Below are positions 1 through 46,616 of a DNA stretch of 46,616 nucleotides, one piece after another. Positions within the stretch are counted from its first letter, which is position 1, and every line of letters starts with the position of its first letter. The stretch comes from Actinomycetes bacterium. GTDB lineage: Bacteria > Actinomycetota > Acidimicrobiia > Acidimicrobiales > Bog-793. The stretch spans positions 1 to 46,616 of the forward strand of contig JAJZLV010000052.1 in assembly GCA_021803215.1 (NCBI GenBank). The letters are read 5' to 3'. The translations under genes and the position numbers were made by a program. The notes under the pieces are model-generated. The model was not told where the DNA came from, did no database searches, and was given only the letters and a program-made list of their open reading frames with translations.

Positions 1-995
1 CTGCTCGGTAGCAGCCGCTTCGAGAGCCGGGAGACGAGGCCGACGACGCCGTCCGGCATCAACCTGAGGAGGGCGATCAGAAGGACCGCGTAGACGCCTT
101 CGGAGAGAACGTTCGGGAGCTGCGGCGGGAGCGAGGGGCTCGTGCCGACCGCGGCGAGCACCTGGGAGATGACGGTGATCACCGCCGCTCCGACGAAGGC
201 ACCCGAGATCGTCCCGAGACCGCCCACGACCACCATGATGAGGAACTCGATCGAGAGCATGACCGGGAAGGCGTCCGGTGAGATGTAGCCGAGGAAGAAG
301 GCGTAGATCGCTCCGGCCAGCCCGGCGTAGGCAGCCGAGAGCGCGAAGTCCCGCAGCTTGTAGCTGACGACGTTGACACCCGCCGCAGAGGCCGCCGACG
401 GCGAGGTGGCCATCGCCCGCAGCCCGCGGCCCGGGCGCGACTTTGTGATGTTCCGGTTCACGACGAGCACCGCCGCCGCCACGATCCAGACGAGGTAGGC
501 GTACGAGCGGTAGCTCGTCAGCGCCATCGGGCCGATCGTCAGCGAGGGGATGTTGGTCAGGCCGATGTCACCGCCGGTGAAGCTCGGCGTCTGGCTCAGC
601 ACCGAGAGGAAGATGAGCTGCAGGGCGAGCGTGCCGAAAGCGAGCGCGTGCCCCTCGAGCCGGAGCAGCAGGAGACCGATGATGGCGGCGATGGCGGCGG
701 TCATCGCCACGGCTGCCACGAGCGCCAGCAGAGGCGGCCAGCCGTGCATCGCCAAGATGGCGGCTGCGTAGGCGCCGAAGCCGTAGAAGGCCCCCTGGCC
801 GAGCGAGACCTGCCCGGCGAAGCCCACCAGCAGCGACAGCCCGGCCACCACCATGGTCGAGAGGCCGATCATCACGTAGGTGATGAGGTCGGGGGCGTTG
901 AGCAGCTCGGGCAGGATGAGGGTCGCCGCCCCGATCACCACGGCGGCGACCGCGGCCAGCGGATTCCCGCCCGAGAGATCGCGTAGGAACCTCAT
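1..995 (-). CDS. livM: Branched-chain amino acid-type ABC transporter permease (LivM), partial
   Basis: Second membrane permease of a HAAT-family (branched-chain amino acid or related substrate) ABC importer. The frame opens with ATG at 995 and stays open to the left edge, so the C-terminus is outside the window. The N-terminal translation is hydrophobic and contains the LivM-typical segment VGFAGQVSLGQGAFYGFG about 50-70 residues in. Its start overlaps the LivH stop by four bases (ATGA), so it is translationally coupled as the last visible gene of the livGFHM operon. No periplasmic binding protein is in view, so the substrate (Leu/Ile/Val, amide, urea or aromatic acid) cannot be assigned. 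Confidence 0.9.
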   Translation of the reverse strand, partial: MRFLRDLSGGNPLAAVAAVVIGAATLILPELLNAPDLITYVMIGLSTMVVAGLSLLVGFAGQVSLGQGAFYGFGAYAAAILAMHGWPPLLALVAAVAMTAAIAAIIGLLLLRLEGHALAFGTLALQLIFLSVLSQTPSFTGGDIGLTNIPSLTIGPMALTSYRSYAYLVWIVAAAVLVVNRNITKSRPGRGLRAMATSPSAASAAGVNVVSYKLRDFALSAAYAGLAGAIYAFFLGYISPDAFPVMLSIEFLIMVVVGGLGTISGAFVGAAVITVISQVLAAVGTSPSLPPQLPNVLSEGVYAVLLIALLRLMPDGVVGLVSRLSKRLLPS

Positions 996-1849
996 ACGAA
1001 CTGCTCGACGCGCTGGCGCCGGTGGGACTGCCAGAGGAGCAGCAGGATCATGAGGCCGAGTGCCACCGCCGTCTGGTTCGCCGCGGACCAGTAGCCGGCG
1101 ACGAGCTCTTCGGTCACTCCGAAGGCGAGCCCGCCCGCGAGCGCCAGGCCCGGGCTCGTCAGCCCCCCGACGATGGCCGCCGCGAAGCCCAGGATCGCCA
1201 GGTTCACGTCGCTGTCGTAGGTGAGCGGGAAGAGCGGCGTGACGAGGACCCCTCCCAGGCCGCCGAGAGCACCGCCGATCGCGAACGAGAGGAGGCCCAT
1301 CGCCTTGACGTTGATGCCCGAGAGACGGGCGGCGTAGGGATTCGAGGCACAGGCCGTCATGGCCTTGCCGACGTAGGTGCGGTCGAGCACGAGCCAGAGG
1401 ATGGCGAGGACCACGATGCTCACGCCGATCAGGAGGAGATACTGGGGCTGGACGAAGACCCCGCCGATCTCGATGTCGTGGCCGCTCAAGCCCGAGAAGG
1501 TGAGCGGCACCGTCCCCCACACGAGCATCGCTATGGCCTCGCTGAAGATGGCGAGGCCGATGGTCGTCATGAGCGAGGCCGTCGGGCCCATCTTGCCGAG
1601 GATCGTCACCGCGCCGAAGACGAGCCCGATGGCGGCGCTGGCCAGCACGGCGAGCAGCTCGGAGATGCCGTGGGGCACGCCGACTCCTAGGAGCGAGTAG
1701 GCGATGAAGCCGCCGAGCACGACGAAGGCGCCCTGGGCGAAATTGACCACCTTCGTCACCCGGTAGATGATCACGAAGCCGGTGGCGAGCAGGGCGAGAA
1801 GGAAGCCCTGCGAGACTCCGGTGATGAGATACTGCGCCAACGTGCTCAT
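992..1849 (-). CDS. livH: Branched-chain amino acid-type ABC transporter permease (LivH)
   Basis: First membrane permease of the HAAT importer, 285 residues, a normal LivH length. It begins MSTLAQYLITGVSQGFLLAL and shows about eight hydrophobic segments. The LivH signature VVNFAQGAFVVLGGF lies at about residues 34-48, and the cytoplasmic-loop region (KAMTACASNPYAARLSGIN) that contacts the ATPases is present near residue 165. The start overlaps the LivF stop by four bases and its stop overlaps the LivM start by four bases, so all three are made as one coupled unit. Substrate unknown. Confidence 0.93.
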   Translation of the reverse strand: MSTLAQYLITGVSQGFLLALLATGFVIIYRVTKVVNFAQGAFVVLGGFIAYSLLGVGVPHGISELLAVLASAAIGLVFGAVTILGKMGPTASLMTTIGLAIFSEAIAMLVWGTVPLTFSGLSGHDIEIGGVFVQPQYLLLIGVSIVVLAILWLVLDRTYVGKAMTACASNPYAARLSGINVKAMGLLSFAIGGALGGLGGVLVTPLFPLTYDSDVNLAILGFAAAIVGGLTSPGLALAGGLAFGVTEELVAGYWSAANQTAVALGLMILLLLWQSHRRQRVEQFV

Positions 1850-2571
1850 GTCGTGACGTGTCCTCCCAGGTAGGCGCGCTGGACGGCTGGCTGCTCCCTC
1901 AGGTGGCCGGAAGGCCCGTCGGCCACGATCCTTCCGGTCTCGAGCACGTAGGCGCGAGGGCAGAGCTCGAGCGCCAGCCGGGCATTCTGCTCGACGAGGA
2001 GCACGGAGAGTCCGGTCTCGACGTTCAACCTCACGAGATAGCGGCTGATCTCCTGCACGACGGTTGGGGCCAGGCCCTGGGAGAGCTCGTCGATCGCCAA
2101 CAGCTCCGGCTTGGCCATGAGGGCTCGCCCGATGGCGACCATCTGCTGCTCGCCCCCTGAGAGGTTGCCCGCCCTGCGCCGGGCGAGGCTTTGGAGCTTC
2201 GGGAACAGCTCGTAGACCTCAGCGGGATCGCGGGAGGCGGCCCGCCAGGCGCCGAGACGGAGGTTGTCGTCGACGCACAGCTCCGGGAACAGCTCGCGGC
2301 CCTCTGGTACATGGGCGAGCCTTCCCCGACGCACGATCGTCCCCGAGCTCGCCGAGAGGATGCCCGAGAGCGTGTTGAGCAACGTGGTCTTGCCCGCCCC
2401 GTTGGGGCCGATGAGGGCGACCATCTCACCGGCGCCGACCTCGAGGCTGACCCCGTCGAGGACGACGGCGGCGCCGTAGCGCACGACCAGCCCGTCGACC
2501 GAGAGGATGGGGGAGGTCCCGCCGGGCCCGACGCCGGCCGGCGGGCTGCTAGCGACCTGCGGCAGCACCAT
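1846..2571 (-). CDS. livF: HAAT ABC transporter ATP-binding protein LivF
   Basis: ATPase subunit, 241 residues. Walker A is GPNGAGKTT near residue 60, the ABC signature is LSGGEQQ near 142, and Walker B reads LLAIDELSQGLAP, the LivF-type form with ELSQGL in place of DEPSxGL. The switch His is replaced by a Gln in LLVEQN, as is usual for LivF. About 20 residues precede the conserved start of the fold, so a slightly later start is possible. The gene overlaps the 3' end of livG by 23 bases and the start of livH by 4. Confidence 0.92.
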   Translation of the reverse strand: MVLPQVASSPPAGVGPGGTSPILSVDGLVVRYGAAVVLDGVSLEVGAGEMVALIGPNGAGKTTLLNTLSGILSASSGTIVRRGRLAHVPEGRELFPELCVDDNLRLGAWRAASRDPAEVYELFPKLQSLARRRAGNLSGGEQQMVAIGRALMAKPELLAIDELSQGLAPTVVQEISRYLVRLNVETGLSVLLVEQNARLALELCPRAYVLETGRIVADGPSGHLREQPAVQRAYLGGHVTT

Positions 2572-3328
2572 CGCCTGTAGCCGATCCGAGATAGGCGTCG
2601 ACGACCGCCTCGTTGGCGCGCACCTGCGCCGGGGTGCCTTCGGCGATGACGCGCCCGAGGTCGAGAACCGTGACCTGGTCGGCGACGGCGCTCACGAAAC
2701 CGATGTCGTGCTCGACGAGCAGCATTGTCAGCCTCTCGTCGCGCAGCTGGCCAAGGAGCTCGCTCAGCTCGCGGCGCTCGTCGCCCCGAAGCCCGGCGGC
2801 AGGCTCGTCGAGGAGAAGCAGCTTCGGGTTGCCGCACAGCGCCCGGGCGATCTGGATCGAGCGCTGCCGGCCGAGCGGCAGGGACTCCGCCGGCAACTCC
2901 GCCCAGCGCTCGAGGCCAGCCCGGGCGATGGCGGCACGGGCCCGTTCGCGGATCTTCGGCTCCTCCCGGAAGTGGCGCGGCAGGCGGAAGGCCGCCTCGA
3001 TGAACTCGTGCCGGGTCCAGCAGTGGGCGCCGACCATCACGTTCTCGAGCGCCGTCATTCCCTGGAAGAGATGGACCGTCTGGAAGGTGATCGCGATGCC
3101 GAGCCGGGCGCGTGCGGCGGGGCGCAGTTGCTCGACTCGCCGCTGCTCGAACGAGATTGTGCCCTGCTCGGGGCGCAGATGGCCGGTGACGAGGCTGAAG
3201 AGGGTGGATTTCCCCGCCCCGTTCGGGCCGATCAGCGCCCGCAGCTCGCCGGCGGGGACGGACAGCGAGACGCCGTCGACGGCTCGCACGCCGCCGAAGC
3301 TCTTCACCAGTTGCTCGAGCTCGAGCAC
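2549..3328 (-). CDS. livG: HAAT ABC transporter ATP-binding protein LivG
   Basis: First gene of the operon and the second ATPase, 259 residues. Walker A GPNGAGKST lies at about residues 36-44, Walker B is LLLLDEPAAGL and the switch region LLVEHD. The signature motif is divergent: LPLGRQRSIQIARAL where most LivG proteins have LSYGQQRRLEIARAL. The LivG-type insertion between Walker A and signature (FQTVHLFQGMTALENVMVG) is clear. It pairs with LivF on the LivH/LivM membrane core. A candidate promoter and operator lie about 110-150 bases upstream. Confidence 0.92.
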   Translation of the reverse strand: MLELEQLVKSFGGVRAVDGVSLSVPAGELRALIGPNGAGKSTLFSLVTGHLRPEQGTISFEQRRVEQLRPAARARLGIAITFQTVHLFQGMTALENVMVGAHCWTRHEFIEAAFRLPRHFREEPKIRERARAAIARAGLERWAELPAESLPLGRQRSIQIARALCGNPKLLLLDEPAAGLRGDERRELSELLGQLRDERLTMLLVEHDIGFVSAVADQVTVLDLGRVIAEGTPAQVRANEAVVDAYLGSATGDGAAAGR

Positions 3329-3441
3329 GGGCGGCTCACCCCCTACCGGTCGTCTGCAAGCTGGCCGACCACTGCGTCCCGGAGGCCCCCACGCCCCGGA
3401 GCGTCATCCCGGCGACCTGCCGGCTCCGCCATCTGTCTTGT

Positions 3442-3484
3442 GACCGTTTCTATGACGGTCTTTCCTCAGATGTAGCATAATGCT
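3442..3484 (-). promoter_or_regulatory. Candidate promoter and operator of the liv operon
   Basis: On the minus strand there is a possible -10 hexamer TATGCT (3474-3479) embedded in the 11-base palindrome AGCATAATGCT (3474-3484). Just downstream, where transcription would begin, is a perfect inverted repeat GACCGT-N7-ACGGTC (3442-3460). This is the placement expected for a repressor operator. The best -35 at 17-base spacing (TGGCGT) is weak. If right, the livG leader would be about 140 bases. No regulator gene is adjacent. Confidence 0.35.
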
Positions 3485-3489
3485 CCGAG

Positions 3490-4088
3490 TCAGGAGACGC
3501 CAGTGGCAAGAGTTCTTTGTCCTCCGCCCCGTCTCGATGCCCAGCCCGCCGCCTCGATGCCGTAAGGAGCTGGGCGGGCCGGCTCGCCTCTCGCGCAGCC
3601 GATATCGGCTGGGATGCAGGGGCCCGGGAGAGGTCGTGACCGGGCGCGATCGTGGCCGGCTCGGCTGGTGGTCGCCCATCGCGAGGAGCGCCCCCTGGCC
3701 CGGATGAGGGCAGAGCAGATCTGGGAGATCGCGTCCCTGGTGCTGGCTGGCAGCCTGTCCAAGACAAGAGGATCGTGATCGGTAACCCGAGCGCGTTGCC
3801 GTAGCAGTACGACTATCGGACTACCAGAACGCTCGTACGCTCAGCATGGGCAGCCAGACAGAGAGCAGCTGGCCACCCACCGGCACCACCAGCCGCCTGG
3901 CGCCTGCAGCGGTGCGAGAGGACCGATCTCCAAACCTCGGGCGGCGGGGGCCCTGTCGCCGCCGGAGAGCTCCGCCGCCGTCATGCTCGCCGGGGCGGGA
4001 GCCGCCCCGGCTGGTGCCAGAGCCCAAGGCGCGAGCCTCAGGCGGAGGCCCGGGCCGGAGCTCGCGCCCCCCGATCTGTCGGGATGAG
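3490..4088. other. Gene-free interval between livG and the transglutaminase gene
   Basis: About 600 bases with no frame I can support. The open frames here are Arg/Pro/Gly-rich shadows without a ribosome site or recognisable motif. A short open frame at 3705-3779 on the plus strand (starting MRAEQIWEIASLVLAG) looks protein-like but is only 24 codons long and has no clear Shine-Dalgarno sequence. A weak hairpin CCCGA-CAGA-TCGGG sits at about 4077-4085 and upstream bases, just past the stop of the transglutaminase-like gene. Confidence 0.4.
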
Positions 4089-4754
4089 TCAGGCCTGCCG
4101 GGCCGCCCCGCTGTCGAAAAGGCCGTCGCGCTCCCGCTCCGAGGCGGCCAGCACCGCTGTGCCGTACTGCGCTGCGAAAGCCTCCATGATCTCCTCGTAG
4201 GGAAGGTCCTCGTAGGCGCCGCGGACGGCCACGTACTCCATGTGGCGGTGGCCGTCGACCGAGTACTCGTGGAAGAGAGCGTCGTGGCGCCCGTCGAACT
4301 CGAGGGGGCGCACTCCGAAACGTCGGCACAGCTCGACGTTGAAGGCCGGAGTCGCCTTCACCCATCTTCCTCCGAGCAGCATCTCGACGTAGCCGTGGTA
4401 GATGAACAGGTCTGTGCCCAGCCGGGCCAGCAGCTTCTCGCTTGCCAGGTGGTTGCGCACGTCGGCGAAGCCGAGCCGGGCCGGGATCCCAGCGGCGCGG
4501 GCCGACGCAGCGAGCAGGACGGCCTTCGGGATGCAGTAGGCGGACTTGGAGTCCAAGACAGCGCTTGCCCGGTAGGCCGCTCTCGAGGCCGAGATGCCGT
4601 AGGGGTCGTAGCGGATGCCGTCCCTCACGGCATAAAAGAGGGCCACGGCGCGCTCGCGGGCAGAAGAGGCGTTCCTCGTCGTCTCCTTCACGTAGCGGGC
4701 CACCTTGGGATGGTCGAAGTCGAGGAAGTAGGTCGGGCGAAGCAGCCCGTCCAT
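4089..4754 (-). CDS. Transglutaminase-like superfamily protein
   Basis: Cytoplasmic protein of the transglutaminase/papain-like fold. From the chosen ATG (221 residues) the nucleophile is Cys74 in SAYCIPKAVLLA, followed by the typical ARAAGIPARLGFADVRNH strand. The catalytic His is His120 in FIYHGYVEML. The third triad position (usually Asp in VDPT) reads Thr in WVKATPAFN, which I believe is usual for this subfamily. The start at 4754 has GAGGAG six bases upstream; an in-frame ATG at 4844 adds 30 low-complexity residues and lies 15 bases after the stop of the dioxygenase gene, so the two form an operon either way. The reaction (amide hydrolysis, crosslinking) is unknown. Confidence 0.8.
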   Translation of the reverse strand: MDGLLRPTYFLDFDHPKVARYVKETTRNASSARERAVALFYAVRDGIRYDPYGISASRAAYRASAVLDSKSAYCIPKAVLLAASARAAGIPARLGFADVRNHLASEKLLARLGTDLFIYHGYVEMLLGGRWVKATPAFNVELCRRFGVRPLEFDGRHDALFHEYSVDGHRHMEYVAVRGAYEDLPYEEIMEAFAAQYGTAVLAASERERDGLFDSGAARQA

Positions 4755-4859
4755 CGGCTGCTCCTCGTCCACGCCGGCTCTGGCCACGCCCGTTCCTAGG
4801 GTCACGGGGGGCGAGCCCCGTTGCCCGTGCCCACCCGAAGACATCGCTGCAATCCTAGG

Positions 4860-6074
4860 TCAGGCTCCGGCGGGCGCCGGCGGCGGGCTCTCCTCCGCCG
4901 GGCGCCGGCGGGCGGCCCCCCAGTTCCGCTCCAGGTTTGCGATCAGCCCGGGGCTGTACAAGCAGAGAGCCTGCTCCCGGGCGTACAGGCTCATGTAGCG
5001 GCGGAAGTCGTCGAGCGGCTCGGCGGCGGCTCGCAGCGTCCGCCGGTTGCCGCGAAGCGCTGTCGTCCCGACGCTTGTCCGCGTCTCTGCCATTTGAGCG
5101 ACTCGCTCGCCGATCTCTTCTGTCGCGGCCACTTCGTCGACCACGAGGCGGCCCTCGGGGTCGTCGACCGAGAAGGGACGATCGAGCAACACCGCTTGGC
5201 GCGCCAGGCGGAGGCCGGTGAGGCGCGGCAGGCGGAGGGCGGCGCAGCCGGGGATGATGCCCTCCTTGTTCGCCGGCAGGTTGAAGTAGGAGCCCTTCTC
5301 TGCCACGACGTGGTCCGATACGAGCAGCCACTGGCAGGCGCCTCCGATCGCGAACGTCTCGAGCGCCGCGATCCAAGGCTTCTCCCTCGAGGCGTCGTCC
5401 GGGTCGTCTTCGTCTGGACGAACGCCGTGCCCCCGGTAGATCTTGTTGAGCGCCCCGAGCTCGCGCTCGATCATAAACTCGACGAGGGAGATCTGGCCCT
5501 GGTACAAGCTCGTCAAATTGATGCCGCTGCCGAGGACCCGCCGCCCCTCGTACTTGGGATGGCTGGCCACCGCGCCGCGCAGGACTCCCACCTCTATGCG
5601 ATCGTCGAGGAGGACGAGGTCGATCCCGACCTCGAGGGCGGCCACCGATGCGTCGTCTTCGGCGTTGAGCACCGAGAGGTTCTGGATCGTCACAGTGCCG
5701 ACCGAGCCGTCACGCTCGACCCTCACCGGGCCCAAGTCGGCCCGGCCCGTCTCCTCGAAGTCCGCCCGTCTGGCGAGCGCCGCCGCCGTCGGAAGCGACA
5801 TCGCGTGAATGAGGTGGAGCCCGATCGCGCGGTGAGCCAGCAGCTGGCCGAGGAAAGAGCCCTGGGCGATCTCAAGGCCCTGTTTGTCCTTTTGCAGCCG
5901 CCGGCGCTCGGCGTCGATGGCGGCGCGGGATGGCAGGAGCGCCGGGAGCCGCTCCGAAGCGGCGTACACCAGCTCCGAGGCTCGCAGATGGTGCGTCCGC
6001 CCCTCGGTCAGCTCGTCGTAGACGCGGACGATGTCGGGGACTTCCAGGATCGGGACCCCGCCCATGCCCGGCAC
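4860..6074 (-). CDS. DpgC-like enoyl-CoA hydratase-family dioxygenase
   Basis: 404 residues, similar in layout to (3,5-dihydroxyphenyl)acetyl-CoA 1,2-dioxygenase (DpgC). DpgC uses a crotonase fold to add O2 to an aryl-acetyl-CoA with no metal or flavin cofactor. There is a long helical N-terminal region (about 1-130) and then the crotonase core. Segments I associate with DpgC rather than ordinary hydratases are GSGINLTSLYQGQISL (first oxyanion-hole region), the second Gly-rich turn IGGACQWLLV, and GSYFNLPANKEGIIPGCAALRLPR. In glycopeptide clusters dpgC sits with dpgA, dpgB and dpgD; none is seen here. The downstream same-strand gene is transglutaminase-like and the divergent neighbour is an FAD oxidoreductase. 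A plain CoA-thioester hydratase is the alternative. Confidence 0.78.
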   Translation of the reverse strand: MPGMGGVPILEVPDIVRVYDELTEGRTHHLRASELVYAASERLPALLPSRAAIDAERRRLQKDKQGLEIAQGSFLGQLLAHRAIGLHLIHAMSLPTAAALARRADFEETGRADLGPVRVERDGSVGTVTIQNLSVLNAEDDASVAALEVGIDLVLLDDRIEVGVLRGAVASHPKYEGRRVLGSGINLTSLYQGQISLVEFMIERELGALNKIYRGHGVRPDEDDPDDASREKPWIAALETFAIGGACQWLLVSDHVVAEKGSYFNLPANKEGIIPGCAALRLPRLTGLRLARQAVLLDRPFSVDDPEGRLVVDEVAATEEIGERVAQMAETRTSVGTTALRGNRRTLRAAAEPLDDFRRYMSLYAREQALCLYSPGLIANLERNWGAARRRPAEESPPPAPAGA

Positions 6075-6192
6075 ACTAGCCGGGGGTGTTCAGCTGCTCC
6101 CAGCCGCCGGCAGCGGCTCTTCAAGAATGCGTCCGCGGCGACACGCACCGGCTCGCGAAGATCGGCTCTGAGGGTGAACAAGGGCCGGTCGG

Positions 6193-7656
6193 ATGGCTGC
6201 TGAGCGGGTCGATGCGGTGGTGGTCGGGGCCGGGCCCAACGGCCTGGCGGCGGCTGTCGTCCTGGCGGCTGCCGGCCTGGCGGTGCGAGTCTACGAGGCG
6301 ACCGGCGAGATCGGCGGAGGCTGCCGCACCGAGGAGCTCAACCTGCCGGGGTTCCACCACGACCTCTGCTCGACGGTGCACCCGCTGGCCCTGGCATCGC
6401 CCTTTTTCAGGCGCTTCGGCCTCGAGTCCCGCGGCGTCAGGTTGCTGCATCCCGAGGTCCTCTTTGCGCAGCCCTTGGGCGGGGATCGAGCAGTGGCGGC
6501 CTTTCGCAGCCTGGAGGAGACGACCTCGACCTTCGGCCGGGAGGATGCCGCCGCCTACAAGGAGCTGCTTGGCTGGCTGGCCGCCCGCTCCTCAGAGCTC
6601 GCCTCCGCCGTGCTCTCGTCCTATCGGTCTGTGCCTGCGGGCGCTCTGGTGGGCGCCCGCTTTGCCGCTTGTGGTTTGCGCTCGGCCACCTCGCTCGCTC
6701 GCCGCTTCCGACACGACGCCCCGAAGGCGTTGCTCGCCGGTGTGGCGGCCCATGCCATGCAGCCTCTCGACAGGCCGCTCACCGGTGGCGTCGCCCTGCT
6801 GCTCGCAGCCCTCGGTCACGGGTCCGGCTGGCCCCTCGTCGAGGGTGGCAGCGCCGGGATAGTGGCGGCGCTGCAGGGCTTTCTCGCCGAGCGAGGGGTG
6901 ACGGTCGTCACGGGGGAGCCGGTGGCTCGCCTCGAGCAGCTGCCGAAGGCTCGTGCGACCTTGCTCGACGTCAGCCCGATGGGGCTGCTCGGCATCGCAG
7001 GCGGTAGGCTTCCGGCCCGCTACGTCCGCCAGCTTCGGAGCTTTCACTACGGACCTGGGGTCTGCAAGGTCGACTGGGCACTCGACGCTCCGGTGCCGTG
7101 GACGGCCGAGCTGTGCCGGAGAGCCGGCACGGTGCACCTCGGAGGAAGGCTCGAGGAGGTAGCCGCGGCAGAACAGGAGGTTGCCGCCGGCCGGCACCCC
7201 GAGCGACCCTTCGTGCTCGCTGTCCAGGCCGGCGTCGTCGACTCCAGCCGAGCCCCGTTCGGTCAGCAGACCCTTTGGACCTACTGCCACGTGCCGGCGG
7301 GATCGGATCGGGACATGAGCCAGGCGATCGCCGGTCAGCTCGAGCGCTTCGCGCCCGGTTTCGGCGAGCTCGTGCTGGCGAAGTCGGTGCGGACCGCGCA
7401 GCGCATGGAGGCGGAGAACGCCAACTACGTCGGTGGCGACATCGGCTGCGGCGCCCAGAACCTCCGCCAGCTGATCGCCCGGCCGGCCCCTCGCTGGAAT
7501 CCCTACCGTGTCCCGCTCGAGGGGGTGTACCTCTGCTCGAGCGCCACGCCGCCGGGCCCGGGGGTGCATGGACGCTGCGGGGAGTTGGCGGCGATGTCAG
7601 CTCTTCGCGAGCTCTTCGGCATCAAGGGGCTTCCTACTCTCGAGCGAGCTGGGTGA
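6193..7656 (+). CDS. Phytoene desaturase-like FAD-dependent oxidoreductase
   Basis: 487 residues, COG1233-type flavoprotein related to carotenoid desaturases and the PYROXD2 group. It starts MAAERVDAVVVGAGPNGL, a dinucleotide-binding motif for FAD, followed by the typical EATGEIGGGCRTEEL loop and the HHDLCSTVHPLA segment. The C-terminal FAD-contact region is VYLCSSATPPGPGVHGRCGE. No signal peptide is visible. No phytoene synthase or isoprenoid genes are nearby, so carotenoid function cannot be inferred. It is divergent from the DpgC-like gene across 118 bases and converges on the Maf-GNAT gene. Confidence 0.88.
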   Translation: MAAERVDAVVVGAGPNGLAAAVVLAAAGLAVRVYEATGEIGGGCRTEELNLPGFHHDLCSTVHPLALASPFFRRFGLESRGVRLLHPEVLFAQPLGGDRAVAAFRSLEETTSTFGREDAAAYKELLGWLAARSSELASAVLSSYRSVPAGALVGARFAACGLRSATSLARRFRHDAPKALLAGVAAHAMQPLDRPLTGGVALLLAALGHGSGWPLVEGGSAGIVAALQGFLAERGVTVVTGEPVARLEQLPKARATLLDVSPMGLLGIAGGRLPARYVRQLRSFHYGPGVCKVDWALDAPVPWTAELCRRAGTVHLGGRLEEVAAAEQEVAAGRHPERPFVLAVQAGVVDSSRAPFGQQTLWTYCHVPAGSDRDMSQAIAGQLERFAPGFGELVLAKSVRTAQRMEAENANYVGGDIGCGAQNLRQLIARPAPRWNPYRVPLEGVYLCSSATPPGPGVHGRCGELAAMSALRELFGIKGLPTLERAG

Positions 7657-7990
7657 TCATGTCTCCCCCGCCCCTGGGTCGCACCCTCTCGGAACGGGCG
7701 AGCTTGGGACGCTGGCCGAGGGCGAGGAAGAGCGGCGTGAGCCGCCAGAGCGCCGGCCGCCGCCCCCACGCCGGGTGCCTGTAAGTCTCGGCCCGTAGCT
7801 GAGGACCGGGACGATCCTTCTCGACGAGCCGCTCGAGCCCGCGACGGGCCTGGCCGTCTGGGCCCGGATCTCCCCGAGAGAAAGCGGTCGGGGCTGGATC
7901 GTCAGATGGCCAGGCTCAGGCTGCAAGCGACAGCCGAGGGATCGGCGCCTCGCCGATCGCCCGGTCGGGCCGCCGTCCGAGCGCCGACCC
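7657..7990. other. Convergent intergenic interval; possible gene fragment on the minus strand
   Basis: No full gene is supported. A minus-strand frame without a start codon is open from about 7918 to a TAG at 7634-7636 and reads protein-like (for example ERLVEKDRPGPQLRAETY and HPAWGRRPALWRLTPLF). It could be the eroded C-terminus of a lost gene. It overlaps the end of the FAD oxidoreductase by 23 bases. I could not assign a family. Confidence 0.2.
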
Positions 7991-9061
7991 CTAGGGGCCG
8001 CTGAGCTCGAACTCGAGGGCGTCGCGGAAGACCCCTTCTTCCAGCAAGCGAGGCTTCGCGGTGCCGGCCACGACGACGAAGTCGTGGTGCAGTCGGACGA
8101 GGCGCATGCCATGGCTCAGGTAGAAGCCGATGGCTCGGAGGTTCTCGTCGGTCGTCGTCAGCCAGAGCCGCTTGTGCAGCTGCCCGGCGAGCGCCGCGGC
8201 CGCCTCGAGCAGCCGGCCTCCCACTCCCGCTCGCTCGACGAGGCTTTGCAGCAGCACGACCTCGAGCCCCTCGCCGTCGACTCGATAGGCCAAGACGCCG
8301 AGCGGGCTGCCCGCCGACTCGGCGACGTAGCCCGGCAGGTCTCGGGGATCGTGGGAGCCGGAGGTGCTCACAAGAGGCAACCCCCACTCGGTCTCGACCA
8401 GCTCGGAGTACCAGTCGCGGTCGCTCGCGGCGTCGAGCGGACGGACTTCGAAGGACCGCTTCGTCCAGTCGAACTGCTCGAGTTCGAAGCCGAGCTCTCT
8501 TAGCAGCTGGCGGAGGAGCGAGAGCGAGAGACCGATGACGTTGGCCGGCTCGCCGTCGATCCCGGCGAGGAAGGGGGCGGCCCGGCCCTCGATGCTGAAC
8601 CCGCCCGCCAAGAGCTCCGCCTCGCCGCTTTGCAGGTAAGCCTCGAGCTCGCCAGGGCTCGGTCGGTCGAAGCGGACCGTGGTTCCGACACTTCTCTCGG
8701 CGGTTCTGCCGGTCCTGCCGTCTATGAGGAAGTGGCCGGTCCAAAGCGTTGCCTCCCGACCGGCGAGACGCTCCCAGAGGGCGGCCGCCTGCGCCCGCGA
8801 CTTCGGCTTGCCGTAGGGCCGGCCCTCGAACTCGAGGAGCGAGTCACAGCCGAGCACGATCTCTCTCGGGAGCCGCCTTTCGACCTGGCGCGCCTTTCGC
8901 TCCGCCAGAAGAGCCACGGCGCTGCTCGTCGTCAGATGCTCGAAGCGCTCGTCGACCCGGCTCGGGACGACGCGATGGACGATACAGGCGCCGCTCAGGA
9001 GCCGATGGCGGCCGGAGGACGAAGAAGCGAGCACGAGGTGGAGCAGGCGACCGTCTCTCAC
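7991..9061 (-). CDS. Maf-like nucleotide pyrophosphatase fused to GNAT acetyltransferase
   Basis: 356 residues with two domains. Residues about 6-195 are Maf/YhdE-like house-cleaning nucleotide pyrophosphatase: LASSSSGRHRLL at the N-terminus, the catalytic Asp in VLGCDSLL, a GKPKS turn and the C-terminal VIGLSLSLLRQLL helix. Residues about 203-345 form a GNAT N-acetyltransferase domain beginning FEVRPLD, with acetyl-CoA loop VERAGVGGRLLEAA and the ENLRAIGFYLSHGM segment. Maf proteins normally end near residue 200. The frame is continuous across the junction, so this looks like a true fusion, not a misread stop. The acetyl acceptor is unknown. It lies 99 bases downstream of the molybdenum hydroxylase on the same strand. 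Confidence 0.85.
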   Translation of the reverse strand: MRDGRLLHLVLASSSSGRHRLLSGACIVHRVVPSRVDERFEHLTTSSAVALLAERKARQVERRLPREIVLGCDSLLEFEGRPYGKPKSRAQAAALWERLAGREATLWTGHFLIDGRTGRTAERSVGTTVRFDRPSPGELEAYLQSGEAELLAGGFSIEGRAAPFLAGIDGEPANVIGLSLSLLRQLLRELGFELEQFDWTKRSFEVRPLDAASDRDWYSELVETEWGLPLVSTSGSHDPRDLPGYVAESAGSPLGVLAYRVDGEGLEVVLLQSLVERAGVGGRLLEAAAALAGQLHKRLWLTTTDENLRAIGFYLSHGMRLVRLHHDFVVVAGTAKPRLLEEGVFRDALEFELSGP

Positions 9062-9160
9062 AGCCCAAGCACCTCCGATGAGCGCCCCGGCGGACCGAAG
9101 CCGGCGACAGCCGGACCGGGCCCTCCCAGCCGGGGCGGTCCCCGTCCCTCTCCGCCGCCC

Positions 9161-11734
9161 TCAGCCAACCTGTTCCCTGAAGGCGGGGAGCAGCGGTAGC
9201 GAGCGGAGGCGTATCCCGGTGGCGGAGAAGACGGCGTTCGCGACGGCCGGTGCCACGGCCACGAGCGGGGTCTCACCCGCTCCGGCCGAGGGCTCGCCCG
9301 GCCGGTCGAGGAGCTCGACCGAGATGGAGGGCATGTCGGTGAAGCGCGGCACCCGGTACTGAGCGAGGTGCCGCGTCTCCTGCCGGCCGTCCTCGAGCCG
9401 TATCTCTTCGAAGAGGGCGCCACCGAGCGCCATGACGGTGGCCCCTTCCACCTGGTTCACCACCGTATCCGGGTTGACGACCCGGCCGCAGTCGTAGGCG
9501 GTCATCATGCGCGAGACGCGAAAGCCCTGACGATCCGGGGCGATCTCGGCACAGGTGACGACCCGCCCTCCCTTCTCGAGACCGAGCGCCACACCGACCC
9601 CTCGCTCGCCGCCTTGCCGCTCGCCGTGCCAGCCGAAGCGGTCGAGCGCCAGCTGCAAGAGCTCGCGCAGGCGGACATCGTCGAGCAGGCGGAGGCGGAA
9701 AGAGGCGGGGTCCTCGCCGGCCAAGGCGGCCAGCTCGTCGATGGCCGACTCGCGGGCGAAGTGGTTGGCGGTGGCCGCCAGCGCCCGGTACGACCCCTGG
9801 CGCAGCGGAGAGCGGGCTGGCTGGAAGGAGAGGCGCCGGCTCTCGGCCCGGTAGGGGAAGGACATGCCGGCAGGGCCGGCGTTTGTGTCGGTCAGCTCGA
9901 AGCCCACCAGCCGCCCCTCCTCGTCGAGGCCGGCCCGCACGTCCACCAGGGCGGCCGGGCGGAGGTAGCCGGCCGCGAACTCCTCTTCGCGGCTCCAGTG
10001 GACGAGGACGGGCCGCCCGGCAGCCCGAGAGAGGCGGGCCGCTTCCGTCGCGACATCTGCCCCGTGCTTTCCCCCGAAGGCACCCCCGGTCGGAGCGACT
10101 ACGACCCGGACATCGGCCTCCTCCATAGAAAGGGCGGATGCGAGCAGGCCCCGGGTGCGAAACGGTGTCTGGGTGCCGACCACCACCGTCAGCCGCCCCC
10201 CTTCGAAGCTGGCGAGCGCGGCTCGCGTCTCGAGTGGCACATGGGCGATGTAGGCGGTCGTGTAGGTGCCGGCGATCGCCGTTCGCGCCCGCGAGAGGCC
10301 GGCTTCGAGGTCCCCCTCCCGGTCCTCGAAGGCCCCTTCGAAGCCCTCGCGGGCGGCTGGATGGCTCCGCAGGTACGAGCCGAGGTCGCCGAAGCGATCT
10401 CCGGCCGGCTCGAACTCGGGAGAAAGGGCGCGAGCCGCCTTGAGCGCCGTCCCCAGGTCGTCGGCCACGACCCCGGCGAAACCGTCCTCCTCGACCAGCT
10501 GCACCCCCTTCAAGCGGGAGATCGCCTCTCTGTCGAGGCTGGCCAGCCGGTCGCCGGCCATCGGCGGGTGGAGCACCAGACCGAAACCCATCTGGTCGAC
10601 TCTCAGGTCGGAGACGAAGCGTCGCCGCCCCTCGAAGGCCTCAGAGCGATAGGGCCGGAGGTCGGCCTCGGCCAGCCGCCTCGAGGAGGAGACGAGCTCC
10701 TGAGCGGGACCGACGACCTCGACATCTCTGGCATTGGCGGCGAGAATCTCGTAGCCGATCGTCTCGCTGTCGGTCCGGACGGCGCCGTCGCTCGCCTGGA
10801 GCGCCCTCGGCGGGAGTCCGAGGCGGTCGGCGGCTTTGCTCACGAGCCGGCAGCGGAGCCCGGCTGCCACCTGACGGAGCGCCTCTCCGGCGTCCGGCAT
10901 GGAGCGGCTGCCGAAGGTTCCCATGTCATAGGGGCAAAGGTCGGTGTCTCCGAGGACGACCCGTACCCGGACCGGGTCGATGGAGAGCTCTTCGGCCACG
11001 AGGCGGCGGAAGGCCGTCGTGTTGTCCTGGCCAACGTCCACCTTGCCGGTGAAGGCTGTCACCTCGCCCGAAGGCGAGAGGTGGATCCATGCCCCGCTCC
11101 TCCCGGCGAAGCTGGCCTCGAGCTCCGGAGAGCTGGTCGCGATGATGCCCTCCCCGAGCAGCTCGAACCACTGCCTTTCGGCTGGGTCGGTGAGGTCGAA
11201 GGGACGGTGAGGGCGCCAGCCCCAGGAGGGTCCAGGGGCCGGCACGCCCTCGCCATCCTCCCGGCGGGTGCCGGCCGCCTCGACTATCCCCTTGGTGATG
11301 CGCTGGTAGCAGCCGCAGCGACAGATGTTCGGGGCCATCCACTCGCGCACCTCGGCCTCATCCGGGCGAGGGTTGCTCTCGAGCAGGGCGATGGCCCGCA
11401 GCACCATGCCGGGACTGCAGTAGCCGCACTGGGAGGCCCCGGCGGCGGCGAGCGAGGCCTTGAGCCTGGCGGCCGTCTCGGAGACGGCGCCTTCGACGGT
11501 CGTGATCTCCCGGCCAAAGACGTCCTCCATCGTCATCTGGCAGGAGAGGACAGGACTGCCGTCGGCGAGCACGGTACAGGCGCCGCAGGCGCCCTCGCCG
11601 CAGCCGAGCTTCGGCCCGAAGAGCCCGAGCCCGCCCCTCAGGAAGGCCAGGAGCGGCAGCTCCCCAGCGGGGGCCGCGTGGCTCTCGCCGTTCACCCGCA
11701 GCGTCCGAATCGAGCCCTTCTCCTCGCCAGCCAA
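9161..11734 (-). CDS. Molybdenum hydroxylase with fused [2Fe-2S] domain (xanthine dehydrogenase/isoquinoline oxidoreductase family)
   Basis: Oxidises aldehydes or N-heterocycles by hydroxylation at a Mo-pterin site, passing electrons to two [2Fe-2S] clusters. The N-terminal domain has the plant-type motif CGEGACGAC and the second-cluster motifs CGYC and CRCGCY. The rest is the Mo subunit in the isoquinoline-oxidoreductase-type order: TAFTGKVDVGQDNTTAF first, the hammerhead domain in the middle (FVSDLRVDQMGFGLVLHPP), then Mo-binding parts with GGAFGGKHGAD and the active-site Glu in GAGETPLVAVAPA. No FAD subunit is present. I chose TTG at 11734 (857 residues), which has GGGAGGTGGG seven bases upstream. 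An ATG at 11833 (890 residues, closer weak site GAGGT) adds a non-conserved tail. mobA lies at 35.4 kb. Confidence 0.88.
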   Translation of the reverse strand: MAGEEKGSIRTLRVNGESHAAPAGELPLLAFLRGGLGLFGPKLGCGEGACGACTVLADGSPVLSCQMTMEDVFGREITTVEGAVSETAARLKASLAAAGASQCGYCSPGMVLRAIALLESNPRPDEAEVREWMAPNICRCGCYQRITKGIVEAAGTRREDGEGVPAPGPSWGWRPHRPFDLTDPAERQWFELLGEGIIATSSPELEASFAGRSGAWIHLSPSGEVTAFTGKVDVGQDNTTAFRRLVAEELSIDPVRVRVVLGDTDLCPYDMGTFGSRSMPDAGEALRQVAAGLRCRLVSKAADRLGLPPRALQASDGAVRTDSETIGYEILAANARDVEVVGPAQELVSSSRRLAEADLRPYRSEAFEGRRRFVSDLRVDQMGFGLVLHPPMAGDRLASLDREAISRLKGVQLVEEDGFAGVVADDLGTALKAARALSPEFEPAGDRFGDLGSYLRSHPAAREGFEGAFEDREGDLEAGLSRARTAIAGTYTTAYIAHVPLETRAALASFEGGRLTVVVGTQTPFRTRGLLASALSMEEADVRVVVAPTGGAFGGKHGADVATEAARLSRAAGRPVLVHWSREEEFAAGYLRPAALVDVRAGLDEEGRLVGFELTDTNAGPAGMSFPYRAESRRLSFQPARSPLRQGSYRALAATANHFARESAIDELAALAGEDPASFRLRLLDDVRLRELLQLALDRFGWHGERQGGERGVGVALGLEKGGRVVTCAEIAPDRQGFRVSRMMTAYDCGRVVNPDTVVNQVEGATVMALGGALFEEIRLEDGRQETRHLAQYRVPRFTDMPSISVELLDRPGEPSAGAGETPLVAVAPAVANAVFSATGIRLRSLPLLPAFREQVG

Positions 11735-11857
11735 CCTCGGCCCACCTCCCGTGCCGCTGTGGCGAGAGGTTAGGCGAGCCGGCGTGAACCACCGGCCTTC
11801 TGAGCGTTGCTGAGCGCGTAGCGAAAACGACATCGCTACCTCAGGGCGGCTCGGGCT

Positions 11858-12110
11858 TTCCCAACCCGGCTACGGGCTATCCGCGAGCTCCTCGGCTGGA
11901 TGCGCGCCTTCGACGAGGTCGCAGGGGTCGCCGTGGCGGGCACGGGCATCTACGGAGGAGGGCTCGCCCGCCACCTGACACCAGAGGGCCTCTTGGTCGT
12001 CGAGGTCAACAGGCCCAACCGCCGGGCCCGCCGGCGCCGAAACAGCCGGCAGGGCCGCCCCCGACCCAGAGGCGACAGTAGCGCCGAGGACCTGGCACCC
12101 AGCCTGTCGT
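11858..12110 (+). pseudogene. IS110-family transposase remnant
   Basis: Plus-strand translation reads RELLGWMRAFDEVAGVAVAG, then TGIYGGGLARHL and VVEVNRPNRRARRRR. This matches the first catalytic domain of IS110-type DEDD transposases, whose usual text is GVEGTGSYGAGLAR and VxEVNRPNRxxRRRxGKSD. After RRRR the reading shifts frame (DPEA can be read in the next frame) and similarity stops. A further one-base shift seems to precede it near 11865. Only about 80 of roughly 400 codons remain. Confidence 0.6.
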
Positions 12111-12219
12111 TTCAAAAGCGGCCTGAGAACGAAGGAGCCTCGGTCAGCCATGCCCGAACGAGACAGAATCACCCAGCTTGCTCAACAGTTGAAAGCCCCC
12201 GCAGCCCCGCTTCGCCAGC

Positions 12220-12543
12220 TCAGCTCTCACCCCCGTCGCGGAGCAGCTCCGGCCTCCTGGCCACCTCCGAGAGGGCGATCTCGAGGTCGAGTGCCAGCGA
12301 GACGAGTCTGGCGGCCTCGGCCGAGGCCTTGCTCGGAGAGCGAAGCTGACCGAGAGTGAGGCTGAACCAGGTCTCTCCGAGGAGGACGCGGTCGAAGTCG
12401 GCTGCGGCCAAAAGCTCCTGCAGGCGGTCTGACTCCGAGAGGCTCGGCTCGAGCTCGAGCCGGAGGGCAGTACCGATCAGGCGGCGCGGCTCCCTGTATG
12501 GCTCGGCCCCGTCGCTCACAAGCGCCGTCTCTCTCGCCATCAT
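12220..12543 (-). CDS. Conserved-looking hypothetical protein (107 aa)
   Basis: I do not recognise this protein. The ATG at 12543 (followed directly by a second ATG) has an excellent ribosome site GGAGGTGA seven bases upstream, which argues for a real gene. The longer frame starting at 12702 is then spurious. The product is acidic and helical (LELEPSLSESDRLQELL, LVSLALDLEIALSEVARRP), with no signal peptide or membrane segment. A perfect GGGCC-AAAA-GGCCC palindrome lies about 70 bases upstream, so it may belong to the dormancy-type regulon inferred here. Confidence 0.6.
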   Translation of the reverse strand: MMARETALVSDGAEPYREPRRLIGTALRLELEPSLSESDRLQELLAAADFDRVLLGETWFSLTLGQLRSPSKASAEAARLVSLALDLEIALSEVARRPELLRDGGES

Positions 12544-12588
12544 CGGGCTTTCACCTCCCCGGTCGCTCTTGTGGCTCTCGGGCAAGCA

Positions 12589-12606
12589 TTCCTTCCCCCG
12601 AAGGAA
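12589..12606. repeat. Inverted repeat TTCCTTC-N4-GAAGGAA
   Basis: Perfect seven-base inverted repeat with a CCCC spacer, between the 107-aa gene start and the GGGCC-type palindrome. It may be a second operator or an mRNA hairpin in the leader of the 107-aa gene. Confidence 0.5.
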
Positions 12607-12613
12607 AGCGGCA

Positions 12614-12627
12614 GGGCCAAAAGGCCC
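12614..12627. promoter_or_regulatory. Candidate DosR/DevR-type box 1 (GGGCCAAAAGGCCC)
   Basis: Perfect 5-4-5 palindrome with TTCGGGCC on one strand. It resembles the mycobacterial DosR box (TTSGGGACT-WWAGTCCCSAA) in geometry and in the G-run, differing at the fourth half-site base. It lies between two divergent genes, about 70 bases upstream of the 107-aa gene. Confidence 0.5.
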
Positions 12628-12695
12628 GAAGCTCGGTGGGTGGCGGGTCTGGCTGCCGTTCGGCCCCAGCGGCGAGCCCCGCTCGGGCCGACCAT

Positions 12696-12709
12696 TGGCC
12701 AAAGAGCCC
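12696..12709. promoter_or_regulatory. Candidate DosR/DevR-type box 2 (TGGCCAAAGAGCCC)
   Basis: Matches box 1 at 11 of 14 positions by eye and lies 82 bases from it, about 40 bases upstream of the ATG of the USP pseudogene. Paired boxes at divergent promoters are common in DosR regulons. Confidence 0.4.
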
Positions 12710-12748
12710 GGCAGCGGGCCCGTCTCGCTGGCTGGCTAGGAGGAGAAG

Positions 12749-13198
12749 ATGGATGGAGGAAGAAGCGGGCCCGGTTGAGTGGTGGTGGGTGTGGACGACT
12801 CGGAGCATGGGCGGCACGCCCTGGCGGTTGCCGCCGCCATCGCCGAGCAGCAGGGCTGGGAGCTTCGCATCGTGCACGGCTGACACATCGCCTATCCCGC
12901 GGCGCCGTTCATGATCCCGCCGGTCGAGATCGAGGCAGCCGGCCAGGCCGCCGCCGAGGCTGTGGTGTCCCGGCTCGAGCTCGACATCCTCGGCGGCTCG
13001 CCCGGCCTCGATGTGACGAGGAGGATCGAGGCCGGCCCGCCCGCCGAGCTCTTGGTGGAGGAGGCCAAGGGGGCCGAGCTGCTCGTCGTCGGAAGTCGCG
13101 GGAGAGGAGGCCTCTTGAGCCTCACGCTGGGCTCGGTGTCAAGCGCCTGTGTCCACCATGCCCGCTGTCCGGTTCTCGTGCTTCGTCGCCGGCAGTGA
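12749..13198 (+). pseudogene. Universal stress protein, interrupted by two in-frame TGA codons
   Basis: One uninterrupted reading frame of 149 sense positions, the usual USP length, carries two TGA codons. It starts at ATG 12749 behind AGGAGGAGAAG. TGA at 12776-12778 precedes VVVGVDDSEHG, the N-terminal USP strand, where Arg (CGA) is typical. TGA at 12881-12883 falls in IVHG-stop-HIAYPAAPF, where Trp (TGG) is typical. The C-terminal ATP-binding motif GSRGRGGLLSLTLGSVS and HHARCPVLVL are intact. Each stop is explained by one transition. TGA is a normal stop and TGG the normal Trp codon in neighbouring genes, so recoding is unlikely. An ATG at 12911 could yield a 95-residue C-terminal fragment. 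Confidence 0.8.
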
Positions 13199-13224
13199 GC
13201 CGCCCGCCGGGCGCGGCGGCTCCG

Positions 13225-13375
13225 TTCGATCCTCCCGACGGAGGCACGCGCCGGTGTCCACGGCGATGACCGCCACCTCCTCGTTGCAGGCAAGCTGGGT
13301 CAGCCGGTCGCGCAGCTCGGCGGTCAGAAGGCCCGAGATGTGATGGCGGAGCCTCTTGCCCCTCCTGGCAGGTAA
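13225..13375 (-). pseudogene. TnpB-related transposase fragment
   Basis: Minus-strand translation contains HHISGLLTAELRDRLTQLA then EEVAVIAVD, after which a one-base insertion breaks the frame (the shifted frame reads DPAR). This resembles the C-terminal region of IS200/IS605 accessory TnpB-related proteins, which read AELRDRLxxMAxxxGVAVIAVDPAYTSRWG. Only about 45 codons survive. The remaining bases up to the MFS gene (13376-13554) show nothing I can support. Confidence 0.5.
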
Positions 13376-13554
13376 CGGGCGGTTGCCTGTTTCCCCCTTT
13401 ACCCTCGGTCGGGGCCGGGCGAAGGGCGTCCTCGGAGCCGGCCGCGACAGCGAAGGTGCCTCCGGCCCCTCCTCGTCGAAGCTGTGCCTTCGAGCTTCCG
13501 ACTCCGAGGCCCGCATGCAAAGGCCTGGCCGATGGAGAGGTCTTGGCCTCTTTG

Positions 13555-15426
13555 TCACCGGTGGGGCTCTTCCACCTCGCTGGTGGTCTCGGACCAGCTG
13601 CGAGGTGGGCTCGCCCTGTTGGGGAGGAGGAAGACGATGACGAGGGCGGCTATCGCCACCACGACGGCTGCCACGGAGACCGCCAGGTCGTAGCCGCTCA
13701 GGAAAGCCTCCCTGGCGAGGGCTGCCAGAGCGGCTCCGAGGCTCCCGCCGATCCTGGCCGCCACTGCGATCGCCCCGCCGAGCGAGCCCTTCACGAGGCT
13801 CGCCACGGCGACCGGCGCTTTGTGGGCCACGAGGACGGGGCCGATGCGGGCGGCGTAGCGCCCGTTCAAGAGCGAGCCGAGCACCCCGACGCCGAGCGCG
13901 CCGCCGGTCTGGAGCGCCGCTCCGTTGGTGGCCGAGCCGATGCCGGTCTGGCTCGGGGGCAGGCTCCCCATCACCGAGTCGGTGCAAGGGGCGAAGGAGA
14001 GCCCGGCCCCGGCTCCGATGAGGAGGAAGCCCGGGAGCGACTCGCCGTAGCCCCCGGCGGCCGTCGTGCTCGAGAGAAGGGCGAGTCCGCCCGCGATGAG
14101 CACCATCCCGGTGAAGACGACCGGCTTTGTGCCCAAGCGTCGGGTGAAAAGGGTCGAGAGCGGGGCCAGCACTATGAGGGTGCCGGCGACCGGGAAGATG
14201 CGAAGCCCGGCTTCGAGGGGGGTGAAGCCGAGGCTGAACTGCAGGTACTGGGTGAAGAGGAAGAGCCCGCCCATGAGGGCGAACATGACGAGGCCCATGG
14301 CGGCCATGGCGACGGAAAAGCGCCGGGAGGAGAAGAACGAGAGCTTGAGCATCGGGTGTGTGGAACGCCTCTCGTGCAGGCCGAACAGGCTGAGCAGGAC
14401 GATGCCGCCGGCAAGGGCCGCCAGCACGATTGGCGATGACCAGCTCCGGCCCGGCGCCTCGATGATGGCGAACAGGAGAGCCGCCATCCCGATGGTCGAG
14501 AGGAGCGCTCCGAGAGGGTCGGGTCGGCTGGCGGTCTCGTCGCGGGAGTTCGGGATGACGATCCAGGCGGCCGCGATGCCGACGGCGGCTATCGGGACGT
14601 TGACTAGGAGGACCGAACCCCACCAGTAGTGGGCGAGCAGCCAGCCCCCGACGACCGGCCCGATCGCGACCCCGAGGCCGGTCGTGCCCGACCACAGTCC
14701 GATCGCCCGGGCCCGGTCGGCCGGCTCGGTGAAGATGCTTGTGAGGAGCGAGAGCGTCGAGGGCATGATCGCTGCCCCGCCGATGCCCATGGCGCCCCGC
14801 GTGGCGATGAGCATGGCGGGCGAGGTGGCGAAGGCCGAGGCGCACGAGCCCGCCCCGAAGACGGTGAGCCCGGCGAGGAGGATCCACTTTCGCCCGAGTC
14901 TGTCGCCGAGAGACCCGAGCACTAGGAGCAGCCCGGCGAAGACGGTCGTGTATGAGTCGACGATCCACTGCAGCTCGGAGGAGGAGGCCTTCAAGTCCCG
15001 GGCGATGACAGGGAGGGCGACGTTGAGGATCGTGCTGTCGAGGCTGACGATGAGAAGCGAGATGCACAAGATGGCGAGGGCGCCCAAGCGCAGCTCGTGG
15101 CTCGGGCGGCCGGGCGCCTTCAGGCCACCCTCCGGGCGCCGCCCCGGCTCGAGCCCGACACCTGCCTCGTCCGAGATGGGCGAGGCCCTCTTTTCAGCCA
15201 CCGTCTCTCGGAACGAGCCGGCGCTCCCGGTGAGGGCCGCGACGAGCCGGTCGGCGAGCGACACGGGCTCTGTCTCCCGAGGTGCCGGCGAGCATCTCTC
15301 CGAGCCTCGGAGCTCGTCTCCGGCTCCTTCGGGTGGGCTTTGATGCTCGATCGGCCCCGGGGCTGTCACGGGGAGCTGCCCGCGGCGGCAGGCCGGCGGC
15401 TGGCCGCGGCTGGATGGCGCCGCCAA
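13555..15426 (-). CDS. MFS transporter, DHA2 family (EmrB/QacA type)
   Basis: Proton-driven multidrug or metabolite exporter with about 14 membrane segments. Motif D1 reads LDSTILNVALPVIARDL in the first helix, motif A is GSLGDRLGRK between helices 2 and 3, and motif C is GLGVAIGPVVGGWL. The last predicted helix ends AALVIVFLLPNR. The full frame gives 623 residues with an unusual tail of about 108 non-conserved residues before the first helix, so the true start is probably downstream of 15426 (several GTG candidates, none with a strong ribosome site). A separate minus-strand ATG at 15676 in another frame has a good ribosome site and overlaps this tail, which adds to the doubt. Confidence 0.88.
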   Translation of the reverse strand: MAAPSSRGQPPACRRGQLPVTAPGPIEHQSPPEGAGDELRGSERCSPAPRETEPVSLADRLVAALTGSAGSFRETVAEKRASPISDEAGVGLEPGRRPEGGLKAPGRPSHELRLGALAILCISLLIVSLDSTILNVALPVIARDLKASSSELQWIVDSYTTVFAGLLLVLGSLGDRLGRKWILLAGLTVFGAGSCASAFATSPAMLIATRGAMGIGGAAIMPSTLSLLTSIFTEPADRARAIGLWSGTTGLGVAIGPVVGGWLLAHYWWGSVLLVNVPIAAVGIAAAWIVIPNSRDETASRPDPLGALLSTIGMAALLFAIIEAPGRSWSSPIVLAALAGGIVLLSLFGLHERRSTHPMLKLSFFSSRRFSVAMAAMGLVMFALMGGLFLFTQYLQFSLGFTPLEAGLRIFPVAGTLIVLAPLSTLFTRRLGTKPVVFTGMVLIAGGLALLSSTTAAGGYGESLPGFLLIGAGAGLSFAPCTDSVMGSLPPSQTGIGSATNGAALQTGGALGVGVLGSLLNGRYAARIGPVLVAHKAPVAVASLVKGSLGGAIAVAARIGGSLGAALAALAREAFLSGYDLAVSVAAVVVAIAALVIVFLLPNRASPPRSWSETTSEVEEPHR

Positions 15427-15838
15427 GGCTCATGGAGGAGCCGGTGGCGGCAGCTTCTCGTTCAAAGGGGCGAGCCCCGCCGCCTCCAGACCGAGCGGGC
15501 CTCATCCTGCCTCCGTCGCCTTGGTGGACTCCGGCTCGGGCAGAGCCCTGCCACCTGCGGCGGGTGGCTCTTGGCTCTTCTCCCGGCCCGACCGGCGGAC
15601 GGGAGGCGTGGACCGACAGAGCCCGGCCGGTCTTTTTTCGGGTGGCTTCTGCTCTCTCGAGGGCGGGCTCGCCCATCGCGCACCTCCTCTCGAGAATCAT
15701 CGAGGCAAGGGCCCGTCTCCGCTAGGGGCGAAATCCCTTCCTGCCCCGGCCGCCGGCCACCCTCGGCGAGACAACCTCTTGCTTTCCAGCTCCCGGATCG
15801 CTTTGCTGGTAGGGAGGGTTCGGACAGAAGGTCGCAGC
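15427..15838. other. Intergenic interval with terminator-like hairpin and an orphan ribosome site
   Basis: No gene is firmly supported. On the minus strand ATG 15676 (MGEPALERAEATRKK) has AGAGGAGGTG six bases upstream, but the 160-residue frame behind it is Arg/Pro/Gly-rich and unrecognised, and it runs into the MFS gene. It may be the start of a decayed gene. A perfect GGGCG-GGCT-CGCCC palindrome lies near 15661-15674. Confidence 0.3.
15611..15638 (+). terminator. Terminator-like hairpin followed by T6
   Basis: GACCG (15611-15615) can pair with CGGTC (15628-15632), followed directly by six T residues (15633-15638). No plus-strand gene ends just before it, so it may be a relic or coincidence. 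Confidence 0.25.
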
Positions 15839-16258
15839 ATGTTCTACAAGAAGCCCCGTCCAAGCAAGAAAGAGTTGCGGCGCTTCACCTCGCAGGCCGA
15901 GAGCTACCTGCGGGGAAGCTACCTCGAGATCGGCGCCGAACGGGCAGAAGCCGTCCCCACCTGGTGCTGGGTGAACGCTCTCGCCCATGGCACGCTGGCG
16001 GACCTGGAACAGATCTGCCGGGGCAGCGCCGAGGAGACCGGGCTCGGCCCGGAGCTCTCTTGGAGGGCGGCCCGCCGCCAGCTCTGCTCGGAGCTGCTTG
16101 CCCTGGCAGCCGGCAGCGAACAAGCCCTGCGGCACGTGCAACTGGAGGTGCTCGTTCCGTTCGAGTCGCGGCTCATGAAAGACGAGGGGGCCGTCTTGAA
16201 GACCCCTTCGGAGCTCATCTCCCGCATCCGGGCCCTCCTCGCCTCGAGCTCGAGCTGA
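15839..16258 (+). CDS. Hypothetical protein (139 aa)
   Basis: Unrecognised soluble protein beginning MFYKKPRPSKKELRRF. I chose ATG 15839, which has GAAGG about seven bases upstream; the frame extends further 5' but that part is Pro/Gly-rich shadow. The product looks all-helical and contains a YLRGSYLEIGAERAEAVPTW segment, a Trp/Cys-containing middle (TWCWVNALAHG) and a Leu-rich C-terminus. It ends 115 bases before the DevS-like kinase on the same strand, so it may be cotranscribed with it. Confidence 0.65.
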   Translation: MFYKKPRPSKKELRRFTSQAESYLRGSYLEIGAERAEAVPTWCWVNALAHGTLADLEQICRGSAEETGLGPELSWRAARRQLCSELLALAAGSEQALRHVQLEVLVPFESRLMKDEGAVLKTPSELISRIRALLASSSS

Positions 16259-16373
16259 GGCTTGGCGAGACTGGCACATGCCGGCCTCCTGTTAGCCTCG
16301 CTGTGAGAAGAAGCGCTCCTGGGCTGGGGCTGGCCTGAGACCGCCGAAGTCGCCAACGCAGGAGGACGGGGCG

Positions 16374-18281
16374 GTGGGCCAGGCCGAGACTCCCACAGCG
16401 CCGGAGGATCGTGGCGCCGAGGAGATCTCGAGCGGCCTTCTCTCGGCCGTCATCCCCCTCATGCCCGACGCCGCCATCGTGGTCGACTCGCAGGGCATCG
16501 TGACAGCGGCCAACTCGAGGGCTGAAGAGATGTTCGGCTTCGAGCCGGGCTGCCTCGTCGGCCAGCAGCTGGAGGTCCTCGTCCCGGAAGGTCTCCGCCA
16601 GCGCCACAGGGGGCACCGGGCCGCCTATGCGAAGGACCCCGCGACGCGCCCGATGGGGGTCGGGCTCGAGCTCGCCGGCCGGCGTACGGACGGGAGCGAG
16701 ATCCCAGTCGACATAAGCCTGGCGCCCCTCGCCGGAGGTCTCGTCGTCGCCTCGGTGCGGGACATGACCGAGCAGCGGGCCGCCAGCGCCGCCCAGGCCG
16801 AGCTGGCCACGATAGTCCGGTCCTCGCTCGACGGCATCATCTCGACGACCCGCGAGGGCCAGGTGACGAACTGGAACCCGGCGGCCACGGCCCTTCTCGG
16901 CTACGAGCCGGAGGAGATGCTCGGCCGGCACCTGACCAACATGGTGCCGCCCGAGTCGCAGACCGATCTCGACGAGCTCCTCGACGCCGCCTTCGCATTC
17001 TCCCTGGTGGGCGGCAAGGACACCGAGTGGGTGACGAAGGCGGGCGAGCGGGTGCCGCTGGCTGTCTCTGCCTCCCCGCTGCTGGGAGATGACGGCGGGG
17101 TTCGGGGCTTCTCGTTCATCGTCCGGGACATCCGGGAGCGAAAGGCGGCCGAGGCCGAGCTGCGGCGCCTGCTCGCCGAGGAGCGCCGTCTCGAGCGCCA
17201 GCACGCCGCCACGGCCGAGATCCGCCTCGCCCTCCTCTCGGGACGCGACCTGCACGACTCGCTCACCCTCATCTGCGAGCAGGCCGTCGAGCTCCTCGGC
17301 GCCGACATGGCTACGGTGGTGCTCCGCGACGAGGGACCCACCCGGATCGTCGCTGGGGCGGGGATAGCGCCCTCGATGCTCGGGATGGAGTTCCCTCTCG
17401 AAGGCACGCTGGCCGATGCGGTCATCGCCGAGGAGCGTCTCATCGCCGCCGACCACCGGAGCGAAATCTCGAAGGTGGTGCTCCCAGACCAGATGCCGAA
17501 CGGTCCGGTGCTCGGCGTGCCTGTGCTGGCGGCCGGACGGGTGCAGGCCGCCCTGGCTCTCGCGCGCCACGACGGCGAGCCGGCCTTCTCCAACGCCGAG
17601 CAGGTCTTCGCCGAGGTCCTCGCCGCCCAGGCCGCCCTGGCGATCGAGCTGGAGCGGGCAGAGCGCGAACGGGAGAAGCTCATGCTGGTCGGCGACCGCG
17701 AGCGGATCGGCCGCGACCTGCACGACCACGTCATCCAGCGGCTCTTCGCCGCCGGGCTCGGCCTGCAGAGCTTGCTCTCGTTGGTGGAGAGGCCCGAGGT
17801 GCGCGAGAGGGTCTCAGAGGCAGTCGAGGCGCTCGACGAGACGATCCGTCAGATCCGCAACACGATCTTCGAGCTGTCGGCTCCGGCCGGCACCACGAGC
17901 CTCCTCAGGCTGCGGGCGCTCGAGATGACAAAGGAGATCGAGGGCGCTCTCGGTTTCGCCCCCACCCTTCGCTTCGTCGGGCCGATCGACACCGCCGTCC
18001 CCGAGAGGATCGTGCCCCACGTCCTGGCGGTGCTGCGAGAGGGCCTCTCGAACGCAGCCCGCCATTCCGGGGCGAGCAAGGTGGAGGTGGTGCTCGAGGT
18101 GGGAGTTGAGCTGCTCTCTGTCACGGTGAACGACAACGGGGTCGGGATGAGCGAGGGGGCGAGGCAGAGCGGGCTCGCCAACCTGGCCGAGCGCTGCCGG
18201 CTGCTCGGGGGCCAGTTCGCGGTCGAGCGACGCGAGGAGGGGGGGACTCGGCTCTTCTGGCAGGTCCCGCTCGGCTCCTAG
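16374..18281 (+). CDS. DevS/DosS-like sensor histidine kinase (PAS-PAS-GAF-HisKA_3-HATPase)
   Basis: 635-residue cytosolic kinase. PAS 1 is at about 25-140 (DAAIVVDSQGIVTAANSRA), PAS 2 at about 145-262 (DGIISTTREGQVTNWNPAA), a short coiled coil follows at 262-285, GAF at about 290-435, then the HisKA_3 dimerisation helix with phospho-acceptor His450 in RIGRDLHDHVIQRLF and the ATPase domain with EGLSNAARHSGA (N box) and NDNGVGM (G1). The His region closely resembles mycobacterial DevS/DosT. Those have tandem GAFs, the first binding heme; here the input is PAS-PAS-GAF, so the signal (redox, gas, light) is unknown. The likely partner is the DevR-like regulator at 19968, separated from it by an opposite-strand gene and mobile DNA. 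Confidence 0.9.
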   Translation: MGQAETPTAPEDRGAEEISSGLLSAVIPLMPDAAIVVDSQGIVTAANSRAEEMFGFEPGCLVGQQLEVLVPEGLRQRHRGHRAAYAKDPATRPMGVGLELAGRRTDGSEIPVDISLAPLAGGLVVASVRDMTEQRAASAAQAELATIVRSSLDGIISTTREGQVTNWNPAATALLGYEPEEMLGRHLTNMVPPESQTDLDELLDAAFAFSLVGGKDTEWVTKAGERVPLAVSASPLLGDDGGVRGFSFIVRDIRERKAAEAELRRLLAEERRLERQHAATAEIRLALLSGRDLHDSLTLICEQAVELLGADMATVVLRDEGPTRIVAGAGIAPSMLGMEFPLEGTLADAVIAEERLIAADHRSEISKVVLPDQMPNGPVLGVPVLAAGRVQAALALARHDGEPAFSNAEQVFAEVLAAQAALAIELERAEREREKLMLVGDRERIGRDLHDHVIQRLFAAGLGLQSLLSLVERPEVRERVSEAVEALDETIRQIRNTIFELSAPAGTTSLLRLRALEMTKEIEGALGFAPTLRFVGPIDTAVPERIVPHVLAVLREGLSNAARHSGASKVEVVLEVGVELLSVTVNDNGVGMSEGARQSGLANLAERCRLLGGQFAVERREEGGTRLFWQVPLGS

Positions 18282-18347
18282 GCCACTCCTAGGCCGGACA
18301 AGCAGCTCTCGAGGGGGCGGCGACCTCTGGAAGGCTGCGTCTGCCGC

Positions 18348-19352
18348 TCAGCTCGCCTGCGGGACGTCCGGCGCGTCGATCAGGACCTCTTCGATGGGCC
18401 GCCGTGGAGCGCTCGGCTCTCCATGGGCGTATCCCATCCGCAAGAGCACCTGGGGGCGGCCGACGAGCCGCAGCTCCCTCGTGAGGAGAGCCCGGGTCGG
18501 CTCGATCTCGAGGATCTGGGTCATAGGCGATGCAGAGACTCCCTGGGCGGCAGCGGTGACAAGGAGCCGCCCGAGGGCTCGGCCCGCCTGCAGCCAGTAG
18601 TAGGGCTCGTCACCCGGCGTGCCGATCACCGCCACGAGCGGGTGCTCGGCGGGCGGCGGAGCCTCTTCGAGCCCGCTCTGCGGCCCCGAGCTGTGAGAGC
18701 CCCGCAGCTTGAACGAGCTCGCCCGGCCTGCGAGCTTCCGCTCCTCGAGGTAGGCGGGCAGGCCGTCGGTCTGGCCCGGCTCCGAGCGGCGCCAGAGGGC
18801 CGCCTCGGCCTCGTAGGATTCCCAGGCCGACGCGATCTCGTCCGCCATCCCGAGAAGGACTGCTGCCGTCGTCTGGTCGGCGCCCGGCTCGAGCACCTTC
18901 AACCAGGCCTCGAATGGCAGCACGCACTGGCGCAGCCGCTCGACGAGGCCGTCTGGCACCACTCGGTCCTCGAAGGGGCCCCGCTCGGTGTAGCGGTGGG
19001 GAAGGGCCTGCGCCAGCGAGAGATCAGTCGCAGTCGGCAGCTCCTCGCCCTCGAAGACCAGCCTCGCCAGGTGGTCCTCGTCGGCTGGATCGGGCAGCAG
19101 CTCGACTCGGCAGTCGAGCCCGAGCCCCCTTCCGGCCACCCGGGCGAACTCGATGGCCGCCCCGCAGCTGATGTGGAGCTCCCGGCCGCTCGGGTCGGCC
19201 ACGGAGAGCAAGCGCGAGCGATCGGCGAACAGGTCGATGCTGGCCGTCTTGGCCTCTCCCGGGTGGAGGGCGAATCGCCACGGCTGGGTGTTCTCTACCG
19301 AAGGCGCCAGCACGGCCGCCTCTACGATGGGGACCAGGGCGATGGCTTCCAT
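18348..19352 (-). CDS. Acg-family FMN-binding nitroreductase-like protein
   Basis: 334 residues, similar to Rv2032/Acg, the nitroreductase-fold flavoproteins of the mycobacterial DosR regulon. Typical segments are AAVLAPSVENTQPWRFAL at the N-terminus, SCGAAIEFARVAGRGLG, LPHRYTERGPF and YYWLQAGRALGRLLVTAAAQG near residue 255. Acg proteins are thought to sequester FMN or act as reductases; the substrate is unknown. It converges on the kinase and is the only intact classic Dos-regulon effector in the island. The palindrome CGGGCC-GCA-GGCCCG lies about 50 bases upstream of its ATG. Confidence 0.85.
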   Translation of the reverse strand: MEAIALVPIVEAAVLAPSVENTQPWRFALHPGEAKTASIDLFADRSRLLSVADPSGRELHISCGAAIEFARVAGRGLGLDCRVELLPDPADEDHLARLVFEGEELPTATDLSLAQALPHRYTERGPFEDRVVPDGLVERLRQCVLPFEAWLKVLEPGADQTTAAVLLGMADEIASAWESYEAEAALWRRSEPGQTDGLPAYLEERKLAGRASSFKLRGSHSSGPQSGLEEAPPPAEHPLVAVIGTPGDEPYYWLQAGRALGRLLVTAAAQGVSASPMTQILEIEPTRALLTRELRLVGRPQVLLRMGYAHGEPSAPRRPIEEVLIDAPDVPQAS

Positions 19353-19403
19353 CAGATCGCCCCGAGGGGACTGGCGGGCTCAGCCGTCAGGGGAAGAAGG
19401 GCT

Positions 19404-19418
19404 CGGGCCGCAGGCCCG
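19404..19418. promoter_or_regulatory. Palindrome CGGGCCGCAGGCCCG upstream of the Acg-like gene
   Basis: Perfect six-base arms with a three-base spacer, about 52 bases before the Acg-like start. It shares the GGGCC/GGCCC half-sites of the boxes at 12614 and 19902 but with a spacer one base shorter. It could instead be a hairpin at the end of the adjacent IS200-like remnant. Confidence 0.3.
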
Positions 19419-19469
19419 ACATCCCCCGTGGCTCTCACAGCCCGCCCGTAGGTTGCTCTGGACATCTCC

Positions 19470-19716
19470 GATGCTCGCTTTCGTCGCTCGGCTGGTGGGG
19501 CCAGCTCGCTCGGTCTGCCACTCTTGTGGTGCCCGAGGTACCGAAAAGGGCTGCTCGGGGGCCGTGTGGCACAACGCCTGAGCGAGCTGGCCGACGGGAT
19601 CGCTCTTGAGAACCGCTGGCAGAACTCTTCTCGTGAGGTGATCTTCGACCACGGGCATCTCGTCGGGCGGCTCCGCCCAGCAGATTCGCCGGCCGGCCTG
19701 GCACGCACGGCACGTG
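19470..19716 (+). pseudogene. IS200-type TnpA (Y1/HUH transposase) remnant
   Basis: One frame from about 19524 reads LWCPRYRKGLLGGRVAQRL, then SELADGIALENRW and EVIFDHGHLVGRLRPADSP. IS200/REP-associated TnpA proteins read VWCPKYRRxVL, then EVMPDHVHLxVRxxP. The HUH metal-binding pair is preserved as DHGH. The N-terminus is frameshifted (RSVCHS is readable in another frame just upstream) and the C-terminal part with the catalytic Tyr is missing. The long open frame joining this to the response regulator is accidental. Confidence 0.6.
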
Positions 19717-19828
19717 CAGCACCCTCACCTCGCCGTCGCCTTGGCGGGCGGCAGCCGCGGCGGCCTCGGGAGCGCTTAGTTAGGGAGTGCTCCGAGCGCT
19801 CTAGGGCGACCAAGACCTTCTCCAACAT
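19716..19828 (-). pseudogene. 5' remnant of a universal stress protein gene
   Basis: ATG at 19828 behind GGGAGATGAG begins MLEKVLVALERSEHSLT, a clear USP N-terminus. A frameshift follows, and the adjacent frame continues AAAAAARQGDGEVRVLHV, the usual second USP strand. Similarity then ends where the opposite-strand IS200 remnant begins. I infer that the element, or a deletion linked to it, removed the rest of the gene. Confidence 0.6.
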
Positions 19829-19901
19829 CTCATCTCCCTTCCGGATCACAGGCTCTGCCCAGTCCTTCGGAGATGCTGCGCCGCCATCTCTCCGGCTTCT
19901 A

Positions 19902-19915
19902 GGGCCAAAGGTCAG
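19902..19915. promoter_or_regulatory. Candidate DosR/DevR-type box 3 (GGGCCAAAGGTCAG)
   Basis: It starts with the same eight bases as box 1; the second half-site is imperfect. It lies 53 bases upstream of the response regulator start and about 74 bases from the divergent USP remnant, so autoregulation would be possible. A weaker second site, CGCCAAAACGGCCC, lies at 19922-19935. Confidence 0.4.
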
Positions 19916-19967
19916 CTGGGTCGCCAAAACGGCCCGACACCCTCCGATTTCCAGCAAACTGTGGGTC

Positions 19968-20621
19968 GTGGAGGAGACACGGGTGTTCTTGCTCGACGAC
20001 CACGAGGTGGTGCGTTCTGGCATCCGAGCGCTGCTCGAGGCAGACGGCTCCATAAAGGTCGTGGGCGAAGCGGCCACTGCCGAGGAGGCCGTCTCGCGCA
20101 TCCCGCCGACGAAGCCGGACGTGGCGATCCTCGACGTCCGCCTCGAGGAGGGCAACGGCATCGAGGTCTGCCGGGAGATCAAGTCCCGCATGCCGGAGCT
20201 CGCCTGCCTGATACTCACCTCGTTCTCGGACGACGAGGCGCTCTTCGCCGCCATCTTGGCGGGAGCGGCCGGCTACCTCCTGAAGCAGATCGGCGGGAGC
20301 AACCTCGTCGACGCCGTGAAGAGAGTGGCGGCCGGCGAGTCGCTCATCGACCCGGCTCTCACGGCCAAGGTGATGGAGCGGCTGCGGAGCGGCACGCCCG
20401 AAGACGAGCGACTCTCACGGCTGAGCTCACAGGAACGGAAGATCCTCGGTCACATCGCCGAGGGAGAGACGAACCGGCAGATCGCCTCGGAGATGTTCCT
20501 CGCAGAGAAGACCGTGAAGAACTACGTCTCGAACCTCCTGGCCAAGCTCGACATGTCCCGACGGAGCGAGGCGGCCGCCTTCGCGGCCCGGCTGCAAGAG
20601 CGCGGCCGGCATCCTCACTGA
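19968..20621 (+). CDS. DevR/DosR-like NarL-family response regulator
   Basis: 217 residues from GTG 19968, the same length as mycobacterial DosR. The receiver has FLLDDHEVVRSG, phospho-acceptor Asp56 in VAILDVRLEEG, the ILTSFSDDEAL strand and the conserved Lys in GYLLKQI. The LuxR-type helix-turn-helix reads GETNRQIASEMFLAEKTVKN then YVSNLLAKLDM. The FLAEKTVKNYVS recognition helix appears identical to DosR, in which Lys179, Lys182 and Asn183 contact the GGGAC half-site. It therefore probably binds a closely related box, and GGGCC-type palindromes lie upstream of it and at 12.6 kb. The frame extends 5' to 19524 only by running through a transposase remnant. Confidence 0.9.
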   Translation: MEETRVFLLDDHEVVRSGIRALLEADGSIKVVGEAATAEEAVSRIPPTKPDVAILDVRLEEGNGIEVCREIKSRMPELACLILTSFSDDEALFAAILAGAAGYLLKQIGGSNLVDAVKRVAAGESLIDPALTAKVMERLRSGTPEDERLSRLSSQERKILGHIAEGETNRQIASEMFLAEKTVKNYVSNLLAKLDMSRRSEAAAFAARLQERGRHPH

Positions 20622-20738
20622 GGCAAGGCTCGCCACCTGTGACCGTCGGCCCTGGGTAGAGCTTTTCCGGCTCACCCCCATGGGAGTCGAGGAAGACCAC
20701 CTCCACCGTCCGGCGGAGTGCTACGAGGAGGAGGCATC

Positions 20739-20939
20739 GTGACCGGAGCCACCTTGAGAGCGGGCGACGCGGCCGGCTCGAGGGGCGCCGCCCCTGCCGG
20801 CCGGCCCTCGCGCCTGAGCTCGCCGGGCGGCCGCGGTCCGGCCCGGCCGGGCTTCACCTCGGCGTCGCCCGAGGGGCCGGCTGCCGCCCTCCGGCGGGCC
20901 CCGGAGGTGGCCTTGGCCCCCGAGCAGGTGCCGGCGTGA
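20739..20939 (+). CDS. Possible small protein upstream of the GNAT-acyl-CoA synthetase
   Basis: 66-codon frame from GTG 20739, which has GAGGAGGAGG just upstream, and with its TGA overlapping the GTG of the next gene (GTGA). The layout suggests a coupled leader peptide. The translation (Gly/Ala/Pro/Arg-rich) has no recognisable motif, so it may be only a leader with a good ribosome site. Confidence 0.25.
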   Translation: MTGATLRAGDAAGSRGAAPAGRPSRLSSPGGRGPARPGFTSASPEGPAAALRRAPEVALAPEQVPA

Positions 20940-23665
20940 GCCCCGCTGCCGAGCCGGAGGGCGCCTTTCCCCGTGACCTGGTGGCAGATGTCCTCCTCGC
21001 CGACGGCAGCGTCGCCTCCGTCCGGCCCATCCGCCCGGCAGATGGGGAGGCCTTGCGGGCACTCCACGACTCGCTCTCCGAGGAGGCCAAGCGGCTCAGG
21101 TTCTTCTCCTACCATCCCGTCCTCTCCGAAGAGGAGCTCGAGCGCTACGTGAGGGTCGACTACGTCGCTCGCCTGGCTCTCGTCGCCACGATGGCGGGCG
21201 AGCTGGTGGCGGTCGCCCGCTACGACCGGGTGCGGAGCGACGAGGCCGAGATCGCCTTCGTGGTCCGAGAGGAGCTGCAGGGCCGCGGGCTTGCCACCTT
21301 GCTGCTCGAGCACCTGGCGGCGGCTGCCCTCGCCCGCGGGATCACGACCTTCGTCGCCGACGTGCTGGCCGAGAACCGCCGGATGCTGGAGGTCTTCCGC
21401 CAGGCGGGCTTCGAGGAGAGCGCCGCCTTCGAGGGCGGGGCCATCCGGGTGACGCTGCGGCTGCGGGCCTCGGAGAACTACCGGCGCCGAGTGGAGGAGC
21501 GAGACAGGCGAGCGAGCGCCCGATCGATGCGCCGGCTGTTGAGCCCGGGCTCGGTCGCCCTCATCGGAGCCAGTCACCGCCAGAGCTCCATCGGTCGTGC
21601 CCTGCTCGACAACATCGTCAGCTCCGGCTTCGAAGGGCCGCTCTACCCGGTCAACCCTGCCGGCGGTGAGATAGCCGGGCGGCCCGTTCTCCGCTCCATC
21701 TCCGAGGTGGCGGGGCCGGTCGACCTGGCGATCATCGCCGTCCCGGCGCCCTCGGTGGCAGGCGTGCTCGAGGAGTGCGGCCGCAAGGGGGTGGCCGGCG
21801 CCGTGGTCATCAGCGCCGGCTTCGCCGAGACCGGGCCCGAGGGTGCCGCCCGGGAGCGGGCGATCCTCGAGGTGGCCCGCCGCTACGGAGTCCGCATCGT
21901 CGGCCCGAACTGCATGGGCATCGTGAACATGTCGGAGAAGGTACGCCTCAACGCCACCTTCGCCCCCATCCCGCCCGAACCCGGTTACATCGGCTTCTCC
22001 TCGCAGTCGGGCGGCCTCGGCATCGCGATATTGCAAGAGGCGAACCGCCGGGGCCTCGGGATCTCCACCTTCGTCTCGGTCGGCAACAAGGCGGACGTGA
22101 GCGGGAACGACCTCCTCCAGTACTGGGGAGACGATCCGGACACGACCGTCGTGCTTTTGTACCTCGAGTCCTTCGGCAACCCGCGGCGTTTTGCCGCCAT
22201 CGCCCGGCGCGTCTCACGCACCAAGCCGATCGTGGCGGTGAAGTCGGGTCGCTCCTCGGCCGGAACTCGGGGCGCCAGCTCGCACACCGCCGCCATCGCC
22301 AGCTCGGACGCCGAGGTCGACGCCCTCTTCCGCCAGGCCGGCGTGATACGGGTCGACACCTTGGAGGAGCTGTTCGACGTGGCCGACTTCGTGAGCCACC
22401 AGCCGCTTCCTGCCGGGGGGCGGGTGGCGGTCGTCGGGAACGCCGGAGGTCCGGGGGTCTTGGCGGCCGACGCCTGCGAGCGTTACGGGCTCGAGGTGCC
22501 GGTCCTCTCGGAGGCGACCCAGGCCGAGCTGCGGAGCTTCCTCTCACCCGAGGCCGCCGTCTCCAACCCGGTCGACTGCATCGCTTCGGCCACGGCCGAC
22601 GACTACCGTCGGGCGCTCGAGACCGTCCTGGCGGACGACCACATCGACGCCGTCATCGTGATCTTCACACCGCCTCTCGTCATCCAGGCCGACGACGTCG
22701 CGAGGGCCGTCGCCGCCGTGGCGGCCAGCTCGGAGAAGCCGATCGTGGCCAACTTCCTCGCCGTCGGGGGGGTCGTGAGGGCTCTGCAGGAGGCAAAGCG
22801 CCGGGTCCCCTGGTTCGCCTACCCGGAGTCGGCCGCCCGTGTCCTCGGCAAGGTCGTCCCATACTCGCAGTGGCGCCGGCGGCCGGCGCTCCCGCCCCGG
22901 CCGCCGGCCGGTATCGACCGGGCCGGCGCCCGCCTCATCGTCGAGTCCACCCTGGCCGAGAAGGGAGAGGGGGCCTGGATGGACCAGGTGCGCCTGAACG
23001 AGCTCCTCTCCTGCTACGGGATCGCCCACGTCGCCACGGTGGCCGCCTCGGACCCCGAGGAGGCGGCTGCGGCTGCCAGGGCGGTCGGCCTGCCTGTGGC
23101 GGTGAAGCTCGAGGCGCCCTCTGTCCTGCACAAGAGCGACGCCGGCGGGGTGCGCCTCGGACTGGCCAGCGCCGAGGCGGCCGAGAAGGCCGCCGCCGAG
23201 CTGCTCGCCCGCTTCGGCCCCGAGGCGGGCGTCGTCGTCCAGCCGATGGCCCCGCCGGGCGTCGAGGTGATCGCCGGGCTCGTGCAGGACGCCAGCTTCG
23301 GGCCGGTCCTCATGTTCGGGATGGGCGGGGTCACGACGGAGCTGATCGGAGACCACGTGCTCTCGCTCGTGCCCCTCTCGATGGAAGAGGCTCGCCGGGT
23401 GATCGGCTCTCTCCGGCTCTCCCCCCTCCTCGAGGGCTACCGGGGAGCGCCGCCGACCGATGTCGAGGCGCTCGCCGAGCTGCTCTGCCGGCTCGCCCTG
23501 CTGGCCGAAGACCTGCCAGAGGTGGCCGAGCTGGACCTCAACCCGCTTCTCGCAGGCCCGGCCGGGTCGGTGGCGGTCGACGCCAGGGCCCGCCTCTCCC
23601 GCCGGACCAGGAGACCTCTTTTCGAGCGGCGAGAGCTGCGCCCGCTGCCCTCCTCCGGCGACTGA
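20936..23665 (+). CDS. GNAT-NDP-forming acyl-CoA synthetase fusion (protein lysine acetyltransferase type)
   Basis: 909 residues. A GNAT domain lies at about 15-190 (acetyl-CoA loop EELQGRGLATLLLEHL). The CoA-binding domain follows (LLSPGSVALIGASHRQSSIG), then the ligase domain with ASSHTAAIASSDAEVDALF, and an ATP-grasp domain from about 685 (GLPVAVKLEAPSVLHKSDAG, ELDLNPLL). Pat/PatA-type enzymes with this composition acetylate acyl-CoA synthetases and other proteins; the Salmonella Pat has its GNAT at the C-terminus, while here it is N-terminal as in some Streptomyces enzymes. The His of SHTAA matches the phospho-His of active ADP-forming synthetases, so the ligase half may be catalytic. It may link acetyl-CoA or energy state to dormancy control. 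Start GTG at 20936. Confidence 0.88.
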   Translation: MSPAAEPEGAFPRDLVADVLLADGSVASVRPIRPADGEALRALHDSLSEEAKRLRFFSYHPVLSEEELERYVRVDYVARLALVATMAGELVAVARYDRVRSDEAEIAFVVREELQGRGLATLLLEHLAAAALARGITTFVADVLAENRRMLEVFRQAGFEESAAFEGGAIRVTLRLRASENYRRRVEERDRRASARSMRRLLSPGSVALIGASHRQSSIGRALLDNIVSSGFEGPLYPVNPAGGEIAGRPVLRSISEVAGPVDLAIIAVPAPSVAGVLEECGRKGVAGAVVISAGFAETGPEGAARERAILEVARRYGVRIVGPNCMGIVNMSEKVRLNATFAPIPPEPGYIGFSSQSGGLGIAILQEANRRGLGISTFVSVGNKADVSGNDLLQYWGDDPDTTVVLLYLESFGNPRRFAAIARRVSRTKPIVAVKSGRSSAGTRGASSHTAAIASSDAEVDALFRQAGVIRVDTLEELFDVADFVSHQPLPAGGRVAVVGNAGGPGVLAADACERYGLEVPVLSEATQAELRSFLSPEAAVSNPVDCIASATADDYRRALETVLADDHIDAVIVIFTPPLVIQADDVARAVAAVAASSEKPIVANFLAVGGVVRALQEAKRRVPWFAYPESAARVLGKVVPYSQWRRRPALPPRPPAGIDRAGARLIVESTLAEKGEGAWMDQVRLNELLSCYGIAHVATVAASDPEEAAAAARAVGLPVAVKLEAPSVLHKSDAGGVRLGLASAEAAEKAAAELLARFGPEAGVVVQPMAPPGVEVIAGLVQDASFGPVLMFGMGGVTTELIGDHVLSLVPLSMEEARRVIGSLRLSPLLEGYRGAPPTDVEALAELLCRLALLAEDLPEVAELDLNPLLAGPAGSVAVDARARLSRRTRRPLFERRELRPLPSSGD

Positions 23666-23680
23666 GCCCGGCCGGAGCTG

Positions 23681-24142
23681 TCAGTGGACCACCAGCACCG
23701 GGCAGTGGGCGAGGTGGAGCAGCTTGTAAGCGTTGGAGCCAACCACCAGGGCTGAGAGGGCGGAGGGCCCGCGAGCCCCTGGCGATCATGCCGGCCCTCT
23801 CCGCCAGGGCGACCTCGACTGTGACGCTCGCCACCTCGCTCGGGGCAGCCCCTCTCCGGAGCGCAGCAGTGGCCGGTGCCGCCTCGGGTGCCGCCTCAGA
23901 TGGAGCACGGCCCCGCTGACCTCGGCGCGGGTGGCGCTCGCGAAGTCGAAGCCGACGCAGTAGTGGCCCACCTCGAGCTCTCCCCGGGAGAAGAGCGGCA
24001 GCTCGAAGAGCCCGGATTTCTCCTGGCTCTCGGCGAAGGCGGCGCGAAAGAGGCGGTCCGGCCCGAGCCGGACGGCGGCCGCCGGCCGGGCGACCCGCCA
24101 GGAGGCTCCGACCTCGCCGGCCCGCGGGACTGACTGGGACAT
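23681..24142 (-). pseudogene. Universal stress protein pseudogene (frameshifted, shortened)
   Basis: The ATG at 24142 overlaps the stop of the upstream USP pseudogene (ATGA). About 55 residues of unrecognised sequence (MSQSVPRAGEVGASW onward) precede a USP-like strand VGFDFASATRAEVSGAVLHL. Soon after, the frame is lost. The C-terminal USP end is readable in another frame as SALVVGSNAYKLLHLAHC then PVLVVH, stopping at 23681. In between, part of the frame TVEVALAERAGMIARGSR survives. The distance from the first to the last strand is shorter than in intact USPs, so there is also an internal deletion. Confidence 0.65.
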
Positions 24143-24678
24143 CAGGCGGCTGCTCCTTGGGTAGCCGGCAGGCGGACGATCACGAGGTCGCAGTGGCAGT
24201 GTTGGGCCAGGTGGGAGCTGACAGAGCCGAGAGCACGCCTCAGAGCTCGCCGCCGCAGCTGCGGACGAAGACGAGGTCGGCCTCTCTCGACAGCTCGGCC
24301 AGCGTCCGAGCCGGCTGGTCCCCGACCACGAGCGTCTCGAGAGCGAGGCCGAGCAGGGCTCCGAGCACCTCGTCGATCAGTTCGGCGAGCGCTGTCTCGG
24401 TGTCGGTCGTGAAGTCGGCAACGGACCCAGGCGACCGGCCAGCCGTATGAGAGCGGGGGCTCCGAGAGACAGGCGGGCTCGACGCTCGAACCCGGGAGCC
24501 GGTGCTGGCGAGCGGCCCACGACAGGGCCGGCCTCGAGCTCTCGGAGCTGTCGATCCCGACGAGGATCTTTCGTTTCGATCCAACCCCTCCACGAGGATC
24601 CCGCTCTCTTGGCTCGAGCAGGCGCGGCCGGGAGGCGAGAGGCCTGTCGTCACCCGAACGACCTGCAGGCGACGCCAT
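24142..24678 (-). pseudogene. Universal stress protein pseudogene with two compensating frameshifts
   Basis: ATG 24678 follows the strong site AGGAGGTGA. Frame A reads KILVGIDSSESSRPALSWAA and later SEPPLSYGWPVAW. Near 24415 the coding text moves to frame B (VADFTTDTETALAELIDEVL, LETLVVGDQPARTLAEL, ADLVFV). Near 24250 it returns to frame A for RALGSVSSHLAQHCHC and DLVIVRLPAT. All parts of a normal USP are present in order, so the locus is a complete gene with two lesions. The second lies inside the ATP-binding GxxGxGG motif. Translation as it stands would stop in frame B or give a scrambled centre. Confidence 0.7.
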
Positions 24679-24901
24679 TTCACCTCCTCCTTCCCCTCGG
24701 CAGCTCTTGACAGGATGGGCCCGGAGCGATCCCCTCGGTAGGGGAGAAAGCCTCCGATCGCGGGGGAGGTGTCGCGGCGCCCTGGCGACGAGAGGTTGCC
24801 GCCTGTGGGTCTTGCGACCGCGGTGGGCGACCCAGGCATGGCAGGCCGCCCACCTGGGTATCGGAGCTGCGGGTTTTCGGGAGAGAGGACTTCGGAGCTT
24901 C

Positions 24902-25837
24902 GTGGCGGCCTTTGCGCTCATAGAGAGAGGTAAGCGGCGAGACCATCTCTTCTACGCCGACGAGGCTGACTTGCGGGCCGAGGTCGTCAGCCACCTCCTC
25001 TCCGCCGTGGCGGCCGGCGGTGCCGGCGCCGCCTTCGTGAGCTCCGCCCACGAGCGGGCTCTCAGGCACTCCATGGAGCAGGCGGCCACGGCCGAGCAGC
25101 TGGAGCGGATCCTCTTCGCCCCGGCCGAGGAGATCCTCTCGAGGCTGCGGGTCGACGGGCGGTTCGAGAAGGCCAGGTTCTTCGAGATAGTCGGCTCGCT
25201 GCTCGACAAGGTGTCGGTCGAAGGCGCCCCGCTCCACGTCTACGGCGAGATGAGCGGCTACCTGTGGGAGAGAGAGGAGCTCTCCGCCGTCGCCGAGCTC
25301 GAGGGCCTCTGGCTCGAGCTGGCGGCAGCCCGGCCCTTCTACCTTCTCACCGGTTATCTCCCGCTCGACGAAGGCGTGCCCCGTCGCTTCAACGCCTTCG
25401 AGCAGGTCCTCGGGCTTCACGCCTCCCTTCTCGAGGAAAAGGGGGTGCCCAGCGGTGCCAAGGCGCTGCGGGCCCGCAGCCGTCGCTTCCCTCCCGAGGC
25501 GACTTCGCCCGCCAAGGTGAGGGCTTTCACGAGAGAGACTCTCGAGAGCTGGGGGGTCGCTCGGCTCGATGACGCGCTGCTCGTGGCGAGCGAGCTCTCG
25601 ACAAATGCTGTCGTCCATGCCGCCTCGGACTTCTGGGTCGTGCTGGCCCGCCTCGAGGACGGGATACGCGTCTCGGTGAGAGATCAGACCGCCTTCTCGG
25701 ACGAGCGCGACCCGGAGGTCGACGGCGTGCATGGTCTGGGCATCGTCTCCCGCCTCTCGAGAAGCTGGGGCATAGAGCGCCACGACAGGGGGAAGACGGT
25801 CTGGTCAGAGCTGGCGGTAGGCGGCGCCGGCCCCTAG
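24902..25837 (+). CDS. MEDS-domain protein with C-terminal RsbW-like ATPase domain
   Basis: 311 residues from GTG 24902 (GGAG four bases upstream). The N-terminal half is a MEDS sensory domain: DHLFYADEADLRAEVVSHLL then GAAFVSSAHERALRHSM. The C-terminal 110 residues are a HATPase_c_2/anti-sigma-type domain with N box ASELSTNAVVHA and GLGIVSRLSRSWGIERHDRG. MEDS proteins are associated with methanogen and actinobacterial signalling of one-carbon or redox cues; RsbW-like domains bind anti-anti-sigma or sigma factors. No partner is adjacent. The upstream extension of the frame to 24707 is not conserved-looking. Confidence 0.8.
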   Translation: MAAFALIERGKRRDHLFYADEADLRAEVVSHLLSAVAAGGAGAAFVSSAHERALRHSMEQAATAEQLERILFAPAEEILSRLRVDGRFEKARFFEIVGSLLDKVSVEGAPLHVYGEMSGYLWEREELSAVAELEGLWLELAAARPFYLLTGYLPLDEGVPRRFNAFEQVLGLHASLLEEKGVPSGAKALRARSRRFPPEATSPAKVRAFTRETLESWGVARLDDALLVASELSTNAVVHAASDFWVVLARLEDGIRVSVRDQTAFSDERDPEVDGVHGLGIVSRLSRSWGIERHDRGKTVWSELAVGGAGP

Positions 25838-25972
25838 GGGCCGGCCGGGATGGGCCGCGGACCAGCTCCTCGGGTGAGGAAAGCTTGCCAGGCGCCGCCT
25901 GAGCAGGGGATCGACTTCGGGCGCTTCGGCTGGCTATGGTGGTCTGGCAAGAGCTACAAGCAGGTTTCCCCG

Positions 25973-26584
25973 TTGCCACCGAGCAGTGCCGAGATAGAGC
26001 TGGTTCTCATTCGCCACGGCCAGACCACCTGGAACAGCGCGGGGAGGGTGCAGGGCCATAACGACGAGTCGCGCCTCACGCCGGAGGGCCTCGCCCAGGC
26101 GGCCTGGTTGGCCGAGCGGCTGGCCGGAGAGCGGGTGGCGGCCCTCTGGACGAGTGATCTGCAGCGGGCCCGGCAGACGGCAGAGGCGCTCGCCGACGGG
26201 CTGGGCCTGGGTGTGCGGGTCCATCCAGGCCTCCGGGAGCGCAACTTCGGGAGCTACGAGGGCTGCCCGGTCTCTAGCCTCACCGCCGAGGTGACAGGGC
26301 TGGCAGGCCACGTCGTCGTCGACCCTGACGTAGCCCCACCGGGCGGCGAGAGCATCAGACAGTTCTCCGAGCGGGTGGAGCGAGCGCTCCTCGAGGTGAC
26401 CGGCGAGCTCGGCTCGGCGCCGCCGGGCCAGCGGCTCGCCCTCGTGGTGCACGGCGGGACGATAAGAGTCGCCGAGGCCATCCTGGCGGGCCTTCCGGTC
26501 GACCGGATCGACTGGGGACCGGTGGAGAACGCGGCCGTGCTGCGGCGTGGCTTTGCCCGACGGCTGGTGGAGGAGGGCCGATGA
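25973..26584 (+). CDS. Histidine phosphatase (phosphoglycerate mutase-like)
   Basis: Histidine-phosphatase superfamily member: phospho-acceptor motif LIRHGQTTWN, LTPEGLAQA, the acid/base Glu in LRERNFGSYEG, and the second catalytic His in ALVVHGGTIR. I chose TTG 25973 (203 residues, AGGT eight bases upstream); the frame also offers ATG 25850 with a 41-residue non-conserved tail. Its TGA overlaps the ATG of the ComA-like gene (ATGA). ComA product needs a phosphatase (ComB in archaea), and no ComB is seen, so this enzyme may dephosphorylate 2-phosphosulfolactate or a relative. That role is inference from context. Confidence 0.85.
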   Translation: MPPSSAEIELVLIRHGQTTWNSAGRVQGHNDESRLTPEGLAQAAWLAERLAGERVAALWTSDLQRARQTAEALADGLGLGVRVHPGLRERNFGSYEGCPVSSLTAEVTGLAGHVVVDPDVAPPGGESIRQFSERVERALLEVTGELGSAPPGQRLALVVHGGTIRVAEAILAGLPVDRIDWGPVENAAVLRRGFARRLVEEGR

Positions 26585-27342
26585 CCACCACCTCCCTCCA
26601 GCTGCCCGAGCGGCCGCGAAAGCCCCGCTCGAATGGCATAACGATGGTGATCGACCCGGGCCTGCCGACCTCGTACTTCTGCGACGTGGTCGAGAGCCAC
26701 GGCTCGCTCTTCGACGGCGTGAAGTTCGGCTGGGGGACGGCCCTCGTGACCGCTGACCTCGAGCGCAAGATCGCCTCTTTGAAAGAGAACCGCATCCCCT
26801 TCTGCTTCGGCGGGACGCTGTTCGAGAAGTACGTCCGCCAGGGCCGCTTCGACGACTTCCGCCGTTTCTGCAGCCTTTACGGCTGCGAGATCGTCGAGGT
26901 CTCGAACGGGACGATCGCTCTGTCCAACAGCGAGAAGGCCTCCTACATCGAGAAGCTCGCCTCGGAGTTCACCGTCTACGCCGAGGTCGGATACAAGGAC
27001 CCGGCCCGCTCCGAGCGGCTGGCCGCCCCGGGTTGGATCGAGTTCATAAGAGAGGATCTCGCCGCCGGGGCGAGCTTTGTCATAGCCGAGTCACGCGAGA
27101 GCGGCCGCTCAGGCACCTGCCTGGCCGACGGCCGGCTCCGTGTCGGGCTCGTCGAGGAGCTCATCAGCTCGCTCGGGCCGGATCGGCTCTTGTTCGAGGC
27201 GCCGACGGCTGGGCTGCAGGCCTACTTCGTCGGCCGGGTCGGGGCGGAGGTCAACCTCGGCAACATCGCCGCCCGCGACGTCGTCTCCCTCGAGACGCTC
27301 CGGCTCGGGCTGCGCTCGGAGACCCTCGAGCAATTCGACTGA
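26581..27342 (+). CDS. comA: ComA-like phosphosulfolactate synthase
   Basis: 253 residues, the normal ComA length. ComA adds sulfite to phosphoenolpyruvate to give (2R)-phospho-3-sulfolactate, the first step to coenzyme M in methanogens and to sulfolactate in some bacteria. Family-typical blocks are GITMVIDPGLP, FDGVKFGWGTAL, FCFGGTLFEKYV, CEIVEVSNGTIAL, VYAEVGYKDP, FVIAESRESGRSG, LFEAPTAGLQAYF and VNLGNI. The plant HSA32 proteins share this fold, so another PEP-related reaction is possible. Overlaps the phosphatase by four bases and lies four bases before the VOC gene. ComC and ComDE are not visible, arguing against a coenzyme M pathway here. Confidence 0.88.
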   Translation: MTTTSLQLPERPRKPRSNGITMVIDPGLPTSYFCDVVESHGSLFDGVKFGWGTALVTADLERKIASLKENRIPFCFGGTLFEKYVRQGRFDDFRRFCSLYGCEIVEVSNGTIALSNSEKASYIEKLASEFTVYAEVGYKDPARSERLAAPGWIEFIREDLAAGASFVIAESRESGRSGTCLADGRLRVGLVEELISSLGPDRLLFEAPTAGLQAYFVGRVGAEVNLGNIAARDVVSLETLRLGLRSETLEQFD

Positions 27343-27346
27343 GCTC

Positions 27347-27754
27347 ATGCGGACCACGACCGACCTCTTCCATCTCGCCATACCGGCCTATGACCTGGCG
27401 GAGACCGAGCGTTTCTACGTGGACGGGCTCGGCTGCAAGCTGGCCAGGCGCTATCGGGATCGGATAACCCTCGACTTCTTCGGCGACCAGCTCGTCTGCC
27501 ACCTGAGCGAGCCGCCGCCGGACAGGCGAGAGCCGGAGGACCTCTACCCCCGCCACTTCGGGGTCACCTTCCGCGACGAGAAGGACTTCTTGGCAGTCCA
27601 CTCCCTGGCGCTGCAGCGAGAGCTCAAATTCTTCCGCCAGACCTCGACCCGCTTCGAAGGGATGGTCGAGGTGCACGAGACCTTCGTGCTGGCGGACCCG
27701 TCGGGCAACCTGATCGAGTTCAAGCACTATGCGGACCCGAGGATGATGTACTGA
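27347..27754 (+). CDS. VOC (glyoxalase/dioxygenase) superfamily protein
   Basis: 135 residues with two beta-alpha-beta-beta-beta modules. FHLAIPAYDLAETERFYV supplies the first metal-ligand His and the typical DxxxxxxFY region; RHFGVTF the second His; the C-terminal DPSGNLIEFKHY the Glu ligand. A mononuclear-metal enzyme acting on a small organic acid is likely (lyase, epimerase or dioxygenase). Four bases after comA and one base before the ligase gene, so it belongs to the same pathway. The exact reaction cannot be told from sequence. Confidence 0.85.
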   Translation: MRTTTDLFHLAIPAYDLAETERFYVDGLGCKLARRYRDRITLDFFGDQLVCHLSEPPPDRREPEDLYPRHFGVTFRDEKDFLAVHSLALQRELKFFRQTSTRFEGMVEVHETFVLADPSGNLIEFKHYADPRMMY

Positions 27755-27755
27755 G

Positions 27756-29189
27756 ATGGTTCCAGCCCGACTGGCAGGCGGCTCTCGGATCGGTCGGCTC
27801 CTCACCGAGCGGGCCCGGCTGGGCGATGCCCCCTTGCTCTCGGACCGCACCGGGCGGGTCGTCACCTTCGCCGCTGTCGAGCGGGCGAGAAAGCGCCTCG
27901 CCTCGGCCTGCGCCGAGAGGGGGGTCGGGCCGGGCTCCGGCGTCTTGCTGCGGCCGCGGGACATCCTCGAGTACGCCACCGGCTTTTTCGCCCTGCTCGG
28001 CGCCGGCATGGTCGTCGTGCCGCTCGACCCGGCGGCGCCGGCTGAGGAGCTCGGCCGGCTCGCCGGCATCGCCGGGCCGGCGGCGCTCCTCGGCGACGGC
28101 CTCGAGCTGTCGCCCCGGAAGGGCCCGCCCCGGCCACCCGAGGGATCAGCAGGCGTCTTCCTCTGCACGAGCGGCACCACCGGCACGCCGAAGGGCGTCT
28201 ACCTCGACGAGGACCGCCTGCTGCACGTCGCCGGCCAGGTCTGTTCTCACCACGGGATCACCGCCGGCGAGAAGGGCCTCTGCCTCCTTCCCCTTTACCA
28301 CGTGAACGCCGAGGTGGTCGGCCTCTTGTCGAGCCTGCTGGGCGGTGCCGAGCTCGTGGTGGAGGAGCGCTTCCACCGCACGGGGTTCTGGGAGCTCGTC
28401 GAGCGGGAGGAGATCACCTGGATCAACGCCGCTCCTGCCATCCTCGCCGTCCTCGCCTCGACGGCCGGGCCGCAGGCCCCGCCTGCGAGGGTGCGCTTCG
28501 CCCGCTCTGCCTCGGCCCCGCTCGCGGCCGGCACCATGCGCCAGTTCGAGGAGAAGACCGGCATCCGGGTGCTCGAGAGCTACGGGATGACCGAGGCGGC
28601 GAGCATGATCACCGCCAACCCGCTCGGGGCGGGCCGCCCAGGCTCGGTCGGGCTGGCGGTCGGAGCCGAGGTGCGGGTCGTCGAGGGCCCGCACCGGGTC
28701 GCCTCGGGCGAGGTGGGCCGGGTCCAGGTGCGCGGGCCCGGCGTCATAGCCGGCTACGCCGTCGGTGGGGGAGCCGATGCGATCGACGCCGACGGCTGGC
28801 TCGAGACGAACGACCTCGGCTATCTCGACCAGGAGGGGTTCTTGTACCTCGTCGGGCGGAGCGACGACGTGATCAACCGGGGCGGCGAGAAGGTCTACCC
28901 CCGCGAGGTCGAGGAGGTGCTCATGGCCTCGCGGGAGCTGGCGGCCGCCGTCGTCGTCGGGGAGCCCCACCCGATCCTCGGCGGGGTGCCGGTCGCCTAC
29001 GTGGTTCCAGCCCGGCTGGACGGCTCTCTCGGGGGGCTCGTGGCCCGCCTCGAGAGGCGCTGTCGGAGCGAGCTCAGCTCCTACAAGCGGCCGAGCGAGA
29101 TCCACGTGGTCGAAGCCCTCCCCGTCGGGCCGACGGGCAAGGTCAGGCGCCGCGAGGTGACGCCCTCCCTGCTGCGCGCCGCCCGGTGA
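27756..29189 (+). CDS. Acyl-CoA synthetase/AMP-forming ligase (ANL superfamily)
   Basis: 477 residues. It activates a carboxylic acid as acyl-AMP and usually transfers it to CoA or a carrier protein. Core motifs: P-loop CTSGTTGTPKGV, the acyl-pocket LPLYHVNA, ESYGMTEAA (A5), LETNDLGYLDQEGFLYLVGR (A7/A8), the hinge with INRGGEKVYPREVEE and the C-terminal catalytic Lys in LPVGPTGKVRRRE. The N-terminal domain is shorter than in most acyl-CoA synthetases. It ends overlapping the acyltransferase start (GTGA). Position suggests it activates the product of the ComA branch or a fatty acid for the next enzyme. Confidence 0.88.
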   Translation: MVPARLAGGSRIGRLLTERARLGDAPLLSDRTGRVVTFAAVERARKRLASACAERGVGPGSGVLLRPRDILEYATGFFALLGAGMVVVPLDPAAPAEELGRLAGIAGPAALLGDGLELSPRKGPPRPPEGSAGVFLCTSGTTGTPKGVYLDEDRLLHVAGQVCSHHGITAGEKGLCLLPLYHVNAEVVGLLSSLLGGAELVVEERFHRTGFWELVEREEITWINAAPAILAVLASTAGPQAPPARVRFARSASAPLAAGTMRQFEEKTGIRVLESYGMTEAASMITANPLGAGRPGSVGLAVGAEVRVVEGPHRVASGEVGRVQVRGPGVIAGYAVGGGADAIDADGWLETNDLGYLDQEGFLYLVGRSDDVINRGGEKVYPREVEEVLMASRELAAAVVVGEPHPILGGVPVAYVVPARLDGSLGGLVARLERRCRSELSSYKRPSEIHVVEALPVGPTGKVRRREVTPSLLRAAR

Positions 29190-30433
29190 GCCCCGTCGAG
29201 AGCGCCGCCAGGCTGGCCGGCTCGCAGGCCGAGCTCGCGACCGATCCCGCCCAGCCCGCGGCCGACGAGCCCACCGCCGGGCGGGGCGCGGCCCGCGCCC
29301 GGCTCCACCACGTCGACGCCATGCGGCCGGTGAAGCAGCTCGGCGTGGTCGGGACCCACTCCTTCGCCTTCTTCGCGCCGGCGGCCGGCTACGCGGTCGG
29401 GGCGAGCGTCATGATCACCCACGTCACCCGCTTCGCCTTTCTGTTCATCTCGGCCGCCATGCTGGTCTATGCCTACCCCCGCCTCGACCGGGAGGGGATC
29501 AAGGTCTTCTGGCGCCGGCGCCTCGTGGCGGTGGCCCTCCCCTACGCCACCTGGACCCTCATCTACTTCCTGGCCGGGATCGGCTCTTTCCACTCGGCGG
29601 CGGCGGCCAGCTACCACTTCTTCTACCTGCTGTTCACCGGCTACTACCAGCTCTACTACCTGCTCTTGCTGCTGGAGCTCTGCGTGATCTACCCGGGCTT
29701 GCTCTGGTTCCTGCGCCGGACCGAGGGCCACCACGGCCTGGTGCTCGGGCTCAGCATCGGCCTGCAGATGCTGCTCATGGGGCTCTTGCACTACGGGCTG
29801 CTGGCCGGCGCCCTCGGGAAGGGGAACGGCATGACGGAGCTGTGGAACTACGAGGTCTTCGTGGTCTCGGGCGGCCTCTTCGCCTACAACTACGAGAGGG
29901 TGCACGCCTGGTTCCTCGAGCACAAGCGCCTGATCCTCTGCTACACGCTCGGCACGGGGCTCTTCGCCGAGGGCTGGGTGGCCGCTGGCGAGGCGGGGGT
30001 GCCGCATGTCGGGGGGGTCTTCGCGGCGGCCGTCTTCCAGCCGGCTGTGATGCCCTTTTACCTCGGGCTCGTCGCCTGCGTCTACCTGCTCGGGGTGAGC
30101 ATGTGCAGCCGGCGCCGCTCGGGCAGGTTCCGAGCCCTCGTGAAGGTCGGGGTGGACGACTCCTACGGCATCTACCTGAGCCAGATCCTCGTCTTCCAAT
30201 TCCTCGTCTTCGTAGGCTTCCGCCGGCTCGACAGCTTCGTCCCCTGGTGGGGGCTGACCCTCTCGGGCGTTGTCATAGTCTTCACCCTCTCGACGCTCCT
30301 CACCTCCTTCCTCGCCCGCCTGCCGGGAGCCAAGGCCCTGGCCGGCCGCCCCCGCCAGCCGTGGCGGACCCTCTCGCCCGCCGCCTGGCGCGGGCGGGTC
30401 CAGCTGCTCGAGGCGTCGGCCGGGCCGGCCTGA
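29186..30433 (+). CDS. Membrane acyltransferase (acyltransferase 3 family)
   Basis: 415 residues, GTG start inside the stop of the ligase gene. About ten hydrophobic segments and the family opening HHVDAMRPVKQLGVVGTHS (conserved Asp, Arg and His) match AT3/OafA-type O-acyltransferases, which move acyl groups across or onto envelope glycans, lipids or secondary metabolites. A 45-residue hydrophilic N-terminal tail precedes it. Downstream SGNH hydrolase and glycosyltransferase genes agree with a role in modifying a surface polymer. Acyl donor unknown. Confidence 0.83.
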   Translation: MSPVESAARLAGSQAELATDPAQPAADEPTAGRGAARARLHHVDAMRPVKQLGVVGTHSFAFFAPAAGYAVGASVMITHVTRFAFLFISAAMLVYAYPRLDREGIKVFWRRRLVAVALPYATWTLIYFLAGIGSFHSAAAASYHFFYLLFTGYYQLYYLLLLLELCVIYPGLLWFLRRTEGHHGLVLGLSIGLQMLLMGLLHYGLLAGALGKGNGMTELWNYEVFVVSGGLFAYNYERVHAWFLEHKRLILCYTLGTGLFAEGWVAAGEAGVPHVGGVFAAAVFQPAVMPFYLGLVACVYLLGVSMCSRRRSGRFRALVKVGVDDSYGIYLSQILVFQFLVFVGFRRLDSFVPWWGLTLSGVVIVFTLSTLLTSFLARLPGAKALAGRPRQPWRTLSPAAWRGRVQLLEASAGPA

Positions 30434-30493
30434 GCTCCGCAGGCGGTGACGAGCCGGCGGCCTTGGCTTCGAGTACATTTCGCGGCGCCTGAA

Positions 30494-31435
30494 ATGAGAA
30501 ACCGCCTGTTCATCGCGCTGCTCGCCGTCGCCCTCGTCTCTTCTGCCGTCCTGGCGGCCGCGGCCGGCCCGGCGGGGGCTCTCACCGTCGACACCCATGC
30601 GGCGGCTTCGCCCTACGCGACAGCCGGGCTGGTCCCCCTGGCGCGGCGCCCGACTGGCCTCTTGCCGGGAGTCGAGCGCCGGGCGATCCGCCGCCGCCGC
30701 CACGGCGGTAGGGGTGGGCGCCGTCACGCCCACCTGTCGCACCACCACCACCACCACCACCACCACCACCACCACCGCCGCCACGAGCTACCGGGCGGCG
30801 TCTTCAGGTACTCGCCCCGCTACGACCCGGCGGGCCAGCCCCTCATGGCCGTCGTGGGGGCCTCCTTCTCGGTCGGGGTCGGGGCCGGGAGCCACAGGCT
30901 CGCCTGGCCGGAGGACCTCGCCCGCCTGCTCAACTGGCGCCTTGTCGTGGCGGCCGACCCCGGGGCCGGCTTCCTCAACCCTGGCACGGCCCACCTCGGG
31001 CCCTTCTCTCAGCTCCTCAAGCGCCTCCACCTCGCTCGCACTCGGCCGCGCCTGGTCATCATCCAGGGGGGCCACGACGACATCGGGTGGCGCCCCTCGG
31101 AGGAAAAGGTCCAGGTGGAGCGGCTGATACGGACAATCGAGCGGGAGGACCCCGGGGGCGAGATCGCCGTCGTGTCGGTCTTCTCCGCCCACCTCGACCC
31201 CCGCCCTCGCGCCTGGGCGATCGACCGGGCCGTCGTGGCCGGCGCCCGGGCGGCCGATCCGGAGGTGCTCATCTTCAACCCGATCAAGTCGAGGTGGCAC
31301 TACCCCAAGCATCGGGGCCACCTCCACCCGACCAGGGCGGGATATCGCTGGCTGGCCCGCCGGATGGCGGGCGTCCTGCAGCGCTCCGGGCAGATCGGCG
31401 GAGGCGCCGTCTTCTCGGAGCTGCGCGTCTACTGA
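30494..31435 (+). CDS. Secreted SGNH/GDSL-like hydrolase with natural 12-His tract
   Basis: 313 residues from ATG 30494, with a signal peptide (MRNRLFIALLAVALVSSAVL, AGALT cleavage region). A basic, His-rich linker (RRRHGGRGGRRHAHLS followed by 12 His) joins it to the SGNH domain: block I MAVVGASFSVGVG with the nucleophile Ser, block III IIQGGHDDIGW, block V HLHPTRAGYRWLARRM with the catalytic His. The Asp three residues before that His is Gly, so a Ser-His dyad is implied. AT3 and SGNH domains often work together in O-acylation of glycans, sometimes in one protein. The frame's earlier start at 30446 would add 16 residues before the signal peptide. Confidence 0.8.
   Translation: MRNRLFIALLAVALVSSAVLAAAAGPAGALTVDTHAAASPYATAGLVPLARRPTGLLPGVERRAIRRRRHGGRGGRRHAHLSHHHHHHHHHHHHRRHELPGGVFRYSPRYDPAGQPLMAVVGASFSVGVGAGSHRLAWPEDLARLLNWRLVVAADPGAGFLNPGTAHLGPFSQLLKRLHLARTRPRLVIIQGGHDDIGWRPSEEKVQVERLIRTIEREDPGGEIAVVSVFSAHLDPRPRAWAIDRAVVAGARAADPEVLIFNPIKSRWHYPKHRGHLHPTRAGYRWLARRMAGVLQRSGQIGGGAVFSELRVY
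30740..30775 (+). repeat. (CAC)12 trinucleotide repeat encoding poly-His
   Basis: Twelve perfect CAC codons in frame in the SGNH hydrolase gene, with no synonymous CAT interruption. This suggests recent slippage rather than an old, selected tract. Confidence 0.95.
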
Positions 31436-31455
31436 CAAGAGCGCGAGGGAGCCAT

Positions 31456-31941
31456 ATGGCGGACGGGCCCGGGATCGAGATCCTCCCTCTCGGCCGAGAG
31501 GGGGAAGAGGAGCTGTTCTCGGCCTACGCCCGCCTGGTCGAGGACGAAGAGGGCTTTCCCCACGCGGCGCCACTTTCTTTCGAGGAGTTCTACGACTACT
31601 GGGTGGCCCACACGACGGCCGTGCTGGCGGCCCGCCGGGAGGGCCGGCTGGTCGGCGCCTACTACCTGAAGCCGAATTTCGTCGGTCGGGCTGCGCACAT
31701 CGCCAACGCCGGCTACTTCGTGGTCCGAGAGGAGCGAGGCAACGGGATCGGCCGGCTGCTCGTCCTCGACTCGATAGCCCGGGCGCCGGGTCTCGGCTTC
31801 GACGCGCTCCAGTTCAACCTCGTCTTCTCGTCGAACCCCGCCCGCCGCCTCTACGAGGAGCTCGGCTTCGAGGTGATCGGACGCATCCCGCGCGCCGTCG
31901 GCGGCGAGGACGCTCTCATCTACTGGCGGGAGCTCTCCTGA
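31456..31941 (+). CDS. GNAT-family N-acetyltransferase
   Basis: 161 residues. It shows the GNAT core: LVGAYYLKPNF strand, IANAGYFVVREERGNGIGRL (motif A with the acetyl-CoA loop), DALQFNLVFSSNPARRLYEE and LGFEVIGRIPRAV (motif B). ATG 31456 lies 20 bases after the SGNH gene stop with GAGGGAG upstream. The acceptor is unknown; it may acetylate an amino sugar or a small molecule of the same pathway, or be a self-protection enzyme. Confidence 0.85.
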   Translation: MADGPGIEILPLGREGEEELFSAYARLVEDEEGFPHAAPLSFEEFYDYWVAHTTAVLAARREGRLVGAYYLKPNFVGRAAHIANAGYFVVREERGNGIGRLLVLDSIARAPGLGFDALQFNLVFSSNPARRLYEELGFEVIGRIPRAVGGEDALIYWRELS

Positions 31942-32122
31942 GGGCCGGTCCCAGCCGGCAGGGCGGGCCGAATTCGGCGATGATTGGCCTGCGACGCCGC
32001 GCCCCGGAGCCTGTCCGATCCGGGCAACGGGCAAGATGTAGGGACTGGCTCACAAGTGCATGCAAGCGAGCGGGAAGGTGAACGATCTCGACCGTGGGCG
32101 CCAATTCTGACGCGGAGAGCCT

Positions 32123-33859
32123 GTGCGCCCGGGAGCCGGGGTTCTTGGCGCGGCTGAGCCCGGCTCGGGCGGGGAGCGGACCGTGCTGACCGGCTCGTTG
32201 GCCACGAGGGCCGCCGCGAGGGAGAGGGCAGCCGCCACCACGCGCCGGGCGCGCCTCGGGGCGGTGGCGAGCGTGGCGCTCCCGGCGCTTGTCGCCATAG
32301 CTCTCACCTCTTACCAGCTGACGACGAGGAGCATCTGGCTCGACGAGTCGGCCACGATCGCCATCGCCAGCCAGAGCGGGCACGCCCTTTGGGTCGGGAT
32401 GGCGCACGACGGCGGCAACATGCTCGTCTACTACGCCGTCGTCCACCTCCTCATGGGGTGGTTCGGCGAGACCGTCTTGGTCGTGCGCCTCCCGGCCGTC
32501 ATCGGGACGGCCCTCACCGCGGCCGCCGTGGCGCTTCTCGGCCGGCGGCTCTTCGGCAACCGGGTGGGGCTCTCGGCCGGGCTGATCTCGGCCGTCTCGC
32601 TCCCGCTCGTCTACTGGGGCCAGAACGCCCGGGCCTACGCCTTCCTCTTCGCCTTCGTGGCCACCTCCTATGTCGGCTTCGTCGCTCTCGCCACCGGTGA
32701 GTCGCGGCGCCGGCCCGGGAGAGCGCCCCTTTGGGCGGTCCCTCTCTACGCCGGCTCGCTCGTGCTCGCGAGCTACATGTCCTTCATCGCCCTTCTCGTC
32801 GTCCCGGCCCAGCTGCTCGCGCTCTACTTCTGGCGACGGCGGGTGAGAGCCGTCGTCTTCTCGCTCGCCGGAGTCGCCCTCCTCGTCTCTCCTCTGGCGG
32901 TCCTAGCCCACCAGAGAGGCGCCGGGCAGCTCTTCTGGGTGCCGCGGCCGAACTTCGGGACGACCGGCTCCGTCCTCGAGGCGCTCACCTCGTCGGCCCT
33001 CACGCCGAACTTCACCCTCACCGCCTCGAGCCTTCCTCTCCTCGGGATCACCACCCTCTTCTGCGGCTGTCTGGCCTACCGCTGCTGGCGCTGGGCCCGC
33101 TCTCACCGGCTGGCCACCGGGCACTCGCTCGAGTACTTCCTCGCTGCCACCATCGCCGGCTGGCTCTTGCTCCCGAGCCTGCTCGACTTCTTCGAGTCGC
33201 TCGTTGGCCAGTCCGTCTTCGAGTCCCGCTACCTGCTCATCTCCGCTCCGGCCCTCGCCCTCGTGCTCGCCTGGGGAATCTTTAGGATCGACTTCCCGCG
33301 CTCCGGTCTCGGCCGCTACGGGGCGCCGGCGATGGTCGGTCTCTTCCTGGTGCTGCGGGGGCTCCAGATACTGCCGACCTACGGCCAGTCCCCGGAGAAC
33401 TGGCGGGCCGCCACGAGATATGTGCTCGAGCGGGCCGAGCCGGGCGACTGCATCGCCTTTTACCCCTCGGACGGCCGCATGGCCTTCGACTACTACCTGC
33501 GCTCTGGCGACGGGGTGCCGGCCGCCATACCGACCCCGGTGCTCCCGCGCCTCGCCTTCTCGCAGTACCGGCCCTTCGTCGAGATCTACAAGGCCCTCAC
33601 GCCGGCTGAGGTGAACTCGGTGGCCGCCAGCTGCCCCCGTCTCTGGGTCGTCTCCTCCCACGTCGGGGGGCTGAACGAGACCGCCCGGACGGCCGTGCAC
33701 TACGACCGCTACCGGAACATGCTCGGGCTGCTCAGCCTCTCCTATCCCCAGCAGGTCTGGGCTCACTTCGGCTACGCCAGCCGGATAAACGTCGGGCTGT
33801 TCGGATCCCACCTGGGAAGCGACAAGGCCTCGCTCGACTCCTACCTTCGACGCCTTTGA
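32123..33859 (+). CDS. Polyprenol-phosphate-dependent glycosyltransferase (GT39/PMT-like)
   Basis: 578-residue membrane protein with about 11 hydrophobic segments. The first extracytoplasmic loop carries the acidic motif SIWLDESATIAIA (Asp-Glu), and the second membrane block has VYWGQNARAYAFLFAF, both as in GT39/ArnT-like glycosyltransferases that use polyprenyl-phospho-mannose or similar donors outside the membrane. The C-terminal part (about 440-570) is a soluble periplasmic domain. GTG start at 32123 with GGAGAG upstream; a later in-frame GTG is possible. It starts 181 bases after the GNAT gene and converges on the PIG-V-like gene. Confidence 0.83.
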   Translation: MRPGAGVLGAAEPGSGGERTVLTGSLATRAAARERAAATTRRARLGAVASVALPALVAIALTSYQLTTRSIWLDESATIAIASQSGHALWVGMAHDGGNMLVYYAVVHLLMGWFGETVLVVRLPAVIGTALTAAAVALLGRRLFGNRVGLSAGLISAVSLPLVYWGQNARAYAFLFAFVATSYVGFVALATGESRRRPGRAPLWAVPLYAGSLVLASYMSFIALLVVPAQLLALYFWRRRVRAVVFSLAGVALLVSPLAVLAHQRGAGQLFWVPRPNFGTTGSVLEALTSSALTPNFTLTASSLPLLGITTLFCGCLAYRCWRWARSHRLATGHSLEYFLAATIAGWLLLPSLLDFFESLVGQSVFESRYLLISAPALALVLAWGIFRIDFPRSGLGRYGAPAMVGLFLVLRGLQILPTYGQSPENWRAATRYVLERAEPGDCIAFYPSDGRMAFDYYLRSGDGVPAAIPTPVLPRLAFSQYRPFVEIYKALTPAEVNSVAASCPRLWVVSSHVGGLNETARTAVHYDRYRNMLGLLSLSYPQQVWAHFGYASRINVGLFGSHLGSDKASLDSYLRRL

Positions 33860-33862
33860 GCC

Positions 33863-35077
33863 TCAGGGCCGCAAGAGGCGGCCCATGTAGGTGATGATGC
33901 TGAGCCCTATGAGGCAGACCCAGTTGAGCCAGAGGTTCCAGCGCCAGCCCCGGCCGACGAAGCGCTTGGCGTAGACCAGCACGACCGGGAAGCCGGTGAT
34001 CAAAAGGCGCGGGTTCGGCGGCACGTGGAGCGAGGTCACCATGAGCAGGGAGATGAAGACGGTGAAGACCGCCACCTCGATCGGGAGAGTCTCGCGGTCC
34101 TTCCAGAGCCAGTAGAGGCCGAAGGCCAAGAAGACCGAGCCGGCGAGGGCGACCGGCACGTTGACGTTGATGTGCGAGAAGTGGAGCCCGAAGCCGATCT
34201 CCTTCAGCAGGACGCCGAACTGGATCGGGATCGCCAGCGGGTTGGTGGACTCGTGCCAGCCGTCCTTTTGGGCGATGAAGTTGGCGAAGGGAGAGCCGGT
34301 CCAGGCCCAGAGAAAGGCTGCGAAGCCGACCGCGCCGAGAGGCGAGAGGAGTGGCGCCACGAGGCTCTTCAGGCTGCGGCGGTCCCTCCAGCCGTGGCGG
34401 CGGATCGCGACGACGGCCGGCGCCGCGCAGGTCGGCACCATGACGAGGGCGTCCGGGCCGATGCCGGTGGCGAAGGCGGCGAGGAGTCCTGCCAGCAGGT
34501 AGCGCTTTCGGCTGAGGGCGTAGAGGCAGCCGGCGATGAGCGGGATCAAGAGGCCCTCCGAGTAGGCCATCGAGAAGATGATCGAGCCGGGAAAGATGCA
34601 AAAGAGGAGGACGGCCTTTCTCGCCACCTCCTTTCCCCACCAGTCGGTGACGAGCCGCTGGGCGAGAAGCGTCGCCACGAGCCCGCCGAGGCCGGAGATG
34701 ATCATCCCCGCCACCACGTAGGAGCTCTGGAAGAGGTGGGCGACGAGCCACATCGCCATCGAGTACAGGGGGAAGAAGCCGAGCGTCGTCTGGGCGTGAG
34801 AGACGTAGGCGGGATAGCCGTAGGTGGCCAGGTGGATGTACCACGAGCCGTCCCAGTTGGCGAACTCGCCGCTCAGCGTCTCGTGCGGGACGAGGCTATG
34901 GAAGGCGAAGTGGGAGAGGATGGCGAGGGCGATCAGCCCGGCCCGCGTTCCGAGGTAGACCGCAACCGGGTAGCGCCAGGAGTCGTAGCGCGAGCCCTCG
35001 GCGACCGGCGGCTCGGTCGTGATCGCCTCTTCGGTCTCCACCGGCCGCGGACGGACCAGCTCGCGACCGACCTCCAT
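33863..35077 (-). CDS. PIG-V-like mannosyltransferase, integral membrane
   Basis: 404 residues with about ten hydrophobic segments. The first outside loop has EFANWDGSWYIHLATYGYP, the WD...Y..IA..GY signature of PIG-V/GPI-mannosyltransferase 2-like proteins, followed by GFFPLYSMAMW (FFPLYP-type motif). Bacterial relatives in actinobacteria are predicted C-type glycosyltransferases of envelope lipoglycans. Its stop is only four bases from the stop of the GT39-like gene on the other strand. Acceptor unknown. Confidence 0.82.
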   Translation of the reverse strand: MEVGRELVRPRPVETEEAITTEPPVAEGSRYDSWRYPVAVYLGTRAGLIALAILSHFAFHSLVPHETLSGEFANWDGSWYIHLATYGYPAYVSHAQTTLGFFPLYSMAMWLVAHLFQSSYVVAGMIISGLGGLVATLLAQRLVTDWWGKEVARKAVLLFCIFPGSIIFSMAYSEGLLIPLIAGCLYALSRKRYLLAGLLAAFATGIGPDALVMVPTCAAPAVVAIRRHGWRDRRSLKSLVAPLLSPLGAVGFAAFLWAWTGSPFANFIAQKDGWHESTNPLAIPIQFGVLLKEIGFGLHFSHINVNVPVALAGSVFLAFGLYWLWKDRETLPIEVAVFTVFISLLMVTSLHVPPNPRLLITGFPVVLVYAKRFVGRGWRWNLWLNWVCLIGLSIITYMGRLLRP

Positions 35078-35175
35078 GGAGCGACATTCTAAATGGGGCC
35101 CCTGGCCCGATGGGGTCCCTCGCAGGGCTGGCGTCCCGGCTGGGCCGTGGCCCGCCTCGCGCTACCTTCGAAGCC

Positions 35176-35400
35176 GTGACTACGACAGCGGAATGGCTCG
35201 AGAGGTATGCCGCTGCCCTCGGCGTCGACCCTCCCTCGGGCGAGGAGCTGAACGACCTGCTCGGCCTCGCCGGCATCGCGGCGCACGCCGCCGAGCGGAC
35301 CGCCGCCCCTGTCTCTTGCTGGCTGGCGGCCCGGGCCGGCCTCGAGCCGGGCGAGGCGAAGAAGAGGGCGGGCGAGCTCGCCGAGGCGCTCGCCGGCTGA
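35176..35400 (+). CDS. DUF6457 family small protein
   Basis: 74 residues from GTG 35176. TAEWLERYAAALGVDPPSGE then LNDLLGLAGIAAHAAERTAA and KRAGELAEALAG match the small helical DUF6457 proteins found next to mobA-like genes in actinobacteria. Function unknown; one base separates it from mobA, so a role in molybdenum cofactor assembly is likely by context. Confidence 0.78.
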   Translation: MTTTAEWLERYAAALGVDPPSGEELNDLLGLAGIAAHAAERTAAPVSCWLAARAGLEPGEAKKRAGELAEALAG

Positions 35401-35401
35401 G

Positions 35402-36007
35402 ATGGCTGCGGGCGTCGCCGGCCTCCTCCTCACGGGCGGTGCCAGCCGCCGGATGGGCCGGGACAAGGCGGGGCTAAGGCTCGCCCCGGACGGGACGAGC
35501 CTTTCGAGCCACCTGGCCGGCCTCCTCTCCTCGTGCTGCGAGCCGGTGATAGAGGTGGGAGAGGGGCGCTCTGGGCTGGTCCACGTCTCGGACTCCCCCC
35601 GCCTCGGCCCCCTCGGCGCCGTGTCGGCCGGCCGGGCCGCCCTCTCCTCGGCGGGCTTTGCAGGGCCCGCCCTGGTGCTCGCCACCGACCTCGCTCTCGT
35701 GAGCGCCCCGCTGCTCGCCGCCCTGGCGGGCCATCCGGCGGACCGCTCCCTCTCGGTGGTGCCGGTGGTCGGTGGGCGTCTGCAGCCCCTCTGCGCCCGC
35801 TGGTCGCCGGCGGCCCTCGACCTGGCCGCCAGCCTCGTGGCCGCCGGAGAGCGCCGGGCGCAGGCCGTCTTCTCCGACGAGGCGGGCTTTCTCGCCCTCG
35901 ACTGCTCCGATTTGAGGGACTTCGACCTCGCCCGCGAGCTGGAGGACGTCGACGAGCCTGCCGACCTCTCGCGCCTCGGCCTTTCCGAGGGGCCGCCTGG
36001 TAGCTAG
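35402..36007 (+). CDS. mobA: Molybdenum cofactor guanylyltransferase (MobA-like)
   Basis: 201 residues. The nucleotide-binding loop LLLTGGASRRMGRDKA opens the protein, followed by GPLGAVSAGRAAL and the Mg-binding strand LVLATDLALVSAP, matching MobA nucleotidyltransferases that attach GMP to molybdopterin. A MocA-type cytidylyltransferase cannot be excluded; xanthine dehydrogenase-family enzymes such as that at 9.2-11.7 kb more often use cytosine dinucleotide or unmodified cofactor. Coupled to DUF6457. Confidence 0.8.
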   Translation: MAAGVAGLLLTGGASRRMGRDKAGLRLAPDGTSLSSHLAGLLSSCCEPVIEVGEGRSGLVHVSDSPRLGPLGAVSAGRAALSSAGFAGPALVLATDLALVSAPLLAALAGHPADRSLSVVPVVGGRLQPLCARWSPAALDLAASLVAAGERRAQAVFSDEAGFLALDCSDLRDFDLARELEDVDEPADLSRLGLSEGPPGS

Positions 36008-36021
36008 GGCCGCCCCCTCCA

Positions 36022-36048
36022 GGTGAGGTCGATCCGCGCGACCTCGCC
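36022..36048. terminator. Hairpin between convergent mobA and glnE
   Basis: Ten-base arms GGTGAGGTCG and CGACCTCGCC pair at all positions (one G-T pair) around a seven-base loop. No T-run follows on either side, so it is a possible bidirectional or Rho-assisted end of the two convergent genes. Confidence 0.4.
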
Positions 36049-36138
36049 GCGGCACGGTCCTTCGGCCCGCGGCTTCCTTGTGGCCGACAACCTGCTCGCC
36101 TCGAGAGACGGAGTCATGTTGTGGCCCGGCGCTCTTGC

Positions 36139-38847
36139 TCACAGGCCGTAGAAACGGGCTTCTACGACGCGCCGGGCCCGCCGCGTGAGTCGCCGGTAGC
36201 GCTCGCGCAGCTCGCTTGGGGAGCTGCCGAGCGAGCGGGCGAGACGGCCGAGGGCCTCGCGGGACTTCGGGAGCGAGTCCGAGCCGGCCGGGTTGACGAG
36301 GCCGCCGCCGGCCGCCACGTAGTTGCCGACCAGGTGCCAGCGAGCCCGGGTGCGGTTCAAGAAGCTGTAGGCCGCCGCCAGGCTCTCCGACTCGTCCCGG
36401 CTCAGCAGGCCGCCCGCCCGCAGCTTCTCGATGGCAGCTGAGGTGCCCGTCTCCTTGGTGCCGGACAGCAGCTGGAGGAGCTGGACGGTCCACTCGACGT
36501 CTGCCAGCGAGCCCCGCCCGAGCTTCAGGTGGAACTGCGGGTCCTCGCCGGCCGGGATGCGCTCTTTCTCCGTCCTCGCCTTGAGGCGGCGGATCTCCCG
36601 CAGGTCTTCCTCCGAGAAGCCTCGCTCGAAGAGGCTCTTGTCGACGAGCTCGAAAAAGGAGCTGAGGAGGGCCTCGTCGCCTGCCACCGGCCGGGCCCGC
36701 AAGAGGGCCTGGCGCTCCCAGGCCGACATCCAGCGGGAGTGGTAGGCGCCGTAGGCGGTGAGCGAGCGGGCGAGCGGGCCCTGGCGGCCCTCGGGCCGGA
36801 GGGAGGTGTCGAGGGTCCAGATCCGCTCGGCCGGCGTCTTGCCGTTGAGGAGCGTCACGACCTCCTCTGCCACCCGCCCGGCCTCCCTGGCCGCCTTCTC
36901 GCCCTCGCCCTCGTAGACGAAGACCACGTCGAGGTCGCTCCCGTAGGCGAGCTCCTCGCCCCCGAAGCGTCCGAGGGCGACTACGCAGAAGGCCACCTCT
37001 GGCCGCGCGAGCCAAAGGGCGGTGCCGAGAGCGGCGTCGCCGAGGCGGGCCAGCCCGGCAGCCGCCTCGGCGGGCGTGATCGCCCCGACGAGCTCCCCGG
37101 CCGCCAGACGGAGCACCTCGGCCCCGACGAAGCGCTGCAGGCCGGCCGGCGGCCCGTTCCGGCCGCTTCTCGCCGCCGTCATGGCCCGGGCGGCGAGCTC
37201 GTCGCGTCCCATCAAGGACAGGGCGTCATCGTCGCCGACCCGCAAGGCGAGCGAGGGGTTCTTCACGGCCAGCTCGCCCAGCCGCCGGCCGGTGCCGAGC
37301 AGGAGGCAGAGGCGCCGCGCCAGCTCGGGCGAATCCCGGAAGGCGGCGACGACGACGTCTCTTTGGTGCGAGAGTCCCGCCAGGCTCCTGAGGCCGAGCA
37401 GGCCGAGGTCCGGGTCGGGCGTCTCGGCCAGCCAGCCCAGCAGGACCGGCAGGAGCTGTTGCATGAGGCGAGAGGAGCGGGTGAGGCCCCTCGTCAGCTC
37501 CGAGAGCGCCTGGCGGGTCCGCTCGGTCTCTTTGAAGCCGAAGGCCGCGAGGCGCTCCTCGGCCGCCCCGGCCGGCAACGCCCGAGCCTCGCCCGTCCCG
37601 GCGAAGACCTCGAGCAGGGGACGGAAGAAGAGCCTCTCGTGGATCGAGCGGACCGAGGACTGGTAGCGCCCGAGCACCGTCGCGAAGCCGTCGGCCCTGC
37701 TCCGCGAGCGACCCCCGTCGCTTAGGCCGAGAACCCTCGCCAGGTGGTCTCGGGCCGGTCCCGCTGCCGGCACCGTGTGCACCTGGGCGCCCTCTACGAG
37801 CTGGAGGCGGTGCTCGACGGTCCGCAAGAAGCGGTAGGCGAGCGAGAGAAGGCAGGCGTCCCCCCTGTCGACGTAGCCGGCGGCCGCCAGCTCGGCGAGG
37901 GCCCCGAGCGTCGAGCGGACCCTGAGAGCTGGGTCGTTCCGCCCGTGCACCAGCTGGAGGAGCTGGGCCGAGAACTCGATGTCGCGGATGCCGCCCGGGC
38001 CGCGCTTCAGCTCCCGGGTCGAGAGCCCCCGCCGGGCGACCGCCTCCTCGGTGCGGGCCTTCATCCTACGAAGCTCGGCGATGTCGTCGGCCTCGAGGTG
38101 GCGGGACCAGACGGCGGCGGCGGCTCGCTCCTCGAATGCCCGGCCGATCTCGGGTTGCCCCGCCGCCGGGCGGGCCTTCAAGAGCGCCTGGAACTCCCAG
38201 GGCCTCGCCCAGCGCTCCCAGTAGGTGTTGTAGGAGGCGAGGCTTCGCACGAGGGCACCGTTGCGGCCCTCGGGCCGCAGGTCGGCGTCCACCCGGTAGC
38301 AGCCCCTCGCCACCTGCAAGAGTCGCCGGCCAGCTGACGAGCAGGCATCGAGGTCGGCCCCCTCCCCGGTCACGAAGACGATGTCGACGTCGCTCGCGTA
38401 GTTGAGCTCGTCGGCCCCGAGCTTGCCCATGGCGATCACGGCCAGCTCCTCCGCGCCCGCCAGCCTGCAGGCCGCCTCGAGGACGGCGTCTGCCAGCCTT
38501 GAGAGCCAGGCGCAGACCTCCTCGAGCGAGAGGCGACCCTCGAGGTCGCCGGCCGCCACCTTCAGGTAGCAGAGCTGCTTGCTTCTCGCCAGCTCCGTCT
38601 CGTCGGCTGCCCCCCTCACGGCCTCGAGGTCGATCTCGCCGCCGGACCCGAGGGCGGCGAGTGCCCCCCCGTCGGCCCCGAGGAGACGGGCGAGAGCCCG
38701 GCTGGCGCCGGCGACGGCGGCCACCTTCGAGGCCAGCTCCTCGTCGCCGAGTTGCTCGGCACCCAGGCGGGAGAAGCAGAGCCGCACCGCCTCGGGATCG
38801 GCCGAGGCGCGGGCGAGCTCTTCTAGGACGGCGGGGCGGACGGTCAT
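36139..38847 (-). CDS. glnE: Glutamine synthetase adenylyltransferase/deadenylylase (GlnE)
   Basis: 902 residues with two nucleotidyltransferase domains, as in GlnE, which adenylylates and deadenylylates glutamine synthetase according to nitrogen status. First active site: VIAMGKLGADELNYASDVDI then VFV; second: VVALGRFGGEELAYGSDLDV then VFVYEG. The linking helical regions RGPGGIRDIEFSAQLLQLVHG and RGSLADVEWTVQLLQLL are also family-typical. I took ATG 38847 (MTVRPAVLEELARAS); it has no good ribosome site, and upstream the frame is a shadow of nadE. It is divergent from nadE with under 60 bases between them, so the promoters must overlap. Confidence 0.92.
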   Translation of the reverse strand: MTVRPAVLEELARASADPEAVRLCFSRLGAEQLGDEELASKVAAVAGASRALARLLGADGGALAALGSGGEIDLEAVRGAADETELARSKQLCYLKVAAGDLEGRLSLEEVCAWLSRLADAVLEAACRLAGAEELAVIAMGKLGADELNYASDVDIVFVTGEGADLDACSSAGRRLLQVARGCYRVDADLRPEGRNGALVRSLASYNTYWERWARPWEFQALLKARPAAGQPEIGRAFEERAAAAVWSRHLEADDIAELRRMKARTEEAVARRGLSTRELKRGPGGIRDIEFSAQLLQLVHGRNDPALRVRSTLGALAELAAAGYVDRGDACLLSLAYRFLRTVEHRLQLVEGAQVHTVPAAGPARDHLARVLGLSDGGRSRSRADGFATVLGRYQSSVRSIHERLFFRPLLEVFAGTGEARALPAGAAEERLAAFGFKETERTRQALSELTRGLTRSSRLMQQLLPVLLGWLAETPDPDLGLLGLRSLAGLSHQRDVVVAAFRDSPELARRLCLLLGTGRRLGELAVKNPSLALRVGDDDALSLMGRDELAARAMTAARSGRNGPPAGLQRFVGAEVLRLAAGELVGAITPAEAAAGLARLGDAALGTALWLARPEVAFCVVALGRFGGEELAYGSDLDVVFVYEGEGEKAAREAGRVAEEVVTLLNGKTPAERIWTLDTSLRPEGRQGPLARSLTAYGAYHSRWMSAWERQALLRARPVAGDEALLSSFFELVDKSLFERGFSEEDLREIRRLKARTEKERIPAGEDPQFHLKLGRGSLADVEWTVQLLQLLSGTKETGTSAAIEKLRAGGLLSRDESESLAAAYSFLNRTRARWHLVGNYVAAGGGLVNPAGSDSLPKSREALGRLARSLGSSPSELRERYRRLTRRARRVVEARFYGL

Positions 38848-38901
38848 GACCTGGGGCGAAGCGTAACGAGACGAGTGCCCGCCCACCGGTACGATCTCGC
38901 C

Positions 38902-40713
38902 GTGGCTCGCCTTCGCGTCGCCCTCTGCCAGATCGACCTCGTCGTCGGAGATGTCTCCGGCAACGTCGGGCGGATCACCGACGCTTTGAAGAAGGCCGAG
39001 TCTGCCGGCTCGGACCTGGCGGTCTTCCCCGAGCTCGCCGTCACCGGCTACCCGCCCGAGGACCTCTTGATGAAGCCGGCGTTCGTGCGGGAGAACCGGC
39101 GCGGCCTCGAGGAGGTGGCCGCCAGCAGCTCTGCTTGCCCGGCAGTCGTCGGCTACGTCGAGGAGGCCGGCAACCTCTACAACGCGGCGGCCGTCGTGGC
39201 CGGGGGCCAGGTGGCCGGGACCTGGCGCAAGAACGTCCTGCCGAACTACGGAGTCTTCGACGAGCGCCGCTACTTCACCCCCGGCGAGCCGCCGAGCGCC
39301 CTCTACTCGATCGGCGGCGTTCCGACGGGCGTCGTCGTCTGCGAGGACGCCTGGGCGCCGGCCGGTCCCATCGGCGAGCTCGGTGAGGGAGGAGCCGAGC
39401 TCGTGGTGGTGATCAACGCCTCGCCCTACCGGCGGGGGGCCCTCGAGGAGCGCCGGCGCATGCTCGCCACCCGGGCGGCCGACGCCTCGGTCGGGCTCGT
39501 CTACCTGAACCTCGTAGGCGGGCAGGACGAGCTCGTCTTCGACGGCGGATCGATGATCTTCGACAACGACGGCAGCCTCGTGGCCTCCCTCCCGCAGTTC
39601 GAGGAGCACGTCGAGGCTTTCGACATCGAGATCGAGTCCTCCTACAGAAAGCGGCTCTCGGACCCCCGCGGACAGCGCCGCGGCCCGGCGCTTAGGTCGC
39701 TCGCCGTGAGCCCGCCGAGGCGGGAGGAGGAGAGGCGGCCGCCGGTCCGGCTCGCCGAGCGCCACAGCCCGCAGCTGGCCCGCAGGCTCGGTCCGGCCGA
39801 GGAGGTCTACCGGGCCCTTGTCACCGGCACCCGCGACTACTTCGAGAAGGGCGGCTTCGAGGGCGTCCTCGTCTCGCTCTCGGGAGGCATCGACTCGTCG
39901 CTCGTGGCTGCCGTCGCCGTCGACGCCCTCGGGCCGCAGAAGGTGCACGGGGTGCTGCTGCCCTCCCGCTACTCGAGCGATCACTCGATCCAAGACGCCC
40001 TGGTGCTCGTGGCGAACCTCGGGATCGACGCCCACACCATCGAGATCGAGAGGGCGCACGCCGCGCTGGCTGGGCTGCTCGAGGAGTGCCTCGGCCGCCC
40101 GGGCGGCAGCCTCGACGGGGTCACCGACGAGAACCTGCAGGCACGGATACGGGGAAACCTCGTGATGGCTCTCTCGAACGAGCTCGGCTGGCTGGTGCTC
40201 ACGACGGGCAACAAGAGCGAGATGGCGGTCGGCTACGCCACCTTGTACGGCGACATGGCGGGGGGCTTCGCAGTCATAAAGGACGTCCCGAAGACGCTCG
40301 TCTACGAGCTGGCCAGTTGGCGCAACCGGGTCGCAGGGGCCGACCTGATCCCCGAGAGGGTGATCGACAAGCCCCCCTCGGCCGAGCTCAGGCCGGGTCA
40401 GCGCGACGACGAGAGCCTTCCTCCCTACGAGGTGCTCGACCCCATCCTCGAGGGCTATGTCGAGCGGGACCTCACCTTGGAGGAGCTCGCCTCCGAGGCG
40501 GGCGATGCCGAGATCGTCCGGCGAGTCGTCGAGCTCGTCGACCGGGCCGAGTACAAGAGGCGCCAGGCGGCTCCCGGCCCTCGGGTGACGAGCCGGGGCT
40601 TCGGGAAGGACCGCCGCATGCCGGTGACGAACCGCTTTCGCAACGCCGAGCCGGCTCCTCGCAGCACCCGCGATGTCGACGAGGAGCCGGTCGGAGGCCG
40701 CCGGCCGCGGTGA
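38902..40713 (+). CDS. nadE: Glutamine-dependent NAD+ synthetase
   Basis: Makes NAD+ from deamido-NAD+, ATP and glutamine. The N-terminal nitrilase-like amidase has the Glu-Lys-Cys triad in FPELAVTGYPPEDLL, WRKNVLPNYGVFDERRYF and VVVCEDAWAP. Ammonia passes to the synthetase with P-loop VSLSGGIDSSLVAA, LPSRYSSDHS, TTGNKSEMAVGYATLYGDMA and VIDKPPSAELRPGQ. From GTG 38902 it is 603 residues and begins MARLRVALCQIDLVVGD, which fits the family; GTG 38875 would add nine residues. Its stop overlaps the next start (GTGA). Confidence 0.93.
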   Translation: MARLRVALCQIDLVVGDVSGNVGRITDALKKAESAGSDLAVFPELAVTGYPPEDLLMKPAFVRENRRGLEEVAASSSACPAVVGYVEEAGNLYNAAAVVAGGQVAGTWRKNVLPNYGVFDERRYFTPGEPPSALYSIGGVPTGVVVCEDAWAPAGPIGELGEGGAELVVVINASPYRRGALEERRRMLATRAADASVGLVYLNLVGGQDELVFDGGSMIFDNDGSLVASLPQFEEHVEAFDIEIESSYRKRLSDPRGQRRGPALRSLAVSPPRREEERRPPVRLAERHSPQLARRLGPAEEVYRALVTGTRDYFEKGGFEGVLVSLSGGIDSSLVAAVAVDALGPQKVHGVLLPSRYSSDHSIQDALVLVANLGIDAHTIEIERAHAALAGLLEECLGRPGGSLDGVTDENLQARIRGNLVMALSNELGWLVLTTGNKSEMAVGYATLYGDMAGGFAVIKDVPKTLVYELASWRNRVAGADLIPERVIDKPPSAELRPGQRDDESLPPYEVLDPILEGYVERDLTLEELASEAGDAEIVRRVVELVDRAEYKRRQAAPGPRVTSRGFGKDRRMPVTNRFRNAEPAPRSTRDVDEEPVGGRRPR

Positions 40714-41195
40714 GCGAGCAGCCCGAGGACCTTGCCGGCCCGCCGAGGCCGCTCGGGCTGCGGGAGATGGCCCAGGTTCTCGGCGGCTTCTGTCATGTCG
40801 AGGAGGAGGCTTTTCGCGCGTTAGGCGAGTATTCGACCACTGAAAGTGGAGACGACGCGCTCCGTCTTCTGGCGGCCGGCGCCGCCCGGGCGCATGCCTG
40901 GCGGGCGGGCGAGCTCGAGAGGCTCCTGCCGGTCTCTTTCGGGCTTCCCGGCCGGGGCGAGCTGGTGCTGGCGAGGACGCCCGGCGTCGCAGCCTTCGCC
41001 GCCGGGCCGGCCGGTTGCCTGGCGGGGCCGCCCGAGGAGGCCTTTTCCCGCCTGGCGGCCTGGTACGAGGCTCTTGCCGGCGCCTACGAGCTGCGCCTCT
41101 CCCACCTCCACAAGTCGGCCGACGGACCAGTTCGGAGGACCCTTCGGCGGCTCCTCGCGAGCATCGAGGACCAGTTGGGCGAGCAGCTGGACTGA
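40710..41195 (+). CDS. Hypothetical protein coupled to nadE (161 aa)
   Basis: GTG 40710 overlaps the nadE stop, so it is translated after nadE. The product looks all-helical: REMAQVLGGFCHVEEEAFRA then LLAAGAARAHAWRAGELERL, and FSRLAAWYEALAGAYELRLS then HLHKSADGPVRRTLRRLLAS. The paired E/H-containing helices suggest a ferritin-like or MiaE-like bundle, but I cannot see a full diiron motif. Function unknown. Confidence 0.7.
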   Translation: MSEQPEDLAGPPRPLGLREMAQVLGGFCHVEEEAFRALGEYSTTESGDDALRLLAAGAARAHAWRAGELERLLPVSFGLPGRGELVLARTPGVAAFAAGPAGCLAGPPEEAFSRLAAWYEALAGAYELRLSHLHKSADGPVRRTLRRLLASIEDQLGEQLD

Positions 41196-41383
41196 GTCTG
41201 GCAGTCGGCTGGGAGCTTGACGCCACCGTTACACTGAGCCAGGAGTGAACGGCGAAGCCTTCTCGAAGGGCCGTTTAGCTGAGCGGCCGGCGGTGAGCAA
41301 CGGGAGCAATCGGGACTGTGCGTCCGCGACGGCGTTCCAGCCGCAGCCAAGAACCCAATCAGGAGTCACGGAGGATTCGGACT

Positions 41384-42319
41384 TTGGCTAAGGAGCGAGT
41401 CGAGCGGGACGAGGAAGATCTCGTACGTCTTTATCTCACCGATATCGGCCAGTACCCGCTTTTGACCAAGGATGACGAGGTCCGCCTCGCCCAGGCGATC
41501 GAAGCCCGCTGGGAGGCCGAAGAGGAGCTGCAGACGAAAAAGGGGCTCACACCGACTCGTCGCCGCGAGCTCAACCGGGCCGTCCGCGAGGGTGAGAAGG
41601 CCCAGCGCACCTTCGTGCAGTCGAACCTGCGCCTGGTCGTCTCGATCGCGAAGAAGTACCAGGCCTCCGGCCTGCCCTTGCTCGACCTCATCCAAGAGGG
41701 AAACCTCGGCCTCATGCACGCCGTCGAGAAGTTCGACTGGCGCAAGGGCTTCAAGTTCTCGACCTATGCCACCTGGTGGATCCGTCAGGCGATCACCCGT
41801 GGCATAGCCAACACCGGCCGGACGATCCGGCTCCCGGTGCACGCCGGCGACACCCTCGCCCGGGTGCAGAAGGCCCAGGCCCGCCTCGAGCTGAAGCTCG
41901 GGCGGCCTGCCACCCTCTCAGAGCTCGGGACCGAGGTCGAGCTGCCCGAGGACAAGCTGATCGAGGCTCTCCGCTTCCGGGCCGAGCCGCTCTCCCTCTC
42001 CGAGCCCCTGCGGGAGGACGGCGACGCCGAGCTCGGCGACGTCGTCGAGGATCGCTCGGCCGAGTCGCCCTTCGAGGTGGCGGCGACTGCTCTCCTGCCC
42101 GTCGAGATCAACCGGCTCCTGGCCCCCCTTGACGAGAGGGAGCGGGAGATCCTCCGGCTCCGCTTCGGTCTCGACCGGGGCGAACCCCGCACCCTCGAAG
42201 AGGTCGGGGAGCATTTCAACCTCACCCGCGAGCGGATCCGCCAGATCGAGGCCCGGGCGATGTCGAAGCTCCGGCACCCCTCGAGCGACACCGGCGCCCG
42301 CGACCTCCTCACGGTCTAG
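41384..42319 (+). CDS. RNA polymerase sigma-70 factor (group 1/2)
   Basis: 311 residues from TTG 41384, which has GGAGG nine bases upstream. Region 1.2 is DLVRLYLTDIGQYPLLTKDD; region 2 has NLRLVVSIAKKY, DLIQEGNLGLMHAVEKFDWR and FSTYATWWIRQAITRGIA; region 3 follows TIRLPVH; region 4.2 is TLEEVGEHFNLTRERIRQIE. Region 1.1 is absent, so it may be a SigB-like group 2 factor, or the housekeeping factor in a lineage with a short N-terminus. The frame's extension to 41318 is probably not translated. Confidence 0.92.
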   Translation: MAKERVERDEEDLVRLYLTDIGQYPLLTKDDEVRLAQAIEARWEAEEELQTKKGLTPTRRRELNRAVREGEKAQRTFVQSNLRLVVSIAKKYQASGLPLLDLIQEGNLGLMHAVEKFDWRKGFKFSTYATWWIRQAITRGIANTGRTIRLPVHAGDTLARVQKAQARLELKLGRPATLSELGTEVELPEDKLIEALRFRAEPLSLSEPLREDGDAELGDVVEDRSAESPFEVAATALLPVEINRLLAPLDEREREILRLRFGLDRGEPRTLEEVGEHFNLTRERIRQIEARAMSKLRHPSSDTGARDLLTV

Positions 42320-42379
42320 CCACAGAGCTCGGCGGGTCGGCCAGTCACAGACCCCGGCGGGTTGGCTAGCCTCCAGGCC

Positions 42380-42454
42380 ATGTTGAAAAAGCTCATCATC
42401 ATCGCCCTGCTCTTGGCGCTCGGCGCCGAGGCGGCCCGCCGTCTCCGTCCCTGA
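42380..42454 (+). CDS. Small hydrophobic peptide (24 aa)
   Basis: ATG 42380 opens MLKKLIIIALLLALGAEAAR then RLRP and a stop. The Lys-Lys start, single hydrophobic stretch and basic end resemble the tiny membrane peptides common in actinobacterial genomes. The ribosome site is weak. It ends one base from the convergent HAD gene. Confidence 0.4.
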   Translation: MLKKLIIIALLLALGAEAARRLRP

Positions 42455-43387
42455 CTAGGACCTGAGGCGGCGGCCGAGGGCCGCCGACAGCCGCCCCGGG
42501 CGTCCTTGCCCGTCAGGCCCCGCCTTCTCGGCGGCGAGCCCGAGGCGCCCGAGGGTGCGGCGCGAGCCGAGCCACCAGCCGACGGCGACCGCCCCGGTCG
42601 AGAGCACGACCGCTCCGAGCGAGACGGCGACGGCCGGGCGCTGGGGGACGGCCGATATCCGCCCCCGCACCCTGTCTCGCAGGCGGACCGGCTGGGTGAA
42701 GCGGGCCACCGCTATGCCGTGCTCGCGGGCGTAGCGACCGAGCACCCGATCGGGGTTCACCGCCACCGGGTGCCCGACTGCGTCGAGCATCGGCAGGTCG
42801 GTGTAGGAGTCGGTGTAGGCGTACGAGGCGTCGAGGTCGATGTTCTCGGCGTCGGCCAGCTGGCGCATCGCCTCTGCCTTGAACTCACCGTAGGCATAGA
42901 ACTCCATGGCGCCCGTGTAGCGGCCCTCTTGCACCTGCGCCCGGCTGGCTATGACCCGATCGGCTCCGAGGTAGCGGCCGAGCGGGGCGACCAGCTCCTC
43001 GGGCGAGGCCGAGACGAGGACGACCAGGCGGCCCTCGTCCTTGTGCTGCTCGATCAGGTCGGCCGCCTCGGCGAAGATGATCGGCTCGACTATCTGCTCG
43101 AGGGTCTCGGCCACGATCTCTCGCACCCGCTCCTGGTTCCAGCCCCGCGTCAGGCGGAGCACGGACTCACGGATCCTCTCGAGCTTCTCCTCGCTGGCGC
43201 CGAGGTGGAGGTAGACCAGCTGGGCGTAGAGGGCTCGCAGGACGGTCCGGCGGTTGACGAGGCCCCCTTTGTAGAGCGGACGGCCGAAGGCGGCGATCGA
43301 GGCCCGGGCGATCACCGTCTTGTCGAGATCGAAAAAGGCGGCCTCCCGACGCCGCTTCGCCTCGAAGCCGGTCTCAGGCCCGTTCAC
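42455..43387 (-). CDS. HAD-superfamily (IB) phosphatase with C-terminal membrane anchor
   Basis: 310 residues, GTG start. Motif I FFDLDKTVI carries the nucleophile and acid/base Asp, motif II is VVLVSASPEELV, and motif IV is YTDSYTDLPML. A cap with many helices lies between. The type is SerB/CicA-like; many actinobacterial relatives act on phospholipid or phosphoserine-like substrates. Residues about 258-280 form one membrane helix (VAVSLGAVVLSTGAVAVGWW). Its start overlaps the end of the trkA remnant by 14 bases. Confidence 0.85.
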   Translation of the reverse strand: MNGPETGFEAKRRREAAFFDLDKTVIARASIAAFGRPLYKGGLVNRRTVLRALYAQLVYLHLGASEEKLERIRESVLRLTRGWNQERVREIVAETLEQIVEPIIFAEAADLIEQHKDEGRLVVLVSASPEELVAPLGRYLGADRVIASRAQVQEGRYTGAMEFYAYGEFKAEAMRQLADAENIDLDASYAYTDSYTDLPMLDAVGHPVAVNPDRVLGRYAREHGIAVARFTQPVRLRDRVRGRISAVPQRPAVAVSLGAVVLSTGAVAVGWWLGSRRTLGRLGLAAEKAGPDGQGRPGRLSAALGRRLRS

Positions 43388-43955
43388 GGGGGCTGGTGAG
43401 GAGGGCCCGCAGCTCCTCGTCGTCGGTGTTGGCTCCGGCGAGGACGAGCACCTCGTCGTCGGTGTCGAGGTAGGTGTCGGCCCGAGGCACGACGAGGCGT
43501 CCCTCCCTGAACATGGCGAAGCTGGTCGAGCCGCAGGGAGGTCCGAGATCGCCGACGGCGGCGCCGGCGGCCGGCGAGCCGGCGGCGAGGGTCACCTCGA
43601 CAGGGCGCGTGTTGCCCCGCTCGAACTGCGAGAGGCGTGCCAAGACGCCGACCGAGACGGCTTCCTCGACGAGGCCGGCCGGCAGCTGGGGCGTCGAGGA
43701 CACCAGCTCGACGCCCCAGGACTCGTTGAAGAGCCAGTGGTTCTGGAAGAGCCAGTGGTTCTTCGGGTGGTTGACCCGGGCGATCACCCGGGGCACGGCG
43801 AACTCCTGCTTGGCGAGGAGCGAGATGACGACGTTGTCCTCGTCGTCGCTCGTGACGGCCACCGTCACCTCCACCTCCTCGAGGTGAAGGCCGTGCAGCG
43901 AGGAGAGCTCGCAGGCGTCGGCGAAGCGGTGGCGCAGCGCGCCTCGGACCCTCTT
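43374..43955 (-). pseudogene. Second TrkA/CeoC-like potassium-uptake regulator, 5' part deleted
   Basis: From about 43955 the frame reads ALRHRFADACELSSLHGLHL, then VAVTSDDEDNVVISLLAKQE, FAVPRVIARVNHPKNHWLF, and a TrkA_C domain ending at 43374. This corresponds to CeoC from roughly residue 60 onward. The N-terminal Rossmann half with the GxGxxG motif is missing: the text joins directly to the end of the upstream trkA remnant. An 18-base in-frame tandem duplication repeats NHWLFQ. Without the NAD-binding half it cannot work as a standard Trk regulator. Confidence 0.75.
43728..43763. repeat. 18-base tandem duplication in the trkA remnant
   Basis: Two adjacent 18-base units (43728-43745 and 43746-43763) share 17 identical bases and give NHWLFQ-NHWLFN instead of the family-typical single KNHWLFNESWG. 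Confidence 0.9.
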
Positions 43956-44556
43956 GTGAGAGGAGCTGGAGCGAGTCGCCCTCCTGGCCGACGATGCCGC
44001 GCACCTCGATGCTCGGCGGCGCCGCCGCTTGTCACGGCCGCGATCCGTGTCCCGGCCGGCACGACTTCGGCCAGGCGCCTGCCGGCCCACTCGGCTGGCA
44101 GCCTCACCTCGACGAGACGGAGGGTGCCCGTCGAGGCGGTCCGCCCCCAGGCGCTTTGGGCGGGGATGAGCCCTCGCAGCAGCTGATCGGTCGTCCAAGA
44201 GACGCTCGGCACGGTCGGGAGGCCGAGGCGCCGGAGGCTCTTGGCCCGCCGCAGGTCGCAAACCCTCGCCACCACCTGGGGCATGTCATGGCTCTCGCGG
44301 GCGATCCGGGCGGTCAGGACCTTCGAGTTGTCGCCGCTCGTCACGGCCGCCCGGGGACCGGCCCTCGAGGCGCCCGCCTCTTCGAGGTGTTCCCGGTCGA
44401 AGCCGAAGCCGGTCACCGCCGTCCCCCGCCAGGCGGAGGGCAGGCGGCGGGGGCTTTGGGGTTCTTGACGATCAGGAAGACCTCGTGCCCGGCCCCCTCG
44501 AGGCCAACCGCCAGCCCGGAGCCGACTCGCCAGCAGCCGACGATGATGACGTGCAC
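43956..44556 (-). pseudogene. First TrkA/CeoB-like potassium-uptake regulator, frameshifted
   Basis: From GTG 44556 the frame reads MHVIIVGCWRVGSGLAVGLE then GAGHEVFLIVKNPKA. The second Gly of the nucleotide motif GCGRVG is Trp. A one-base loss near 44455 moves the frame to SAWRGTAVTGFGFDREHLEE, then NSKVLTARIARESHDMPQVV and ARVCDLRRAKSLRRLGLPTV. A further shift near 44010 gives the end VRGIVGQEGDSLQLLSQEG. At least three lesions are therefore present. Mycobacterial ceoB and ceoC have the same tandem order. Confidence 0.75.
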
Positions 44557-44659
44557 CGGCTCATACTTCCGCGCCGGGGGGTCCTCCACAACTCCCGCCG
44601 TGTTCGCCGCCGCTCTCGCGCAGGCAAAGATGACCGGGTGCGACGGGAGACGAGCCGGG

Positions 44660-45110
44660 GCGGCTTGCCGCCCACGAGCTCGCTCAGCCTCCCCGAGCCG
44701 CTCGGCTACCGGATCGAGCGGCGCCCCGCGGGGCGCCGCTCACGACCGAGCGCCTGTCCGACGGGAAGCGCTCGAAGGCCCTCGCCTCGGGGCTCTCTCG
44801 CCGGGCATGATCTCCTCGAGCGCCTACGCCACAGCAGAGATGCTCAACCAGCTCGTGCCGGTGATAGGCGTGGCGGCCCTCTCGCTCATCTTTGCCGGTC
44901 ACCTTCGCCATCTTGCTGGTGCTCTTTGTCTTTTTCGTCACCCTCTCCTCCGGGTCAGCTCCTCATCGCCCTCGAGGGGAGGCGCCGCTACCCTGGGGTG
45001 GAGCCGGGGGCCATCATCACGGCCGAGGGGATCGTCGGAGAGAAAGCGGGACGCTCGATCAACCCGGTCATCGAGATCCTCCGCCCGGCCGGGCCGGCCG
45101 TCGAGGACCA
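44660..45110 (+). pseudogene. APC-superfamily permease, N-terminal remnant
   Basis: Pieces of an APC permease N-terminus appear in order in three frames: SLSLPEPLGYRIERR, then LTTERLSD and RSKALAS, then GMISSSAYATAEMLNQLVPV and IGVAALSLI, then VTFAILLVLFVFFVTLS, then QLLIAL and PGAIITAEGIVGEKAG. The rest (roughly three quarters of the gene) is absent. Such permeases stand divergent to the two trkA genes in mycobacteria and other actinobacteria, so the whole conserved locus is present but dead. Confidence 0.7.
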
Positions 45111-45149
45111 GGAGCAGAGGCCTGCGGGCGGAGAACAGCTGGTGAAATC

Positions 45150-45179
45150 TTGTACATGTAGCCCCCAGGCGTTTATCCT
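45150..45179 (+). promoter_or_regulatory. Candidate promoter of the pyrophosphatase gene
   Basis: TTGTAC (45150-45155) and TATCCT (45174-45179) are separated by 18 bases, a good match to a primary-sigma promoter. The start codon is 31 bases further on, with AAAAGGAG between. Confidence 0.5.
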
Positions 45180-45210
45180 CGCCCCCGACCTGAGCAAAAG
45201 GAGCTGATCG

Positions 45211-46616
45211 GTGCATCTCCCACTCCTCCTGGCGAGCTCTGGCGGGTACCAGGCGTTCACTCTCGGCGGAGCCGAGCGCGTCTGGCTGGGACTCGCTCTG
45301 GCCGCCGGAGCCGTAGCCATCCTCGTGGCCCTGTACCTGATGCGCGGCGTCCTCGCCTCCGACCAGGGCACCACCTCGATGAAGGACATCGCGGCGGCCA
45401 TCCAAGAGGGGGCCGTCGCCTTCTTGCGGCGCCAGTTCCGCACGATCGCCATCATCATCGTGCCGTTGTTCGTGCTCGTCTTCTTCACGGCCACCAAGGT
45501 CGTCGGGCCGAACAACCATGTCGCCCTCACCTTCACCTCGGCCGGCTTCGCCCGGGCGATCGCCTTCCTGGTCGGCGCCACCTTCTCCTCGATAACGGGC
45601 TTCATCGGCATGTCGATGTCGGTGCGGGGAAACGTGAGGACGGCCGCCGCCGCCCGGGGCGGCGAGCTGCCGGGCGCCCTCAAGGTCGCCTTCCGCACCG
45701 GTGGCATCACCGGGATGTTCTGCGTCGGGCTCGGCATCATCGGCGCCACGGGCATCGTGTTCATCTTCCAGAACACCGCCACGGCCGTCCTCGTCGGCTT
45801 CGGCTTCGGCGCCTCGCTCCTGGCGCTTTTCATGCGAGTCGGAGGCGGCATCTTCACCAAGGCAGCCGACGTCGGCGCCGACCTCGTCGGGAAGGTCGAG
45901 GCCGGCATCCCAGAGGACGACCCCCGCAACGCCGCCACCATCGCGGACAACGTCGGCGACAACGTCGGCGACTGCGCCGGGATGGCGGCCGACCTGTTCG
46001 AGTCCTACGAGATCACGATCATCGCCTCGCTCATCCTCGGCTACTCGGCCTTCAGAACCCTTTACGCTCACAACCCGGCCGCCTGGTCGAGAGGCCTCAT
46101 CTACCCCCTCGTCGTCGCCGCCATCGGGATCATCTCCGCCGCCGTGGGCATCCTCATGGTGCGGGCCGGCAAGAAGGACCGGTCGGCCATGGCGCCGATC
46201 AACCGGGCTTTCAGGTTCTCGGCCCTGCTCACCCTCGTCGGCGCCTTCCTCGTCGCCCAGTTCTACGTGCACAACTTGAAGGTCTTCTGGGCCGTCCTCG
46301 TCGGCGTCGTCCTCGCCCTCCTGGCGAGCCTCATAACCGAGTACTTCACCTCGACCGAGACCAAGCCCGTCCGCGAGGTGGCCGAGTCGACCAGGACCGG
46401 ACCCGCGACGACGGTCCTCTCGGGCATCTCGCTCGGCCTCGAGTCATCTGTCTGGGCCATCCTGGCGATCGCCGTCGCCATCGCCACGGCCGTCGGTCTC
46501 GGCGGCAGCAACATCGACGTCGACCTCTACCTCGTGGCGCTCGTCGGCATCGGCATGCTGTCCACGACCGGCATGGTCATCTCGGAGGACTCCTTCGGCC
46601 CCGTGGCCGACAACGC
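45211..46616 (+). CDS. hppA: Membrane-bound proton/sodium-translocating pyrophosphatase, partial
   Basis: Hydrolyses PPi and pumps H+ or Na+ across the membrane. GTG 45211 has AAAAGGAG upstream; about 468 residues are visible and the frame runs off the right edge. Family motifs are ATFSSITGFIGMSMSVRGNV, the PPi-binding loop GADLVGKVEAGIPEDDPRN followed by NVGDNVGDCAGMAADLFESY, and a late TTGMVISEDSFGPVADN. The position that separates K+-dependent from K+-independent enzymes lies beyond the window, so ion dependence cannot be called. Confidence 0.95.
   Translation, partial: MHLPLLLASSGGYQAFTLGGAERVWLGLALAAGAVAILVALYLMRGVLASDQGTTSMKDIAAAIQEGAVAFLRRQFRTIAIIIVPLFVLVFFTATKVVGPNNHVALTFTSAGFARAIAFLVGATFSSITGFIGMSMSVRGNVRTAAAARGGELPGALKVAFRTGGITGMFCVGLGIIGATGIVFIFQNTATAVLVGFGFGASLLALFMRVGGGIFTKAADVGADLVGKVEAGIPEDDPRNAATIADNVGDNVGDCAGMAADLFESYEITIIASLILGYSAFRTLYAHNPAAWSRGLIYPLVVAAIGIISAAVGILMVRAGKKDRSAMAPINRAFRFSALLTLVGAFLVAQFYVHNLKVFWAVLVGVVLALLASLITEYFTSTETKPVREVAESTRTGPATTVLSGISLGLESSVWAILAIAVAIATAVGLGGSNIDVDLYLVALVGIGMLSTTGMVISEDSFGPVADN

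Follow-up and report, generated by a model that had tools for sequence, protein, structure and literature searches.

Two trkA genes and a divergent permease beside the gene for an ion-pumping pyrophosphatase, hppA, can be read in this stretch of DNA only across broken frames, which raises the question of whether they are genuinely lost genes or casualties of sequencing, and how the organism would take up potassium without them. The window analyzed here, a stretch of 46,616 nucleotides, is an entire contig of the source genome (2.64 Mb, 148 contigs, 95.5% complete), whose named relatives, judged by hppA, comprise Acidimicrobiaceae together with related metagenome-assembled genomes of actinobacteria. 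The initial annotation had placed a decayed trkA pair and permease at 43374-45110, and remnants of all three genes were indeed found at 43374-45118. We are highly confident that they derive from an ancestral K+-import module (CeoB/CeoC plus a KimA-like permease) that was lost early on this lineage and has been drifting approximately neutrally since, with Kdp and a lone KimA homologue remaining.

As the sole genome of the same genus used for comparison, G001 (hereafter the sister; locus on contig C160) carries the whole set intact and in synteny. Its gene order is nadE, an rpoD-type sigma gene (both names assigned from the translations), HAD (-), ceoC-like trkA (-), ceoB-like trkA (-), APC permease (+) and hppA (+); all have open frames, and order and place match the window. 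The remnants thus correspond to intact orthologues at the equivalent position in a close relative, as expected of pseudogenes. Pfam profiles recognized TrkA_N clearly in both sister trkA proteins and TrkA_C clearly in ceoC alone, the match in ceoB falling short of the cut-off. Because the sister sequence covered the window region at 75-88% identity (blastn) and its proteins matched the window with E values of 6e-67 for ceoB and 3e-95 for ceoC (tblastn), we consider this a decayed locus rather than a chance likeness.

Alignment to the sister bore out the damage that had been read in the trkA genes from the letters alone, namely frameshifts, a Gly-to-Trp change in the NAD motif and a deletion fusing the two genes (Table 1). 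The frameshifts are single-base indels, with one base fewer than in the sister at about 44452, one extra at about 44027 and one extra at about 43926, although the exact places depend on the alignment. A TrkA pair of the CeoB-CeoC kind comprises two tandem genes encoding TrkA_N with a GxGxxG motif and TrkA_C, and the window no longer contains one, since the N-terminus of ceoC, the motif glycine of ceoB and the reading frames have been lost.

Table 1. Genes, remnants and lesions at the locus (positions in the window).
Feature	Position	Strand	Basis or remark
Intact HAD-IB family hydrolase gene, a conserved neighbour	42455..43387	-	TIGR01490 over cut-off; Pfam HAD
ceoC-like trkA remnant	43374..43960	-	Start and ~first 100 bases gone; TrkA_N (profile position 43 onward) and TrkA_C readable
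18-bp in-frame tandem duplication in ceoC remnant	43745..43762	-	Alignment to sister
200-bp deletion junction; ceoB 3' end and ceoC 5' end removed	43960..43961	-	Alignment to sister
ceoB-like trkA remnant with frameshifts	43961..44556	-	tblastn and alignment to sister
Gly-to-Trp codon in ceoB GxGxxG NAD motif (Gly in sister)	44530..44532	-	Alignment to sister
5' remnant of divergent KimA-like APC permease, frameshifted	44638..44953	+	Homology to sister permease
Permease deletion junction, ~1.87 kb	44953..44954	+	blastn match breaks off at sister 6487 and resumes at 8359
3' permease remnant, C-terminal OB-fold-like domain	44954..45117	+	67% identity to sister residues 731-798
hppA, ion-pumping pyrophosphatase, open but cut by contig end	45211..46616	+	Name from initial annotation; homology

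The permease had been described as mostly lost, and the larger of the two deletions accounts for this: it takes ~1.87 kb out of a gene that spans 2.43 kb (809 aa) in the sister, next to further indels and a lost stop codon (45115-45117). A full-length APC/KimA chain is thus present in the sister and not in the window. Its original designation as an APC permease was right as to family and too generic as to type, since residues 43-644 of the sister protein match KimA (PDB 6s3k) with an E value of 2.4e-104, which points to a KimA-type K+ importer. The C-terminal tail of the sister protein gave a weak match to PF01336, below the Pfam cut-off. Such an OB-fold-like tail is found on the CeoBC-linked permease (P0001 residues 702-809, L099 about 8220-8547), and matching stretches stand separately near kdpA (G010:C20, G006:C207 and G001:C29) or adjoin ceoC (L025), a puzzling association with K+ transport genes that recurs across genomes.

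On either side of the remnants, the HAD gene is intact, as first noted; the same had been said of hppA, which is open and 96.6% identical to the sister's over the 468 codons before the contig ends at 46616, so that it can be called intact only up to that point. In another genome (G098, L020 9587-10010), HAD and hppA are direct neighbours, and neither a trkA nor a permease gene separates them; no adjacent TrkA pair appears among the matches listed for that genome, which may have lost these genes cleanly and independently or may simply lack them.

Another K+ system had been suspected, and kdp, kup and a further trk set were the obvious candidates. The source genome has full-length kdpA, kdpB and kdpC as well as KdpE (KdpA: E 1e-229); only kdpA and kdpB score above the NCBIfam cut-offs, with kdpC, the KdpD parts and KdpE matching below them. 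KdpD is apparently split beside kdpABC (L118 10871-13834) into a KdpD-like sensor part without kinase and, on the opposite strand, a kinase part. Relative to the sister, the ratio of changes at first and second codon positions to those at third positions is 0.18-0.33 for kdpA, kdpB and kdpE, which look constrained, and 0.47 for kdpC, which looks less so. There is also a lone KimA homologue on contig C124, away from the window locus (E 2.6e-135 versus KimA). TrkH and Kup, neither of which was found in the source genome by profile searches, were rejected as the replacement; lacking TrkH, the genome has no classical Trk system of TrkA plus TrkH, and TrkH (PF02386) was found in none of the 15 family genomes searched, the source genome included. 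The sole Kup match above cut-off, in G027, lies inside a KimA-like gene. A second TrkA pair may lie in the missing part of the 95.5% complete genome. We infer that the lost module imported K+ and that Kdp and the lone KimA now cover for it.

The cause of the loss would lie within this explanation rather than beside it. A horizontally acquired lone KimA might have made the CeoBC-linked system redundant, a scenario that we consider unlikely while giving it some weight. The lone KimA of the source genome shares no flanking genes with that of the sister, to which it is 70% identical, with a third-position divergence of 0.48 compared to 0.26-0.35 in the kdp genes; in a tree, it falls into a different subclade. 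It is not related to the sister's copy by simple vertical descent. However, support for the two lone-KimA subclades is 84/81 and 100/97, and the nearest tree rows, G031 and G038, share an identical 2.2-kb stretch, possibly owing to cross-binning. The sister, too, has a lone KimA and yet kept its CeoBC module, so redundancy alone does not force loss. The 2.2-kb stretch that includes the lone KimA is 100% identical between L134 (G031:C118) and L140 (G038:C16), which belong to different families, possibly reflecting recent transfer or cross-binning.

To separate decay from error, we relied on a relative-rate test in which changes were polarized with eight other family genomes as outgroups. With G007 as the outgroup, changes at first and second codon positions numbered 38 on the window branch versus 6 on the sister branch for ceoC, and 42 versus 12 for ceoB; third-position changes were level (21 versus 22 and 20 versus 24, respectively). 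This excess was significant in all 16 gene-by-outgroup comparisons for the two trkA genes (p 6.7e-8 to 0.0055), and third positions were level in 15 of the 16, the exception being ceoC with G012 (33 versus 14, p 0.008). The flanking genes nadE, rpoD, HAD and hppA showed no excess at first and second positions, apart from nadE with G006 (59 versus 38, p 0.04). Expressed as the ratio used above, the window remnants reached 0.98 with G007 (bootstrap 0.69-1.42), compared to 0.20 for the sister and 0.26 for the window flanks; with four outgroups, the ranges were 0.79-0.98, 0.17-0.22 and 0.22-0.26, respectively. Sites invariant in the sister and outgroups were changed in the window at 16/102 positions in ceoC, 16/91 in ceoB and 8/29 in the permease, compared to 3/330 in hppA, 1/113 in HAD, 0/290 in rpoD and 7/275 in nadE, and reciprocal changes in the sister amounted to zero for all three decayed genes. 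For the permease, where the rate test covers 47-56 codons, the excess was significant with only two of seven outgroups. Counting against decay, the ceoC remnant retains 190 comparable codons without a stop, but stops are infrequent at 70% GC. The three genes therefore combine frame-breaking lesions with a loss of purifying selection, and the loss is old relative to the split from the sister, because the rate is near neutral over the whole branch.

These rates also bear on whether the locus might still be partly in use, with the fused ceoB-ceoC frame encoding a truncated TrkA of one subunit, or with the OB-fold tail made as a small protein. In the open frame at 43374-44261, TrkA_N is still recognizable from profile position 43 onward and TrkA_C scores just under its cut-off, and the OB tail has kept 67% identity to the sister. 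Yet the frame is without the first half of the nucleotide-binding domain, the near-neutral rate and the changes at otherwise invariant ceoC sites extend over it, and the tail has neither a start nor a stop codon; continued use is thus very improbable. Least credible of all is that sequencing, assembly or binning introduced these lesions into a metagenome-derived contig, the real genes being intact. Single-base indels often arise as artefacts and the genome is in 148 contigs, but errors cannot yield surplus first- and second-position changes in just three adjacent genes whose third positions diverge normally, nor two larger deletions between clean conserved genes, and we exclude sequencing error because the module evolves near-neutrally while four flanking genes stay constrained. 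With an intact sister locus and these rates, the original claim of decay holds, and corrected sequence restoring intact trkA and permease frames is no longer to be expected.

For the early loss followed by drift, the course of events would be as follows. The ancestor shared with the sister probably had two short TrkA-type regulators, CeoB and CeoC, and a divergent KimA-like permease with an OB-fold-like tail. Function would have been lost early on the lineage of the source species, and indels, substitutions and the two larger deletions would then have accumulated by roughly neutral drift. Today, K+ uptake would depend on KdpABC under KdpDE and on the separate lone KimA homologue. By itself, the locus records a genuine and old but ordinary event, in which this lineage lost an entire K+ uptake module. 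Its value lies in circumstantial evidence that the KimA-like permease and CeoBC act together: that regulators and permease decayed together supports the view that the three genes are one functional unit.

Linkage across the family and phylum bears on the same point. Counting only TrkA matches that form pairs and KimA matches, an intact TrkA pair lies within 1 kb of a KimA homologue in 20 of 23 other family genomes (19 of them divergent); of the three exceptions, two (G002 and G010) are interrupted by contig ends, and in G020 the pair and KimA lie on different contigs. KimA homologues were found in 29 of 60 phylum genomes and TrkH in 32, with both in only 6, a near-exclusion with a Fisher p of 1.4e-6 that ignores relatedness. 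The phylum tally is based on 129 typed rows, with a pair defined as a second match within 700 bases on the same strand, and gives lower bounds: at least 43 TrkA pairs, of which at least 13 are beside KimA and at least 11 beside TrkH. It left out all but one of the 21 best-scoring rows, none of which by eye has a second match within 700 bases on its strand, and the spacing rule missed one pair beside KimA (G055). None of the listed pairs is beside both KimA and TrkH, and 19 of 43 have neither within 1.5 kb. Within the family, 11 of 31 pairs lack a KimA within 1 kb; nine are second pairs whose genomes contain a KimA-linked one as well, and the others are those of G002, at a contig start, and G020. 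The two of these nine second pairs whose neighbourhood was examined both come directly after a P-type cation ATPase, Na,K/Ca-ATPase in type (L147 239-3142, G007:C74; L148 4344-8000, G009:C68). TrkA pairs hence evidently have other partners too, and may regulate ATPases besides TrkH and KimA-like permeases.

Three observations suggest that the KimA-like permease is the membrane partner of CeoBC: it sits at a constant position next to the pair, KimA and TrkH rarely share a genome across the phylum, and permease and regulators decayed together. The 19 of 43 phylum pairs with neither partner and the 11 of 31 family pairs without KimA count against this. Tentatively, and with somewhat less than even confidence, we propose that in actinobacteria without TrkH, probably including Mycobacterium, CeoB/CeoC would gate the adjacent KimA-like permease, the 'Trk' system being a two-part KimA-RCK transporter. 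If so, the window locus would be a natural co-loss experiment for this unit, and a KimA-like partner would supply both a transport path for the M. tuberculosis CeoBC system and a direct test. The corresponding permease in M. tuberculosis is presumably Rv2690c, beside ceoB.

Among known systems, M. tuberculosis CeoB/CeoC likewise consists of two short TrkA proteins side by side with a separate Kdp (PMC8358298, PMC4553272); unlike there, both members of the window pair are pseudogenes. No membrane subunit is named for CeoBC in the portions consulted of the papers that call it a Trk uptake system (PMC12136442, PMC13163235, PMC6375644, PMC4553272, PMC8358298), whereas the sister pair has an evident KimA-like permease linked to it, whose window counterpart has decayed. 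PMC12136442 and PMC13163235 contain none of the terms Rv2690c, KimA, permease and TrkH, and PMC6375644 contains neither TrkH nor Rv2690. In the literature searched, which covered few subscription papers, KimA and CeoB occurred together in a single, unrelated paper, and the idea may be in print elsewhere. The Thermotoga maritima TM1088A/B ring shares the two-subunit TrkA arrangement but, as described in PMC4380455, belongs to a putative Trk K+ transporter, whereas TrkH is absent from the source genome. In Streptomyces, a review (PMC10117811) lists two KimA-like proteins, Vnz_27465 among them, and no TrkH, and it mentions an RCK_C protein, Vnz_27460, whose number suggests that it neighbours Vnz_27465. 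KimA itself (6s3k) is homologous to the sister permease and to the lone copy of the source genome; the CeoBC-linked form differs from it in carrying the extra C-terminal OB-fold-like tail and in adjoining a TrkA pair.
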